Assembly: GCF_006715635.1 (NCBI RefSeq)
Contig: NZ_VFNP01000001.1
Location: forward strand, 496,001 to 560,000
Direction: 5' to 3'
Source: Streptomyces sp. SLBN-118
Lineage (GTDB): Bacteria > Actinomycetota > Actinomycetes > Streptomycetales > Streptomycetaceae
Length of the DNA stretch: 64,000 nucleotides
Shown here: positions 1 to 64,000 of the stretch, piece after piece
How positions within the stretch are numbered: position 1 is the first letter of the stretch
How the letters are laid out: every line of letters starts with the position of its first letter
Notes under the pieces: generated by a model
The model's input: the letters and a program-made list of their open reading frames with translations, nothing else
What the model was told of the DNA's origin: nothing
Database searches by the model: none
Made by a program: the position numbers and the translations under genes

Positions 1-88
1 GTTTCCGTCGGTCAGTGTCACAGCGCTCACTGTACGTGGCGGGTGCGGCCAGACTTTCGAGGCACCCGTTCCGGCGCGTCCGATCCGC

Positions 89-930
89 TCAAGTCTGGCG
101 CACCGGTTCGTACACCTCCTGGCCGAGCCCGAACGTCCAGGCCACGCCCTCCTTCGCGGTCCTTGTCGTGGGCGGCACACGCAGCCAGTACGTACGGTGC
201 GTGCCGTCCGGCTCGGGGGTGGAGTTGACCACCTCGACCATCACCACGTCCTCGTCGCCCTCGAGGGCGATCCGCCAGAGGATGCCGGTCTCGTCGCGGT
301 GCACCGGCCGGGCATCCGACTCGCTCAGATAGCGGTCGTAGCCGTAGAACTCCAGCATCACGCGGCGCAACTCCGCGTTCTCCTCGGCCCGTATGTGTGC
401 GGGGGTCAGTGAAGCCAGCTCGTCGAGGAACGCGGCGGATACCGGCATGCCCCGCCACGCGTACAGCGCGAAGTCGTCCGGGAAGGCCAGGGCCGGGCCG
501 TCGCCACGGTCGAGGCGTCCGTCCTCGTCGCGATGCAGCTCAACCGGTCGCTCGCTGATGACCACCACGTTTTCGTAAGGCCACCACCATCCGGCGTTCC
601 TGGCCACTTGCGCCAGTCCCGAGAGCCGCTCGCCACGGCCGTCGAACGCCGCGAGCCAGGCCGCGTCGTGCTGGCCGAGCACCGCGTCGAGGAGACGCAA
701 CCGCACGTCGGACTCGTCTTCCGGGCGCTCCACGAGCTCCGCGACGATTCCTGTACGTATCCGCTCGGCCAGTTCCCTCGTGGTGTCCCACAACTGCGCG
801 CCGGTCGCCGACCACAGCGCGCACCAGCCCTGGGGACCCAACTCGTCGTGCAGACGGCGTCGCTCATCGGCCCATGGCCGGGTGCGGATCTCGTCGCGCA
901 CTGCTCCAGTCGCTCCTCCAGGCCGAAGGC
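89..930 (-). pseudogene. DUF6745-family protein, 5'-truncated and frameshifted
   Basis: The reading frame from about 904 down to the TGA at 89 gives a protein end typical of the DUF6745 family of Streptomyces: it begins at VRDEIRTRPW, contains GPQGWCALWSATGAQLWD, and ends with the TYWLRVPP and EVYEPVRQT blocks. Upstream of 904 the frame runs antisense through a reductase fragment and no longer looks like the family. In another frame the bases just upstream read FGLEERLEQ; one missing G (GAGCAGTGCGCGAC instead of GAGCAGGTGCGCGAC) would rejoin it to VRDE. I therefore read this as a gene that lost its 5' part by deletion and also carries a 1-nt frameshift. The biochemical role of DUF6745 is unknown to me. 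Confidence 0.72.
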
Positions 931-971
931 ATGCCGCTGGCCGGCTACGCCGAGCGCTTCGGCACCGCGCC

Positions 972-1429
972 GCCTGCGGTCCTCCCACCCCGACATCTAC
1001 GCCGCCGGGGACGTCGCGAGCGCGTTCCACCCGCTGCTCGGCAAGCACATCCGCGTCGAACACTGGGCCAACGCCCTCAACCAGCCCCAGACCGCGGCCA
1101 GGGCCATGCTCGGCCAGGACGTGATCTACGACCGTATTCCGTACTTCTTCACCGACCAGTACGACCTGGGCATGGAGTATTCCGGCTCCGTCGAGCCCGG
1201 CGGCTGCGACCAGGTGGTCTTCCGCGGCAGGCCCGAGACCCGCGAGTTCGTCGCCTTCTGGCTCGGCGACCGGAGTCGGGTACTTGCGGGCATGAACGTC
1301 AACGTCTGGGACGTCATCGAGTCGATCCGCGCCCTCGTGACCTCCGGTCACCCGGTCGACCCCGCGCGGCTCGCCGACCCCGACGTACCTCTGACCGACC
1401 TTCTCGACCGCACCGATACCACTGGGTGA
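972..1429 (+). pseudogene. FAD-dependent ferredoxin reductase, C-terminal fragment
   Basis: From about 972 the frame ending at the TGA 1427-1429 reads LRSSHPDIYAAGDVAS, the FAD-binding GD motif of NAD(P)H:ferredoxin reductase-type flavoproteins (rubredoxin/putidaredoxin reductase class). It continues through the family's C-terminal reductase domain (HWANALNQPQTAA, NVNVWDVIESI). Everything before the GD motif, including the N-terminal FAD and NAD Rossmann folds, is absent, and upstream sequence belongs to the DUF6745 fragment on the other strand. About 150 of roughly 400 residues remain, so the piece cannot be an active enzyme. Both this gene and its neighbour lost their 5' ends, which fits a single deletion. 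Confidence 0.85.
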
Positions 1430-1470
1430 CACCGGACAAGGTGGATCGGCCGGCCATGGTCGCGGGAGCG

Positions 1471-1510
1471 GGCGGGCGGCGATGGGAGAGCCATCCCACC
1501 GCCGCCCGCC
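1471..1510. terminator. Bidirectional hairpin between gap and the reductase fragment
   Basis: A perfect 10-bp stem, GGCGGGCGGC (1471-1480) with GCCGCCCGCC (1501-1510), has a small inner ATGG/CCAT stem. It lies between the 3' ends of two convergent units and has no T-tract, as is usual in Streptomyces. Confidence 0.6.
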
Positions 1511-1543
1511 TGCCGGGACACCGGATTGGTGAGTCCGCCGAGA

Positions 1544-2989
1544 TCAGACCAGCGGGGCCGGGAACGTCGGGTACTCCACCCCGGAGACATGCTGGACGAC
1601 GCGGATGACCTGGCAGGAGTAGCCGAACTCGTTGTCGTACCACAGGTAGAGGATCGCGTTGTCACCGTCGACCTTGGTGGCGCCCGCGTCGACGATCGAG
1701 GCGTGGCGCGAACCGATGAAGTCGCTCGAAACCGCGTCGGGGGCGGTGGTGAAGTCGATCTGGCGCTTGAGCGGCGAGGTCAGCGACACATGGCGGAGGT
1801 AGTCGAGCACCTCTTCGCGGGTGGTCTCGCGGCCGAGCCGCAGACTGAGGATCGCGATCGAGACGTCCGGCACCGGCACGCGGATCGAACTGCCGGTGAT
1901 CGGCGCCTTGAGGTCGGGCAGCGCCTTGGCGACGGCGGAGGCGGCACCCGTCTCGGTGATGACCATATTCAGGGGCGCCGAGCGGCCGCGACGGTCGGCC
2001 TTGTGGTAGTTGTCCAGCAGGTTCTGATCGTTGGTGAACGAGTGGACGGTCTCCACGTGGCCGCGCAGGACGCCGTACTCGTCCGCCATCGCCTTCAGCG
2101 GCGGAACGATCGCGTTCGTGGTGCACGAGGCGCAGGACAGGATCTGCTCGTCCGGCTTGATCATGTCGTGGTTGACGCCGTGCACGATGTTGGGGACGTC
2201 ACCCTTGCCCGGCGCGGTCAGGACGACCTTGTCGATGCCGGGGCGCAGGTGCTCCGACAGACCCTCGCGGTCGCGCCACCTGCCGGTGTTGTCGATGAGG
2301 ATGGCGTCCTTGATTCCGTACGCCGTGTAATCGACCTCGGACGGATCGTTGGCGTAGATCACCTTGATCTCGTTGCCGTTGGCGACGATCGTGCTGTTCG
2401 CCTCGTCGACAGTGATGGTGCCCTGGAACTGGCCGTGGATGGAGTCGCGGCGCAGCAGCGAGGCGCGCTTGACGATGTCCTGGTCGCCGCCCTGGCGGAC
2501 GACGATGGCACGCAGCCGCAGGCCGTTGCCGGATCCGGCCTTCTCGATGAGCAGGCGGGCGACGAGACGACCGATACGGCCGAACCCGTAGAGGACGACA
2601 TCGCGCGGCTCGCGGCGCTCGATCTTGTTGACACCCGTGGCGCCGACGACGGCCTTGGCGGTGAACTCCTTCACCGACAGACCGCGGTCGTCGGTCTTGT
2701 ACGTCGCGGCGAGCATGCCTATGTCGATCTGGGACGGGCCGAGATCGAGCGCGGTGAGAGCCTGCAGGAACGGCAGCGTCTCGGTGACCGAGAGCTCCTC
2801 ACCGTCGATCTGCCGGGCGAATCGGTGGGTCTTGAGGATGCTGACCACCGACTTGTTCACCAAGGAGCGGCTGTGAAGCAGGACTGTGACGTCCCGCTCC
2901 CTGTGCAGCTTCCCGATGATGGGGATCATCGACTCCGCGATCTCCTCGCGGTTCTTCCAGTTGGTGAACGAGTCGTCATTGACAGTCAC
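1544..2989 (-). CDS. gap: Glyceraldehyde-3-phosphate dehydrogenase, long actinobacterial form
   Basis: Cytosolic enzyme that oxidises and phosphorylates glyceraldehyde 3-phosphate to 1,3-bisphosphoglycerate with NAD(P). The 481 residues are about 140 longer than classical GapA because of an N-terminal extension (residues 1-125) typical of the long Streptomyces paralogue. The Rossmann motif GFGRIGR is at 135-141 and the active-site block SCASCTTN at 285-292 (catalytic Cys289); the usual first residues are SNASCTTN, so Cys at the second position is a mild variant. The start is GTG at 2989; the upstream GAAAGAT is only a weak ribosome-binding site. The gene stands alone, with a hairpin downstream and a 323-bp gap to the divergent fpg-like gene. 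Whether it serves glycolysis or gluconeogenesis cannot be told from sequence. Confidence 0.95.
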   Translation of the reverse strand: MTVNDDSFTNWKNREEIAESMIPIIGKLHRERDVTVLLHSRSLVNKSVVSILKTHRFARQIDGEELSVTETLPFLQALTALDLGPSQIDIGMLAATYKTDDRGLSVKEFTAKAVVGATGVNKIERREPRDVVLYGFGRIGRLVARLLIEKAGSGNGLRLRAIVVRQGGDQDIVKRASLLRRDSIHGQFQGTITVDEANSTIVANGNEIKVIYANDPSEVDYTAYGIKDAILIDNTGRWRDREGLSEHLRPGIDKVVLTAPGKGDVPNIVHGVNHDMIKPDEQILSCASCTTNAIVPPLKAMADEYGVLRGHVETVHSFTNDQNLLDNYHKADRRGRSAPLNMVITETGAASAVAKALPDLKAPITGSSIRVPVPDVSIAILSLRLGRETTREEVLDYLRHVSLTSPLKRQIDFTTAPDAVSSDFIGSRHASIVDAGATKVDGDNAILYLWYDNEFGYSCQVIRVVQHVSGVEYPTFPAPLV

Positions 2990-3312
2990 AGGTTTATCTT
3001 TCGAGCTAGGCGGCGCTCACATGCTAACCCGCCGCCACTTTGATCATTCAAACGGTGCCGCCTGAGCGGGACGGCGTGACCTGGACCACGAGCCGTCGGC
3101 GCCGCCCGGCAGACCAGACGCAGACGCAGACGCACAATGGTCACGATGGGGCCGCCGTATGGATTGGCTCAGCCCGGGCGACGTGCGCGATCGCACGGGC
3201 ATCGCTCGGCGCGCGGGCACTGTGGATCGCCTGGTGGTGATCCATCCGCGATGCAATCCTGGGATATACGGCCCACCGCACAGAGTGAGTACAAAGATCG
3301 ACGGGTGACGTC
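2990..3312. other. Divergent intergenic region, gap / fpg-like gene
   Basis: A 323-bp gap between two divergent genes. I see no reading frame with plausible protein content. It must hold the promoters of both genes, but I could not pick a convincing -10/-35 pair. The sequence next to gap is locally AT-rich (around 2991-3055) and the centre carries CAGACGCAGACGCAGACGC-like short direct repeats near 3117-3134. Confidence 0.5.
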
Positions 3313-4101
3313 ATGCCCGAGCTGCCCGACGTCGAGGGGTTCCGGGAGGTCCTCGCGTCCTGTGCGCAAGGCAAGCGGATCACGCGGGTCGACGTGTACG
3401 ACGCGGGCGTCCTGCACGGGGTGAGCGCGGCGAGGCTGAGCCGCGACCTGGAAGGTCACCGGTTCACGGCACCAGCGCGGCACGGCAAGTGGCTGCTCGC
3501 CCGCACCGACGGGCCCACCGTGCTGCTGCACTTCGGCATGACCGGACAGCTGGTCTGCTGCCGCGAGGCGGACCGGCCCGATCCGCACGACCGCGTCGTT
3601 TTCACCGTCGGCCGGAACCAACTGCGCTACCGCGACCAGCGCAGGCTGCAGGGCCTCTGGCTCGCCGACGACGCAGACACCGACGTTGCGCGCATCCTGG
3701 ACGACCAGGGCGTTGACGCGATGTCAGTGAAACGGGCCGAGTTCGACGAGTTGTTGTCCCGGCGGCGCGGCCGCATCAAGTCGGCCCTGACCAATCAGTC
3801 CGTGCTCGCCGGGCTCGGCAATCTGCTGGCCGACGAGATCCTGTGGCGCGCCCGCCTGCATCCGGCCCGCCGGGCCGACCAACTGACCGGCGACGAGCTC
3901 CACCGGCTGCACACCGAGATGCGCCGTACCCTGCGCTCATCGGTGCACGCCGGCCGCGTACCCACCCGGAAGTCCTGGCTCACCGGCCGCCGCGACGACG
4001 CCGACCCGACCTGCCCGCGTTGCGAAGCGCCGCTGTGCCGCACGCGGGTCGGCGGCCGCGGCACTGTGTGGTGCCCCCGGTGCCAGCCGGACATGCCATG
4101 A
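3313..4101 (+). CDS. Fpg/Nei-family DNA glycosylase-AP lyase
   Basis: Base-excision repair enzyme that removes oxidised bases and cleaves the abasic site. At 262 residues it has the family layout: N-terminal PEL catalytic start (Pro2, Glu3), the hairpin lysine in HGKWL (Lys59), an H2TH element around 167-178 (GLGNLLADEILW), and a zinc finger with Cys234, Cys237, Cys254 and Cys257 plus Arg249 in GGRGTVWC. The opening MPELPDVEGF and the finger favour the Fpg/Nei branch, but I cannot separate 8-oxoguanine from oxidised-pyrimidine specificity by eye. The ATG follows GACGTC with a poor ribosome-binding site. It is a single gene, with no partner on its strand. Confidence 0.92.
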   Translation: MPELPDVEGFREVLASCAQGKRITRVDVYDAGVLHGVSAARLSRDLEGHRFTAPARHGKWLLARTDGPTVLLHFGMTGQLVCCREADRPDPHDRVVFTVGRNQLRYRDQRRLQGLWLADDADTDVARILDDQGVDAMSVKRAEFDELLSRRRGRIKSALTNQSVLAGLGNLLADEILWRARLHPARRADQLTGDELHRLHTEMRRTLRSSVHAGRVPTRKSWLTGRRDDADPTCPRCEAPLCRTRVGGRGTVWCPRCQPDMP

Positions 4102-4182
4102 CCGCGGTACGTCCATGAGCCCGTTGCGCCTGCGCGGGAACCCCCATTAAGACGGCGGTCAGCCTGATGAGGACAAACCCCG

Positions 4183-4404
4183 TCAGGGCGGCGACTCGTT
4201 CCACACCTGCGGGCCGCCGCCCCGCCACTCGATGATCTCTGACCGCGCCACGTCGTCAGCGTCCAGGCCTTCCAGCCCCGCTCGCCGCAGGAACTCGGCC
4301 ACGTCCGCCAGATTGTGTGCGAGGCCAAGGATCTCCCCATCCACGCGCACCCGCCGACCACCCGTCGGCGACGGCGGATAAACGATCACAGGCAGCCCGG
4401 CCAT
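4183..4404 (-). CDS. Small conserved Streptomyces protein (MAGLPVIVYPP type)
   Basis: A 73-residue protein starting MAGLPVIVYPPSPTGGRRV and ending IIEWRGGGPQVWNESPP. I recognise this as a common Streptomyces small protein that is normally found directly behind a short HTH-type regulator gene. Here a GGAGGT lies almost against the ATG at 4404, which is tight spacing. The same frame is open upstream into the membrane protein, so it could be either a separate gene or a C-terminal module. A remnant of the usual partner lies just upstream in another frame (4431-4522). Function unknown. Confidence 0.55.
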   Translation of the reverse strand: MAGLPVIVYPPSPTGGRRVRVDGEILGLAHNLADVAEFLRRAGLEGLDADDVARSEIIEWRGGGPQVWNESPP

Positions 4405-5022
4405 ACCTCCAGCGTGCGCCAGATCGCCCGTCACAGCACTTCGCCGATTGCCTTCGCGCGCTCCTCCGGGTCGATCATCGCCTCCACGGCGTCCACGGCG
4501 TCGATCACGCGCTGAGTCTCCTGGGACCTTCGCTTGGCGCCCACGCTGGGCGCTGCGGTCCTCAGCGCCCTCCCGCTCACGATCCTCTCTCGCGTATTCC
4601 CGAGCGTGCCGACGAAAGCGCGAAGCGCTCTTCTGGGCCAAGAAGAGGTGCGCCATCGAGTGTCCAGCGATCACCAGGTTGGCCACCGGCGCCAACACAA
4701 CCCAAGCGAAGCCGAAGATCAGAGCAAGTGCACAGCCCTCAGCAACGCCGGGGGCAGGACCAGCGTCTGGCATGGCGAGCCACCTCAATGACAGGTACTC
4801 GGCCACGAAGAGCGCAAAGGCAGACGTCACAGCACCGAGTACGTACAGCAGGACCAACAAGCCCTTCAACACCTGCTGGCGCTGCTCCAACTGCAGTCGC
4901 TCAACTTCCTCGACCTGCTCACGCGATGGCGCTGAGCCGTCCATACAAATCTCCCGCATCATTCGCCACGGGCGGGCAGCCGCCTCAAAGACGGCGCGGA
5001 CACGAGGCTCGTACTTCTCCAT
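4183..5022 (-). CDS. Putative two-TM membrane protein, read through into a small Streptomyces protein module
   Basis: The frame begins MEKYEPRVRAVF and contains a charged helix around a QVEEVERLQLEQRQQ stretch. Two hydrophobic segments follow: one beginning GLLVLLYVLGAVTSAFALF, the other within GCALALIFGFAWVVLAPVA. After a very basic Arg/Glu-rich tail the same frame enters MAGLPVIVYPP, a small protein usually encoded alone in Streptomyces. The tail from about 4580 to 4405 reads as low-complexity Arg-rich residues, as a wrong frame would, so the true membrane protein may end earlier or the fusion may be a decay product. A GTG 12 codons upstream (5058) is an alternative start. Base composition is clearly less GC-rich than neighbouring genes, which suggests acquisition. 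No function can be assigned. Confidence 0.5.
   Translation of the reverse strand: MEKYEPRVRAVFEAAARPWRMMREICMDGSAPSREQVEEVERLQLEQRQQVLKGLLVLLYVLGAVTSAFALFVAEYLSLRWLAMPDAGPAPGVAEGCALALIFGFAWVVLAPVANLVIAGHSMAHLFLAQKSASRFRRHAREYAREDREREGAEDRSAQRGRQAKVPGDSARDRRRGRRGGDDRPGGAREGNRRSAVTGDLAHAGGMAGLPVIVYPPSPTGGRRVRVDGEILGLAHNLADVAEFLRRAGLEGLDADDVARSEIIEWRGGGPQVWNESPP
4431..4522 (-). pseudogene. Remnant of the small HTH-type partner of the MAGLPVIVYPP gene
   Basis: In a frame different from the surrounding one, the minus strand reads QETQRVIDAVDAVEAMI then DPEERAKAIGEVL and a TGA at 4433-4431. This matches the N-terminal segment of the short Streptomyces regulators that usually precede MAGLPVIVYPP proteins. 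In those proteins an HTH follows after GEVL; here the stop comes first and only 26 bases separate it from the next ATG. No start codon or ribosome-binding site fits, so I read it as a fragment lacking its DNA-binding part. Family recognition is from memory. Confidence 0.45.
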
Positions 5023-5230
5023 CTCGACTGCAGCCACCAAAAGGACCACAGGCGCCACTGCTGCAACTGTCGCTGCCTACGCTTCGCTCATTCTCACCAG
5101 GCCAGTGTGGTTATCTCCCAACGTGGCTGCAGGCGAAGGCGGAAGAACACTGAACGCCCAGTCAAATTCAGCCGGGCGCTGCGGTGGCCACTTGCGGCGT
5201 GTCGGAGCGGTTCGCGCCGTGCTCAGCAGA

Positions 5231-5269
5231 GGTCCCGGGGAGAAAGGCGAACCACCCCTCCCCGGGACC
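5231..5269 (-). terminator. Terminator of the P-domain subtilase
   Basis: Perfect 12-bp inverted repeat GGTCCCGGGGAG / CTCCCCGGGACC with a 15-nt loop, starting 18 bases beyond the stop codon of the subtilase on the minus strand. Confidence 0.75.
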
Positions 5270-5286
5270 CGTTTGCGCGTGTGCTC

Positions 5287-7074
5287 CTAGAAGGTCAGGT
5301 TCCAGGCGTCGATCTTGCCGGTGTCCTGGGAGGCCAGGTCAGCGACACGCAGCTTCCACGTTCCTGCCGCCACCTCCGAGGAGGCGTTCACCGAGTACGT
5401 CTTGGCGACGTTGTCGCTGCCGTCGTTGTTCGGGAAGTCCTCCAGGGTGTAGACCGTGCCGTCGGGGGCCACCAAGGAAAGTACGAGATCGCCGCGGTAC
5501 GTGTGCTTGATGTCCACCCCCACCTTCAGCGTGGCCGGGGCGTTGCCGCTGACGCCGGTCACCGTGATCGGGGACTCCACCGTGCTGTTGTCGGCGACGG
5601 CGACATCGGCGGTGTTCTCGAAGTACGCGCCGGGCGGCGGGGTGCCGCCGACGGCTTTGAGCGCGTCGACCTGACCCTCGCCGAAGAAGCTGTTGACGGT
5701 GGTCGTGCCCGTGCAACGGCTGTCGGAGGGGCAGGCGGTGTCGGTGGCCTGGGTTGCCAGCCTGGTCCGCAGGTCGGCCGGCGTGGCGGCAGGGTCGGCG
5801 CTCGCCAGCAGCGCCGCCACGCCCGCGACGTGCGGGGAGGCCATCGAGGTGCCGTTCATGGTGCCGTACTTGCCGCCGGGCAGCGTCGAGTAGACCCCTG
5901 ACGCGCCGTCGCCTCCCGGGGCGGCGACGTCGATGATGCTCCGGCCGAAGTTGGAGTACGAGGCCTTGACGTTGCCGTTGCCCATCGCCGCGACGGTCAC
6001 CACGCCCGGCAGTTCGGTGGGGATGTCGATGCAGGCGTTGGTGATGGTGCGGGTGACCGGGGTCGAGTCGTTCGGGCTCGAGGTGTCGGTCCGCTTGTTG
6101 GCCAGGTCGTAGTTGGAGTTGCCCGCTGCCGCGATCTGCAGTGAGCCCTTGTTCTCCGCGTACTCCTGCGCCCGTTTCACACCCTCGATGATGGCCGCCT
6201 GGTCGGCGTTGTCCGGGCAGTTGAACATCCACGGGTCGGTGTAATAGCTGTTGTTGGTGACCTTGAAGCCGTGGTCGCCCGCCCACATGAACCCGCAGAC
6301 GGTGTTCTCGGCGAAGAACATGCTCGTGTCGGGCTCGGCGATACGGACCGAGGAGATCTTCACGCTCGGCGCGACGCCGATGACGCCCTTGCCGTTCTTG
6401 GCGGCCGCGATCGTGCCCGCGACATGCGTGCCGTGATCGCCGACGGGGCGCCAGGCGCCGGTGCGGGTGTCGGCCTTGCCGTAGGCGCAGGAAACGGAGT
6501 CGGCGGCGTCGAAGTTGGGCGCGATGTCCTGGTGGAGGTCGTCGACGCCGGTGTCCAGGACGCCGACCTTGACGGCCGGGGAGCCGGTGGTGACGGCCCA
6601 GGCCTTGTCAGCCTTGATCTGGGTCATGTCCCAGCGGTTGGACTCGGTGAGGGTGGTCGTCGATTGCGTGGGAGTCGCGGGCAGCGCGGGGTTGTACGCA
6701 TCGGCCGGGACGTCCGACGTCCGCGTGGCGCCCACCAGTTGGACGCCGCTGACGCCGCGCATGGTGCCGGCGAAGGCCGAGGAGGCCGAGTGCGCCACGA
6801 TCACGCCGATCGCGTCGTAGTTCGCGAAGACCGTGCCGCCGTTGTTGGTGACGGCCGTCCGTACGGCCGAGGTGTCTCCCGGCGCGGTGATCACCAGATA
6901 GGCGCGGGTACCGGCGGCCCACGCGGCCGGGGACGACACAGCAGCCGCTGAGGTTCCGGACGCGACCGGGGAGGCGTGCGCCGCCCCGACGGGGTTCGCG
7001 AGCGCCACGGCCGCTCCAAGGGCAGCCGTGGCCACGAGCGAGCGTCTCAGTCGGCTGGATATGAGGGTATGCAA
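5287..7074 (-). CDS. Secreted subtilisin-like serine protease with C-terminal P-domain
   Basis: Extracellular S8-family endopeptidase, 595 residues. A basic N-terminus and hydrophobic stretch ending near AHA-S form a secretory signal (about 1-34). An I9-like propeptide region spans about 57-118. The peptidase domain has Asp174 (VLDTGVDD), His214 (GDHGTHVAG), Asn319 (AAGNS) and Ser410 (NGTSMASPH). Residues from about 485 to the end form a proprotein-convertase P-domain (jelly roll; KHTYRGDLVLSLVAPDGT), which often stabilises such proteases. The start is TTG at 7074, chosen because GGAGG lies six bases upstream. It resembles the second subtilase at 20540-22072, which lacks the P-domain. The gene is monocistronic with its own terminator. 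Substrate unknown. Confidence 0.93.
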   Translation of the reverse strand: MHTLISSRLRRSLVATAALGAAVALANPVGAAHASPVASGTSAAAVSSPAAWAAGTRAYLVITAPGDTSAVRTAVTNNGGTVFANYDAIGVIVAHSASSAFAGTMRGVSGVQLVGATRTSDVPADAYNPALPATPTQSTTTLTESNRWDMTQIKADKAWAVTTGSPAVKVGVLDTGVDDLHQDIAPNFDAADSVSCAYGKADTRTGAWRPVGDHGTHVAGTIAAAKNGKGVIGVAPSVKISSVRIAEPDTSMFFAENTVCGFMWAGDHGFKVTNNSYYTDPWMFNCPDNADQAAIIEGVKRAQEYAENKGSLQIAAAGNSNYDLANKRTDTSSPNDSTPVTRTITNACIDIPTELPGVVTVAAMGNGNVKASYSNFGRSIIDVAAPGGDGASGVYSTLPGGKYGTMNGTSMASPHVAGVAALLASADPAATPADLRTRLATQATDTACPSDSRCTGTTTVNSFFGEGQVDALKAVGGTPPPGAYFENTADVAVADNSTVESPITVTGVSGNAPATLKVGVDIKHTYRGDLVLSLVAPDGTVYTLEDFPNNDGSDNVAKTYSVNASSEVAAGTWKLRVADLASQDTGKIDAWNLTF

Positions 7075-7289
7075 GGCATCCTCCGAGAGCCCGGTGGCGC
7101 GGGTTGCACCGAACCGGGCCGAGTGTGGGAAGTGGTGAACGCAAGATGTCAGAAATCAGCCCTGGATGGAAAGAGTTCGATCACACAAGTGCCCTTCCCT
7201 GAAGGGCGATTGGCAGCGAACCCGCACCTGCGGTACTACGCGGACGGCCTGCCGGCAGCGGTTGAGACCGACGAACCCGCACTGTCGCC

Positions 7290-7655
7290 GAGCCCGGCAC
7301 CTGGGCGGCGCGCTTTCGTCCATGCGGTTCCGTGGCGAGCAGGAGCTGTCTGCCGGCCAGTGGGCGAGGATCGCCGTCGCGCGCGCCCGTGCTGTTGTGA
7401 CGAACCGACCGCGAGCATGGACCCGAAAGCCGAACACGTCGTCCACCAGGCGGTTTTGCGTGGCAAGCGCAGGGCGGACCAGATCACGTGCCCATCTCGC
7501 ACCGGCTTGCGAGCGTCGTGGAGGTGCGATCGCATCTACGCCTTCGACGGCGGCCGGATCACCGAATCCCACGCGCACCGGTAGCTGATGGTCCTCGGCG
7601 GCGCGTACGCGGAGATGTTCACCTTCAGGCGGCGGGCTGCCGCGCCCCGACGGCC
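7290..7655 (+). pseudogene. ABC exporter ATP-binding domain, decayed C-terminal fragment
   Basis: Pieces of the nucleotide-binding domain of a type I ABC exporter appear in order but in three frames: ELSAGQWARIAVARA (signature motif, about 7342-7386), CDEPTASMDPKAEH with HQAVLRGKRRADQI (Walker B and D-loop, about 7396-7490), then ISHRLASVVE (H-loop, about 7489-7523), then RIYAFDGGRITESHAHR followed by an in-frame TAG and LMVLGGAYAEMF (to about 7625). Walker A and the transmembrane part are missing. Multiple frameshifts plus the nonsense codon rule out a functional product. Confidence 0.85.
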
Positions 7656-7719
7656 ACGGAGCAAGGAAGACGTATGAGGATCCCTCGGTCCGCCCCGCTG
7701 CGCGTCCCAGCCGACTCGG

Positions 7720-7959
7720 TCACACGAGCCTTGTCCCCTGGCTGCCGTCTGCCGCGGCAGGCTGCTCGGGCGATGGCGTGTGCGGGGTCTCGGGGACCTC
7801 ATGGGCCGCGGGGATCGACGGGAATGGCGATCTGGCGCCGAACAGGCGCTCCTCGAACACGTCCATCGCAAGCACAAGCACAAGCATCAGGACCGGAACG
7901 AGCAGCGCTATCACGGCCAGTACCACCGTCGCCTCCCAGAAATGCGGTGGGGAGGGCAC
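7720..7959 (-). CDS. Small single-pass membrane protein
   Basis: A 79-residue product starting with GTG at 7959; GGAAGG lies seven bases upstream, which decides the start. Residues about 11-31 form one strongly hydrophobic helix (ending VPVLMLVLVLAMDVFEERLF), followed by a Pro/Ala-rich hydrophilic tail. Short proteins of this shape with an acidic FEERLF-like exit from the membrane are common in Streptomyces, and their role is unknown. It overlaps no other credible gene. The start region further upstream in the same frame is not protein-like, so the short version is preferred. Confidence 0.6.
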   Translation of the reverse strand: MPSPPHFWEATVVLAVIALLVPVLMLVLVLAMDVFEERLFGARSPFPSIPAAHEVPETPHTPSPEQPAAADGSQGTRLV

Positions 7960-8382
7960 TTCGGTGCCTTCCCGCGCTGGACAGGGGGGGTCGTTTGTCA
8001 GGACTGCGTGAACAACTGCGTGACTGGACAGGTGCGTGCACCGGCGTTGCATCCGAGCCGGGCAGGGGACGTGCTGTCGACACCGGGCTCTGCTTGACAT
8101 CGTCACCCGGACGGGTGCCGCCCGAAAGCGGGTGTACGCCCCGCCGGGACACCACCGGGCCGCCTTGCAGCCGCGTCGTCGCCCAAAGGGCAAGGCAGAC
8201 GCGCCCCCAGCGTGCGTACAGACGCCCACGGAGAGATAGCCCAGTCGGGTGACGCGACCGTCGACGACGGCATGTGCCTGAAAGGCAGAGTCCCGGCGTC
8301 GGCCCCATTCGTCAGACGTGCAGACGCCCCCGTGAACGCTCGCCCCGGCACGGCGAGGCCGTCATCACATGGGAAACGGAGA
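7960..8382. other. Intergenic stretch without recognisable gene
   Basis: About 420 bp between two sets of small minus-strand genes. Several frames are open on both strands but all read as Arg/Pro/Gly-rich antisense-type sequence without domains, and none has a convincing ribosome-binding site. I see no tRNA fold and no strong hairpin. It may be degraded sequence like the neighbouring exporter fragment. Confidence 0.45.
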
Positions 8383-8580
8383 TCACACCCATGGCCAGTC
8401 TTCCGACCTCGGGGCCCCATCCTCAGCCAGACTGCCGGGTGGCGGCGACAGCGTCACCGCTGCCTGCGAACGGATCCAGGTAATCGCCTCGGCCAGCTGG
8501 TCACGAAGACACATACCGCCGCCGGACGCGGCTGCGCCGTCACCCGAGTCCACCTCGTCCGAAAAGTCCTGACCAGCCAT
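8383..8580 (-). CDS. Small hypothetical protein
   Basis: A 65-residue product beginning MAGQDFSDEVDSGDG, with a central MCLRDQLAEAITWIRSQ helix and ending SEDWPWV. The ATG at 8580 follows GAGAGG by seven bases and lies 11 bases after the stop of the upstream small gene (8592-8792), so the two form a likely two-gene operon. It has an acidic Gly/Ser-rich N-terminus, a short amphipathic helix, and no membrane segment or known domain. The low number of supporting features keeps confidence moderate. Confidence 0.45.
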   Translation of the reverse strand: MAGQDFSDEVDSGDGAAASGGGMCLRDQLAEAITWIRSQAAVTLSPPPGSLAEDGAPRSEDWPWV

Positions 8581-8591
8581 TCCTGAACCTC

Positions 8592-8792
8592 TCAAGCGAG
8601 CCGACCTGCGACGGCCAGCACCACAGTGGCGGCAACGGTTGCCGCCGAGCAGATGACCATGGCGGCCCGGCTGCACCGGCCTGCGCGCGCGACAACGGCG
8701 TCCAGGTCGCCTCGCTCGGGCTCGAGCCAGGAAGCCACAAGCAGGGCCGCATACGGCACATCGCCGTGACCGCGAGGATCCATGCCCTGCAC
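8592..8792 (-). CDS. Small putative membrane-anchored protein
   Basis: About 66 residues, with ATG at 8792 or at the fourth codon (ATGGATCCT). The middle reads YAALLVASWLEPERGDLDAV, and the C-terminal third (ICSAATVAATVVLAVAGRLA) is a single hydrophobic helix that ends the protein, as in a tail-anchored protein. Its TGA is followed after 11 bases by the start of the next small gene, with a GAGAGG between them. No family is recognised. Which of the two ATGs is used is uncertain. Confidence 0.45.
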   Translation of the reverse strand: MQGMDPRGHGDVPYAALLVASWLEPERGDLDAVVARAGRCSRAAMVICSAATVAATVVLAVAGRLA

Positions 8793-8952
8793 AACGCGTG
8801 ATCAAGAATCACGACAGCATCAGCCACCTCGACATCACCCGCTCAGCCCACGCTCCGGAATGCGGCCCTCACAGGAAACGGCTCTCGCCGCCGATCTCAC
8901 GTTCTCGGAGCTATCGTGACCGCGTTCCTGGTCGGTGACAGCGGGGGGACGG

Positions 8953-9984
8953 GTGACGATCGAGTCGGAGCGAAGACCCACACTGGCCCGCATCGCCGAA
9001 TTGGCGGGCGTGTCGGTGCCGACGGTGTCCAAGGTGCTCAACGGCTACCGTGACGTCTCCGTGCGAACCCAGGAGCGGGTCGAGCGAATCATCGCCCAGG
9101 AGGGGTACGTACGTCCGTCGAAGCCTCGTGACGGAGCGGGCGCGCTGCTGGACCTGGTGATCAACGACCTGGACAGCGCCTGGGCCGCCGAGATTCTCAC
9201 CGGTGCCGAAGAGGTGGCGCGGGAGCACCGGATGCACCTCGTGCTCAGGGCGGTCCATACCGACGCTCCGCCTGCGCTCGGCTGGTTGGAGGCGCTCGGC
9301 GCGCGAGGCTCGCGCGGGGTGATCCTCGTGCTGTCGGATCTCACGGCCGTCCAGCGCAGGGAGCTGCGCCGGATGTCGATCCCGTTCGTCGTGGTCGACG
9401 CGGTCGGCGGTGCGGATCCCCCGGCGAACTCGGTCACTGTGACCAATCGGCACGGTGGTTTCAGCGCTGCCCAGCACCTGATCTCCCTGGGGCACAGCCG
9501 GATCGCCGTCATCGGCGGCCCCGAGCACCTGTCCTGCACGCGGGAACGAGTGGCGGGCTACCGTGACGCGCTCAAGGTGGCCGGGCTGCGATGCGATCCG
9601 CGCCTGATCCGCTACGGCCCCTTCCGGCACGAGGAGGGTTACCGGCAGGCCTGCGCGCTGCTGGAGCTGCCGACTCCTCCGACCGGGATCGTCGCGGGCA
9701 ACGACGTTCAGGCGCTGGGGGCTTATCAAGCCCTCAAGGAGCACCGGTTGCGCGTTCCGTCCGACGTGAGCGTGGTCGGGTTCGACGACGTGCACTTCAC
9801 GCCGTGGACGTCGCCGCCGCTGACGAGCGTCCGACAGCCCCTTCGGGACATGGGCGCGCTGGCGACCAGGATGCTCGTCACGCTGGTCAACGGTGGGCAA
9901 CCACCGGTTGCTCGCATCGAGTTGGCAACCAATCTCGTGGTGCGCGAGAGCACGGGCCCCGTCGCGGCATCACGGTCGCGGTGA
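8953..9984 (+). CDS. LacI-family transcriptional regulator
   Basis: DNA-binding regulator of 343 residues. The N-terminal HTH reads TLARIAELAGVSVPTVSKVL followed by the hinge helix; the sugar-binding periplasmic-like domain follows, with RIAVIGGPE and VSVVGFDDV blocks. GTG at 8953 is preferred because GGGGGGA lies just upstream; an in-frame GTG at 8935 lacks a ribosome-binding site. It runs convergently towards the GH12 gene and is a clear paralogue of the HTH-less protein at 11427-12302. The recognition helix (SVPTVSKVL) differs from the CebR sequence I remember (GRGTVSRVI), so it is probably not CebR itself even though a CebR-type box is near. The effector is likely an oligosaccharide, by context only. 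Confidence 0.92.
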   Translation: MTIESERRPTLARIAELAGVSVPTVSKVLNGYRDVSVRTQERVERIIAQEGYVRPSKPRDGAGALLDLVINDLDSAWAAEILTGAEEVAREHRMHLVLRAVHTDAPPALGWLEALGARGSRGVILVLSDLTAVQRRELRRMSIPFVVVDAVGGADPPANSVTVTNRHGGFSAAQHLISLGHSRIAVIGGPEHLSCTRERVAGYRDALKVAGLRCDPRLIRYGPFRHEEGYRQACALLELPTPPTGIVAGNDVQALGAYQALKEHRLRVPSDVSVVGFDDVHFTPWTSPPLTSVRQPLRDMGALATRMLVTLVNGGQPPVARIELATNLVVRESTGPVAASRSR

Positions 9985-10035
9985 CCACTGCCCGGAGGCG
10001 TGGGCCGGGCGCTGTCCGCCCGCCCGACTCGTCGC

Positions 10036-10085
10036 GGGGCGGCGGTTCGCTGCCGGGACGCCGCCGGGCAGCGAACCGCCGCCCC
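10036..10085. terminator. Strong bidirectional terminator, lacI-type gene / GH12 gene
   Basis: A perfect 19-bp stem beginning GGGGCGGCGGTTCGC (10036-10054) pairs with 10067-10085, with a 12-nt loop. It sits between the convergent 3' ends of the LacI gene and the GH12 gene. Confidence 0.85.
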
Positions 10086-10092
10086 ATCGAGG

Positions 10093-11277
10093 TCAGTTCT
10101 CGAACCGCCACTGCTGCTGCGGCTGGGACCCGCCCCCGCAGTCCCAGATCTGGAGCGCAGTGCCGTTCGCAGTCCCGCGCTCGACAGCATCCAGGCACTT
10201 GCCCGACTGGGGGTTGCGCAGTTTGCCGTTGGCGTCCCTGACCCAGCGCTGCGCGCCGTTGCCCGGCGAACACGACCACAGGTGCACCCGCGTGCCGTTG
10301 GCGGTGCCGCCGCCCTGAACGTCCAGGCACTTGCCGGAGACCGGGTTCACCAGCGCCTCACCCTGCGGCTGCCACCGCTGGTTCGTGTCGCCCGAGCAGT
10401 CCCACAGCTGCAACGCGGCGCCGTCCCTGGTGCCCCAGTTCTCCACGTCCACACAGCGGTTACTGCCGGAGTTGACGATCTTCTGAGCGCCAACGCCGCC
10501 ACCACCGCCCCCGCCGCCGTTGGCGGTGAAGGCGAAGCGTTTCACCGCCAGGTCCGTGCCGCCGACCCACGGCTCGAACCCGGCCTGGACGCTGGTCATG
10601 TACCAGCGCCCGTTGATCTGGCCTCGGTTGGCCGCGTCGTGGGTGAACGCCTTGATGCTGACGTTGTCCAGGAGGTTGGTGGGCTGCTGACGGACGTAGG
10701 AGATGACGTTCCAGCCGATGTTGCCGATCCACACGTCCCAGTTCGCCCCCTCGATCCAGGCGGTGCCCATCTTGGACCCGATCGGCTGAGGGCGGCCTCG
10801 GTGGTTGGCCCAGATCATCAGCTCGGCACCGTAGTTCTGCCCGCTCGGGTTGGGGTTGGCGTCGAACCACAGGTCGAAGGAGGCGTTCCACTCCCCCGAG
10901 TCCGGGGTGCTGATGTCATAGGTGGCGCGCGGGTCGCCGAAGTCGCTTACCTTCAGCGGAAGGCCGCTGTTGGCCGAGCAGTTGCCGTAGTGGCAGCCCT
11001 TGTACACCGACGGGTAGCCGGCGGGGACGCCGTTGGTCGGGTTGTTGTGGTCGGCCCGGGTGATCCGGAAGCCGGTGCCGTCCGCGCTGATGCACTGAGT
11101 CGTGTCCGCGCCCCAGCGGTTGTTCTGCACGATGATCTCACCACCGGCGAGCTTGGCGGTGCCGACCCGGTCGCAGATCTCGACGGCGGCCTGCGCCGAC
11201 GGGCCGACAGCCGTTGTGCCACCCGCGATGAGCAGGGCGCCCATTAACACCCGTATGGCCTTCTTCCACTGTCGCAT
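10093..11277 (-). CDS. Secreted GH12 endoglucanase/xyloglucanase with ricin-type CBM13
   Basis: Extracellular beta-glucanase of 394 residues. Residues 1-30 are a secretory signal ending AQA-A. The GH12 jelly-roll domain spans about 32-252, with the nucleophile in ELMIW (Glu152) and the acid/base in GFEPW (Glu235). A polyglycine linker (about 253-262) leads to a ricin-B/CBM13 trefoil (about 266-394) with three repeats carrying QxW motifs (NQRW, AQRW, QQQW). GH12 enzymes cut beta-1,4-glucan or xyloglucan, and CBM13 adds polysaccharide binding. GGAAAGGA precedes the ATG. A perfect CebR-type operator lies 32 bases upstream of the start, so induction by cello-oligosaccharides is likely. Confidence 0.95.
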   Translation of the reverse strand: MRQWKKAIRVLMGALLIAGGTTAVGPSAQAAVEICDRVGTAKLAGGEIIVQNNRWGADTTQCISADGTGFRITRADHNNPTNGVPAGYPSVYKGCHYGNCSANSGLPLKVSDFGDPRATYDISTPDSGEWNASFDLWFDANPNPSGQNYGAELMIWANHRGRPQPIGSKMGTAWIEGANWDVWIGNIGWNVISYVRQQPTNLLDNVSIKAFTHDAANRGQINGRWYMTSVQAGFEPWVGGTDLAVKRFAFTANGGGGGGGGVGAQKIVNSGSNRCVDVENWGTRDGAALQLWDCSGDTNQRWQPQGEALVNPVSGKCLDVQGGGTANGTRVHLWSCSPGNGAQRWVRDANGKLRNPQSGKCLDAVERGTANGTALQIWDCGGGSQPQQQWRFEN

Positions 11278-11308
11278 GGGGTCCTTTCCATAGAATCGGC
11301 TTCAGGGT

Positions 11309-11322
11309 TGGGAGCGCTCCCA
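11309..11322. promoter_or_regulatory. CebR-type operator (14-bp palindrome)
   Basis: The sequence TGGGAGCGCTCCCA is an exact match to the published consensus box of CebR, the LacI-family repressor of cellulose/cello-oligosaccharide genes in Streptomyces. It lies in the divergent region between the GH12 gene and the HTH-less LacI-like gene, 32 bases upstream of the GH12 start codon, where a bound repressor would block transcription. Confidence 0.85.
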
Positions 11323-11426
11323 GAGAGGGGAATCTAATCGCTCCCCTGAGCCTCGACAAGCAGCTCAGCGGCTTTCGTGATACCTGGCCGCGGCCCGAAA
11401 GTTTTCGAAGTCGGAGGGGAACGGCG

Positions 11427-12302
11427 GTGTCCACGCGGGCGACGCAGAGCGGCAGCCGGGCCACCCTGGTCGACCTGGTGACCGGAGAACCGGACAGCTC
11501 CTGGGTCGCGGAACTGCTTGCCGGAATCGAACAAGTCGCGCATGAGCACGGCGTCGGAGTGGCGTTCCACCCAGTGCACTACCGGGCCACACCGGGCATG
11601 GACTGGCTGGATTCGCTGGCCGAACGCGGAACCGCGGGCATCATCGCCGCACGCACCGGCTTGAACGCCTACCAGCGCCGCGAGATCGCCGGGCGCGGAA
11701 TCCCGGCCGTCCTCGTCGATGCCACCGATCACTCGGACGACGCGCTGCCTTCCGTCACAGCGACCAGCCGGCACGGTGCGCTGACCGCCGCGCAGCACCT
11801 CACAGGACTCGGTCACCGGCGGATCGCGGTGATCGGCGGGCCGTCCGGATCCCATTTCGCCGGCAGCCTCGTCGCCGGCTACCGCGAAGCGCTGACGGTC
11901 GCCCATATCCCGTACGACCCGTTCCTCGTCCGGTTCGGCGGCTTTCGCCAGGAGGAAGGCCACCGACACGCCTGGTCGCTGCTGAGGGCGCGAACACCAC
12001 CGACCGCCATCCTCACGGGCAGCACCACGCAGGCCCTGGGTGTCTACAAGGCCTCAAGGGACTTGGGAGTTCGCGTGCCGGACGGGCTCAGCGTCGTAGG
12101 TTTCGACGACCTGACCCACGCGTCATGGATCTCGCCGTCGCTCACCACCGTCCGCCGGCCGTTGCGGGAGATCGGAGGGGTGGCGATGCGCATGGTCACG
12201 ACCTTGATGGACGGCGGCGAACTCACCGTTGTCCGTGCGGAACTTGCCACCCATCTGGTCCTTCGCCACAGCACCGCCGCACCACACCGGCGGACCAGGT
12301 GA
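11427..12302 (+). CDS. LacI-family sensor protein lacking the HTH domain
   Basis: A 291-residue protein that aligns by eye with the effector-binding domain of the LacI paralogue at 8953-9984: DSSWVAELLAGIEQVAHEHG, QHLTGLGHRRIAVIGGP, GFRQEEGHRHAWSLL and SVVGFDDLTHASWISPSLTT all have close counterparts there. The first residues (MSTRATQSGSRATLVDLV) lead straight into the sensor domain; the HTH and hinge are missing. Nothing resembling an HTH is present in any frame upstream to the GH12 promoter. GGAGGGG about ten bases before the GTG supports this start, so truncation by a wrong start is unlikely. It could bind the ligand or dimerise with another LacI protein without touching DNA. It is divergent from GH12 and shares its operator region. 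Confidence 0.85.
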   Translation: MSTRATQSGSRATLVDLVTGEPDSSWVAELLAGIEQVAHEHGVGVAFHPVHYRATPGMDWLDSLAERGTAGIIAARTGLNAYQRREIAGRGIPAVLVDATDHSDDALPSVTATSRHGALTAAQHLTGLGHRRIAVIGGPSGSHFAGSLVAGYREALTVAHIPYDPFLVRFGGFRQEEGHRHAWSLLRARTPPTAILTGSTTQALGVYKASRDLGVRVPDGLSVVGFDDLTHASWISPSLTTVRRPLREIGGVAMRMVTTLMDGGELTVVRAELATHLVLRHSTAAPHRRTR

Positions 12303-12385
12303 CGCAGCCGTCGGGAGTTGCGAGCGGCGGGACGACAGACCCGTGCGAGGATCCGAGGACCGCGCGGCCACAGTGGAGGATGAGA

Positions 12386-12943
12386 ATGTTCGCGATGTCC
12401 CTGGGTGACGGAGCCGAGCTGAGGCCCCTGGAGCCCTGGCGGGCCGACGAGTTCCTCGCTCACATGGACCGTGGCCGCGAATACATCGGCCAGTACGTCG
12501 GACTCCCCGATGTCGTGGCCGACATCGACTCCGCGCGGAACTGGCTCCAGAAGTACGCCGACAAGGCCGCGGCCGACACCGGCCGGCTCTACGGCATCTG
12601 GCTCGACGGGCTCCTTGTCGGTGGTGTCCTCTTAAGGATCTTCGACGCGGCTACGGGCAACTGCGAGGCCGGCTGCTGGCTGGAACCGGCCGCCGCCGGA
12701 CGCGGTCTGGTCACCCGCGCGGTACGGCTGATCATCGACTGGGCGATCCAGGAACGCGGAATGCACCGTGTCGAGTGGCTCGTATCCTCCAAGAACACGC
12801 CGAGCATCAACGTGGCCAAGCGGCTCGGCATGAGCCTCGACGGCGTCCAGCGCGAGAACGACCCGTACCGGGGCGTACGGCAGGACACCGAGATCTGGTC
12901 GGTTCTCGCACCCGAGTGGCGTGCCGCGCAAAGGGCCCGGTGA
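12386..12943 (+). CDS. GNAT acetyltransferase, RimL/RimJ-like
   Basis: Predicted acetyl-CoA-dependent N-acetyltransferase of 185 residues acting on a protein N-terminus or small amine. The fold is visible as the N-terminal AELRPLEPWRADEFLAHM strand-helix, an acetyl-CoA loop at AAAGRGLVTRA (Q/RxxGxG/A motif as AGRGLV), and the closing NTPSINVAKRLGM helix with FxxxG-like strand LDGVQRENDPYRG. ATG at 12386 is chosen because GGAGG lies six bases upstream; an ATG at 12380 abuts the ribosome-binding site. The stop is only four bases before the ATG of the CHAT gene, so the two are probably co-transcribed. Confidence 0.9.
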   Translation: MFAMSLGDGAELRPLEPWRADEFLAHMDRGREYIGQYVGLPDVVADIDSARNWLQKYADKAAADTGRLYGIWLDGLLVGGVLLRIFDAATGNCEAGCWLEPAAAGRGLVTRAVRLIIDWAIQERGMHRVEWLVSSKNTPSINVAKRLGMSLDGVQRENDPYRGVRQDTEIWSVLAPEWRAAQRAR

Positions 12944-12947
12944 AGCG

Positions 12948-14252
12948 ATGCGCCGGCTGCGCACGATCCGGCGCAGCCAGCGGGAGGCCGTGGCGCGGGC
13001 GAAGAAGCTCCCGGCGTCGGCCGGTCTCGACTCCGTCGCCGCGCTGCGGGCGCAGGCGGACCAGATGCTGATGGCGGACCTGGACGCGGTCATCGGCGAT
13101 GCCTCACGCGGATACGTGCTCGCGGGAACGACTGCCGTGCCCGCCGTTGTTGCCGCGAGCGCGACCTCCCGGTCCGTCGTCTATGTCGTACCCGGGTTCG
13201 GCGCAGGGGCCGCGATCCGCCTGGAGGCGCCGGAGACCGGACGTGAACTGTGCGAGAGCATCACGCTTCCGGACCTCGGGCTTGACGCCGTCCGGGCCCA
13301 GGGGAAGAAGGTGCGTGAGGTCCTGGCGTCGGACGAGCGGCGGATCAGGGTGCGGAACCAGGCAGTGCAGGAGGCGCACGAGGCCGTCGGGGCGGCCGTG
13401 TGGGGCCCGGTGCTCGACGCCTGGCCGGAGCTCGGGGGAGGACGCGTCGCCCTGATCCCGCTGGGCGAGAGCGCGTTGCTGCCGCTGTACACGGCACCCG
13501 TGGACGGTACGCCGGCCTGTGGTCTGATGGACCTCACCGTCGTTCCGTCCGGGGACGCCCTGATGTTCGCGGGAGCCTGGCCCCGGCCGGCCACGCGCGA
13601 CCCACTGATCGTGGCCGATCCCTGGTACGACGACGGGGAGGGCGGGAGGCCGATCCCGTTCACCGTTCCCGAAGCCCGGACGGTGGCAGCCATCCACGGC
13701 GTGGAGCCGGTGATCCTCCGCGAACCGGAACAGGCCTCCGAGGAGGGCGAGGGGGACCGTTTGCGCACAACAGTGGGACCCGCGCGGCCCGTTCCGCCGT
13801 CAGGTGAGGCCCCGCACGACCTCGCGCACCGGATCACCGCGGCCAACCTCGTCCACCTCGCCGGTCACGGCACCCTGGACGCGCACGAACCGCTCCGGTC
13901 GGCGATCCTGCTCGGGCGGCCGCTGCCGCTGTCCGCGCTGCTCGAACACGACATCCAGCGCGGCACGACGGTCGTGCTCTCCGCCTGCCACCTGGCCGGG
14001 ATCGGCACTCACCTGCCCGGGGAGCAACTCGGCTTCCCGGCGGCGATGCTCGCCATGGGAGCAAGCTCCGTGATCGCGGCGCTGTGGTCCATGCCCGACT
14101 CCGAGCAGACCGTCGCGTTGATGTCCTGGCTCCACGAGGAACTGAGCGGCGAGGCCTCCCCGTCCGTGGCCCTCGGCCGCGCCGTGACGCGCGCCATGGC
14201 CGAGGGCATCCCCGCGACGGTCTGGGGTCCTTTCACCCACTTCGGAGCCTGA
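12948..14252 (+). CDS. CHAT-domain (caspase-like) protein
   Basis: A 434-residue putative clan CD cysteine protease. The C-terminal CHAT domain (about 150-434) has the catalytic His307 in HLAGHGT and Cys347 in LSACHLAG, followed by FPAAMLAMGASSVIAALW, all typical. Streptomyces CHAT proteins usually carry a long N-terminal TPR array; here only a short helical region and a linker remain, so the protein is a TPR-less or 5'-truncated version. The ATG at 12948 is four bases after the GNAT stop with weak GGTGAAG upstream; a GTG at 12921 inside the GNAT gene is possible. CHAT proteases occur in regulated-proteolysis and defence systems, but no partner such as a gasdermin is seen here. Confidence 0.85.
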   Translation: MRRLRTIRRSQREAVARAKKLPASAGLDSVAALRAQADQMLMADLDAVIGDASRGYVLAGTTAVPAVVAASATSRSVVYVVPGFGAGAAIRLEAPETGRELCESITLPDLGLDAVRAQGKKVREVLASDERRIRVRNQAVQEAHEAVGAAVWGPVLDAWPELGGGRVALIPLGESALLPLYTAPVDGTPACGLMDLTVVPSGDALMFAGAWPRPATRDPLIVADPWYDDGEGGRPIPFTVPEARTVAAIHGVEPVILREPEQASEEGEGDRLRTTVGPARPVPPSGEAPHDLAHRITAANLVHLAGHGTLDAHEPLRSAILLGRPLPLSALLEHDIQRGTTVVLSACHLAGIGTHLPGEQLGFPAAMLAMGASSVIAALWSMPDSEQTVALMSWLHEELSGEASPSVALGRAVTRAMAEGIPATVWGPFTHFGA

Positions 14253-14271
14253 AGTGCAGCGTCCCGCGAGG

Positions 14272-14958
14272 TCAGGAGGGCTTTGTCGCGGATACGGCGG
14301 TGACAGTCACCTTGTCGTCGCACTCGGCCAGAGAGCCGTCCTCCAGAGCGACTTGGTGCGCTCCGGCCCCCGGGATGCCGACCACCAGGGTTGGGTAGGT
14401 GACGGGCTCGGATCCGGATACGCAGTAGCCGTCGGCCTCACCCTGGACCTGCACGAACGTCAGCTTCGTCCATGCCTTGCCGGCCGGCGCGACCCGCACC
14501 GCGGACGCGGAGCCTGTAGGGGTCACCGTGAGCGGACGGTTCCGCTGTGGCGAACCATTGCCCGCACCCGCCACGGTCGGATGGCCCTGGACGATGCACG
14601 GCTTGCCGGACACATTGGTGAACTCGACGACCACCGCTCCGACTCCAGTGCCCGGCGGCCGGACGTGGGCCTGGTACATGGACGCCCTGAGGTCCGCCAC
14701 AGCACATGCCTTGGCCGTGGGGGACGAAGACCCGGATGACGGGTCCTGGGCCGTCGGAGAGCCGCCCTCCGCAGGGCGCGAAGCGGCGGAAGTCGGCGTG
14801 CCGGAGGAAGATCCTCCCGCCTCGGTCGGCGCACCCGACGGCGAACCGGCCGGCCCTGCCGCGTCCCCGCCCGGCTGACACCCGGTCATGAGCAGTGTGG
14901 CTGCCGACGCGGTGACCATCGCCATCGCGGCTCTGCGGATACCCGTTCCGTACTGCAT
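14272..14958 (-). CDS. DUF4232 lipoprotein
   Basis: Secreted, lipid-anchored protein of 228 residues. The signal peptide ends in a lipobox LLMTGC (Cys27), followed by a long Ser/Gly/Pro/Thr linker (about 28-88) and a DUF4232 beta domain with a conserved GxGxVVVEFTNVSGKPC strand and Cys pairs. The ATG at 14958 is preceded by GGGGGC at short spacing; the frame stays open upstream but that part is not protein-like. Streptomyces genomes carry several such proteins, and their function at the cell surface is unknown. It is convergent with the CHAT gene, with 19 bases between. Confidence 0.88.
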   Translation of the reverse strand: MQYGTGIRRAAMAMVTASAATLLMTGCQPGGDAAGPAGSPSGAPTEAGGSSSGTPTSAASRPAEGGSPTAQDPSSGSSSPTAKACAVADLRASMYQAHVRPPGTGVGAVVVEFTNVSGKPCIVQGHPTVAGAGNGSPQRNRPLTVTPTGSASAVRVAPAGKAWTKLTFVQVQGEADGYCVSGSEPVTYPTLVVGIPGAGAHQVALEDGSLAECDDKVTVTAVSATKPS

Positions 14959-15330
14959 GAAGCCCCCGAAGTAGAAGTTCAGGTGCCGGTTCCTCACCGA
15001 CACTCGACGCTTGAGAGGACACGGCCGGCTTCCTGGGTTCACCTGCTCGAGCGGCTGTGACACGACGGTGACACGGCACGATACGTTCGTGACGTTCTCC
15101 GTGGCGGGAGGCCAACGCCGTCCGCACTTCCGCCGGCGCGAGCCCACCCGCAGCACAGTCCGGGGCGTGCGGCAGGATGACAGGTCGCGACGGGTGGGCT
15201 CCACACTCCCCGGCGCGGCCGCACAACCGCGCTCCCAGAATTCAACAGGTGCCACAGTGACAACGCATCACATAAGGATCCAAGCGGCAACCACGGCCGC
15301 CGGAACTCCCCGTGCAACTGGAGGGACGCA
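14959..15330. other. Divergent intergenic region, DUF4232 lipoprotein / MscS channel
   Basis: A 372-bp gap with no credible coding frame. It contains a short direct repeat GTGACACGACGGTGACACGG around 15057-15076 that could be a regulator site. No clear -10/-35 was identified. GGAGGGA just before 15331 is the channel's ribosome-binding site. Confidence 0.45.
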
Positions 15331-16431
15331 GTGAACCGGGACCTCACCATGCACGACCTGTTCGTCGCCGGAATCGCCGTGGCCGCAGGCATCGCGGCCG
15401 CCCTTGTGCTGCGGGTGATCCTCAAATGGCTCGGTATACGGGCCGACAGAACCCGCTGGAGCGGTGACGACATCCTCGTCCACGCCCTGCGCGCACTGGC
15501 CCCCTGGGGCGCGATCACCGGTGGCGCGGCAGTCGCGGCGTCAGTTCTGCCGCTGAGCGCCGGGGTCCAGCGCAACGTCACCATGGTGCTCACCGCCGTG
15601 CTCATCATGGCCGCGACGCTCACGGCCGCGAGGATCGTCGCCGGGCTGGTGCAGGCTCTTGCCCAGTCCAAGTCCGGTGTCGCCGGATCGGCCACCATTT
15701 TCGTGAACATCACCCGCGTCCTGGTGCTGGCCATGGGTTTCCTGGTCGTGCTGGAGACCGTGGGCGTGTCCATCGCACCGTTGCTCACCGCGCTGGGCGT
15801 CGGAGGTCTGGCAGTGGCCCTCGCCCTGCAGGACACGCTGGCCAATCTCTTCGCAGGCGTGCACATCCTTGCTTCCCGAACGGTGCAGCCCGGTGACTAC
15901 ATCCGGCTCAGCAGCGGCGAGGAGGGCTATGTCGTCGACATCAACTGGCGCAACACCGTGGTCCGTCAGCTCTCCAACAACCTGGTGATCATCCCCAACA
16001 CGAAGCTGTCCGGCACCAACATGACCAACTTCCACCGGCCGGACCAGCAGATGACGCTGAACGTCCAGGTGGGAGTCGGCTACGACTGCGACTTGGACCA
16101 TGTCGAGCGGGTCACCACGGAGGTCGTTGAGAGCGTGATGGAGGACATCGACGGCGGCCTGCCCGACCATGAACCGGCCGTTCGTTTCCACACGTTCGGC
16201 GACTCCCGGATCAGCTTCACGGTGATCCTTGGGGTCGGCGAGTTCAGTGACCAGTACCGGATCAAGCACGAGTTCATCAAGCGCCTGCACCGGCGCTACC
16301 GCGCCGAGGGCATCAGCGTTCCCGCTCCGACTCGCACCATCGCCCTGCGGCAGGGAGAGGCGTCGATTCCCCACCAGCTCTTGTCCACGGAGCCGATGAC
16401 CGCGCCGAAGCACGGAACGCCGCCCGTGTGA
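15331..16431 (+). CDS. MscS-family mechanosensitive ion channel
   Basis: Inner-membrane channel of 366 residues that would release solutes on hypo-osmotic shock. Four hydrophobic segments are visible (about 7-32, 55-73, 84-107, 122-150). The last flows into the pore-lining helix with Gly/Ala packing (ALGVGGLAVALALQDTLANL, about 152-171), then the beta domain (PGDYIRLSSGEEGYVVDINW, NNLVIIPNTKL) and the alpha/beta cytoplasmic domain. GTG is chosen because GGAGGGACGCA precedes it. The gene is monocistronic and convergent with the VanW gene. Family membership is clear; gating properties cannot be inferred. Confidence 0.93.
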   Translation: MNRDLTMHDLFVAGIAVAAGIAAALVLRVILKWLGIRADRTRWSGDDILVHALRALAPWGAITGGAAVAASVLPLSAGVQRNVTMVLTAVLIMAATLTAARIVAGLVQALAQSKSGVAGSATIFVNITRVLVLAMGFLVVLETVGVSIAPLLTALGVGGLAVALALQDTLANLFAGVHILASRTVQPGDYIRLSSGEEGYVVDINWRNTVVRQLSNNLVIIPNTKLSGTNMTNFHRPDQQMTLNVQVGVGYDCDLDHVERVTTEVVESVMEDIDGGLPDHEPAVRFHTFGDSRISFTVILGVGEFSDQYRIKHEFIKRLHRRYRAEGISVPAPTRTIALRQGEASIPHQLLSTEPMTAPKHGTPPV

Positions 16432-16484
16432 CGTCGGGGCCGGGGCCCACTGCCTTTCGGCGCGGGGACCCCGGCGGCCTCGCG

Positions 16485-18284
16485 TCAGCTGAGGGGGCCG
16501 GCTGCGCTCTCCGCCGCTGCGGGTGGTGCGTCCGATGCGCCGGGCGTCGCTGCGGAGCCCGGTTTCTCCGGGGTGCATGTGACCTTGTCGCGAGGCGTGT
16601 AGTGGGTGTTGAAGTCTTCGCGCTTGACTTCCCAACCGTCCTGCACGAAGACACGGCCGACGGAAACGTCGAACCCCTCAAGTGGGGTCTGCACCTCGCA
16701 CTCCGGGCCGCTGTCCGTGCGCGTGGCGGGCGGCTTGATGTTCGTGCGCGGCCCCTTGGTCGCCCGTATCTCGTCGTACTTCTTCGTGCCCAGGAAGGTG
16801 ATGGTCACCGACGTGTCGGTGGATTGGGCCTTGATGTAGATGGCGTGACCGGAGTCGTTGATCCAGCGGAGGTCGAGGGTGCCCCACGCGACCGTGGCCT
16901 CGCGGCCCTCGGGGTAGCGCTCGATGTAGAAGGAATGGGCGCCGTGCTCCACGGGCTTGACGCCCGCGAAGAACAGGGCGTTGAACATGGTGGTGGCAAC
17001 TGCGGAGACGCCGCCGCCGGAGGACTTCACGTACTGACCGTTGTTGATCATGAGGCCGTCGACGAAGCCGTTCTCCTTCGTGCGCTCGCCGACCGTCCGG
17101 TTGAAGCTCCACTCCTGTCCGGGCAGGACAACCGAGCCGTTGATGAGCTCCACCGCACGGCCGACGTTGGTGGTGCGGTAGGGCGCGCGCGGGAAGTTGA
17201 CGGTGAAGGAGGAGACCTTCTCCTTGATGCCGAGCCGCTGTGCCGATGCGCTCGTGAACTGCGGATGGAGCGTCGTTGTGGCTATCTCGCCGGTGCGGGC
17301 GGCGCCGGTGCGGGTCAGGAGGGGTACCACGGCCTCGCCGAGTGCCTTCGCGGTGACCTGCCGCCCCGTGCCGCTTTCCTGGGCCACTACGACGCGGTCA
17401 TGGCTGTCGAGCCGGAGCACGGCGTCCTGAGGAACCTGGGAGGCGTCCCGCACCGGGCGGGAGACGGCGGGGTCGGTGAGCAGACCCTTGGAGTCGAGGG
17501 CGGGAACGAGGCGGTTTCCGCCGTCGGGCTTCATCGCCAGATGCCTGCCGAGCGCGGCTGGGCCGATGGGTATGCGCTGGTCGGCGAGGGTCAGTGTGAC
17601 CGGGCCGGACATCGCGGGCTGTGCGAATTGCTCCAGGGCCCGCTCGGTTTCGTGCGTGCCGACGCGCGGCGGCGTCTGCTTCACCGGCAGCACGACGGGC
17701 GCCGAATGCGGCGTACGGAGGTAGCTGTCGCGGATGGTGTCGAGGGCCTTGTCTTCGATCACGGTGACGCCTGTGACCGGAGCGACGGCCTTCGCCCTGC
17801 CATTCTCGAACGATATGGACCCGTCCCGCACCTGACGCTCGGCGGCCTCGGTGATGCGGTCGAGTCCCGTCCGGCCCTGGTGCCTGTCCACTCGTACCAC
17901 CGGCTCGACGTCCCGGCCGTCGGAGGCGAAGAGTCTGCCGATCGCCGTCGCCGGGCCGGAGCCTGCGCTCGCAGCACGGTCGATGGTCGCCGCGGTGTCG
18001 AGGGACAGCCCGAGCGCGCCGGGATCGGCCTTCTCTGTACGGTCACCGATCTTCAACGCGACCGGTGCCGCGAACGCCGGCCCGAGCTTCCGGTCGAGCA
18101 CCCGCTGGGCCTGTTCCCGGTCCATCCCGCCGATGTCGACCCCGCGCACGCTGGTGCCGTCAGCGATGTCGTCGCCTGCCACGAGCCCCGTGACGTACAG
18201 GCCACCGAGTCCAAGTACGACAGCCCCACCCGCGACGGGCAGAACCATCCGCCAATTGACGGTTCTGCTGCGTTCGCGTCCCAT
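16485..18284 (-). CDS. VanW-family protein with peptidoglycan-binding-4 repeats
   Basis: Cell-envelope protein of 599 residues with one N-terminal membrane anchor (VLPVAGGAVVLGLGGLYVTG, about 14-33). Two PG_binding_4-type modules follow (GTSVRGVDIGGMDREQAQ near 43-60; a second near 215-330). The VanW domain (about 385-520) includes TNVGRAVELINGSVVLPGQE, SSGGGVSAVATTMFNALFFAG and RWINDSGHAIYIKA. It ends with an Ala/Pro-rich tail. The ATG follows GAGGAGAG. VanW proteins were first noted in vancomycin-resistance clusters but are widespread and of unknown role; no van genes lie nearby. Confidence 0.9.
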   Translation of the reverse strand: MGRERSRTVNWRMVLPVAGGAVVLGLGGLYVTGLVAGDDIADGTSVRGVDIGGMDREQAQRVLDRKLGPAFAAPVALKIGDRTEKADPGALGLSLDTAATIDRAASAGSGPATAIGRLFASDGRDVEPVVRVDRHQGRTGLDRITEAAERQVRDGSISFENGRAKAVAPVTGVTVIEDKALDTIRDSYLRTPHSAPVVLPVKQTPPRVGTHETERALEQFAQPAMSGPVTLTLADQRIPIGPAALGRHLAMKPDGGNRLVPALDSKGLLTDPAVSRPVRDASQVPQDAVLRLDSHDRVVVAQESGTGRQVTAKALGEAVVPLLTRTGAARTGEIATTTLHPQFTSASAQRLGIKEKVSSFTVNFPRAPYRTTNVGRAVELINGSVVLPGQEWSFNRTVGERTKENGFVDGLMINNGQYVKSSGGGVSAVATTMFNALFFAGVKPVEHGAHSFYIERYPEGREATVAWGTLDLRWINDSGHAIYIKAQSTDTSVTITFLGTKKYDEIRATKGPRTNIKPPATRTDSGPECEVQTPLEGFDVSVGRVFVQDGWEVKREDFNTHYTPRDKVTCTPEKPGSAATPGASDAPPAAAESAAGPLS

Positions 18285-18760
18285 GTCTCTCCTCTAGCTC
18301 CGACGGGCCGGAAAGGTGCATTTGGCCAGCCAGAGACGGACCTGCACAAACGAATTCGCCCAGAATAGTTCAGAAAATGGGCGAAATCGGAAGAATGTAA
18401 GATCCGTCACGATCGGGGCGGTGGCCCTTGCGATCTACTCAACGTGAGGGGCACAAAGCAGTCAGTCACTCTCCCCAAGTCATGGCGGCCCGACGAGAGC
18501 CTCGGTCCAGGAGGCGTCCCGCACCCTGCCCGTGACTACAGGGCCCTGGTGCGGCTCCCAGGACCCGTCGGCCAGGCGGAGCGCGACCCGATCGGCAAAG
18601 CCGCATGCCGCGACCGCCCGCCGCCCCCCGAACAGCGACACGGATGGAGGACGAGATGTTGCCGCCCTGGTCACCCGAGGCGAGGCTGAGCGGGACGCCA
18701 TCAGGCTCAGCGGGCGCGAACCGGACCGCGCCGGCCGGTGAGGCGGAAGGAGCAAGATCG
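18285..18760. other. Intergenic region upstream of the small DUF-like gene
   Basis: A 476-bp stretch. Near the VanW start it is AT-rich (AGAATAGTTCAGAAAATGGG around 18361-18380) and probably holds that gene's promoter. From about 18480 to 18640 the minus strand has a protein-like string (VALRLADGSWEPHQGPVV and DASWTEALVGPP then stop) that may be a gene remnant, but I could not place it in a family. The last bases carry GGAAGGAG, the ribosome-binding site of the following gene. Confidence 0.4.
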
Positions 18761-19057
18761 ATGAGGGTCATACTGAGAGCACACCTGGACACCCAGCTGT
18801 CCAATGAGGCGCTCAAGAGCGGCAAACTGCTGAAGATCATGCAGTCGCTGGGGGAACAGCTCAAGCCCGAGGCCGCCTACTTCGGTCCCAGCGAGGGCGG
18901 GCGGAGCTGCACCTTCGTCTTTGACATGCAGGACAGTTCTCAGCTGCCCACCATCGCGGAGCCGCTCTTCGAGGGACTCGGTGCGAGGATCGAGATCCAG
19001 CCGGTGATGAACACCGAGGACATGAAGAAGGGGCTTGCCGCGGTGCAGCGGGGCTGA
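18761..19057 (+). CDS. Small conserved hypothetical protein (DUF3303-like fold suspected)
   Basis: A 98-residue soluble protein starting MRVILRAHLDTQLSNEALK and ending MNTEDMKKGLAAVQRG. The pattern (strand, helix with SNEALKSGKLLKIMQSL, strand around CTFVFDMQD, helix, then the final AEPLFEGLGARIEIQPVM part) suggests a small ferredoxin-like alpha/beta fold. I recognise it as a type common in Streptomyces and often labelled hypothetical. The ATG is supported by GGAAGGAG nine bases upstream. It stands alone in front of the MDR oxidoreductase; the 155-bp gap makes an operon uncertain. Confidence 0.8.
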   Translation: MRVILRAHLDTQLSNEALKSGKLLKIMQSLGEQLKPEAAYFGPSEGGRSCTFVFDMQDSSQLPTIAEPLFEGLGARIEIQPVMNTEDMKKGLAAVQRG

Positions 19058-19212
19058 CCCCACCCGCCGGCCCGATCGGCATCCCTCCGGGCGTCACCTA
19101 GGGATGGTCCCCGATGTCCGGACCCAGGGCGTTCCCCTACCGTCGCGAGTAGTGCGGAGCTTTCCGGCCAGTCGGCCCTTCCGTACCGAACTCACTCGTT
19201 ACGGAGAACGCG

Positions 19213-20208
19213 ATGAAGGCAATCGTCCAGGACCGGTACGGCTCACCCGACGTCCTGGAACTCAAAGAGCTCGACAGGCCGGTGCCCGCGCCCAACGAGG
19301 TTCTTGTACGGGTCCACGCGGCCGCGGTCAACGCGCGCGACTGGCACATCATGCGCGGCGACCCGTACATTGCGCGCCTGATGCTCCCCTCCGTGTTCGG
19401 GTTCAGCGGGCCCAAGAGGCAGATCCGGGGCAGGGACTTCGCGGGCCGGGTGGAAGCGGTGGGCGCGCAGGTGACACGGTTCCGTACTGGCGATGAGGTG
19501 TACGGCGACCTCGGCAACGCCGACGGAGCGTTCGCCGAGTACGTGTGCGCCCCGGACACGACGGTGGAGCCGAAACCCGCCAACCTGACCTTCGAGCAGG
19601 CGGCAGCGATACCGCTGGCGGGCAACACCGCCCTCATGGGCCTGCGCGACGTCGGGCGGGTGAAACCGGGACAGCACGTCCTGATCAATGGTGGGTCGGG
19701 CGGCGTGGGAACGTTCGCCGTACAGATCGCCAAGTCGTTCGGCGCGGAGGTGACCGCCGTCTGCAGCACCAGAAACGTGGATCTGGTGCGGTCGCTCGGC
19801 GCGGACCACGTCATTGACTACACACGGGACGACTTCACTCGTGGCGGACGGCAGTACGACGTCGTGTTCGACCTGGTGGGGAACCGTTCGCTGGCCGAAT
19901 ACCGGCGCGCGCTGACGCCGGCGGGGACGCTCGTCCTGTCGGGCGGCGGTGTGTCTGGCGGCGGCAGCGCTGTCGGGCCGGTGGGTCTGCTCATCAGGGG
20001 TCAGGCGCTCTCCCCCTTCGTCCGTCATCGGCTGCTCGCACTCACGGAGTCGCCGGGCAAGGAGAACCTTGCGGCGCTGAGGGAGCTCGCCGAGTCCGGG
20101 AAGGTCACTCCAGTCATCGACCGGACATTTCCGTTGAGCCAGGCACCCGAGGCCATCCGGTACCTCGAAGTGGAGCACGCGCGGGCGAAGGTCGTCATCA
20201 CGGTGTGA
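19213..20208 (+). CDS. NAD(P)-dependent MDR oxidoreductase (quinone-oxidoreductase type)
   Basis: Medium-chain dehydrogenase/reductase of 331 residues. The GroES-like N-terminal half (to about 125) has no catalytic zinc cysteine/histidine set, which places it with zinc-independent quinone or enone reductases. The Rossmann motif GGSGGVGTFAVQIAKS is near 162-177, and an LGADHVIDYTRDD block follows. GGAGAACGCG precedes the ATG. A downstream hairpin at 20209-20230 suggests a monocistronic message. The substrate cannot be inferred. Confidence 0.9.
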   Translation: MKAIVQDRYGSPDVLELKELDRPVPAPNEVLVRVHAAAVNARDWHIMRGDPYIARLMLPSVFGFSGPKRQIRGRDFAGRVEAVGAQVTRFRTGDEVYGDLGNADGAFAEYVCAPDTTVEPKPANLTFEQAAAIPLAGNTALMGLRDVGRVKPGQHVLINGGSGGVGTFAVQIAKSFGAEVTAVCSTRNVDLVRSLGADHVIDYTRDDFTRGGRQYDVVFDLVGNRSLAEYRRALTPAGTLVLSGGGVSGGGSAVGPVGLLIRGQALSPFVRHRLLALTESPGKENLAALRELAESGKVTPVIDRTFPLSQAPEAIRYLEVEHARAKVVITV

Positions 20209-20230
20209 GGCGGTGGAGTCTCTCCACGCC
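20209..20230 (+). terminator. Hairpin after the MDR oxidoreductase
   Basis: GGCGGTGGAG and CTCCACGCC form a short stem with a 3-nt loop directly after the stop codon at 20208. One base is bulged and there is no T-tract. Confidence 0.5.
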
Positions 20231-20279
20231 GCGCGGGGCACGAGGCCGGGCGAGCGGTCCTGCCCACGAGATCCAAGTG

Positions 20280-20489
20280 CTACTGGTCGGCGGCACGCCA
20301 GGGGAACGGGGCGAGGTCAGGCTCGACCCAGCCGGTCCGAGCGGGCACGCTCGCCAGCGTCGCAGAGCGGTAGAAGCGGGTGAGCAGGCGTTTGTCGAGC
20401 AGAGCAGGGTGGTGTTCGGCAAAGTCGGAGAAGGTATCGGTGTCCTCCTCGGCCACGATCAGGTCTCGGCCGGCCATGGACACGGCCAT
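20280..20489 (-). CDS. Hypothetical protein or C-terminal gene remnant
   Basis: The frame MAVSMAGRDLIVAEEDTD (start at 20489) to PFPWRAADQ reads as natural protein, with DKRLLTRFYRSATLASV and TGWVEPDLAPFPW. At 69 residues it resembles the tail of a larger enzyme rather than a complete domain. It follows the second subtilase and its hairpin on the same strand. No ribosome-binding site is convincing. I do not recognise the family, and it could be the residue of a deleted gene. Confidence 0.4.
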   Translation of the reverse strand: MAVSMAGRDLIVAEEDTDTFSDFAEHHPALLDKRLLTRFYRSATLASVPARTGWVEPDLAPFPWRAADQ

Positions 20490-20493
20490 GGAC

Positions 20494-20532
20494 GAGCCCT
20501 GAGGCCCGCAGATACTGCGTGCCCCAGGGCTC
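20494..20532 (-). terminator. Terminator of the second subtilase
   Basis: An imperfect 18-bp stem, GAGCCCTGAGGCCCGCAG against CTGCGTGCCCCAGGGCTC, with a 3-nt loop and two mismatches, begins eight bases after the subtilase stop on the minus strand. Confidence 0.7.
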
Positions 20533-20539
20533 GGGTGGG

Positions 20540-22072
20540 TCAGTGCTGTGTGACAGCGTCGAGTGCGTTGACGATGCCGTAACCGTAGAAGCCGTTGACC
20601 CGCTTGGAGCCCTTGCAGGTCGAGTCCTCGATGCCGTTGCCATCGGGGTCGTACAGGCCGGTCGGGCAACCCGGGTTGTCCGCCTGGGCCTTGAGCAGGG
20701 TCTGCAGAGCCAGCGGACCGGCCCATGGGTGGGTGCTCTTGAGGAGCGCCGCCACGCCGGCCACGTGCGGGCCGGCCATCGACGTGCCCTGGAGGAAGGC
20801 GTACCCGTTGTTGGGCATGGTCGCCAGGATCCGGCCGTTCTTCGACGGAGTGTCCGGGATCTGGTACTTGTCGCCGCCCGGGGCCGCGACGTCGACGACG
20901 CCGAGTCCGTAGCTGGAGTAGTACGACTTCAGGTTCTGCACGCCCGTCGCGGAGACCGTGACGACACCGGGCAACTGGGTCGGAATATCGAAGCACTTGT
21001 GCGGGTCGACGGTCCGCGGGACCGGGGTGGTGTCGTCGGGGCTCGAGTCGTCGACAAGGGCGTCGGAGTCCAGGTCGTCATTGGAATTGCCCGCGGACGC
21101 GACGTGCAGAGTGCCCTTGCTCTGCGCGTAGAGCGAGGCCCGGTTGACCGCGTCGACAATGGCCTTCTGGTCCGGGTCGTCCATGCAGTTGTAGAGCCAC
21201 GGGTCGATGTAATAGCTGTTGTTGGTTATCTCGACGCCGTGGTCGGCGGCGAAGACGAACGCACAGACCACGCTCTCCGGGAAGAAGAGGCTGGTCGTCG
21301 GGTCGCTCACCTTGATCGAGGCGACCTTGACGCCCGGAGCGACACCGGCCACACCAATGCCGTTGCGGGCGGCGGCTATCTCGCCCGCGACGTGCGTGCC
21401 GTGGTAGTCGTTCGCCGGGTCGTAGGGACGCCAGGCGCCGTCACTCGTGTCCGCGACGCCGCCCACGCAGTTGGCGGACTGGCTCTTGGAGAAGTTCGGG
21501 GCGAGGTCCGGGTGGGTGTCGTCGACACCGGTGTCGATCACGGCGACGGTGACGTTCCTGCTGCCCGGGTTGATCTTGGCGGCCTTGTCCGCGCCGATGG
21601 CGCGCAGGTCCCACTGGTCGGCCTCGAGCGGCTCGGCGCCATCGGTGCCGGCCGCGCCTGCCTGGGCTTTGGCGCTGTCCACGTACTCCGGAGCGCCGAT
21701 CTCGGTGGTGCTCGCAGGGGCGAGTGCGGCGGTACGCGTGGCACCAGCGCTCTGTACGCCCTTGACCGTGCGCATCTGCTTGGCGAAGTCGGGGTTCGTC
21801 GAGTGGACGACGATGACGCCGATCTTCTCGTGGGTGATGACAATCGTGCCGCCGGCCGCGGCTATCGCCTTCTCAACAGCCTTGATGGTGCCGTGGTTCG
21901 CCTTGGTGTTGACCACGTACGAGAGCTTGGGGCCCTCCGCGGCCGTCGTGGCAGGGGTGTCCTGAACGGCGGCCTGGGCGGTGCCCGGCAGAAAGCCGAG
22001 CGACGCGGTCAGCGCCAGACCGGCCGGCACCGCGAGAGCGGCACGCAGGCGTCTGGAGCGGAGCTGAGCCAT
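20540..22072 (-). CDS. Secreted subtilisin-like serine protease
   Basis: Extracellular S8-family protease of 510 residues. The signal peptide (about 1-34, ending AQA) is followed by a propeptide-like segment (about 48-118) and the catalytic domain with Asp180 (AVIDTGVDD), His224 (DYHGTHVAG), Asn329 (SAGNS) and Ser431 (QGTSMAGPH). An insert with paired cysteines (VVCAF, YNCMDD, HKCFDI) is shared with the subtilase at 5287-7074, which shows that the two are paralogues; this one ends after the catalytic domain and has no P-domain. The ATG at 22072 has GGAG seven bases upstream; the longer frame upstream lacks signal-peptide character. Confidence 0.93.
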   Translation of the reverse strand: MAQLRSRRLRAALAVPAGLALTASLGFLPGTAQAAVQDTPATTAAEGPKLSYVVNTKANHGTIKAVEKAIAAAGGTIVITHEKIGVIVVHSTNPDFAKQMRTVKGVQSAGATRTAALAPASTTEIGAPEYVDSAKAQAGAAGTDGAEPLEADQWDLRAIGADKAAKINPGSRNVTVAVIDTGVDDTHPDLAPNFSKSQSANCVGGVADTSDGAWRPYDPANDYHGTHVAGEIAAARNGIGVAGVAPGVKVASIKVSDPTTSLFFPESVVCAFVFAADHGVEITNNSYYIDPWLYNCMDDPDQKAIVDAVNRASLYAQSKGTLHVASAGNSNDDLDSDALVDDSSPDDTTPVPRTVDPHKCFDIPTQLPGVVTVSATGVQNLKSYYSSYGLGVVDVAAPGGDKYQIPDTPSKNGRILATMPNNGYAFLQGTSMAGPHVAGVAALLKSTHPWAGPLALQTLLKAQADNPGCPTGLYDPDGNGIEDSTCKGSKRVNGFYGYGIVNALDAVTQH

Positions 22073-22300
22073 GAAGTACTCCACATCATCAGTGGGGCCG
22101 CCCACAGCGGGTACGCATGGGCGGGGGTACGTGACGAAGAAAGCTAGCGTCGACCAACTGTGCGTATCAATGGCCAGCGACAATAGGTTTCTTCGTTCAC
22201 TCCCGCCTCACCCGCAGACATTGCCGGTCCGAAGTGGCCGCCGACCGCGAGATGTTCGCCGATGGTGGCGCGGAGGCGTCAGCGCCTGGACTCGCCGACC

Positions 22301-22432
22301 ATGACGAACCCGGACGAGCAGGGTCGCCCGCAATCGCCCGTCGCCGCCGACGAGACCGCCACTCTGCTCGGCTTACTGGAGTACCGGCGCGCGACCTCGG
22401 CGGGGAGCCGGCCGCCCCCGGCGCCTGCCTGA
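22301..22432 (+). pseudogene. DinB-family protein, N-terminal fragment
   Basis: Starting at ATG 22301 the frame reads MTNPDEQGRPQSPVAADET then ATLLGLLEYRRAT, which matches the opening of Streptomyces DinB-like (DUF664, metal-binding four-helix) proteins, where the next residues are usually LAWKC. Here it turns into SAGSRPPPAPA and a stop at 22432, so only about 32 genuine residues remain. There is no good ribosome-binding site. The similarity is from memory of the family's start. Confidence 0.45.
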
Positions 22433-22505
22433 AATGCGCGCTTCTCAGTCGCATGAAAACCTGGTAGCAGCCCATAGTCCGACATCCGCGCCAGGAGGCA
22501 CGATC

Positions 22506-22679
22506 ATGGGCAGGAAACAGAGTCGGCAAAACCGCGGCGCCCGCACCGGCGGCCATGATCGCAGCACCGCCGCGGAGGCGAAGGAACAGCAGCCAAGGGC
22601 CTCGGCCCCTCGTGACACGGAGCACCGGATCTCCGAGCCGGCCACCCGCAAGCACCAGCGGAAGTTCGGCCACAACTGA
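22506..22679 (+). CDS. Small basic hypothetical protein ending KFGHN
   Basis: A 57-residue, highly charged protein (MGRKQSRQNRGARTGGHDRS to RKHQRKFGHN) without hydrophobic core, probably disordered or nucleic-acid binding. AGGAGG eight bases before the ATG gives an excellent translation signal. Streptomyces genomes carry similar short proteins with the same KFGHN end. The PRPP synthetase gene follows after 155 bases on the same strand. Confidence 0.78.
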   Translation: MGRKQSRQNRGARTGGHDRSTAAEAKEQQPRASAPRDTEHRISEPATRKHQRKFGHN

Positions 22680-22834
22680 TCCGGCCCGTCAGCCGGCCGT
22701 GCGGTTGGCGACCGCCCCGGTGAAGGCCCCTGAAGTACGGTAGGGGCCGACCGGGGTTGAGGTCTGCCCCGGTCACGCGCAGCCGGGCCGGTAGCCTGTC
22801 GGTGGTATCCGATCGATCACGCCGGGAGCGGTTC

Positions 22835-23779
22835 GTGCGAGACATCGCCGTATTCAGCGGTAGTGCCCATCCCGAATTGGCAGCCGAGGTCTGTGCCCAT
22901 CTGGGTGTTCCGCTCAGTCCGGTGCGGGTGAGCCGGTTTGCGAATGACTGCCTTGAGGTCCAGTTGCAGGCCAACTGCCGTGAGCGGGACGTCTTTCTGG
23001 TCCAGCCGCTGGTCACTCCCGTACAGGAGAACCTCGTTGAGCTGCTGCTGATGTGCGACGCCGCCCGCGGCGCATCGGCCAGTCGCGTCACCGTGGTCAT
23101 GTCGCACTATGCCTATGCACGTTCGGACAAGAAGGACGCGCCGCGGATCTCGATCGGCGGGCGACTGGTGGCTGATCTCCTGGTGGCTTCGGGGGCCGAC
23201 CGCGTCCTGGCGCTGACGCTGCACTCGCCTCAGGTGCACGGCTTCTTCTCGGTGCCCGTGGATCATCTGCACGCTCTGCGCGAGCTGGCCGAGCATTTTC
23301 GCGGCTACGACCTGTCGAACACGACCGTTGTCTCTCCGGATCTGGGTAACGCCAAGGAGGCGGCCGCATTCGCCCGGCTACTGGGAGCGAAAGTGGCAGC
23401 CGGGGCCAAGCAGCGCTTCGCGGACGACCGGGTGAGCATCAGCTCGGTCATCGGGGACGTCGCCGACCGTGATGTCATCGTGCTCGACGACGAGATCGCG
23501 AAGGGCAGCACCGTCCTTGAGCTGCTGGGCCGGCTGAGGGAGTTGGGCGCCAGGTCGATCCGGGTCGCCTGCACGCACGGTCTGTTCTCCGCCGGCGCCC
23601 TCAAGCGTCTGTCCGATCAGCCCGATGTGCTGGAGATCGTCTGTACGAACACCGTGCCCATCCCGGCCGAACACCGCACGGACAAGCTGACGGTCCTGTC
23701 GATCGCCCCGGCGCTGGCCGAGGCCATGCGGCGAATCCACAACGGCGAGTCGGTCAGCGCGCTGTTCGATGCACCGTGA
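22835..23779 (+). CDS. prs: Ribose-phosphate pyrophosphokinase (PRPP synthetase)
   Basis: Cytosolic enzyme making PRPP from ribose 5-phosphate and ATP. The 314 residues start VRDIAVFSGSAHPELA. Family blocks are present: ANCRERDVFLVQPLV (flexible-loop strand), HYAYARSDKKDAPRIS (catalytic flexible loop), and the PRPP loop in VIVLDDEIAKGST; the last differs from the canonical DDMIDTGGT of housekeeping Prs, which suggests an accessory class. GTG at 22835 is chosen because CGGGAG lies about six bases upstream and the protein aligns with the family from there. Its stop overlaps the start of the kinase-like gene (GTGA), which implies translational coupling. Confidence 0.9.
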   Translation: MRDIAVFSGSAHPELAAEVCAHLGVPLSPVRVSRFANDCLEVQLQANCRERDVFLVQPLVTPVQENLVELLLMCDAARGASASRVTVVMSHYAYARSDKKDAPRISIGGRLVADLLVASGADRVLALTLHSPQVHGFFSVPVDHLHALRELAEHFRGYDLSNTTVVSPDLGNAKEAAAFARLLGAKVAAGAKQRFADDRVSISSVIGDVADRDVIVLDDEIAKGSTVLELLGRLRELGARSIRVACTHGLFSAGALKRLSDQPDVLEIVCTNTVPIPAEHRTDKLTVLSIAPALAEAMRRIHNGESVSALFDAP

Positions 23780-24417
23780 CCGGCGAGAGGTCGGCAGGCC
23801 CGGCTCCCGGAGCCGACCGCTCCTCAAGCTCGGCGGAACCGGGGCGGACAACCGGCGGACTGATCATCTTCCTGAACGGCACCTCGAGTTCGGGCAAGTC
23901 GAGCATCGCGAAGGAGTTGCTCGCCGTCCTTGACGAGACGTGTTTTCACATGCCGGTGGACGCGTTCCATGCCATGCGTTCGCGACACGAACTCACCGAG
24001 GAGCAGCTTCATGTCGTACTCAGGCACACATGGATGGGCTTCCACCGAGCGGTCGCCGGAATGGCCGCGGCAGGCAACACCGTCGTCGTGGATCATGTCC
24101 TCAGCGAGCCGTGGCGCCTTCGCGACTGCCTGGCACTGTTCCCTCCCCAGGACGTCGTCCTCGTCGGGGTGCACTGCCCCCTGCCGGAGCTGGAACGACG
24201 GGAGCAAGCCCGCGGCGATCGTCCGCCAGGGCTGGCCGCCCGCCAGATCAACCAGGTCCATGGCCACGGCACGTACGACATCGAGTGCGACACCGGCAGT
24301 ACGAGTCCGCTCGACTGCGCCCGCCAGATCAAGACCTTTCTCCCTCGGCGGCCGGCCCCCACCGCGTTCGAACGGCTGAGAGCGGCACCTCTCACCGTGC
24401 CCGCGGCCGTCTCATGA
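23776..24417 (+). CDS. Chloramphenicol phosphotransferase-like P-loop kinase
   Basis: A 213-residue protein of the CPT-like kinase family. A Ser/Ala-rich leader (1-26) is followed by the Walker A motif GTSSSGKSS (35-43), then FHMPVDAFH, with Asp62 at the place of the catalytic Asp of chloramphenicol phosphotransferase. NTVVVDHVLSEPWRLRDC and ARQINQVHGHGTYDIE follow. The GTG start overlaps the PRPP synthetase stop by four bases. With a PRPP synthetase as partner and no resistance context, a role in small-molecule or nucleotide phosphorylation is at least as likely as drug resistance. It ends convergently, overlapping grpE by six bases. Confidence 0.85.
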   Translation: MTGERSAGPAPGADRSSSSAEPGRTTGGLIIFLNGTSSSGKSSIAKELLAVLDETCFHMPVDAFHAMRSRHELTEEQLHVVLRHTWMGFHRAVAGMAAAGNTVVVDHVLSEPWRLRDCLALFPPQDVVLVGVHCPLPELERREQARGDRPPGLAARQINQVHGHGTYDIECDTGSTSPLDCARQIKTFLPRRPAPTAFERLRAAPLTVPAAVS

Positions 24418-25040
24418 GGCCGGCGGACTGACGGACCGCGGTTCGGCGACCGCCACCTGTGCAGGGCGCAGGAGGTGGTCGCCGACGTGGTATCCCTTGC
24501 GCAGGACCGCGGTGCAGGTGGGGTGTTCGACCTGGTCACTGGGGGTGGAGCGGACGGCCTCGTGCACGACCGGGTCGAAGGGGTCGCCCGCCGCGCCGAA
24601 GGATTGCAGGCCCAGGGCGGCCAGTTCGGCCTCCAGCGCGTACGCGACGCGCTGGAAACCGCCGGTGACCTCACCCTGTTCGGCCGCCTCAGCCAGGGTG
24701 TCGAGTACGGGCAGGAGCCGGCCGAGCACATTGGCCACGGCGATCTCGCGGACGGCCAGGCGGTCGCGGCGTACCCGCTTGCGGTAGTTGTCGTATTCGG
24801 CCTTCAGGCGTTGCAGGTCGGCGGTGCGTTCCCGCAGTTCCTCGCGGAGCCCGGACCCGCGGGGCGGCGACTGGTCGGCCGCGAGCCTCTGGCCGCGCGA
24901 GCCCGGAGAGCCGCCGTCGCGTTCGGTCCGCTTCCGGTCGCGACGGGCAGGGGTGGGGAGCGTGGCGGGAATGCGGATCTGCCTGTCCCTGACGATGCTC
25001 AGCGGCGGGCCGGGGAAGCCATGAACGTCATCCGGGCGGT

Positions 25041-25044
<4 letters not shown>
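24412..25044 (-). CDS. grpE: GrpE nucleotide exchange factor
   Basis: Co-chaperone that releases ADP from DnaK. It is 210 residues long: a basic, disordered N-terminus (1-65), the long dimer helix ([20 protein letters not shown] into [10 protein letters not shown]), and the C-terminal beta wing ([33 protein letters not shown]). The ATG overlaps the dnaK stop (ATGA), so the two are translationally coupled. No dnaJ or hspR follows, unlike the main Streptomyces dnaK-grpE-dnaJ-hspR operon, so this is a secondary copy. Confidence 0.92.
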
Positions 25045-26921
<1,877 letters not shown>

Positions 26922-26984
26922 GGCCTTCTCCTCAGCCAAAGGTGCTCTCACCTGCCGATATGGAGGAAACCTCCTCATGATCCT

Positions 26985-27013
26985 GCTTAAGACCTCATCG
27001 TGCGCCTGTCAAG
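26985..27013 (-). promoter_or_regulatory. Candidate dnaK promoter
   Basis: On the minus strand a perfect TTGACA (27008-27013) is followed after 17 bases by TTAAGC (26985-26990), about 65 bases before the dnaK ATG. The -35 is ideal and the -10 is poor. The surrounding 26979-27110 is unusually AT-rich for this genome. Confidence 0.35.
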
Positions 27014-27215
27014 ATGTCGCCGTTCTGGTGATATTTGCCCTATCGACCATTAGAGTCCATTCACCTTATTTGCTTATAATGAGACGTTCTGATTCACCTG
27101 GTCTGGCGACCCATCGGACCGGTGCTGGATGGATGATCACCGCCCATAGAGGGGCGTCGTCGTCTGTCATGGCTGCACCTGGAACCGGTCACCACCGGAC
27201 AGGGGGTGCAATGCC

Positions 27216-28211
27216 ATGACGGCCCCCATAGAGGTAACCGGCTCAGCCGCCGAGGCCCAGCCGGATTCAGTGCTGTCCGGGATGGGCGAGGGGATCGAGG
27301 GACGGTCGCTCGGGCAGATCGCGTGGATGCGGTTCAAGCGTGACAAGGTCGCCGTCGCGGGCGGCATCGTCGTTCTCTGCCTGATGGTGCTGGCAGTCTT
27401 CGCCAAGGTCATCGAATCGGTCTTCAAGCTGGAACCCAATGCCTTCCACCAGAATCTGATCGATCCGGTGCTGCTCAGGCCCAAGGGGGCATGGGGCGGG
27501 ATCAGCTGGGACCATCCGCTCGGCGTCGAGCCGCAGTTCGGCCGTGACCTGCTCGCGCGGATCATCGAGGGTGCTTGGGTGTCGCTGGCGGTCGCGTTCG
27601 GCGCGACCGTGCTGTCGGTGACTCTCGGCACGGTGCTGGGCGTGGCCGCCGGCTATTACGGGGGCTGGGTCGACACCGTGATCAGCCGCCTGATGGACAT
27701 CTTCCTGGCCTTCCCGCTGCTGCTCTTCGCGATCGCGCTGTCCGCCTCGTTGCAGGGCGGCGCCTTCGGACTGCACGGGCTGACGCTCCATATCAGCGTG
27801 CTGATCTTCGTGATCGGTTTCTTCAGCTGGCCCTATATGGGGCGCATCATTCGCGGCCAGACCCTTTCGCTGCGCGAGCACGAGTTCGTGGACGCGGCAC
27901 GGACCCTCGGTGCCCGGGGGCCGCATGTCCTGTTCAAGCAGCTGCTGCCGAATCTCGTCGCGCCGATCATCGTCTACTCGACGCTGCTGATCCCGACGAA
28001 CATTCTTTTCGAGGCCGGTCTGAGCTTCCTCGGCGTCGGCATCCAGCCGCCGCAGGCGTCCTGGGGCGGCATGCTCAACCAGGCCATCAGCCTCTACCAG
28101 GCGGATCCGTGGTTCATGTTGGTCCCGGGTCTGGCGATCTTCATCACTGTCCTGGCATTCAACCTGCTCGGCGACGGACTCCGGGACGCCCTGGACCCGC
28201 GGAGCAAGTGA
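27216..28211 (+). CDS. Peptide ABC importer, permease (DppC/OppC type)
   Basis: Inner-membrane permease of 331 residues with an N-terminal OppC_N segment (FKRDKVAVAGGIVVLCLMVL, TM1) and a BPD_transp_1 domain of five further helices. The EAA loop is DAARTLGARGPHVLFKQLLP, which contacts the ATPases, and the C-terminal end is FNLLGDGLRDALDPRSK, typical of DppC/OppC. It opens an importer operon whose order (C permease, binding protein, B permease, two ATPases) is unusual compared with dppABCDF. GGGGGTG precedes the ATG. Confidence 0.93.
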   Translation: MTAPIEVTGSAAEAQPDSVLSGMGEGIEGRSLGQIAWMRFKRDKVAVAGGIVVLCLMVLAVFAKVIESVFKLEPNAFHQNLIDPVLLRPKGAWGGISWDHPLGVEPQFGRDLLARIIEGAWVSLAVAFGATVLSVTLGTVLGVAAGYYGGWVDTVISRLMDIFLAFPLLLFAIALSASLQGGAFGLHGLTLHISVLIFVIGFFSWPYMGRIIRGQTLSLREHEFVDAARTLGARGPHVLFKQLLPNLVAPIIVYSTLLIPTNILFEAGLSFLGVGIQPPQASWGGMLNQAISLYQADPWFMLVPGLAIFITVLAFNLLGDGLRDALDPRSK

Positions 28212-28251
28212 TGCGCGTACCGATTCCCGTCTCGGGCGAGGGGAGCTCGTC

Positions 28252-30012
28252 ATGAGGAGATCAAAGACCACATTCGTTCTTGCGGGGGCCGCAGTCGCGG
28301 CGCTGGTCGTGTCCGGATGCGGCGGCAACGGCGGCGGCGGAACGGCGGGGAAAGCCCCCACCTTCAACGCCGGCATCACCGGCGTGGTCAATCCCTCCGA
28401 CAACGAGGGCGGGACAGTGGTGTACCAGCTGTCGAGCACACCGGACTCGATGGACCCCGGCAACACCTACTACGCCTTCATGTGGAACTTCTCCCGGGTC
28501 TACGCGCGGGCGTTGACCACCTACCAGCCCGCCCCCGGCAAGGGCGGCCTGAAGCTGATACCCGACCTCGCGGCGGGGCTCGGCAAGTCCAGTGACAACG
28601 GCAAGACCTGGACGTACCACATCCGTCCGGGCCTGAAGTACTCCGACGGCACACCGATCACGACCAAGGACGTCAAGTACGCCATCGAGCGCAGCAACTA
28701 CGCGCCCGAGGTGATGTCCAACGGACCGACGTACTTCAACGCGTATCTGGTGAACAACACCCCCGAGTACCAGGGGCCGTACAAGGACAAGACCGGTGAC
28801 CTGAAGTCCATCGAGACGCCTGACGACACCACCATCGTCTTCCACCTCAGCCAGCCGTTCGCCGACTTCGACTACCTGGTCAGCAGTCCGCAGACGGCGC
28901 CTGTGCCCCAGGCCAAGGACAACGGCGCGGACTACGTGAAGAACGTGATCTCGTCCGGCTCGTACATGTTCCAGAGCTACCAGGACGGCAAGGGCGCAAC
29001 GCTGGTGAGGAACCCGCACTGGAGCGCGTCCTCCGACACGATCCGCAAGCAGCTCCCGGACAAGATCACCGTCCAGTTCAACATCGCCCAGACCACGGTC
29101 GACCAGAACCTGATCGCCGGGAACGCGACGCTCGACATCGCAGGCGCCGGCATCGCGGCGCAGAGCCAGGCCGCCACCCTCAGCAACCCGACACAGAAGG
29201 GACACCTCGACGACGCGCAGAGCGGCGCGCTCGCCTATGTGGCGATCTCGACGGCCGTGAAGCCCTTCGACAATGTGCACTGCCGCAAGGCGATGGAGTA
29301 CGCGGTCGACAAGGTCTCCGCGCAGACCGCGACCGGCGGCGACATTCACGGTGACATCGCCACGACGATCCTGCCGCCCACGGTCTCCGGCCACGTCAAG
29401 TACGACCTGTACAAGACCCCTGGTTACAAGGGAGCCAACTCGCCGGAGGGCCTCGCCGCAGCCAAGTCCGAGCTCCAGCAATGCGGCCACCCCGGGGGCT
29501 TCTCCACCAACATCTCCGCCCGCTCCGACCGGCCCAACGAGATCGCGATCGCACAGGCCGTCCAGGCCTCGCTGAAGAAGGTCGGGGTCAACGTCGGCAT
29601 CCAGCAGTACCCCTCGGGCAAGTACTTCACCGACGCCGCCGGCGCTCCGGCCTTCGCCCACTCGCACGGCCTCGGTCTGATGATGATGGCGTGGGCCGCC
29701 GACTGGCCGGACGGCTACGGCTTCCTCCAGCAGATCATCGACGGCACGGCCATCAAGGCCTCGGGCAACAGCAACCTGTCCGAGCTCAACGATCCCAGCA
29801 TCAACCAGATGCTCGACACGGCCATCGGCAACACCGACGCCGCAGCCCGCACCAAGGCGTGGGGTGACATCGACAAGGCGGCGATGGCGCAGGCACCTCT
29901 GGTGCCCCTGCTGTACCGCAAGGACCCGCTGTACCGCCCGGACCAGGCGACCAACGTGTACGTCACCGAGGCATACGGCATGTACGACTACCTGAACGTC
30001 GGCGTCAAGTAG
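28252..30012 (+). CDS. Peptide ABC importer, substrate-binding lipoprotein (family 5)
   Basis: Extracytoplasmic binding protein of 586 residues, anchored by a lipobox VVSGC (Cys23) and followed by a Gly-rich linker. The SBP_bac_5 body has SSTPDSMDPGNTYYAFMWNF, the marker YSDGTPITTKDVKYAIER, and the late MAWAADWPDGYGFLQQI region. The size and markers fit an oligopeptide, dipeptide or similar ligand; specificity cannot be read. It is the second gene of the importer operon, 40 bases behind the permease. Confidence 0.93.
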   Translation: MRRSKTTFVLAGAAVAALVVSGCGGNGGGGTAGKAPTFNAGITGVVNPSDNEGGTVVYQLSSTPDSMDPGNTYYAFMWNFSRVYARALTTYQPAPGKGGLKLIPDLAAGLGKSSDNGKTWTYHIRPGLKYSDGTPITTKDVKYAIERSNYAPEVMSNGPTYFNAYLVNNTPEYQGPYKDKTGDLKSIETPDDTTIVFHLSQPFADFDYLVSSPQTAPVPQAKDNGADYVKNVISSGSYMFQSYQDGKGATLVRNPHWSASSDTIRKQLPDKITVQFNIAQTTVDQNLIAGNATLDIAGAGIAAQSQAATLSNPTQKGHLDDAQSGALAYVAISTAVKPFDNVHCRKAMEYAVDKVSAQTATGGDIHGDIATTILPPTVSGHVKYDLYKTPGYKGANSPEGLAAAKSELQQCGHPGGFSTNISARSDRPNEIAIAQAVQASLKKVGVNVGIQQYPSGKYFTDAAGAPAFAHSHGLGLMMMAWAADWPDGYGFLQQIIDGTAIKASGNSNLSELNDPSINQMLDTAIGNTDAAARTKAWGDIDKAAMAQAPLVPLLYRKDPLYRPDQATNVYVTEAYGMYDYLNVGVK

Positions 30013-30121
30013 CCCTTGGCGGGCGCGCGGACGTCTGGAACGGAGGAGCTGAGGAGGTGAAGGGCGAGGCCCACTGCCGACCGGGCCGAGGCCCGGCCGG
30101 CGATGGCCGCGCCGCCCAACC

Positions 30122-31132
30122 GTGGGTGCGTACATCATCCGCCGCCTGGCGGCTGCGGTGATCCTGCTGTTCGTCGTGACGGCCATCACCTTCGCGATCT
30201 TCTTCCTGGTGCCACGACTGGCCGGCGAGACGAGCACGCAGTTGGCCGCTCAGTACGTCGGCCGCGACCCCAGTCCAGAGGCGCTGGCCGCCGTCCAGAA
30301 GAACCTGGGGTTCGACCAGCCGCTGTACACGCAGTACTGGCAGTTCGTGCACGGCATCTTCGCCGGCCGCACCTTCCACTTCGGGCCGGACGCGTCCCAC
30401 TGCGAGGTGCCCTGCTTCGGCTACTCGTTCAAGAGCCATCTGCCGGTCTGGCCGCAGATCACCGAACGCATCCCTGTGACACTGTCGCTGGCCGTGGGTG
30501 CGGCGATCATCTGGCTGGTCAGCGGTGTGTCGATCGGCGTGCTGTCGGCGCTCAAGCGCGGCTCGCTCTTCGACCGGCTCTCCATGGGCATCGCACTGGC
30601 CGGCGTCTCGCTGCCGATCTTCTTCACCGCGCTGGTTTCGCTCGCACTGTTCAGCTACAAGTGGCCGGTCTTCCCCAACCTGCAGTACGTACCTTTCACC
30701 ACGGATCCGCTGCTGTGGGCGAAGAATCTGGTGCTGCCCTGGGTCACCCTCGCCTTCTTGTACTCGGCGCTGTACGCCCGGCTCACCCGGGCGGGCATGT
30801 TGGAGACGATGAGCGAGGACTACATCCGCACCGCGCGGGCCAAGGGCCTCAGCGAACGGACGGTGGTCGTCCGGCACGGCCTGCGCGCCGCGCTCACCCC
30901 GATCATCACCATCTTCGGCCTGGACATCGGGCTGCTGCTCGGCGGTGCCGTACTCACCGAAACCGCCTTCTCGCTGCCCGGAGTCGGGCAGTACGCGGTG
31001 CAGGCGATCGCCGACAACGACCTGCCCAAGATCATGGCCGTGACCACGCTGGCCGCCTTCTTCATTGTCGTGGCCAACCTTGTGGTGGACGTGCTCTATG
31101 TCGCTGTCGACCCCCGGGTGAGGTACTCATGA
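30122..31132 (+). CDS. Peptide ABC importer, permease (DppB/OppB type)
   Basis: A 336-residue permease starting MGAYIIRRLAAAVILLFVVT, typical of DppB, with about six membrane helices. A periplasmic loop (about 70-115) contains a C-x4-C pair (HCEVPCFG). The EAA motif is TARAKGLSERTVVVRHGLRA and the end is VDVLYVAVDPRVRY. The GTG start has no near ribosome-binding site; a GAGGAGGTGAAGG lies 60 bases upstream, so translation may depend on the preceding gene or on another start. Its stop overlaps the next gene by four bases (ATGA). Confidence 0.92.
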   Translation: MGAYIIRRLAAAVILLFVVTAITFAIFFLVPRLAGETSTQLAAQYVGRDPSPEALAAVQKNLGFDQPLYTQYWQFVHGIFAGRTFHFGPDASHCEVPCFGYSFKSHLPVWPQITERIPVTLSLAVGAAIIWLVSGVSIGVLSALKRGSLFDRLSMGIALAGVSLPIFFTALVSLALFSYKWPVFPNLQYVPFTTDPLLWAKNLVLPWVTLAFLYSALYARLTRAGMLETMSEDYIRTARAKGLSERTVVVRHGLRAALTPIITIFGLDIGLLLGGAVLTETAFSLPGVGQYAVQAIADNDLPKIMAVTTLAAFFIVVANLVVDVLYVAVDPRVRYS

Positions 31133-32232
31133 GCCGCAAATCTCGTGAACAGCCGCCGCTGGAGGCTCCCATCGGCAGTGTGGAGGCGGGCCGCGGCGCC
31201 CTCACCGGTGCCGGCTTTCTCCAAATACGCGACTTGCGCATCCACTTCGACACCGACGACGGCCTGGTCAAGGCCGTGGACGGCGTCTCCTTCGAGCTCG
31301 AGCGCGGCCGGACGCTGGGCATCGTGGGCGAGTCCGGCTCCGGAAAATCGGTGACCTCGCTGGGCATCATGGGCCTTCACCGCAGCGGCAAGGCCAAGAT
31401 CTCCGGCGAGATCTGGCTGGACGGCGAAGAACTTGTCTCCGCCCCTCCCGACCGGGTGCAGCACCTGCGGGGCCACAAGATGGCGATGATCTTCCAGGAC
31501 CCGCTGACCGCGATGCACCCCTTCTACACGATCGGCGCCCAGATCACCGAGGCCTACCGGGTGCACCACCCGAAGGCAAGCCGCAAGAAGGCCCGCCTCC
31601 GGGCGGTGGAGATGCTCGAACGGGTGGGCATCCCCCAGCCCGCCACCCGGGTGGACGACTATCCGCACCAGTTCTCCGGCGGTATGCGCCAACGTGCCAT
31701 GATCGCCATGGCCCTGGTCAACGACCCGTCGCTGCTGATCGCCGACGAGCCGACGACCGCGCTGGACGTCACCGTCCAGGCGCAGATCCTGGACCTCATC
31801 CGGAAGCTGCAGCAGGAGTACGGCTCCGCGGTGATCATCATCACTCACGACCTGGGGGTGGTGGCCGAACTGGCCGACGACATCCTGGTGATGTACGCCG
31901 GCAAGTGCGTGGAGAAGGGCGAGGCCAAGCAGCTGTTCACCGCGCCCGAGCATCCGTACACCTGGGGCCTGCTGGGATCCATGCCGCGCATGGACCGCGA
32001 AATGCAGGAGCGGCTGATCCCGATCGCCGGCAACCCGCCGAGCCTGATCAGGCTGCCACGCGGCTGCGCGTTCCACCCTCGCTGCCCCTTTGCCGACCGC
32101 AACGGCGACAGGTCCTTCACTCAGGTCCCGGAGCTGACCGACGCTTCGGGCACCGGCCACCTCGTGGCCTGCCATCTGCCGCCCGAAGAACGGCGCCGGA
32201 TCTTCGCCGAGGACGTAGCGCCCCGGCTGTGA
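31129..32232 (+). CDS. Peptide ABC importer, ATPase (DppD/OppD type)
   Basis: Cytoplasmic ATPase of 367 residues. After a 30-residue leader come Walker [10 protein letters not shown], the Q-loop [12 protein letters not shown], signature FSGGMRQR, Walker [17 protein letters not shown] and the H-loop [11 protein letters not shown]. The C-terminal oligopeptide-transporter extension carries the iron-sulphur-type cysteine pattern ([10 protein letters not shown] and ACHLPP). Its ATG overlaps the permease stop. Confidence 0.95.
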
Positions 32233-32254
32233 GGCCGGACGAAGGAGGTGGACC

Positions 32255-33271
<1,017 letters not shown>

Positions 33272-33381
33272 CGCGCAAGCATCGGTGCCGCAGGCGGCCT
33301 GCCGCGTCGGCGATGGAACGGCACATCCCGGATTCGCCTCTAGGGATTCGCACCATTCGTTTCCCGAAAGGCAAGGTTGAT

Positions 33382-34884
33382 ATGGCCGTCGACGCATCGA
33401 GCGTCGCAGGAGAGCAGGACCACGCGTCACGTGAAGGGCGGAAGAACGGCGGCCGGAGCACCTCGTCTTCATGGCGGACCGCCTGGCCGCCGGCTCTGTC
33501 GGTGCTGCCGCTCGGTCTGCTCGTCATGGCGTCGTGGACCGGCCGGTACGTGCGCCCCAGTGCGGACGAGTGGTGCTTCCTGCCGAGCGTGCGCGACCAC
33601 GGGATTTCCGGGCTGATCGGGAAGTTCTACTTCACCGACAACGGACGGGTGGGCAACGGCCTGCTGGTCGGTCTCTACGCGCAGTTCCCGGTCGCCGGCC
33701 ACCAGTGGTTCGGGCTCGTCAGCGGCGTGCTCATGCTGGTTCTGCTGTGGGCCCTGACCGTTCAACTCCTGCGCCGGGCCGATCTGGAGGTGCCGCGTGG
33801 TCTCCCGTTGCTGGTGGCCTCAATGATCACCGCGGTCTTCCTCTTCGCGACCCCCAATACCTACAAGACGTTCTACTGGCCCGCCGCCTCCGTCTCGCAC
33901 ACCGTCGCACCGGTGCTCGCCTGTGCAGTCGCCATCCCGCTGCTGCGCGCGGGGGGCCGCCGCAGCCGTATCGCTGCCCTGGCCGTCGTGTTCACGGCAG
34001 GCGTCTTCATGGGCACGCTCTCCGAAGAGGCGTCGGTCGTCGCGCTCGTGGTGTTGTCCTGTGTGGTGCTCTTCGCGCACCGCCTCTTCGCCGAGCGCGT
34101 GAGGGCCTTCGCACGGCGCTGGTCGCTGCTCGGGATGGCCGGCGTCATCATCGGCACCGTCGTGCTGATGACGTCGCCCGGTTCGCGGAACCGCCGCGAG
34201 CACTACGGTGCCGACCGCGCGTCCATGCTCGCCCCCGAATCGCTGCTCGGCTCCCTGCGCGGTTACGGGCAGATACTCGAGACGATCTTGACCACCTGGC
34301 AGTACACAGGAGCCGTCGCGGCCGGCGTCCTCCTCGGTCTTCTGGCCCGCGGCCACGCCCGGCGGCCCGCCGTTCTGCTGCCCTGCCGCCCGCTGCTGCT
34401 CGCCGCGCTCGGCTCGGCCGCCTTCCTGGTCTCCGGCTATCTGTGCACGGTCATCACGTACCCCGTCTTCGGAGCGGACGTCGTGACGACGGAACGCACA
34501 TGGAACGACTACCTCCTCCTCTACGTCATGCTGCTGGTCGGCGCAGGTGCCTTCATCGGGCGTTCGCTCCGGCTGCGTGTACGGCGTACGGGTGTGGTGG
34601 CGGCGGGAGCCGCGGCGGTGTGCGCCGCGGCGGTGCTGGGACTGGTCGGCCCGCTGAACGGACTCGGGAACGCCATGCAGGTACGGGCCGAGAAGTGGGA
34701 CCGTCAAGACCGGTATCTGCGCGGACAGGCGGCACACGGCGCCAAGGTCGCGCCGTACACGCCCGTGTCGGTCGCCTGGATGCTGGAGCCCTTCAGCAAT
34801 CACGGCCGCAGAGTCTGGCCGGCGCAGTGCGTCGCCGACTACTACCACCTGGACAAGGTCACTTACGCGCCGCAGCGTCCCTGA
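33382..34884 (+). CDS. DUF6056-family polytopic membrane protein
   Basis: A 500-residue integral membrane protein with about ten to eleven hydrophobic helices, after a hydrophilic Ser/Arg-rich N-terminus (1-35). The conserved start of the membrane part has an extracytoplasmic loop with SADEWCFLP and the later [24 protein letters not shown] and [16 protein letters not shown] are further polar membrane-edge blocks. The DEW loop after the first helix resembles GT-C glycosyltransferases (an acidic pair near TM1), so a lipid-linked sugar transferase role is plausible but unproven. AAGG upstream supports ATG 33382. Its 3' end overlaps a GtrB-like glycosyltransferase on the other strand by 26 bases. 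Confidence 0.8.
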
Positions 34885-35836
34885 GCGCGGGGGCGGAGGC
34901 GGCCCCGTGGGACATGTCTGTCTCCCGGACCACATAGTGGGGCCGCCTCTTGGCCTCGTGGTAGATACGGCCCACGTACTCGCCGATAACGCCGAGCGTG
35001 GCGAGCTGGATGCCGCTGAGGCCGACGATGGCGGTGATCAGCGTCGCGTACCCAGGGGTGTCCACTCCGTCGAGCAGGACGTTCGCGATGATCCACAGGG
35101 CGTAGCCGAGGGCCGACAGGAAGAGCCAGAGTCCGGTGTGGATCGCCATGCGCAGAGGGCGGCTGTTGAAGGAAAGCAGCCCGTCGATGCCGTAGTTGAG
35201 CAGCCGCCGGCCGCCCCACTTGGACTGTCCGGCCGCGCGCTGCACGTTCTGGTACGTGAAGCTGACCGTGTCGAAACCGATCCAGGAGAAGAGCCCCTTG
35301 GAGAACCGGTTGCTCTCCGGGAGGGAGAGGACGGCATCGACGGCGCGGCGCGAAAGCAGCCTGAAGTCGCCTGCCCCGTCGACGACTTCGACCTCCATGA
35401 ACCGGCGCACCAGACCGTAGTACGCCCGGCTGAGCGTCCTGCGGAGCGGGCCTTCTCCTGCCCGGTCGCGCTGCGCGACGACTTGGTCGAAGCCGTGCCG
35501 CTGCAGCTCCAGCATGCGCGGCACGAGCTCCGGCGGGTGCTGCAGATCGGCGTCCATGAGGACGACGGCTTCACCGCAGGACATCCTCAGCCCGGCAAGC
35601 ATCGCCGCCTCCTTGCCGAAGTTACGGCTGAAGGAGGTGTAGCGCACGCGGGGGTCCGCGGCCGCGAGGTCCTGCAGGTGGATACGGGTCCGGTCGCTGC
35701 TGCCGTCGTCGACGTAACAGATCTCGAAGGCCGTCCCAGTGGGCTCGAGAGCGCCGACAAGTTCCGCGTGAAAGGCGCCGATCACCTCACTCTCGTTGAA
35801 GCAGGGCACGACGACCGATGTAGGGACCCTTGTCAT
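34859..35836 (-). CDS. GT2 glycosyltransferase, GtrB/dolichol-phosphate-mannose-synthase-like
   Basis: Predicted transferase of 325 residues that loads a sugar from a nucleotide donor onto polyprenyl phosphate at the inner face of the membrane. The catalytic domain has [14 protein letters not shown] (start), [10 protein letters not shown] and the metal-binding [13 protein letters not shown]. Two C-terminal TM helices ([40 protein letters not shown]) are followed by [19 protein letters not shown], the GtrB signature. ATG 35836 matches the domain start and has GGAG just upstream; the frame is open further but not conserved. With the DUF6056 protein convergent and overlapping, the two may belong to one glycosylation pathway. 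Confidence 0.9.
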
Positions 35837-36056
35837 CTCTCTCCATGCGCTGAGGTGCGGGGCGGGCTGCGTAACGGTTGCAACTCGTCGCGTAGGGAGG
35901 ATGGTCGGCGCGCCGCGGAGGTTGCCTCCCTGGCTCGCCTCTCGGGCCGCCTTACGCCGCGCGCGCGGGCGCGTCATCCCCTGAGTCCTGCGCAGCCACT
36001 CGTCGAGAGCGACGAAGTCCGCGTCCTGCCGCCCGGTCGACAAGCGCGCGGGGCGG

Positions 36057-36977
36057 TCACGCGAGGGCTGCCGTCAGCAGTTCCGCGGTCTTGGCTACCA
36101 GCGGTTCGTCCGCCGGGCAGTGGGCGTCGTGCTTGGTGGAGAGGACCGCCAGGACAACGGGTGCTCCGTCGGGCGTCCAGGCAACGCCGACGTCGTTGGT
36201 GGTTCCGTATTCGCCGGTGCCGGTCTTGTCCGCGAGGGTCCAGTCCTTGGGGAGACCGGCGCGGAAGCGCGCCCCGCTGGTGGTGTTGGCCAGCAGCCAC
36301 GCGGTCAGCTGCTGCCGGTCGGGGCGCGTCAGTGCGTCGCCGAGTACGAGCTTTTCGTAGGTCCGCCCGATGGCGCACGGACTCGTGGTGTCCGTCACGC
36401 GCCACGGTTCGGCCGAGTTCAGCTTGGGCTCGAACCGGTCGAGCCGGGTTGTCGTGTCCCCGATCGAGCGGCAGAAGCACGTGATGGCCGTGGGGCCACC
36501 GAGCTCGTGGAGCAGGAGGTTCGCGGCGGCGTTGTCGCTGTATTCGATGGTGGCCGCGCACAGTTCGGCGACGGTCATGCCGCCCGCCAGGTGCTCGGGC
36601 GTGCCCGTGATGGGGCCGTAGCCCGAGTCCTTGACATCCTTGTCGGTGTACCGGATGCGCTTGGCGAGGAATTCGCCGCGCCGGTCGAGGTCCCTGAGGA
36701 CGGCAGCGGCGGCGATCGTCTTGAACACCGAGCAGACCGGAAACAGCTCGTCCGCGCGGTGCAGCACGCTCCTGCCCGTGACCGTGTTGCGCGCGAACAC
36801 TCCGAGGCGCGCGGAATGCTCCCGCTCAAGGTTGCTCAGCGCCCCGGAGATGTCGTCCCCCGTGCTGCGCGACACCGCAGAGGCCGGCACCTCCATGGTG
36901 ACCGCTGCGGCCAGTGCCGCCCCGGCCCCCAGGGTCAGTAATGCCCGGCGGCTCGGACGCGTTCCGAAGATCTCCAC
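36057..36977 (-). CDS. Class A beta-lactamase
   Basis: Exported serine beta-lactamase of 306 residues. A twin-arginine-type signal ([20 protein letters not shown]) leads the protein. All active-site motifs are present: SxxK as SVFK (Ser83), SDN (147-149), the omega-loop FEPKLN (Glu183) and KTG (251-253). A cysteine directly precedes the nucleophilic serine (CSVFK), as in some carbapenem-hydrolysing relatives, and Cys also occurs in ITCFC; whether a disulphide forms is not known. GTG 36977 is chosen because GGAGAG lies five bases upstream and the Tat motif follows. It has no BlaR/BlaI-type regulator beside it. Confidence 0.95.
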
Positions 36978-37055
36978 GATCGCTCTCCTCTGACGACGAC
37001 CAGCGTTCGTAGATCCAGACACGTCGGAAGGATCTTCGGTTCCGATCGATGCCGT

Positions 37056-37405
37056 TTACAGCGGCATGCCGTTCCTCGCGCGGGGCGCGCTCGACATCGG
37101 TCGACGGGGTTCCCGGGCTCCCCGCAGGTCCGGTACGAAGCGAAGACCTGGGCGGTCGTCGAGCTCGATCTCGCCCGCAGGGACGAATCCCGTACGGGCC
37201 AGCACGGCTCGCGGGGCGGGGTTGTCGAGTGTCGTGACGGCCCGCAGCCAAGTCAGGCCGTACTCCGCGACAGCCAGGGCGCACAGCTCACGCACGGCAG
37301 CCGTGGCCAGTCCCCGGCCGGCGGCCCGCTCTGCGATGCGCTATCCGAACTCGGCCGAACCGTCCGCGACATCAACCAGGTTGACCCGCCCAGCACCTCA
37401 CCGAC
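37056..37405 (-). pseudogene. GNAT acetyltransferase, inactivated by a nonsense codon and a frameshift
   Basis: Reading the minus strand from about 37400, the typical RimJ-like sequence VNLVDVADGSAEFG is followed by TAG (37343-37341) where the family has a tyrosine, and then continues in frame as RIAERAAGRGLATAAVRELC and LDNPAPRAVLARTGFVPAGE to the stop at 37056. Just before VNLVDV the frame must shift: GAGGTGCTGGGCGGGTCAAC lacks one C of the expected EVLGRVNL coding. The 5' third is not recognisable. A short product could start at 37295 but would lack the acetyl-CoA loop, so I call the gene dead. Confidence 0.8.
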
Positions 37406-37564
37406 GTGGGACATCCGCCACCGCGCGTGGAAGCCCGCAGTGCACATCAGCCTTGTGCAGGCGTACAGGCAACGGCACTCCGATCTCAGACACAGGGACG
37501 AGCACACACCCGGACCGAGCCCTTAGCATTCTCACCACCCGAGACGCGAGGGAGTGCACACGCG

Positions 37565-38941
37565 ATGCCCGAGAGCGCAACGCCACCGCAGTACTTCGTG
37601 GTGATCGGCAGCGATATGGCGCGCAGGGTCTGCGGTCTGCTGCAGTCCGCCGGGCACCTCGTGCGCCACCTCGACCGTCCCACGGACGAGGATCTGCGCC
37701 GGGCACTGCGGCGGGAGGTGGCGGGCGTCGCGGTGCTGCTCGACAACGACGTCGAGGCGTTGCGCTACGCGCTCGCCGTCGAGCACATACACCCCAACGT
37801 CCAGCTGGTTGTGACGGTCTTCGACCGGACGGTCGGCGAGCAGCTCCTGCGCGTACTGCCGAACTGCCAGGTCACGTCGCCGGCCGATGTCGCCGCGCCC
37901 GTGCTTGTTGCCGCCTGCCTCCAACCTGGTTTGCTGAGCCTCACCCGGACACCCGAGGGACACATCGGCGCCCGGTGGCAGGAGGACACCGTGCACCTGG
38001 AGCCGTGGGTGCCGTCGCGCTCGCTGCGGTGGCGGGCGCGCCTTGGCAGGATCCGGGGGCAGCTGCGGCCGCACGACGGCAGTTCGCGGATCATGTTGAC
38101 GGGTCTGGCCGGGCTGCTCACGGTGCTGGTGGCCGACTGGGCCTGGAGCATGGCCTTCCACCACCGCTCGCCTGTGGAAGCGTTGTTCGAAGCGGCACGC
38201 ACCGTGTCCGCCGTCGGCCCGGCGAACGCCCATGGTTCGGACACCTATTTGGCGTTCTCCGCCGTGGCGATGCTTGTCACCATAGTCTTCACCGCGGTCT
38301 TCACTGCGGGCATGGTCGATCGCCTGTTGGGACCGCGTGCGGTCGGCATCGTGGGCTCACGGGCCCTGCCTCGGGCGGGGCATGTGGTCGTCGTCGGCCT
38401 CGGACAGGTGGGCCTGCGCCTGTGCACCCGGCTGCAGGCTCTGGGCATAGGCGTGATCGCGGTCGAACGGAATCCGGCGGCTGAGAACCTGCGGCTGGCC
38501 AGGGCACTTGGCGTTCCCGTGGTCGTGGCCAATGCAACCGACCGGTTCGTGCTGAGCACGCTCGGTCTGCGGCAGGCGCAGGCACTTGCCGCCGTGGCTT
38601 CCGACGACCTGGACAACATCGCCGTATCGGTGGCGGCACTGGCCGTCGCGCCCGATTTGCGCGTCGTCATGCGCGCGGGCGAGCACGAGGCCATCGCGGA
38701 GACCCGCTCCCTGTTCCGGATCGGCGATGTCCATGACCTCAACAGCCTGACCGCCGCGTATACGACTGCGAGTCTGAGCGGGCTGCGGCCACGGGGCGTC
38801 GTGACGCACGGCAAGCAGCTGCTGGTGCAGTGCGGGGACGGGCAATTCACGCCGTGGCCGGTGGCGGAGCGCTGCGATCACCCGCAGGACGGCGATGCAC
38901 GCGCGGATATCACCGCGGCCGCGTCGCATCTCCCAGGCTAG
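37565..38941 (+). CDS. TrkA/RCK-type NAD-binding protein with a central membrane domain
   Basis: A 458-residue protein with two Rossmann-type domains around a short membrane part. The N-terminal domain (about 1-150) starts YFVVIGSDMARRVCGLLQSA, a degenerate nucleotide site. Two hydrophobic helices (about 178-197 and 233-255) bracket a pore-like loop TVSAVGPANAHGS that lacks the potassium-filter TVGYG. The second domain (about 272-458) has HVVVVGLGQVGLRLCTRLQ and then VIAVERNP, a proper NAD site. This is the architecture of castor/pollux-like or TrkA-fused channels, so an ion-channel or sensor function is likely but ion selectivity is doubtful. Confidence 0.82.
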   Translation: MPESATPPQYFVVIGSDMARRVCGLLQSAGHLVRHLDRPTDEDLRRALRREVAGVAVLLDNDVEALRYALAVEHIHPNVQLVVTVFDRTVGEQLLRVLPNCQVTSPADVAAPVLVAACLQPGLLSLTRTPEGHIGARWQEDTVHLEPWVPSRSLRWRARLGRIRGQLRPHDGSSRIMLTGLAGLLTVLVADWAWSMAFHHRSPVEALFEAARTVSAVGPANAHGSDTYLAFSAVAMLVTIVFTAVFTAGMVDRLLGPRAVGIVGSRALPRAGHVVVVGLGQVGLRLCTRLQALGIGVIAVERNPAAENLRLARALGVPVVVANATDRFVLSTLGLRQAQALAAVASDDLDNIAVSVAALAVAPDLRVVMRAGEHEAIAETRSLFRIGDVHDLNSLTAAYTTASLSGLRPRGVVTHGKQLLVQCGDGQFTPWPVAERCDHPQDGDARADITAAASHLPG

Positions 38942-39331
38942 TTCACCTGCACATTTACGACCTCCTTTGAGCATTTGTCTGAACGAGGCTCCGGCCCGCG
39001 TGACATCTGTCCATGGTGGCCCGGTCGTCATCGCTCCTACCTTCTGCGTACCCCCGAATCCGGGCGTCGGGTCACCCTCCTGGCGTCCCATACCGTCACG
39101 TGTCCTTGCCCCCGGCGGCTCGCAGTGAGCGAGCCGATGGGCCGGGCGGCCGTCCTCACCCGACACGTGGGCACCGGCAACGGCGAGCAGGCCGCGAACC
39201 ACCGACCTGCTCCGGCGGGTCGGCATTCCGGCCTCCCCTGGGGTCGTCCACATCGTCGTCCCACCCGTGCTCGGCATGGGGGCGACCCACAGACCGGACT
39301 CGCCCAATTCTTCCTTCTGTAAGGACTGAGC
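38942..39331 (+). other. Leader region of the amino-acid permease, no gene seen
   Basis: A 390-bp stretch between the TrkA-like gene and the permease. Frames on both strands are open but have no domain or ribosome-binding site. The long untranslated leader in front of an amino-acid permease could hold a riboswitch or attenuator, but I could not fold a known one. GTAAGGACTGAGC before 39332 provides the permease's ribosome-binding site. Confidence 0.4.
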
Positions 39332-40777
39332 ATGAGCGCGCAACCCTCGAACACCGACGTGGCTTCGCCACCCCGTGAGAGCGGACGGACGCCTTCCCCC
39401 GACGGCCTCCAGGCCGGGCTCAAGAACCGTCATCTGTCGATGATCGCGATCGGCGGTGTGATCGGGGCCGGCCTGTTCGTCGGCTCCGCCTCCGGCATCG
39501 CGGCCGCCGGCCCCGGAATCCTGGTCTCGTACGCCCTGGTCGGCGCGATGGTCGTCTTCGTCATGCGGATGCTCGGCGAGATGGCCGCCGCCCACCCCAC
39601 GTCCGGCTCCTTCTCCGCGTACGCGGACCGGGCACTTGGGCGCTGGGCCGGCTTCTCCATCGGCTGGCTCTACTGGTTCTTCTGGGTAGTGGTCCTCGCC
39701 GTCGAGGCCACCGCCGGCGCGAAGATCCTCGAGGGCTGGGTACCGGCGGTCCCCCAGTGGGGGTGGGCGCTCATCGTCATGGTGGTCCTCACGGCGACCA
39801 ACCTCGTGTCCGTGTCGTCGTACGGCGAGTTCGAGTTCTGGTTCGCCGGGATCAAGGTCGTCGCCATCGCCGGCTTCATCCTGCTCGGCGGGCTCGCGAT
39901 GTTCGGCGTACTGCCCGGCTCCGGCCACGAAGCCGTTGGCCTGGCCCATCTGACCGGTCACGGGGGGTTCCTGCCCAACGGGCCCGGGGCGATCCTCACC
40001 GGCATCCTGATGGTCGTCTTCTCCTTCATGGGAAGCGAGATCGTCACCCTCGCGGCCGGTGAGTCCGAGGACCCGCGACGCGCCGTCACCAAGGCGACCA
40101 ACAGCGTGATCTGGCGGATCGGCGTCTTCTACCTCGGCTCGATCCTGGTCGTGGTGTCCCTGCTCGACTGGGACGATCCGGCGATCAAGGAGAGCGGCTC
40201 GTACGTGGCGGCGCTCGACGCGATCGGCATCCCGCACGCCGGGCAGATCATGAACGTCATCGTCCTCACCGCGGTGCTCTCCTGCCTCAACTCCGGCCTG
40301 TACACAGCCTCTCGTATGGCCTTCTCGCTCGGCGAACGCGGCGACGCGCCCAGGGCTTTCGCCCGTACGAACAACCGCGGCGTGCCACAGGCCGCCATTT
40401 TGGGATCGGTCGTCTTCGGCTTCGTCGCGGTCTTCTTCAACTACCAGTGGCCCGACACGGTGTTCCTGTTCCTGCTGAACTCCTCCGGTGCGGTCGCGCT
40501 GTTCGTCTGGCTGGTCATCTGCTTCACACAGCTGAGGATGCGCGCGATCCTGCTGCGTGAGTCGCCGGACAGTCTGGTCGTACGGATGTGGCTCTTCCCG
40601 TACTTGACGTGGGCGACCATCGCGATGATCTCGTTTGTCCTCGTCTACATGCTGACCGATGACGCCGGACGTGAGCAGGTGATCCTCTCCCTGCTGGTGG
40701 CGGCACTGGTCGTGGCGATCTCGGTGGTCCGGGACCGGCTGCGCGGCGATACCCAGGACGCGCTCACGAGGCGGTAG
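39332..40777 (+). CDS. Amino-acid permease (APC superfamily, GabP/AnsP type)
   Basis: Proton-coupled amino-acid importer of 481 residues with twelve predicted helices. The first helix block HLSMIAIGGVIGAGLFVGSA is the APC signature, with GEMAAAHPTSGSFSAYAD in helix 3 and FSFMGSEIVTLAAGES in helix 6. Sequence style resembles GABA and asparagine permeases. Genes for an Lrp regulator, asparaginase and aspartase follow, so asparagine or aspartate is the likely cargo by context. It is convergent with the lrp-type gene. Confidence 0.9.
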   Translation: MSAQPSNTDVASPPRESGRTPSPDGLQAGLKNRHLSMIAIGGVIGAGLFVGSASGIAAAGPGILVSYALVGAMVVFVMRMLGEMAAAHPTSGSFSAYADRALGRWAGFSIGWLYWFFWVVVLAVEATAGAKILEGWVPAVPQWGWALIVMVVLTATNLVSVSSYGEFEFWFAGIKVVAIAGFILLGGLAMFGVLPGSGHEAVGLAHLTGHGGFLPNGPGAILTGILMVVFSFMGSEIVTLAAGESEDPRRAVTKATNSVIWRIGVFYLGSILVVVSLLDWDDPAIKESGSYVAALDAIGIPHAGQIMNVIVLTAVLSCLNSGLYTASRMAFSLGERGDAPRAFARTNNRGVPQAAILGSVVFGFVAVFFNYQWPDTVFLFLLNSSGAVALFVWLVICFTQLRMRAILLRESPDSLVVRMWLFPYLTWATIAMISFVLVYMLTDDAGREQVILSLLVAALVVAISVVRDRLRGDTQDALTRR

Positions 40778-40781
40778 TCAA

Positions 40782-40833
40782 CCCAGTGGCTCGACGGTGA
40801 CGGCGGGGCCGACTACTCCCGTATCCCACTGGG
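40782..40833. terminator. Hairpin between permease and Lrp-type regulator
   Basis: CCCAGTGG (40782-40789) pairs with CCACTGGG (40826-40833) around a long GC-rich loop, five bases beyond the permease stop. The long loop keeps this uncertain. Confidence 0.35.
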
Positions 40834-40907
40834 AGAGTCCGTCGATCTCCAGGTCCTCTCAGGCGGCCCATCGCCTGGCGGGCACCTGCGAGGCGGATCA
40901 GGGAGGC

Positions 40908-41363
40908 TCAGCCGTCCACCGGCAGGCCGCGATGCTCCTTGATCCGCTTCATGATGATCTGCGAGTTGACCTCGGTGACGCCGGACAGCGAGGTCAGTTT
41001 CTCGATCCACAGCCGCTCGTACGCGCGCAGGTCCTCGACCGCGATACGCAGCAGGCATCCCGGGCTGCCGAAGAGCCGGTACGCCTCGATCACGTCGGGG
41101 ATGTCCTGGAGACCGGCCTCGAAGGCCTCGACCACCTCACGGTCGCGCTTCACCTCGATGGAGACGAGGACCTCAAAACTCCTGCCGACCGCCTCCGGGT
41201 CGATCACCGCGCGATAGCCCTGGATCACCCCGTCCTGTTCCAGCTGCCGCACTCGGCGCATGCACGGCGATGGGGTCAGCCCCACTCGCTGCGCCAGCTC
41301 CTGATTACTCAGCCGCCCATCATCCTGAAGCTCACGCAAGATATCTCGATCGATCTCATCCAT
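40908..41363 (-). CDS. Lrp/AsnC-family transcriptional regulator
   Basis: A 151-residue regulator that normally senses an amino acid and binds DNA as octamers. The N-terminal HTH is MDEIDRDILRELQDDGRLSN with ELAQRVGLTPSPCMRRV; the C-terminal RAM ligand domain has IPDVIEAYRLFGSPGCLLRI. Its ATG lies directly against an AATTGCGC half-site, and no Shine-Dalgarno is visible, so the message may be leaderless or start at the ATG 18 bases upstream. Divergent position to asparaginase and convergence with the permease suggest control of both. Confidence 0.92.
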   Translation of the reverse strand: MDEIDRDILRELQDDGRLSNQELAQRVGLTPSPCMRRVRQLEQDGVIQGYRAVIDPEAVGRSFEVLVSIEVKRDREVVEAFEAGLQDIPDVIEAYRLFGSPGCLLRIAVEDLRAYERLWIEKLTSLSGVTEVNSQIIMKRIKEHRGLPVDG

Positions 41364-41364
41364 G

Positions 41365-41423
41365 GCGCAATTATTCACCATAGCGATCGGGGTTGTGGGC
41401 CGAAATTGGCGATCAAATTGCGC
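41365..41423. promoter_or_regulatory. Candidate Lrp-type operator (inverted half-sites)
   Basis: GCGCAATT at 41365-41372 and its exact reverse complement AATTGCGC at 41416-41423 flank a 43-bp AT-rich core (with AAATTGGCGATCAAATTGCG repeating the half-site) in the divergent lrp/asparaginase promoter region. Paired half-sites about five helical turns apart fit Lrp/AsnC wrapping and autoregulation. Confidence 0.6.
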
Positions 41424-41572
41424 GGCGACAGCCCTATCATTGCGTCCGACTGCTCCGGCATCCCCGGGTCAGCCATCATGGGGCGCAGGCCGGCCGGGGC
41501 CACGAGCGAAGCCGGGCCGCGTGCCCCGTCCGATTCGCCGCGGCACCTGCGGCACGAACGAGGAGTGGGCCT

Positions 41573-42595
41573 GTGGGACGTGTCGTCGTCATCAGCACCG
41601 GCGGGACGATAGCCAGCCGCTGGCAGGGTTCCGGGTTCGCCGCCGACGCGCACGGCGACGAGGTCATGGCGACCGCCGCCATGCCCGACGGGGTCACCAT
41701 CGAGGTCGTCGACCTGTTCAGCGTGAACAGCCCCCGTCTCACCACCGCTCACCAGCTCACCCTGCTCCGCACGGTGCACGAGGCACTCGCGGACCCCGGC
41801 GTCGACGGCATCGTCGTCACCCACGGCACCGACACCCTCGAGGAGTCGGCGTTCCTGGTCGACCTTCACCACGACGATCCGCGCCCCGTCGTCTTCACCG
41901 GCGCCCAGCTTCCACTCGACGCGGCGAACGGCGACGGACCGGACAATCTCCACGACGCCCTGCTGACCGCGGCGACGACTCGGGGCCTTGGGGTACTGGT
42001 CGCCTTCGACGGCAAGCTCCACCCCGCCCGTGGCACCGTCAAGACGCAGACACTTGCCGCCGACGCCTTCGCCGACCCCTCCGCGGCCCGCGTAGGGAAC
42101 ATCGGCTTCGGCCGGGTCTCCGTACTGCGCCACCCCCGGCGCCCGGCCGCGCTGGTTCTGCCCGGTCTTCCGGAAGTCCTGCCCCGCGTCGACATGGTGA
42201 TGCACCACTGCGACGCCGACCCGCTCCTGCTGGAGGCGGCCGTGAACGCCGGTGCGCAGGGAATCGTCCTGGTGGCAACCGGCGCAGGCAACGCCACCCC
42301 CGAGTTCGTCGAGGCCGTGGCCTCCGCGACCTCCCGAGGCGTGCTCGTCGCTCTGACCACCCGTGTCCAGGCCGGGCCCGTCTCCGAGATCTACACCCAC
42401 GGCGGCGCGGTCGACCTTGTGGCCGCGGGCGCCGTGCCGACCGGCACGCTGCGGGCGGGCCAGGCTCGGATCGCCGTGCTCACCGCACTGCTCGCCGCCA
42501 CCGACCCGCGCGAGCGGGAGCGGGTGCTGCGCCACGCGCTCGGCGAGTCCCTGTCCGCCGACGCCGATCCGCCGGCCGAGCTCGTCCCCGCATAG
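41573..42595 (+). CDS. ansA: L-asparaginase
   Basis: Amidohydrolase of 340 residues converting asparagine to aspartate and ammonia. The two catalytic triads are visible: Thr12 in STGGTIAS and Thr86-Asp87 in THGTDTLEE. No signal peptide, so it is likely cytoplasmic. GTG at 41573 has GAGGAG eight bases upstream and the first strand (RVVVISTGG) follows at once. Aspartate ammonia-lyase follows on the same strand, giving asparagine to aspartate to fumarate plus two ammonia. Confidence 0.93.
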   Translation: MGRVVVISTGGTIASRWQGSGFAADAHGDEVMATAAMPDGVTIEVVDLFSVNSPRLTTAHQLTLLRTVHEALADPGVDGIVVTHGTDTLEESAFLVDLHHDDPRPVVFTGAQLPLDAANGDGPDNLHDALLTAATTRGLGVLVAFDGKLHPARGTVKTQTLAADAFADPSAARVGNIGFGRVSVLRHPRRPAALVLPGLPEVLPRVDMVMHHCDADPLLLEAAVNAGAQGIVLVATGAGNATPEFVEAVASATSRGVLVALTTRVQAGPVSEIYTHGGAVDLVAAGAVPTGTLRAGQARIAVLTALLAATDPRERERVLRHALGESLSADADPPAELVPA

Positions 42596-42622
42596 ACCGG
42601 CCGGGCTCAACCCTCACAGACC

Positions 42623-42666
42623 GGGGCCGCTCGGCCTCCTTCCCCCTCCCCCGACCGAGCGGCCCC
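42623..42666 (+). terminator. Hairpin between asparaginase and aspartase genes
   Basis: A perfect 12-bp stem GGGGCCGCTCGG / CCGAGCGGCCCC with a 20-nt loop lies between the two co-directional genes. It could terminate the asparaginase message or attenuate read-through into aspA. Confidence 0.65.
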
Positions 42667-42728
42667 ACCCTTCTTGGCTCTCGTCCCGCTCCTCCCCGTA
42701 CGCACCTGACAGGAGAGTCCGCACCTCC

Positions 42729-44177
42729 ATGGCCACGCACGACCACCTCCGCCCCGCGACCCGCGCCGAACACGATCTGCTCGGCGACCGGGACATCCCC
42801 GCCGACGCCTACTACGGCATCCACACCCTGCGGGCGGTGGAGAACTTCCCCATCACCGGCATCCCCATCTCGGCCTACCCCGACCTGGTGACCGCCCTCG
42901 CCTGCGTCAAGCAGGCAGCGGCACTGGCCAACCGTGACCTCGGACTGCTGGAAGGCCTCAAGGCGGACGCGATCGTGAGCGCCTGCGAGGAGATCCGTGC
43001 CGGGAGGCTCCATGGCGAGTTCGTGGTCGACGTGATCCAGGGCGGCGCGGGCACCTCGACGAACATGAACGCCAACGAGGTCGTCGCCAACCGGGCCCTC
43101 GAGCTCCTCGGCCACAGCAAGGGCGAGTACGGCAACCTGCACCCGCTGGAGGACGTCAACGCGGGACAGAGCACCAATGACGTCTACCCGACCGCCGTCA
43201 AGATCGCCCTCGACTTCACCGCCCAGCGTCTGCTGGACGCCATGGAGGTGCTTCGCTCCGCCTTCGCCGCGAAGGCGGAGGAGTTCGCGGACGTCCTGAA
43301 GATGGGCCGTACGCAGTTGCAGGATGCCGTGCCCATGACCCTGGGCCAGGAGTTCGCCACGTACGCCGTCATGCTGGGCGAGGATCACAAGCGCCTCACC
43401 GAGGCTTGTGAGCTGATCCGCGAGATCAACCTGGGCGGCACCGCCATCGGCACCGGGCTCAACGCCCACCCCGAGTACGCGGCGCTTGCTTCCCGGCATC
43501 TGCGCGCCATCACCGGGCTTCCGCTGACAGTCGCACACGACCTCGTCGAAGCAACCCAGGACGCCGGCGCGTTCGTCCAGCTGTCGGGCGTGCTGAAGCG
43601 GATCGCCGTCAAGCTCTCCAAGACCTGCAACGACCTCCGGCTGCTTTCCTGCGGACCGCGCGCCGGCTTCGCCGAGATCAACCTGCCGCCGGTACAGGCC
43701 GGTTCCAGCATCATGCCGGGCAAGGTGAACCCTGTCGTCCCCGAGGTGGTCAACCAGATCGCGTTCGAGGTCATCGGCAACGACATGACGGTGACCATGG
43801 CCGCCGAGGCGGGCCAGCTCCAGCTGAATGCCTTCGAGCCGGTCATCGCCCACAGCCTGCTGAAGTCGCTGAGCCACCTGCGGGCCGGCTGTCTGACCCT
43901 CGCCGAGCGCTGTGTCACCGGCATCACCGCCAACCGGGAGCACCTCGCCGGCCTCGTCGCCCAGTCCATCGGCCTGGCGACCGCGCTGAACCCGCACATC
44001 GGCTACGAGCAGGCCACTGCGGTCGCCCAGGAAGCCCTGAGGACCGGCCGGAGCGTTTATGAACTCGTCCTGGACAAGGGCCTGTTGACCAAGGACGAGC
44101 TTCAGTTCATCCTGCGCCCGAACAACCTCGCCCGCCCGCACCGCGAGGCCGCAGCGGCGGTCGCGCTCGGCGGCTGA
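42729..44177 (+). CDS. aspA: Aspartate ammonia-lyase (aspartase)
   Basis: Cytosolic enzyme of 482 residues that splits aspartate into fumarate and ammonia. The fumarase/aspartase signature GSSIMPGKVNP is at 325-335 and carries the catalytic serine loop; GAGTSTNMNANEV and GQSTNDVYPTA are the substrate-binding regions. AspA is preferred over fumarase because of the neighbouring asparaginase and the QGGAGTSTNMNANEV form. The ATG is 13 bases after AGGAGAG, which is rather distant. It ends three bases from the convergent soxG. Confidence 0.93.
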   Translation: MATHDHLRPATRAEHDLLGDRDIPADAYYGIHTLRAVENFPITGIPISAYPDLVTALACVKQAAALANRDLGLLEGLKADAIVSACEEIRAGRLHGEFVVDVIQGGAGTSTNMNANEVVANRALELLGHSKGEYGNLHPLEDVNAGQSTNDVYPTAVKIALDFTAQRLLDAMEVLRSAFAAKAEEFADVLKMGRTQLQDAVPMTLGQEFATYAVMLGEDHKRLTEACELIREINLGGTAIGTGLNAHPEYAALASRHLRAITGLPLTVAHDLVEATQDAGAFVQLSGVLKRIAVKLSKTCNDLRLLSCGPRAGFAEINLPPVQAGSSIMPGKVNPVVPEVVNQIAFEVIGNDMTVTMAAEAGQLQLNAFEPVIAHSLLKSLSHLRAGCLTLAERCVTGITANREHLAGLVAQSIGLATALNPHIGYEQATAVAQEALRTGRSVYELVLDKGLLTKDELQFILRPNNLARPHREAAAAVALGG

Positions 44178-44180
44178 CCG

Positions 44181-44774
44181 TCAGACGTACTCCGACGCCG
44201 CGTCCAGCAGCCAGTCCGCCAGATACCCGGCGAAGGACGAACGGACCAGCAGCCAGAACCCCGCCCTCGGCTCGTCCCGTGCCACCAGCACGATCTGCGC
44301 ACGGGCCAGGGTCGTCTGGGCACAGCGGCCAGGTCCCAGCGCACGCGGGTGCAGGTCCAGTGGGCAGCCGTGAGCCAGCAGGTCGCGGGCACGGGGGCCG
44401 GTGACGAGCAGGGTGGTGCGCTGGGCGGAGACATCCGTGACCGCTGCCGGCTCGTCCCCGGCGGCCGCCCGGATCTGGTTCTCCAGACCGGGCCCGCTGC
44501 CGCGGGGACCGACGAGGAGCCATTCGTCGGGGCCGAGCCAGAGTGCATGGAGATCACCGGCGTGTACGGCGGTGTTGGGTTCGAGGGGCAGTTGGAGGCC
44601 CAGGGCGAGTCCGACGGCGTCGGCTGCCGGGCCCTTGGGGTCGAGCCTGATGTTGAGCTGGGCCAGGAAGGGAAGTTCGGCCAGGCGCAGTTCGCCGCCA
44701 CTGGCGCGGGTGACCGCGGCGAAGCGGCCGGCGACGGACGCCAGGGGGCTGTGGCGGATTGCGGTGTCAGCCAT
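44181..44774 (-). CDS. soxG: Sarcosine oxidase gamma subunit
   Basis: Smallest-but-one subunit of heterotetrameric sarcosine oxidase, 197 residues, with the folate-binding aminomethyltransferase-like fold: RQSPLASV-like start (RHSPLASVAGRFAAVT), ALWLGPDEWLLVGP, DVSAQRTTLLVTGPRARDLL and FAGYLADWLLDAASEYV at the end. Its start overlaps the soxDA stop by eight bases, as in sox operons. It is the last gene of the six-gene run from the dimethylglycine oxidase gene (operon order DMGO, folD, glyA, soxB, soxDA, soxG). Confidence 0.93.
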   Translation of the reverse strand: MADTAIRHSPLASVAGRFAAVTRASGGELRLAELPFLAQLNIRLDPKGPAADAVGLALGLQLPLEPNTAVHAGDLHALWLGPDEWLLVGPRGSGPGLENQIRAAAGDEPAAVTDVSAQRTTLLVTGPRARDLLAHGCPLDLHPRALGPGRCAQTTLARAQIVLVARDEPRAGFWLLVRSSFAGYLADWLLDAASEYV

Positions 44775-47700
44775 CGCGGCGGGCTCCCTCGGGGTCGTAG
44801 AGGACGGGACTTGCGACGGTCACCGGGACCAGACGGTCGCCGACCGGCGCGTACAGCCGCTCGCCGATGCGGTCCCGGCCGCCCTTGATCAGGGCCAGCG
44901 CGAAGGTCCGGCCGAGCGCCGCGCTGTGGTAGCTGGAGGTGACGTGGCCGAGCATGGGTACGGGAGGCTCGGGCAGCACGCTGTCGGCGACCAGATGGGT
45001 GCCTTCGGGGAGGAAGGAGTCCGGGTCTTCGGGGAGCAGGCCGACGAGGTGCTTGCGGTCAGGACGTGTGGTGTCGGCGCGTGCGTGGGAGCGCTTGCCG
45101 ATGAAGTCGGTCTTCTTCTTGGACACCACCCAGCTCATGCCCAGGTCCTGCGGGGTGACCGTGCCGTCGGTGTCCTGGCCGATGATCGGGTAGCCCTTCT
45201 CGGCTCTCAGGACGTGCATGGTCTCGGTGCCGTACGGGGTGATCCCGAACGGGCTTCCGGCCGCGTACAGCGCCTCCCACAGCGCGCGGGCATCCCACGG
45301 CGACACGTTGATCTCGTAGGCCAGTTCGCCGGAGAAGCTGATCCGGCAGACCCGGGCCGGGATGTCCGCGACCGTGGACTCGCGCCACGCCATGAAGGGG
45401 AAGTCGTCGTTCGAGACGGCCAGTTCGGGAGCGAGGGCACCCAGTACGTCGCGGGAGTTCGGGCCGACGAGGGCGACGGTGGCCCACTGTTCGGTGACGG
45501 AGGTGCAGTGGACGCGCAGTTCGGGCCACTCGGTCTGCAGCCATTCCTCCATCCAGTCCAGGACGGTGGCCGCGTTGCCGGTCGTGGTGGTGACGAGGAA
45601 ACGGTCCTGGGCGAGGCGGATGACGGTTCCGTCGTCGAAGACCATGCCGTCGAGGCGGCACATGACGCCGTAGCGGATCATGCCGACCTTCAGGGTGCTC
45701 ATCATGTTGGTGTAGAGCAGGTCGAGAAAGGCGGCGGCGTCAGGACCCTGCACGTCGATCTTGCCGAGCGTGGAGGCGTCCATGAAGGCGACGCCCTCAC
45801 GGGCGGCGCGGCACTCACGGAGGACGGCGGCCTTCATGTCCTCGCCGTCCTGGGGGTAGTACCAGGGCCGCTTCCACTGACCGACGTTCTCGAAGAGAGC
45901 GCCATGGGCGGCATGCCAGTCGTGCAGGGCGGTCACGCGCACGGGGTCGTGGAGCGCGCCGCGGTCGCGGCCCGCGAGGGTGGCGAAGGAGACGGGCGTG
46001 TAGGGAGGGCGGAACGTCGTCGTGCCGAGCGCCGAGATGTCCACGCCCAGGAGCTCGGCAACAGTCCCGCTGGCCAGGACGCCTGAGGTCTTGCCCTGGT
46101 CGTTGGCTGTGCCGGCGGTGGTGTAGCGCTTGGTGTGCTCGACCGAGCGCATTCCGGCGCCGGTGGCGCGGGCGAGGTCGTCGACGGTGACATCGCGCTG
46201 GAGGTCCACGAAGCGGGGCGCGCCGGCGGGACCGGGGACGACGAAGACCTGCATGGGCGGGGACTGGGGCTCGTCCGCCGTCACCGGCAGCTCGCGTCGG
46301 CCGGTCACAAGGCCCTCGGCCTCGATCGCGCGGGTGCCCGCCGCGGCGCCTTGGGCCAGTACCGCCGAGAGACCGAATGCGCCGGCTGCGGAGCCTGCGA
46401 CCTCGACCGCCTGACGGCAGGTGTCGGGTACGAACGTGCCGAGCGCGTCGTCGTACCGCAGCTTGCCGCCCGCCTGGCTGAACAGGTGCGCTACGGGGTT
46501 CCAGCCGCCGGAGACCAGCAGCAGGTCGGCGCTGAACTCGCGGTGCCCCGCTGCCTCTCCATACGGAGTGACGGTCACCGCAGACAACCGCTGATCGCCC
46601 TCGGTGCCGGCCACGGCATGCCCGGCCAGCACCTCGATCCCGGCGTCCTCGGCGCGGCGCGCCCACTCCCCCGGTTCGGGGCGGGTGTCGACGACGGCAG
46701 CGATCTCCATACCCGCCGCCGCCAGATCGAGCGCGGCCGCGTAGGCGCTGTCGTTGGTGGTGAAGACGACGGCGCGGCGGCCGGGGAGGACGCCGTAACG
46801 GTTGGCGTACGTGCGCGCCGATGCCGCCAGCATGACGCCGGGGCGGTCGTTGCCGGCGAAGGCCAGCGAGCGCTCGTGCGCGCCGGTGGCCAGGACGACA
46901 CGGCGGGCACGGATGCGCCAGACACGCTCGCGGGAAACATGCTCGGGGGCTTCGCCGCCGAGGTGGTTGGTGCGGCGTTCGACGGCGAGGAGGTGGTTGT
47001 CGTCGTAGTAGCCGAAGAGGGTGGTGCGGCGCAGGATGCGGGTTTCCGGTGCGGCTTCGAGCAGCGCCTCGATATCGGCTGCCCAGTCGAGGAGTTGGCC
47101 GGTGCCGAGGAGACTGCCGCCCAGCTCGGGCTGGTCGTCGGCGAGGATGACGCGAGCGCCGCCGCGGGCGGCGGCGTCCGCGGCCGCGAGTCCGGCGGGG
47201 CCCGCTCCGACGACCAGCACGTCGCAGTGGGCGTGGACGGCGTCGTAGCGTGCGGGGTCGGGCTCGGTGGCGAGCCGTCCCTGTCCGGGGAGGCTGCTCG
47301 CGACGAGGCCGTCGTACAACTCCACGGCCGTCGCGGGCAGCATCGGCTCGGGGAACGGCTCCTCGATCTGGACGACCGCGTTGGGTTCCTCGACTCCGGC
47401 GGAGAGGATGCCGCGGGGGCGGCCGAGTTTGATGCTGGTGCCCGTCCGGATGATGCCGTTGGCGAGGAGGGCGGAGGCGAGGGTGTCGCCGCGGAAGCCT
47501 TGGTATGCCGTGCCGTCGAAGGTGAACGTGAGACGTTCCGCCCGGGCTGTGCGGCCGCCTGTGCTGAGGCGGAAGGGCTGAGTGCCGGTGCCGATGGCGG
47601 ATGCCAGGGGCTCCGCCCTTGGACCCCGGTCCTCAAACGCCGGAGGGGCTGGATTGTGCCGCTCGGCCTGCCCGTCCCGCGGACGATCCGGAGACGCCGG

Positions 47701-47994
47701 ACCGGCTGAAGGGGAGGCCGCCGGTTCCGGGCGTGGCTCGCCCGCGCGGTACACCGCCAGGATCTCGTTCGTCGCCGTGTCCCGGACCGCGTTGAACCAG
47801 CGGCGGCATCCCGACGCGTGGGTCCAGCGCTCCGCGAACGGGCCCTTGGGGTTGTCGCGGAAGAACAGGTAGCGGGCCCACTCCTGGTCGGTCAGGGCAG
47901 CGGAGTCCTCGGGATACGGAACGTGCGCCTGGCCGCCGTAGTGGAATTCGGCCTCGTCACGGGGCCCGCACCAGGGGCATGGGATGAGCAGCAT
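44767..47994 (-). CDS. soxDA: Sarcosine oxidase delta-alpha fusion
   Basis: Heterotetrameric sarcosine oxidase normally has separate SoxD (about 90-100 residues) and SoxA (about 950). Here one 1075-residue frame holds both. Residues 1-85 are SoxD with its zinc ligands (Cys6, Cys9, His59, Cys63). Residues 86-138 are a Pro/Ala-rich linker. Residues 139-1075 are SoxA, with the Fer2-like N-domain (FRGDTLASALLANGI), NAD motif GAGPAG (263-268), and a C-terminal GCV_T-like folate domain. No Met or Val codon occurs between residues 83 and 200, so SoxA cannot start separately at ATG or GTG. The linker is encoded by the apparent Streptomyces repeat at 47604-47655. The enzyme oxidises sarcosine to glycine plus methylene-THF and H2O2. 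Confidence 0.92.
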   Translation of the reverse strand: MLLIPCPWCGPRDEAEFHYGGQAHVPYPEDSAALTDQEWARYLFFRDNPKGPFAERWTHASGCRRWFNAVRDTATNEILAVYRAGEPRPEPAASPSAGPASPDRPRDGQAERHNPAPPAFEDRGPRAEPLASAIGTGTQPFRLSTGGRTARAERLTFTFDGTAYQGFRGDTLASALLANGIIRTGTSIKLGRPRGILSAGVEEPNAVVQIEEPFPEPMLPATAVELYDGLVASSLPGQGRLATEPDPARYDAVHAHCDVLVVGAGPAGLAAADAAARGGARVILADDQPELGGSLLGTGQLLDWAADIEALLEAAPETRILRRTTLFGYYDDNHLLAVERRTNHLGGEAPEHVSRERVWRIRARRVVLATGAHERSLAFAGNDRPGVMLAASARTYANRYGVLPGRRAVVFTTNDSAYAAALDLAAAGMEIAAVVDTRPEPGEWARRAEDAGIEVLAGHAVAGTEGDQRLSAVTVTPYGEAAGHREFSADLLLVSGGWNPVAHLFSQAGGKLRYDDALGTFVPDTCRQAVEVAGSAAGAFGLSAVLAQGAAAGTRAIEAEGLVTGRRELPVTADEPQSPPMQVFVVPGPAGAPRFVDLQRDVTVDDLARATGAGMRSVEHTKRYTTAGTANDQGKTSGVLASGTVAELLGVDISALGTTTFRPPYTPVSFATLAGRDRGALHDPVRVTALHDWHAAHGALFENVGQWKRPWYYPQDGEDMKAAVLRECRAAREGVAFMDASTLGKIDVQGPDAAAFLDLLYTNMMSTLKVGMIRYGVMCRLDGMVFDDGTVIRLAQDRFLVTTTTGNAATVLDWMEEWLQTEWPELRVHCTSVTEQWATVALVGPNSRDVLGALAPELAVSNDDFPFMAWRESTVADIPARVCRISFSGELAYEINVSPWDARALWEALYAAGSPFGITPYGTETMHVLRAEKGYPIIGQDTDGTVTPQDLGMSWVVSKKKTDFIGKRSHARADTTRPDRKHLVGLLPEDPDSFLPEGTHLVADSVLPEPPVPMLGHVTSSYHSAALGRTFALALIKGGRDRIGERLYAPVGDRLVPVTVASPVLYDPEGARRDG
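47604..47655 (-). repeat. GC-rich Streptomyces intergenic-type repeat inside the soxDA coding sequence
   Basis: On the minus strand this segment reads CCCCTCCGGCGTTTGAGGAC then CGGGGTCCAAGGGCGGAGCC. I recognise this from the 3' flanks of many Streptomyces genes, where it is non-coding. Here it lies in frame and encodes NPAPPAFEDRGPRAEPL of the soxD-soxA linker. Recognition is from memory; a copy count was not possible. Confidence 0.7.
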
Positions 47995-48006
47995 CGAATC
48001 GGCTCC

Positions 48007-49239
48007 CTAGTGGGCCACCGCGGCCGCGCCGTGCTCGTCCACGAGCGCGCCGGTGGTGAATCGGTCGAGCGAGAAGGGGGCGTTGAGGTGGTGGGGGGTG
48101 TCGTGGGCGATGGTGTGGGCGTAGACCCAGCCGACGCCCGGGGTGGCCTTGAAGCCTCCCGTGCCCCAGCCGCAGTTGAGGTAGAGGTTGTCCACCGGGC
48201 TGAGCCCGACAATCGGCGAGGCGTCAGGGCTGACGTCGACGATGCCGCCCCAGGTACGCAGCACATGGGCGCGGGCGAAGACCGGGAAGAGTTCCAGGGC
48301 CGCTGACATCTGATGCTCGATGATGTGGAAGGCGCCGCGCTGTGTGTAGGCGTTGTAGGCGTCGATGCCGGCGCCCATCACCAGTTCGCCCTTGTGGGCC
48401 TGGCTGACATACACGTGTACCGCGTTGGACATCACGACCGTGGGGTGCACCGGCTCGAGCAGTTCGGAGACCAGTGCCTGCAGCGGGTGGCTCTGCAGTG
48501 GCAGTTCGAAGCCCGCCATGGTGGCGAGCACCGAGGTGTGCCCGGCCGAGCATAGCGCCACCTTGCCCGCGGCGATGGGGCCGAGCGTCGTCTGTACGCC
48601 GGTGACCCGACCGCCCTGGATGTCGATGCCGGTGACTTCGCAGTTCTGGATGATGTCGATCCCGGCGGCGTCGGCCGAGCGGGCCAGTCCCCAGGCGACA
48701 TGGTCGTGCTTGGCGATGCCGGCCCTCGGCTGGTAGGTGCCGCCCATCACCGGATAGCGCACGTCGGGCGAGATGTTGACGATGGGGCAGACGTCCTTGA
48801 CCGCTTGCGGGTCCAGCCATTCGGCATCGACGCCGTTGAGCCGGTTGGCCTCGACGCGGCGCACACTGTCGCGGACGTCCTGCAGGCTGTGGGCGAGGTT
48901 CAGCACGCCGCGCTGGGAGAAGAGGATCGGGTAGTCGAGTTCGTCCGCCAGCCCTTCCCACAGTCTGAGGGCGTGCTCGTAGATTCCGGCGCTCTCGTCC
49001 CACAGGTAGTTGGAGCGGATGATGGTGGTGTTGCGGGCCATGTTGCCGCCCGCGAGCCAGCCCTTCTCCAGCACGGCCACATTGGTGATGCCGTGGTTCT
49101 TCGCCAGGTAGTGGGCAGTCGCGAGACCGTGTCCGCCGCCGCCCACGATCACCACGTCGTACGACCGCTTCGGCTCGGGCGTGCGCCACAGCCAGTCGGG
49201 GTGCTCGGGGAGGTCGGCGCCCGGGGTGCGGGGGCTCAT
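48007..49239 (-). CDS. soxB: Sarcosine oxidase beta subunit
   Basis: Flavoprotein subunit of 410 residues that oxidises sarcosine. The FAD motif is [17 protein letters not shown] (29-45), and AKHDHVAW (176-183) is the region where FMN is attached covalently to a histidine in studied enzymes. The C-terminal block [14 protein letters not shown] closes the DAO fold. The ATG overlaps the glyA stop (ATGA), and soxDA follows after 12 bases, which shows tight operon organisation. Confidence 0.95.
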
Positions 49240-50513
49240 CGGGCGTCTCCGATCAGGTGCGGGTACAGCGGGTGCTTGGCGGCCAGCGCCTCCGTACGGG
49301 CGCGCAGCGCCGCGACGTCGGGAGCGGGCTGGAGGGCGAGCGCGATGATGTCGGCGACCTCTGCGAAGTCCACTTCGGTGAAGCCGCGGGTGGCCAGGGC
49401 CGGGGTGCCGATCCGCAGGCCGGATGTGACCATGGGCGGACGGGGATCGAAGGGGACGGCATTGCGGTTGACCGTGATGCCGATCTCGTGGAGCCGGTCC
49501 TCCGCCTGCTGCCCGTCCAGCTCCGACTCCCTGAGGTCGACGAGGACCAGATGGACGTCGGTGCCGCCGGTCAGGACGCTGACTCCGGCCGCGGCCGCGT
49601 CGGGCTTCGTGAGCCGTTCGGCGAGGAGATGGGCGCCGGCGAGTGTGCGGGCCTGCCGCTCGGCGAACGCCGGCGATGCGGCGAGCTTGAACGACACTGC
49701 CTTCGCGGCGATGACGTGTTCCAGCGGCCCGCCCTGCATACCGGGGAACACCGCCGAGTTGATCTTCTTGGCGAGGCCGGCGTCGTTGGTGAGAATGACG
49801 CCGCCGCGCGGGCCGCCCAGTGTCTTGTGGGTGGTCGTGGTGGTGACATGGGCGTGCGGTACCGGACTGGGGTGCAGCCCGGCGGCCACGAGGCCCGCGA
49901 AGTGGGCCATGTCGACCATCAGATACGCGCCCACCTCGTCGGCGATCCGCCGGAATTCGGCGAAGTCCAGCTGCCGGGGATACGCCGACCATCCCGCGAT
50001 GATCATCTTGGGGTGGTGTTCCTTGGCGAGCCGCTCCACCTCGTCCATGTCCACCAGGTTGTCGGCCTGGTCCACGTGGTAGGGCACGACATTGAGCATC
50101 TTGCCGCTGTAGTTGATGCGCATGCCGTGGGTGAGGTGCCCGCCGTGTGCGAGGTCGAGGCCGAGGACGGTGTCACCTGGCTTCAGCAGGCCGAAGAAGA
50201 CCGCGGTGTTGGCCTGGGCGCCCGAGTGCGGCTGCACATTGGCGAATCCGGCGCCGAAGAGGGACTTGACGCGTTCGATGGCCAGCCGCTCGGTCACGTC
50301 GACGTGTTCGCAGCCGCCGTAGTAGCGCCGGCCCGGGTAGCCCTCGGCGTACTTGTTCGTCAGGACCGAACCCTGGGCCTCCATGACCGCCGAGGGCGCG
50401 AAGTTCTCCGAAGCGATCATCTCCAGGGTGGACTGCTGGCGCTCCAGCTCCGCGGAGAGAGCGGCATGGACCTCCGGGTCCAGCTCGGCGAGCGGCGCGT
50501 TCAGGGTGTTCAT
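49236..50513 (-). CDS. glyA: Serine hydroxymethyltransferase
   Basis: PLP enzyme of 425 residues interconverting glycine plus 5,10-methylene-THF with serine plus THF. The PLP lysine is Lys230 in [35 protein letters not shown] and [11 protein letters not shown] are the N-terminal hallmarks. Embedded between folD and soxB with overlapping starts and stops, it would use both products of sarcosine oxidation (glycine and methylene-THF) and regenerate THF. It is probably a pathway-dedicated copy besides a housekeeping glyA elsewhere. Confidence 0.95.
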
Positions 50514-51376
50514 TCGGCGTTCCTCTCGGCGGCTTCAACGACATTGGCGAGCAGCATGGCCCGCGTCATGGGGCCCACGCCGCCCGGCATGGGCGCGACC
50601 CATCCGGCGACCGTGGCGGCGTCCGGGTGCACGTCGCCGATCAGCCCTTCGCCGGTGCGGGTGATGCCGACGTCGAGGACGACGGCGCCGGGCCTGAGCA
50701 TGTCGGGGGTGATCAGTCCGGGCGATCCGGCGGCGGCGATGACGATGTCCGCCTCGCGTACGTGCCAGGCGAGTCCCTTGGTCCCGGTGTGGCACAGGGT
50801 CACCGTGGCGTTCTCGGACTTGCGCGTCAGCAGCAGTCCGATCGGCCGACCGACAGTGATGCCCCGCCCGATGACGCACACCCGCGCACCGGCGAGGGGG
50901 ACGTCGTGGCGGCGGAGAAGTTCCACGATGCCGCGCGGGGTGCAGGGCAGCGGGGCCTCGACACCGAGCGCAAGGCGGCCGAGGCTGACGGGGTGCAGAC
51001 CATCGGCGTCCTTGGCCGGGTCCATGCGTTCCAGTACAGCGTTGGCGTCGAGCCCGCGCGGCAGTGGCAGCTGGACGATGTAGCCGGTGCAGCCGGGGTC
51101 GGCGTTGAGCTCGTCGATGACGGCCTCGACCTGCTCCTGCGTTGCGTCGGCGGGCAGTTCGCGCCGGATGGAGGCGACGCCGATCTGCGCGCAGTCGCGG
51201 TGCTTGCCTGCGACGTAGGCGTTGCTGCCGGGGTCGTCGCCGACCAGTACGGTACCGAGGCCGGGTGTGATTCCCCGCGCGGCCAGCTTGGCCACGCGCT
51301 CGGCGAGTTCGGTGCGGATCGCGGCGGCGGTACGGCGTCCGTCGAGGACCTTTGCGCTCACGGTGCTCCTCTTCAT
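50510..51376 (-). CDS. folD: Methylene-THF dehydrogenase/methenyl-THF cyclohydrolase
   Basis: Bifunctional enzyme of 288 residues turning 5,10-methylene-THF into 10-formyl-THF with NADP. The N-domain carries the catalytic Y-x3-K in [24 protein letters not shown] and the Rossmann entry [14 protein letters not shown] follow, then [18 protein letters not shown] at the end. It overlaps the glyA start by four bases and follows the dimethylglycine oxidase gene after 12. In this operon it channels one-carbon units towards PurU. Confidence 0.95.
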
Positions 51377-51388
51377 ACGGCTGGGGCC

Positions 51389-53929
<2,541 letters not shown>

Positions 53930-53948
53930 TCACGGCCGTAACCGGGGC

Positions 53949-53997
53949 AAAAAACAGCCGTGCCCGGCGGGCTGTCACGGCAGCCCGCCGGGCACGG
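53949..53997 (-). terminator. Rho-independent terminator of the betaine transport operon
   Basis: On the minus strand a perfect 17-bp stem (CCGTGCCCGGCGGGCTG and its complement) with a 6-nt loop is followed by TTTTTT (53954-53949). This is the only hairpin in the window with a real T-tract, 28 bases beyond the binding-protein stop. Confidence 0.9.
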
Positions 53998-54024
53998 TCA
54001 GCGCTTCCCGGCCCCTCTTGTGGA

Positions 54025-55026
54025 TCAGCCCTTCTTGAGCCAGAAATCAACCTTGGCGCGGTTGGCGTCCACCCACTTCTTGGCGGCCGCCTCCGGCGTC
54101 ATCTTGTCCTCGGCGATGTATTTGGCCACGAGGTTCTGGTCGGAGTTGGTCCAGGTGAAGTTCTTGACGAGGTCATAGGCAGGGCTGCCCGAATCGGCGA
54201 ACTTCTTGCTGACGATCTTGTCGAGCTCGTACTCGGGATAGTCGCAGGCGACCTTGGCCGCGTCCGCGTCACAGCCCTCCTTGTACGGAGGCAGATTCAC
54301 CTTCGCGAGCTCGACCTCCGAAAGGAACCACTGCGGCGCGTAGAAGTAGCCGATCACCCAGCTCTTCTTGGCCTCGGCCTGCCTGAACGCCTGGATCAGC
54401 GCCGCCTCGCTGCCGCCGTAGACCACCTTGTAGTCAAGTTTCAGATTCTTCACCAGTGCGGCGTCGTTCGTGACGAACGACGGATCGCCGTCGAGGAACT
54501 GGCCCTTGGAGCCCGACTCGGAGGTCTTGAAATTGGCGGCGTACTTGTTGAGGTTCTTCCAGTCGGTGATGTCCGGGTGCTCCTTGGCCAGCCACGGCGG
54601 CACGAACCAGCCGATGACCCCCTTGTTGCCGGTCGCCCCGGCAGCCACGGCGGTCTTCTGGTCGGTGATGTACTTCTTCTTCAGGTCGTCGTGGCCCCAG
54701 TTCTCGACGACGGCGTCCACCTCACCGGTGCCGAAGCCCTGCCAGGCGACCTCTTCCTTGAGGTCCTTCTTGGTCACCTGACACTTGAGGTCGTTCTGGG
54801 CGACATAGGCGATGACCGCGGCATTGGCCTCGTAGCCGACCCAGGGGTTGACCGCAAGGTTGAACGTGCCGCACTTGCCGGCGTCGCCCCCCGCCTTGTC
54901 CGACCCCGACTCGCCGACCTTGGCGCCGCTGCATGCGGCGAGCGAGATCAGGCTCAGCGCGGCCAGTCCGGCCACCGCTGCCCTGCGTCTTGCGGGCCGC
55001 GACTGGGTGATGATGTTCCCGATCAT
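54025..55026 (-). CDS. Glycine betaine/choline ABC importer, substrate-binding lipoprotein
   Basis: OpuAC/ProX-type binding protein of 333 residues, lipid-anchored at Cys32 (LISLAAC). The body has FNLAVNPWVGYEANAAVIAY near its start, VVENWGHDDLKKKYI and VIGWFVPPWLAKEHP. Several Trp/Tyr/Phe residues (WVGYE, ENWGH, FVPPW, FYAPQWF) can form the aromatic box that holds a quaternary amine. It is the last gene of the operon, before a strong terminator. Confidence 0.93.
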   Translation of the reverse strand: MIGNIITQSRPARRRAAVAGLAALSLISLAACSGAKVGESGSDKAGGDAGKCGTFNLAVNPWVGYEANAAVIAYVAQNDLKCQVTKKDLKEEVAWQGFGTGEVDAVVENWGHDDLKKKYITDQKTAVAAGATGNKGVIGWFVPPWLAKEHPDITDWKNLNKYAANFKTSESGSKGQFLDGDPSFVTNDAALVKNLKLDYKVVYGGSEAALIQAFRQAEAKKSWVIGYFYAPQWFLSEVELAKVNLPPYKEGCDADAAKVACDYPEYELDKIVSKKFADSGSPAYDLVKNFTWTNSDQNLVAKYIAEDKMTPEAAAKKWVDANRAKVDFWLKKG

Positions 55027-55073
55027 GTACTGCCTCCTGTGCTGTTTCCGGTGGCCGCTGAGGTGTGGCCGGA

Positions 55074-57065
55074 CTACCGAGCGCCGGGCGCTCTCGTCGT
55101 GCGCCGTGCCGCCGCCTGGGATATCCGGTCGAACATGACCCCGAGCAGAACGATGGCCAGGCCCGCCGCGAGGCCCTTGCCGTACAACTCGCCCTGGGAG
55201 AAGCCGGCTACGACGTCGTAGCCCAGGGCGCCCGCACCGACCAGACCGCCCACGACCACCATGGACAGGACATAGATCAGGCCCTGGTTGGTCGCGAGTG
55301 TCAGAGCGCTGCGTGACATGGGGAGCTGAACCTTGGTGATGATCTGCCAGGTACTGGAACCTGCGGCAGTGGCGGCCTCCACCGTGGTTTCCGGCACCGC
55401 CCGCACACCGTCTGCGATGATCTTGATAGTCACAGGGGCGGCGAAGACCACCGCGGCGATGATCGCCGTGAAGCGCGTGGCCCCGAACAGCGCCAGGAAC
55501 GGCACCAGATACACGAACGACGGCATGGTCTGGCCCGCGTCGAGGCTGGGCCTGATCAATCGGTCGGTCAGCGGACTGCGGCCCATCCAGACACCGACCA
55601 CGACGCCGAGCAGCATCACGATCAGCGTCGCAACGGCCGTTGAGGCCAGGGTCGTCATGCTGTCCGACCACACCCCGGTCCCGACGAGCAGGGCCACACA
55701 GACCGCCGCCGTCGCACCCGCGCGCCACCCGCCGAGCACGGCGCCGATGGTGACGATCACCACGCCCACCAGCCACCAGGGCGACTCGGTGAGCAGCGTC
55801 TCGAAGGGGTTGAGCAGCGCCGTAGTGATCAGGTCCCTGAATCCGTTGGTAACTCCACCGAAGGTGTCCTGCGTCCACAGCGTGACCGAGTCCGCAGAGC
55901 GGGCGATCGCGCTTCCCACCCCGGCCTCGCCGGGGAACTGGGCTGCCCACACATAGGTGTGGGACAGCCATACGCACACCGCGGCCGCCGCGCCGCCGGC
56001 GAGCAGCAGGGGACGGCGCCACTTCGTGAAGCGGCCGGCGCCGCGCCTCCTGGCGGTCTCCACGCGGTCACCTGCCGCGGTCGTCACCCGGTCCAGCACG
56101 ATGGCCATGACGACGATGGCGAGCCCGGCGTTGAAGGCGACGCCGACATCGAGGGTCTGCAGTGCCTTGACGACGGTCTTGCCCAGGCCGGGCGCATCGA
56201 TCAGGGCGGCGATGGTGACCATGGACAGCGCGGCCATGATGGTCTGGTTCACGCCCATGACGACGGTCCGTTTGGACATGGGCAGCAGCACTTTGGTGAG
56301 TGTCTGCTTCCGGGTGGATCCGAGCGACTCGGCAGCCTCGACCGTGGTGGCGGGCACCGAGCGGATGGCGTGCGCGGTGATGCGGATGGCGGGAGGCGCC
56401 GCGTAGATGAGTGTGGCGATCGTCGCGGATGCAGGACCGATGAGGAAGAACAGCGTCAGGGGAGCCAGATAGACGAACGTGGGCATCGTCTGCATGAAGT
56501 CGAGGAACGGCGTGATCGCGCGGTTCACCCGGTCCGAAAGCCCCGCCCAGATGCCGAGCGGGATCCCGATGAGCAGGGAGACGAACACGGCCGACAGCGT
56601 CAGGGCCAGCGTGTCCATGCTCTCCTGCCACAGTCCCTGCAGCCCGAGGAAGACGAACCCGGCCACGGCCAGGGCCGCGACGCGGATGTTGCCGAAGGCC
56701 CACGAGACATAGCCGGTCAGGGCGACGACGCCCAGCCAGCCGATGACGGGCACCGGGCGCCCGGCCCCCGGCTGGGAGATCAGCGACTGGATGAAGGTGA
56801 CGAGATTGTCGATGACCAGCCGGATCTCGTTGAAGAAGTAGAGGAAGAGCGGGTTGCTGTTGCGGTTGGCACCGATGCTGTCGTTGACCGAGTTGAACCA
56901 GCGGTGCAGGTCCGTCAGATCGGCCGCCGCGAGGGTCAGCGTCTGCCGGCCGCGCAGGGCGGCGAACAGCACCAGCCAGGCGATCAGGATCGCGGCCACC
57001 ACTACGCGGCGGCTGACCCTGCGTACGGATGCGACCGGTGCGGCCGTCTTGGTGATGACGGCCAT
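55074..57065 (-). CDS. Glycine betaine/choline ABC importer, tandem-domain permease
   Basis: A 663-residue permease made of two BPD_transp_1 halves in one chain. Both halves repeat the same blocks: IPLGIWAGLSDR with FLDFMQTMPTFVYLAPLTLF in the first and GVVVGVWMGRSPLTDR with AGQTMPSFVYLVPFLALF in the second, and each has an EAA loop (AAESLGSTRKQTLTKVLLPM, AATAAGSSTWQIITKVQLPM). Most OpuAB/ProW permeases have one such half and dimerise. The ATG overlaps the ATPase stop (TGATG), with a GTG three bases earlier as alternative. Confidence 0.92.
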   Translation of the reverse strand: MAVITKTAAPVASVRRVSRRVVVAAILIAWLVLFAALRGRQTLTLAAADLTDLHRWFNSVNDSIGANRNSNPLFLYFFNEIRLVIDNLVTFIQSLISQPGAGRPVPVIGWLGVVALTGYVSWAFGNIRVAALAVAGFVFLGLQGLWQESMDTLALTLSAVFVSLLIGIPLGIWAGLSDRVNRAITPFLDFMQTMPTFVYLAPLTLFFLIGPASATIATLIYAAPPAIRITAHAIRSVPATTVEAAESLGSTRKQTLTKVLLPMSKRTVVMGVNQTIMAALSMVTIAALIDAPGLGKTVVKALQTLDVGVAFNAGLAIVVMAIVLDRVTTAAGDRVETARRRGAGRFTKWRRPLLLAGGAAAAVCVWLSHTYVWAAQFPGEAGVGSAIARSADSVTLWTQDTFGGVTNGFRDLITTALLNPFETLLTESPWWLVGVVIVTIGAVLGGWRAGATAAVCVALLVGTGVWSDSMTTLASTAVATLIVMLLGVVVGVWMGRSPLTDRLIRPSLDAGQTMPSFVYLVPFLALFGATRFTAIIAAVVFAAPVTIKIIADGVRAVPETTVEAATAAGSSTWQIITKVQLPMSRSALTLATNQGLIYVLSMVVVGGLVGAGALGYDVVAGFSQGELYGKGLAAGLAIVLLGVMFDRISQAAARRTTRAPGAR

Positions 57066-58153
57066 CACGCGCCGCCTTCCTGCCCCGCCACGACCGCGAG
57101 GATCTCCTCGTCGCCGACGATGCCCAGAAGCTTGCCGTCCTGGACGACCTTGACCGGCCTGTCGGCGGCGAGCACCGCCCGAGTCGCCTCGCGCACCACG
57201 ACGTCCGGACCCAACTCCGGGCCGTCGAGGGCATCGCCGGGCTCCGGGGCGCGCATGATCCAGCGCAGGGTGAGGACTTCGGCGCGGGACACGTCCTTGA
57301 CGAACTCGCGCACATAGTCGTCGGCGGGCGCACCGACCAGTTCGTCACCCGTGCCGCACTGGACCATCTTGCCGTCGCGCATGATGAGGATGCGGTCGCC
57401 GAGCTTGAGCGCCTCGGACAGGTCGTGCGTGATGAAGACCATCGTCTTGCCGACCTCGTGGTGCAGGCGGATGACCTCGTTCTGCATGTCGCGGCGGATC
57501 AGCGGGTCGAGCGCGGAGAACGGCTCGTCGAAGAAGAGCACGTCCGGGTCGCCTGCGAGCGCCCGGGCGAGACCGACGCGCTGTTGCATGCCGCCGGAAA
57601 GCTGGTCGGGGTAGGAGTTCTCGTATCCGGACAGGCCGACGAGTTCGACGACCTCCAGGGCCCGCTTGTTGCGTTCGGCCTTGCTCATGCCGCGGATCTC
57701 CAGGCCGTACGACACGTTGTCGACGACCCGGCGGTGCGGCAGCAGCCCGAAGTGCTGGAAGACCATGGAGAACTTGCGGCGCCGAAGCTCGCGCAGACGC
57801 CTGGGGTCCGCGCCGCGGATGTCCTCGCCCTCGAAGTCGACCGCACCCGCGGTGGGTTCGATCAGCCGGGTGAGACAGCGCACCAGCGTGGACTTGCCGG
57901 AGCCGGACAGACCCATCACGACGAAGACCTCGCCGGGCGACACGTCGAAGTTCACGTCCCGTACGGCGGCGGTGCATCCTGTGCGGTCCATGAGTTCCCG
58001 GCGCGAGAGCCCGCACAACTCCTCGGAACCCGGCACCTGGTCGGCCTTGGGCCCGAACACCTTCCACAGCCCGCGCACGGAAATGACCGGGGCTGCGTCC
58101 CGGTCCTGGGACGTGCCGCGCCGCTGCGGCAGTTCAGTCTGCGTTGGGGTCAC
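57065..58153 (-). CDS. Glycine betaine/choline ABC importer, ATPase (ProV/OpuAA type)
   Basis: ATPase of 362 residues. Its ProV-type N-terminal insertion ([16 protein letters not shown]) precedes Walker [15 protein letters not shown]; the Q-loop is [18 protein letters not shown], signature [15 protein letters not shown], Walker [21 protein letters not shown]-loop [15 protein letters not shown]. The C-terminal 100 residues are a single degenerate CBS-like module ([20 protein letters not shown]), which in OpuA senses ionic strength. GTG 58153 follows AGAGAGG. It sits 20 bases behind the aldehyde dehydrogenase gene. Confidence 0.93.
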
Positions 58154-58173
58154 GATCGACCTCTCTTCGGCGT

Positions 58174-59643
58174 TCAGCCGCGGAACCAGTGCTGCGGCCG
58201 GGGTTGGATGTTCTGCCAGATGTGCTTGGGCTCGCGGTATTCCTCCAGGCCTGTCGGGCCCAGTTCGCGGCCCACTCCCGAGTGCCCGAAGCCACCCCAC
58301 TCCGCCTGCGGCACATAGGGGTGGTAGTCGTTGATCCACACGGTGCCGTGGCGCAGCCGCCGCGCGACGCGCTGGGCCTTGCCGGCGTCCTGCGTCCAGA
58401 CCGCTCCGGCGAGTCCGTACTCGGTGTCATTGGCGATGCGTACGGCGTCGTCCTCGTCGCTGAAGCGCTCGACGGTCAGCACGGGTCCGAACGACTCCTC
58501 GTGCACCACACGCATGTCCTGGCGGCACTCGTCGAGCACGGTCGGCGGGTAGTAGTGACCGCTCGCGAGCGCGGGGTCCGCGGGGCGGCTGCCGCCGCAC
58601 CGCAGGACGGCGCCCTCGGTGAGGCCGGCGGCGACATAGGCCTCGACCTTCTCGCGGTGCTGTGCGGAGATCAGCGGTCCCGTGTCGGCCTGGGGATCGA
58701 AGGGGCCCCCCAGCCGGATGCCTCCGGCGCGGCGTACCACCTCGTCGACGAACGCGTCGTGGAGAGAGTCTTCGACGATGAGCCGGGCGCCGGCCGAGCA
58801 GACCTGCCCCGAATGCAGGAAGACGGCGGTGAGAGCGAAGTCCACCGCGGTCTCGAAGTCGGCGTCGGCGAAGACGACATTGGGGTTCTTGCCGCCCAGT
58901 TCGAGGGCGACCTTCTTCACGGTCGCGGCGGCCGTGGCCATGATCCTGCGGCCGGTGTCCAGGCCCCCGGTGAAGGAGATCATGTCGACTGCCGGGTCTT
59001 CGGACAGCGGTGCGCCCACCTCGGGACCGGAGCCGAGCACGAGGTTGGCGGCGCCGGGCGGAAGACCGGCCTCCTCAAGTGCCCGCATCAGCAGGATGGA
59101 TGTGGAGGGGGTGAGCTCGCTCGGCTTCAGAATGACCGTGTTCCCTGCCAGAAGAGCGGGGGCGACCTTCCACGACGCCTGGAGCAGTGGGTAGTTCCAC
59201 GGGGTGATCAGCCCGCACACACCGACCGGCTCGTACGTGATGCGGCTGACGGCGTCGTCCCGTCCGGTGTCGATCACCCGGCCGGCGCTGGTGCCGGCGA
59301 TCCCCCCGTAGTAGCGGAAGCAGGCGACCACATCGGCGATGTCGTACTCGCTCTCCACGAGCCGCTTGCCGGTGTCGAGCGACTCGGCCCGTGCGAATTC
59401 CTTGACATCGCGCTCGATCAGATCGGCGGTGCGCAGCAGCAGCGCGCCGCGCTCCCGTTCGGGGGTCCTCGGCCAGGGGCCTTCGTCGAAGGCCCGCCGT
59501 GCCGCCGCGATCGCGGCCTCGCTGTCGGCTCGCGTTCCCTCGGACACAAGCGCGGCAAGCGTGCCATCTGCAGGGCAGAGGATCTCCCGGTGGCCACCGG
59601 CCACCGCGTCGCGCCATTCTCCGTCCAGATACAGATCTGCCAC
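58174..59643 (-). CDS. betB: Betaine aldehyde dehydrogenase
   Basis: NAD(P)-dependent aldehyde dehydrogenase of 489 residues. The catalytic cysteine is in [12 protein letters not shown] and the general-base glutamate in [28 protein letters not shown] and [16 protein letters not shown] are further family blocks. Betaine aldehyde is the likely substrate because the gene leads the betaine importer operon and a choline dehydrogenase lies nearby. The GTG start has AAGGG eight bases upstream. An operator-like GTTGCGCATC lies just upstream. Confidence 0.9.
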
Positions 59644-59668
59644 GAGCGGAGCCCTTCGAGCGAAGTTC

Positions 59669-59692
59669 GTTGCGCATCATGCACTGCATTGC
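59669..59692. promoter_or_regulatory. Candidate IclR operator in front of betB
   Basis: GTTGCGCATCATGCACTGCA (59669-59688) carries GTTGCGCATC, whose reverse complement GATGCGCAAC matches the motif at the other island promoters with one change. It lies 26 bases upstream of the betB start. Confidence 0.5.
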
Positions 59693-59812
59693 TTGTGGTG
59701 GAACACCCTGTCCGAACGTGTGACCCACGTCAAGGGGGCGAGACGGGCCGATTCCTCCCCGAGACCCAGTTGCCCCGACTCTCTTGACCACGGCCCACGA
59801 GGGGGCTGACCA

Positions 59813-59849
59813 TGTTGCGTATCACTCACCGCGTTGTGCAATACGCACC
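59813..59849. promoter_or_regulatory. Candidate IclR operator in front of purU
   Basis: GTTGCGTATC (59814-59823) and AATACGCACC (59840-59849) form an inverted pair just before the purU ribosome-binding site. The second half is nearly identical to GATACGCACC at 63357-63366 in front of the GMC/IclR genes. Confidence 0.55.
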
Positions 59850-59863
59850 AACGGAGGCCGCGT

Positions 59864-60736
59864 ATGTCCCCTCGACCGCAACCTGGCCGCGAATACGTCC
59901 TCACCCTCTCGTGCCCGGACCAGGCCGGACTGGTGCACGCCGTGAGCGGCTACCTGGTCAGGAATTCCGGCAACATCCTGGAGAGCCAGCAGTTCGACGA
60001 CCGGCTTCAGGACCGTTTCTTCATGAGGGTCCATTTCGATGTGTCGGACCCCGACACCGATGTGAAACACCTTCGCGACCGCTTCGGTCCCGTCGCCGAG
60101 GCGTACCGGATCTCGTGGACCCTTCGGGATGCCTCGACCCCGACCCGCACGCTGATCATGGTGTCGAAGTTCGGCCACTGCCTGAACGACCTGCTCTTCC
60201 GCCGGCGAACCGGCGCGCTCAACATCGACATTCCGGCCATCGTCTCCAACCACGAGGAGTTCGAGGAGCTGGCCGGGACCTACGGCATCCCCTTCCACCA
60301 CATCCCGGTCACCAAGGCCACCAAGGCCGATGCCGAGGCACGGCTGCTGGAACTCGTACGCGAGCTGGACATCGACCTGGTAGTGCTTGCCCGCTACATG
60401 CAGATCCTCTCCGACGACCTGTGCAAGCAGCTCGAGGGCCGGGCCATCAACATCCACCACTCCTTCCTGCCCAGTTTCAAGGGCGCACGCCCCTACGGAC
60501 AGGCGTACGACCGCGGCGTGAAACTCGTCGGCGCCACGGCGCACTATGTGACGCCCGACCTGGACGAGGGGCAGATCATCGAGCAGGACGTGGTGCGCGT
60601 GGATCACTCGCTCGACCCGGACGCACTGGTCACGGTGGGACGGGACGTGGAGGCGCAGGTCCTGGCGCACGCGGTGAAGTGGCACAGCGAGAGCCGCGTC
60701 ATGGTGGACGGGAACCGCACGGTGGTCTTCCGCTGA
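59864..60736 (+). CDS. purU: Formyltetrahydrofolate deformylase
   Basis: Enzyme of 290 residues that hydrolyses 10-formyl-THF to formate and THF. An N-terminal ACT domain (YVLTLSCPDQAGLVHAVSGY) is followed by a formyltransferase-type catalytic domain with the PurU form of the active site (NIHHSFLPSFKGARPYGQAY) and GATAHYVTPDLDEGQIIEQD. GGAGG six bases before ATG 59864 sets the start. Divergent from betB and preceded by the same operator-like motif, it probably recycles THF when methyl groups from betaine are oxidised. Confidence 0.95.
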   Translation: MSPRPQPGREYVLTLSCPDQAGLVHAVSGYLVRNSGNILESQQFDDRLQDRFFMRVHFDVSDPDTDVKHLRDRFGPVAEAYRISWTLRDASTPTRTLIMVSKFGHCLNDLLFRRRTGALNIDIPAIVSNHEEFEELAGTYGIPFHHIPVTKATKADAEARLLELVRELDIDLVVLARYMQILSDDLCKQLEGRAINIHHSFLPSFKGARPYGQAYDRGVKLVGATAHYVTPDLDEGQIIEQDVVRVDHSLDPDALVTVGRDVEAQVLAHAVKWHSESRVMVDGNRTVVFR

Positions 60737-60775
60737 GCCGGGGCGCTGCCCTCACGCCCGCGCAAGCGGCCTCCT

Positions 60776-60800
60776 GGACCTCCGGCCCCGCCGGGGGTCC
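60776..60800. terminator. Hairpin between purU and the MTHFR-like gene
   Basis: GGACCTCCGGC / GCCGGGGGTCC forms an 11-bp stem with one mismatch around CCC, between the convergent 3' ends at 60736 and 60807. Confidence 0.6.
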
Positions 60801-60806
60801 GGTGGC

Positions 60807-61640
60807 TCAACACCCGTCGATGCGGTCCAGCATCGCCCGCCGCCAGCGTTCCGTCTCGGCGATCTGGTTGAAGGTGAACAGGTGCAGCCCCGCCACCGCC
60901 GCCGAGGGCGCGGTCAGCGCGGGCGCGCTGCGCCGCAGCAGCCGCTCCGGCGCATAGCCGCCCGGCGCCGCCAGGCGCGCGAACCAGGAGGCGTGCCGCG
61001 CCAGGAAGCGCGTCGACTCCCCCACGCCGATCTTCGCCGCCATCGCCAGCAGCTTCGTACGTTCCACGGGCCCGGCCACGCCCACGTACACCGGAAGCGT
61101 GACATCGCGCCGCCGCACCCGGCCCACCCACTCCCCCAGCACGCGTGCGTCGAAGCACAGGTTGCTGACGATGTACGTCGCGTGGGCGTGCTTGTCCCAC
61201 ATCGCCTGGATGGTGATGTCGTCGTCGATGAGCGGATGGCTCTCCGGGTAGCCGGTGATGCCCACCCTGGCGAAGGGGCTGCCCAGTTCCGCGAGGTGCC
61301 GCAGGAGTGGCAGCGCGCCCTCGTAGGGGCCCGCGGGCGCATCGGCGTCCCCGGCGGGTACGAAGACGTCGTCCACGCCTGCCTCACACAGCCGGTGGAC
61401 GACCTCCTTCACATGGGCGCCGTCCCGCAGCAGCCGCGCGGGCACGTGCGGCACGGCGCGATAGCCGTGCGCCGCCAGCCGGGTGGCCAGGTCAAGCGTC
61501 GGCTCAAGACCCTTGACCGGCGACGCGGTGACCGTGACCACCACGTCGCGCGGCACATGGGCGAGCACCTTGTCCTGCGTCGCCCTCGCGGGGAGTACTT
61601 CGTAGCGGACATGGTGCAGCAGCGAACGGAACGCGGTCAT
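60807..61640 (-). CDS. Methylenetetrahydrofolate reductase-like protein
   Basis: A 277-residue TIM-barrel protein of the MTHFR family: start [58 protein letters not shown] (the GYPExHP motif), [40 protein letters not shown]. It is slightly shorter and more divergent than MetF, and may be a specialised form. Expected chemistry is methylene-THF to 5-methyl-THF, or the reverse. The ATG overlaps the stop of the choline dehydrogenase gene (ATGA), so the two are coupled. Confidence 0.85.
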
Positions 61641-63298
61641 CTCGCGGAGTCGCGGTGCCGGTAGTAGGCGGCCTTCGAGGGCGGCAGCGGGTCCTTGCCG
61701 AGGATGAGGTCGGCGGCCTTCTCGGCGATCATCATCACCGGCGCGTAGATGTTGCCGTTGGTGACGTAGGGCATCACCGAGGCATCCACGACGCGCAGTC
61801 CCTCGACGCCGTGCACGCGCATGCTGGCGGGGTCGACGACGGCCATCTCGTCGGTGCCCATCTTGCAGGTGCAGGACGGGTGCAGGGCGGTCTCGCCCTC
61901 CTTCGCGACCCAGGCGAGGATCTCCTCCTCGCTCTCGACGGACGGTCCCGGTGAGATCTCTCCGCCGTTGTACGGGGCGAGCGCGGGCTGGTTGAGGAGC
62001 TTGCGTGTCACCCGGATCGCCTCGACCCACTCGCGGCGGTCCTGTTCGGTGGACAGGTAGTTGAAGCGCAGGGCAGGGTGCTCGCGCGGGTCCCTGCTCT
62101 TGATCTTCACGGAGCCGAGGGCGTCGGAGTACATGGGGCCGACGTGCACCTGGTAGCCGTGGCCGCCCGACGGTGAGGATCCGTCGTAGCGGACCGCGAC
62201 GGGCAGGAAGTGGAACATCAGGTTGGGGTAGTCGACGTCCTCGTTGCTGCGGGCGAAGCCGCCGGCCTCGAAGTGGTTGGTCGCGGCAGGTCCCTTGCGG
62301 AAGAGCCACTGCAGACCGATGAACGGCGCGCGCCACTTGGCCATGTACGGCTGCATGGAGACCGGCTGCGTGCAGGCGTACTGGATATAGACCTCCAGGT
62401 GGTCCTGCAGGTTCTCGCCGACACCCGGAAGGTCGTGCACGACGTCGATGCCGAGCGCGCTCAGTTCCGCCGCGTTTCCGACGCCGGACAACTGGAGCAG
62501 CTGCGGGGAGTTGATCGCGCCGCCGCACAGGATGACCTCGCGGGCCCGGACCTGCTGGGGCCTGCCGCGGCCACGCCGGTACTCGACGCCGACGGCGCGC
62601 TTGCCCTCGAAGAGCACGCGAGTGACCAGAGCACGGGTCTTGACGTCGAGGTTCGGCCGCTTCCTCACGGGCTTGAGGTACGCCTTCGAGGCCGACAGAC
62701 GACGGCCGCGGTGGACATTGCGGTCGAAGGGGGCGAAGCCTTCCTGCCGGTAGCCATTGACGTCGTCGGTGCGGGGGTAGCCGGCTTCCTGGACGGCCTC
62801 GAGGAAGGCGGGGAAGAGGGGGCTGGAGGCCGGGCCGCGTTCGAGGACAAGGGGGCCGTCGTGGCCGCGGAACTCGTCGTCGGGGTCGGCGGCCAGGCAG
62901 TTCTCCATGCGCTGGAAGTACGGCAGACAGTGCGCGTAGTCCCAGGTCGCCATGCCCGGGTCCGCGGCCCACCGCTCGTAGTCCATGGGGTTGCCGCGCT
63001 GGAAGATCATGCCGTTGATGCTGCTGGAACCGCCGAGCACCTTGCCACGGGCGTGGTAGACGCGCCGGCCGCCCATGTGGGGCTCCGGCTCGGACTCGTA
63101 CTTCCAGTCGTAGAAGCGGCTGCCGATCGGGTAGGTCAGCGCCGCGGGCATGTGGATGAACACGTCCCAGGGATAGTCGGGCCGGCCGGCCTCCAGCACC
63201 AGCACGCGGTTGCCCGGGTCGGCTGAGAGCCGGTTCGCCAGTGCGCTGCCGGCCGATCCGCCGCCGACGATGACGAAGTCGTACTGCTGGGGGGCCAT
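61637..63298 (-). CDS. betA: GMC-family choline dehydrogenase
   Basis: FAD enzyme of 553 residues that would oxidise choline to betaine aldehyde. The N-terminal dinucleotide motif is [38 protein letters not shown] is the GMC signature 1, and the C-terminal active-site block [16 protein letters not shown] followed by [20 protein letters not shown] is typical of BetA. The ATG is at 63298. It is divergent from the IclR gene with an operator-like cluster between, and coupled to the MTHFR-like gene. Confidence 0.92.
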
Positions 63299-63356
63299 GG
63301 CTGCCTCGTCTCGGTCGCGCCGTTCGATACGCCGGGCATGCTAGTACGAGTAGCGC

Positions 63357-63385
63357 GATACGCACCAGGTTGCGAGCAACGCAAC
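63357..63385. promoter_or_regulatory. Candidate IclR operator between betA and iclR
   Basis: GATACGCACCAGGTTGCGAG continues into CAACGCAAC (63357-63385). It joins a GATACGCACC element and GTTGC/GCAAC half-sites like those at the betB, purU and dimethylglycine oxidase promoters. Its position in the divergent region would allow control of betA and autoregulation of the IclR gene. Confidence 0.55.
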
Positions 63386-63429
63386 TTAATAATGGCGCAC
63401 CTCTCCGCACGATCGTTGTTTACTGCGCG

Positions 63430-63435
63430 TATAGT
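63430..63435 (+). promoter_or_regulatory. -10 element of a probably leaderless iclR transcript
   Basis: TATAGT ends six bases before the GTG start codon at 63442, so transcription would begin at or next to the start codon. No Shine-Dalgarno is present in the preceding bases. A matching -35 was not clear. Confidence 0.5.
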
Positions 63436-63441
63436 TTCGCT

Positions 63442-64000
63442 GTGAGCAACTACAGTCCAGATACCGAAACGACCGGTTCGCAGCCCGGCGGGGTCCAGTC
63501 CGTCGACCGCGCCATCAGCGTGCTGGAAATCCTTGCCCAGCAAGGTGAAGCGGGCGTCAGCGACGTGGCGGCCGAAATCGATGTCCACAAATCCACGGCA
63601 TTCCGCCTGCTCGGGGCCTTGGAGTCGCGCGGCCTGGTGGAGCAGGCGGGCGAGCGCGGCAAATACCGCCTCGGCTTCGGCATCGTGCGCCTGGCCGGTG
63701 CGGTCACGGGCCGTATCGACATCACCCAGCAGGGCCGCCCGGTCTGCGAGCGCCTCGCGGAGGAGATCGGCGAGACCGTCAACATCGCGGTCATGCAGGA
63801 GCACTATGCGATCAACCTCTTCCAGGTGCGCGGCCCCGCGGCCGTCGCGGCGCACAACTGGGTCGGCCAGCTGACCCCGCTGCACGCCACCTCCAGCGGC
63901 AAGATCCTTCTGGCCCACCTGCCTGCCAAGGAACGCAACGAGCTGCTGGCACAGACGGGTCTGAAGAAGGTGACCCCGCGCACCATCACCGCGAAGACGA
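63442..64000 (+). CDS. IclR-family transcriptional regulator (partial, runs off the window)
   Basis: The visible 186 codons start with GTG (MSNYSPDTETTG). They hold the winged HTH (VSDVAAEIDVHKSTAFRLLG, about 34-53) and much of the effector domain (LGFGIVRLAGAVTGRID, GETVNIAVMQEHYAINLFQV, LTPLHATSSGKILLAHLP). The 3' end lies beyond 64000, so about a quarter is missing from view. As the only regulator in the choline/betaine/sarcosine island and divergent from betA, it is the best candidate for the factor that reads the shared GATACGCAAC-like motif. Confidence 0.9.
   Translation, partial: MSNYSPDTETTGSQPGGVQSVDRAISVLEILAQQGEAGVSDVAAEIDVHKSTAFRLLGALESRGLVEQAGERGKYRLGFGIVRLAGAVTGRIDITQQGRPVCERLAEEIGETVNIAVMQEHYAINLFQVRGPAAVAAHNWVGQLTPLHATSSGKILLAHLPAKERNELLAQTGLKKVTPRTITAKT

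Follow-up and report, generated by a model that had tools for sequence, protein, structure and literature searches.

The genome of Streptomyces sp. SLBN-118 encodes the delta and alpha subunits of sarcosine oxidase in a single open reading frame (soxDA), which raises the question of what joins the two subunits and whether they are made as one chain. The locus was examined in a 64,000-nucleotide stretch of this genome (the window) and compared with related loci. The best explanation is that soxD and soxA are one gene across a clade of the Streptomycetaceae, that most of the linkers in this clade are translated copies of a mostly intergenic repeat, and that one delta-alpha chain is most likely the product (probability about 0.88).

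Layout of the sox locus

The preliminary description of this DNA had proposed one 1075-residue soxD-soxA frame. Its coordinates and length were as claimed, and both parts were matched by family profiles (Table 1): SoxD by PF04267 at residues 3-83 and TIGR01374 at residues 3-86 (125.0 bits, cut-off 116.5), and SoxA by TIGR01372 (1280.3 bits, cut-off 1164). From residue 144 the fused protein aligned with the solved alpha chains 1vrq_A and 2gag_A. SoxA, SoxB, and SoxD all exceeded their NCBIfam cut-offs; SoxG scored 78.7 against PF04268 (cut-off 21) and 124.7 bits against NCBIfam TIGR01375, under its cut-off of 143.95. All four subunit families are thus encoded together, in the order soxB, soxDA, soxG; other operons run soxBDAG. 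The soxDA gene is separated by 12 nt from the end of the upstream soxB frame, and its own end is overlapped by the start of soxG by 8 nt. The true soxB start is probably inside the open frame, because the TIGR01373 match begins only at frame residue 266. Residues C6, C9, H59, and C63, which we take to be the zinc ligands of the Cys/Cys/His/Cys delta-subunit site, were present in the window SoxD and kept in all 128 SoxD sequences matching from residue 1, a set that includes duplicate loci.

Table 1. Features of the sox locus, in window coordinates
Feature	Position	Strand	Remarks
soxB-containing open frame	48007..49992	-	TIGR01373 at frame residues 266-653
fused soxDA gene	44767..47994	-	1075 aa; ATG start; stop at 44767-44769
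SoxD domain	47743..47994	-	residues 1-84 (SoxD extent about 1-86)
soxDA linker	47581..47742	-	residues 85-138
translated dispersed repeat	47604..47655	-	core CCAGCCCCTCCGGCGTTTGAGGA at 47630-47652, read as NPAPPAFEDRGPRAEPL
SoxA part	44770..47580	-	residues 139-1075
soxG	44181..44774	-	PF04268 above cut-off

Distribution of the fusion

In an 87-row tree of SoxA, 61 rows formed a clade (SH-aLRT 99) in which every row was fused and none was separate. The tree leaves out 29 distant rows (28 separate rows and L093), its outgroup is not one side of any branch, and two rows fall on the wrong side. Linkers in the clade ranged from 114 to 411 nt. The best 120 of 7998 database rows, window protein included, all spanned the query at 1068-1129 aa, although a full-length query favours fused proteins in such a set. 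Loci and proteins came from best-match lists and genome samples, and the counts are not natural frequencies. Four of the 110 loci first collected (L062, L064, L074, and L076) were removed because they lacked a SoxD match or gave no match of any kind, three of them being cut by contig ends; L064 has a SoxA locus without SoxD, and the DNA preceding its SoxA is unrelated, which may reflect misassembly or a real loss. Six of the remaining 106 loci were duplicates, as were seven of the 23 loci added later.

In other Actinomycetota, separate soxD and soxA are adjacent and in the same order as in the window, but have no linker, and overlap by 4 nt in 49 of the 51 rows with a usable start, the soxA start being taken as the one nearest the soxD stop. 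Fusions were also found beyond the clade, in L059 and L061 (Streptomycetaceae) and L093 (Paractinoplanes). An assembly error was rejected because the 61 distinct clade rows agree. A recent insertion in this one strain alone was rejected as well: relatives P0002 to P0004 (91% identical) are also fused, with differing repeat-like linkers. No report of a fused soxDA was found in the titles and abstract openings of those open-licence PubMed Central articles that were listed as matches.

A repeat of intergenic DNA in the linker

The window linker differed in composition from the domains on either side. Its mean codon log-odds was -0.269, compared with values between +0.254 and +0.309 for the two domains, under a model trained on 25 window ORFs chosen by GC content, soxDA itself possibly among them; its GC3 was 0.70, against 0.89-0.92. 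The residues NPAPPAFEDRGPRAEPL are encoded by 47605-47655. A 26-mer from this stretch had a single occurrence in the window when up to 3 mismatches were allowed, and 100 shuffled sequences gave a mean of 0.00. In the whole 7.79 Mb genome the 23-base core was found at 51 places with up to 3 mismatches, and its reversed control at none. A 181-nt linker query had 42 genome matches at E ≤ 0.01, self included; in two of these a different part of the linker was matched. A SoxA coding piece of equal length had three, self included.

According to a codon-usage gene call, 48 of the 51 core copies were intergenic, and 31 of these 48 sat between convergent genes. The claim that the repeat has similar copies elsewhere, mainly in non-coding DNA, was therefore upheld by the count. 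The other three copies overlap genes, soxDA among them. Elsewhere in this genome, the repeat encodes the predicted N-terminal end of an MFS transporter and provides a third gene with its stop codon. An Rfam search of seven copy-bearing loci at E up to 0.05 gave a single match, which at 23.8 bits (gathering score 120) was taken as chance. No account of this Streptomyces repeat was found in the titles and abstract openings of the open-licence PubMed Central articles listed as matches, nor in the parts consulted of PMC4681348, PMC12207403, and PMC1590033.

Repeat content was not confined to the window linker. At a threshold of 8 bits against profiles built from intergenic copies, 51 of the 61 clade linkers matched and none of 504 control coding windows did; counting all fused linkers longer than 50 nt, the figure was 51 of 63. 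The other 10 clade linkers did not exceed this threshold: L031, L038, and L172 matched more weakly, and those of L077 and L178 are Pro/Ala-rich tracts. Beyond the clade, these profiles detected no repeat in L059 or L061, and the L093 junction of 7 residues, too short to score, shows none. In some rows, P0004 and P0007 among them, the automatic linker cut extended into SoxA. Most of the fused linkers are copies of the repeat at differing degrees of decay.

The L049 genome matched its own linker at no fewer than 39 other places (81-91% identity over 102-160 bp), with two short matches besides, and all 29 places inspected were called intergenic. The L049 linker element shared 95-96% identity with the linkers of L058 and L075, and no more than 91% with the long matches in its own genome. 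Because it is closer to those two linkers, the copy, after its entry into the linker, appears to be inherited vertically along with soxDA.

Selection on the reading frame

The 52 linkers compared contained no in-frame stop in 3367 codons, where 49.5 would be expected from composition, and the other five frames contained 14-90 stops. Every fused linker was a multiple of three in length, even though linker length changed 47 times or more within the clade, and no row inside the clade was out of frame. By comparison, the length differences between 29 intergenic copies and the sox copy, taken modulo 3, were 0 in 13, 1 in 8, and 2 in 8. The ratio pN/pS was 0.67 in the linker and 0.22 in SoxA (17 pairs). 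Because the linkers are related to one another, any test that treats each as a separate count overstates significance. These comparisons show the reading frame of the linker to be under selection, which purges stops and holds the frame but constrains the amino acids only weakly.

The preliminary description was correct that alpha has no ATG or GTG start of its own: between residues 83 and 200 the soxDA frame contains neither codon, and no TTG either. When CTG, ATT, ATC, and ATA were also checked, the weaker candidates in these residues were a CTG at residue 130 and five ATC codons. An in-frame ATG, GTG, or TTG was present in 33 of the 52 clade linkers, the window linker not among them, and a separate alpha is therefore still possible in some species. 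The open frame could in principle reflect a sequencing error or the chance openness of GC-rich DNA, with delta and alpha still made separately. Stops are scarce in such DNA, the +1 frame of the linker being stop-free in 42 of the 52, and the CTG and ATC codons are possible weak starts, but the consistent frame in all 61 distinct clade rows, the preserved multiples of three, and the missing start codons in the window protein make this explanation extremely improbable.

The repeat might also act as nucleic acid, its translation being incidental and its role that of a terminator or attenuator between the two genes. Apart from the frequent convergent-gene setting, an inverted partner was found for 24 of the 48 intergenic copies, and two of three stretches folded gave hairpins of at least 20 bp at about -53 kcal/mol (the third, cut through its pair, had z -1.69). 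However, an inverted partner was found for 0 of 40 linker copies, which are related and not independent; the window copy folded no better than its shuffles (z 0.17); and no terminator-like site was found in 47400-47800 by a scan that needs a T tail, which Streptomyces terminators may lack. A terminator role for the linker copy was rejected on these three grounds, and we regard a role of this kind as very unlikely.

Taken together, the frame, the intergenic home of the repeat, and the shared fusion indicate that a repeat which as a rule is non-coding here links two protein domains. The preliminary description had read the locus in this way, and its in-frame, elsewhere untranslated repeat and its alpha without a start of its own both stood; it was incomplete in that the fusion is a trait of the 61-row clade and not a local event. 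A single delta-alpha chain is predicted in the cell, and by extension a three-chain enzyme in place of a four-chain one. Because selection keeps the frame but constrains residues only weakly, the repeat is probably a flexible tether, with Gly, Pro, Ala, and Glu as its abundant residues. AlphaFold gave pLDDT below 50 across residues 91-138, a long stretch without secondary structure, in a model (mean pLDDT 63.9, pTM 0.53) in which many other stretches were low too and which is too weak to place delta.

Origin of the fusion

Separate soxD and soxA usually share a 4-nt overlap, so fusion could have occurred in one step: any 3n+1 nt of stop-free sequence inserted immediately upstream of it would carry the frame past the soxD stop. 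One strand of the repeat often offers a suitable open frame, with PARPAFEDEA or PAPPAFEDRG as its translation. We tentatively suggest that a repeat landing at this overlap, in an ancestor of Streptomyces and its neighbouring genus, fused the genes in this way, and that the repeat family is more generally a source of stop-free linkers, of tails, and of stop codons for proteins.

It is also conceivable, and we hold it equally tentatively, that the genes were already fused, through a small shift in frame and across a linker that was short or rich in Pro and Ala, when the repeat entered this tolerant linker, once or several times. Fusions without a detected repeat (L059, L061, L077, L178, and L093) are in keeping with this order, as are the at least 7 changes that repeat detection requires among fused rows of the 87-row tree and the case of Actinacidiphila oryziradicis (L059), which has 131 copies in its genome and none detected in its linker. 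Against it, similar repeat linkers occur in both main fused branches (PAPPAFEDRG in the window and, in the neighbouring genus, PAPPAFEERG in L180 and APPGFEEQG in L170), and a two-state model gave a probability of 0.76 for the repeat at the clade root, though equal-cost parsimony was tied at 7 changes either way. The two histories agree on the present nature of the linker.

Relation to known systems

Heterotetrameric sarcosine oxidase of known structure (PDB 1vrq, 2gag, and 3ad7) has the same subunit families as the window, but delta and alpha are separate chains there. Because they share one frame here, the window system is, by its DNA, a fused variant of that enzyme. Rickettsia palindromic elements are dispersed palindromic repeats found in frame within protein-coding genes, many of them unrelated, according to the portions consulted of PMC10969869. 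By this description the sox repeat resembles them at the DNA level, being dispersed, capable of forming hairpins, and open in frame inside a conserved gene; it differs in joining two subunits of one enzyme and in the predominantly intergenic location of its copies (48 of 51 in its own genome).

The fused clade offers a many-species case of non-coding repeat DNA becoming part of a conserved enzyme, with intergenic copies in the same genomes as built-in controls that separate selection on frame from selection on amino acids. It also points to a specific way in which genes could fuse in one step, by means of the common 4-nt gene overlap. Database names for the same fused protein alternate between 'delta' and 'alpha', an inconsistency for which the fusion may account.

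The soxDA gene and its linker

At its strongest, the evidence supports a dispersed intergenic repeat serving as the linker, kept in frame by selection, of a conserved fusion between the delta and alpha subunits of sarcosine oxidase. The preliminary description had claimed that the delta (SoxD) and alpha (SoxA) subunits form one frame with no Met or Val codon in residues 83-200, and both points held: soxDA is a single open gene, and neither ATG, GTG nor TTG codons were found in that stretch. Profile matches assigned residues 1-86 to SoxD and residues from approximately 139 onward to SoxA. Residues 1-91 or 1-92 aligned with solved delta chains (99 residues), and the alignment of solved alpha chains began at residue 144, preceded by 10-11 residues of their own, so that about 33 residues of soxDA have no counterpart in the solved chains. 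The linker (residues 85-138) differs in its codons from the remainder of the gene, with a mean log-odds in a codon-usage model of -0.269, versus +0.254 for SoxD and +0.288 to +0.309 for SoxA, and a GC3 of 0.70 versus 0.89-0.92. The end of soxB is 12 nt upstream of soxDA, and soxG overlaps the soxDA end by 8 nt.

Coordinates of soxDA and of in-gene copies of the repeat in Streptomyces sp. SLBN-118
Feature	Gene	Strand	Repeat	Description
soxDA	47994..44767	minus	26-mer at 47630-47655	single frame, ATG to stop, 1075 residues
MFS transporter (PF07690)	L023:1471-2733		G000:C2:2990270-2990292	predicted N-terminus reads MPHPADVEHPPAPPAIEERGPG, the repeat
Predicted gene of locus L029	ends at about 1504	minus	G000:C1:2087578-2087600	stop is a TGA within the repeat

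The repeat in Streptomyces genomes

The 26-mer occurs once in the window. The 23-base core of the repeat was found at 51 places in the strain's own genome (up to 3 mismatches), versus none for a reversed control. All 51 were fetched, and genes were called with a codon-usage model trained on 25 open reading frames of the window; 48 copies were intergenic and 3 overlapped genes. The intergenic copies lay between convergent genes (31) or tandem genes (16), with one unassigned, and 24 of the 48 were accompanied by an inverted partner no more than 110 nt away. Two of three folded stretches gave hairpins of about -53 kcal/mol; the third had been cut through its pair. Because of these inverted partners and hairpins, the element is probably a terminator-like palindrome. 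With a somewhat broader pattern, allowing at most 2 mismatches, copies were found in 77 of the 101 genomes sampled from the genus, as many as 327 in one genome. Among 41 genomes reached through loci, the repeat pattern was found in 24 and was absent from 6 Streptomycetaceae and from 11 genomes counted as non-Streptomycetaceae by their record titles.

The frame in which the MFS transporter reads the repeat is that of soxDA, which makes it a second in-frame use, at a predicted N-terminus. The predicted L029 gene reads it in the stop-bearing frame, ending ASPSGV.

Linkers derived from the repeat

That the linker contains a repeat from non-coding DNA, as previously proposed, was confirmed with two profile models for which intergenic copies from two genomes were the sole input: 51 of 63 linkers scored above 8 bits, versus none of 504 control coding windows. 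The best match to a 23-base pattern had 0 or 1 mismatch in 28 of 52 fused linkers, a set that included three duplicate pairs and one linker too short to score (L093), and the pattern never had fewer than 7 mismatches in 1020 scorable control windows in SoxA. Of 120 database linkers, counting that of the window, 56 had a six-residue word in common with the translated sequences of 37 non-sox copies found in the genome that the window comes from; control words gave 6/110120 in SoxA and 0/9360 in SoxD. In the DNA of 64 fused genes, all 22 matches to CCGG(C/G/A)(G/A)T..GAG shared one reading frame. The linker of Streptomyces sp. AC550_RSS872 (L049) had at least 39 matches elsewhere in its own genome (81-91% identity over 102-160 bp) and at least two short ones; all 29 inspected were called intergenic, one with no gene called on either side.

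Variant linkers were also observed. Two database proteins, P0002 and P0004, carry LQ(P/S)LR(R/P)LRSGVRGGAP, which, judged from the protein sequence alone, resembles a translation of the linker repeat in the next frame, one base further on. The L034 linker (330 nt) contains three ARPA(S/F)EDEA peptides, suggestive of a duplication of the element, and in that of L078 (411 nt) a long stretch rich in Ala, Pro and Val precedes one repeat copy. L112, L114 and L172 are among linkers with a different motif ahead of a partial repeat. This motif in L112 is GEGGHNPPTGPHP, encoded by GGGTGGGCACAACCC; with this linker as query, that part matched elsewhere rarely and weakly. The sox linker may therefore draw on a second repeat family as well.

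Distribution and history of the fusion

Fused soxDA, scored where a match covered the entire 293-residue query without a stop, was found in 9 of 61 genomes of the genus, and a strongly matching separate soxD/soxA pair in 6 of 61. In two genomes (G001 and G033) the fused gene coexists with a second, separate pair whose identity to the query is about 61-69%. The best 120 of 7998 database matches, a list biased toward fused proteins and including the window's, were all full-length (1068-1129 aa), and their names were inconsistent, delta or alpha. In a SoxA tree of 87 sequences, a clade of 61 (SH-aLRT 99) contained no separate genes and took in members of a second genus. Two loci, L059 and L061, are fused yet fall outside this clade; a single origin of fused genes was not rejected in an earlier test of 32 sequences, 16 of them fused (AU p 0.0885). 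The fused gene of Paractinoplanes (L093) has a junction of 7 residues. In Streptomyces mexicanus Marseille-Q0842 (L064), SoxA lacks the SoxD part and is bordered, upstream of 3000, by unrelated DNA containing a C run, reflecting either misassembly or real loss.

Where the genes are separate, 51 of 52 had a usable start, taken as the candidate nearest the soxD stop, and soxD and soxA overlapped by 4 nt in 49 and by 1 nt in 2. As deduced from the frames, a 3n+1 insertion upstream of this overlap would fuse the genes in one step. Parsimony with equal costs required 7 changes with the repeat in the ancestral linker versus 7 without; a costlier gain favoured an ancestral repeat and a costlier loss disfavoured it. 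A two-state model gave 0.76 for the repeat in the first fused gene. The L049 element was inherited together with the gene, because its identity to the linkers of L058 (96%) and L075 (95%) exceeds that to the long own-genome matches listed (at most 91%). The preliminary description was right about the phenomenon, the repeat as linker; the repeat as the cause of the fusion is a proposal, and a single delta-alpha chain in the cell is a prediction from sequence. By their description in a review (PMC10969869), Rickettsia palindromic elements are the closest known parallel.

Selection on the linker frame

The frame used in 52 linkers of the clade had no stop in 3367 codons, versus 49.5 expected from base composition, and the remaining five frames had 14, 90, 52, 39, and 23. 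The length of each of the 64 fused linkers is divisible by three, as the definition of a fused gene requires; independent of that definition, the 61-member clade has no out-of-frame member despite the at least 47 length changes needed. Among the 29 intergenic copies of the L049 genome, length differences from the sox copy modulo 3 (0/1/2) were 13/8/8, and the sox frame was open in 20. The clade frame data and these open copies indicate that the element often supplies an open frame, which selection then maintains. An inverted partner was present in 0 of 40 linker copies, the outcome to be expected were hairpins not tolerated within the gene; the copies share descent and hence are not 40 independent observations. 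In a comparison of 17 pairs of relatives, pN/pS was 0.67 for linkers and 0.22 for SoxA.
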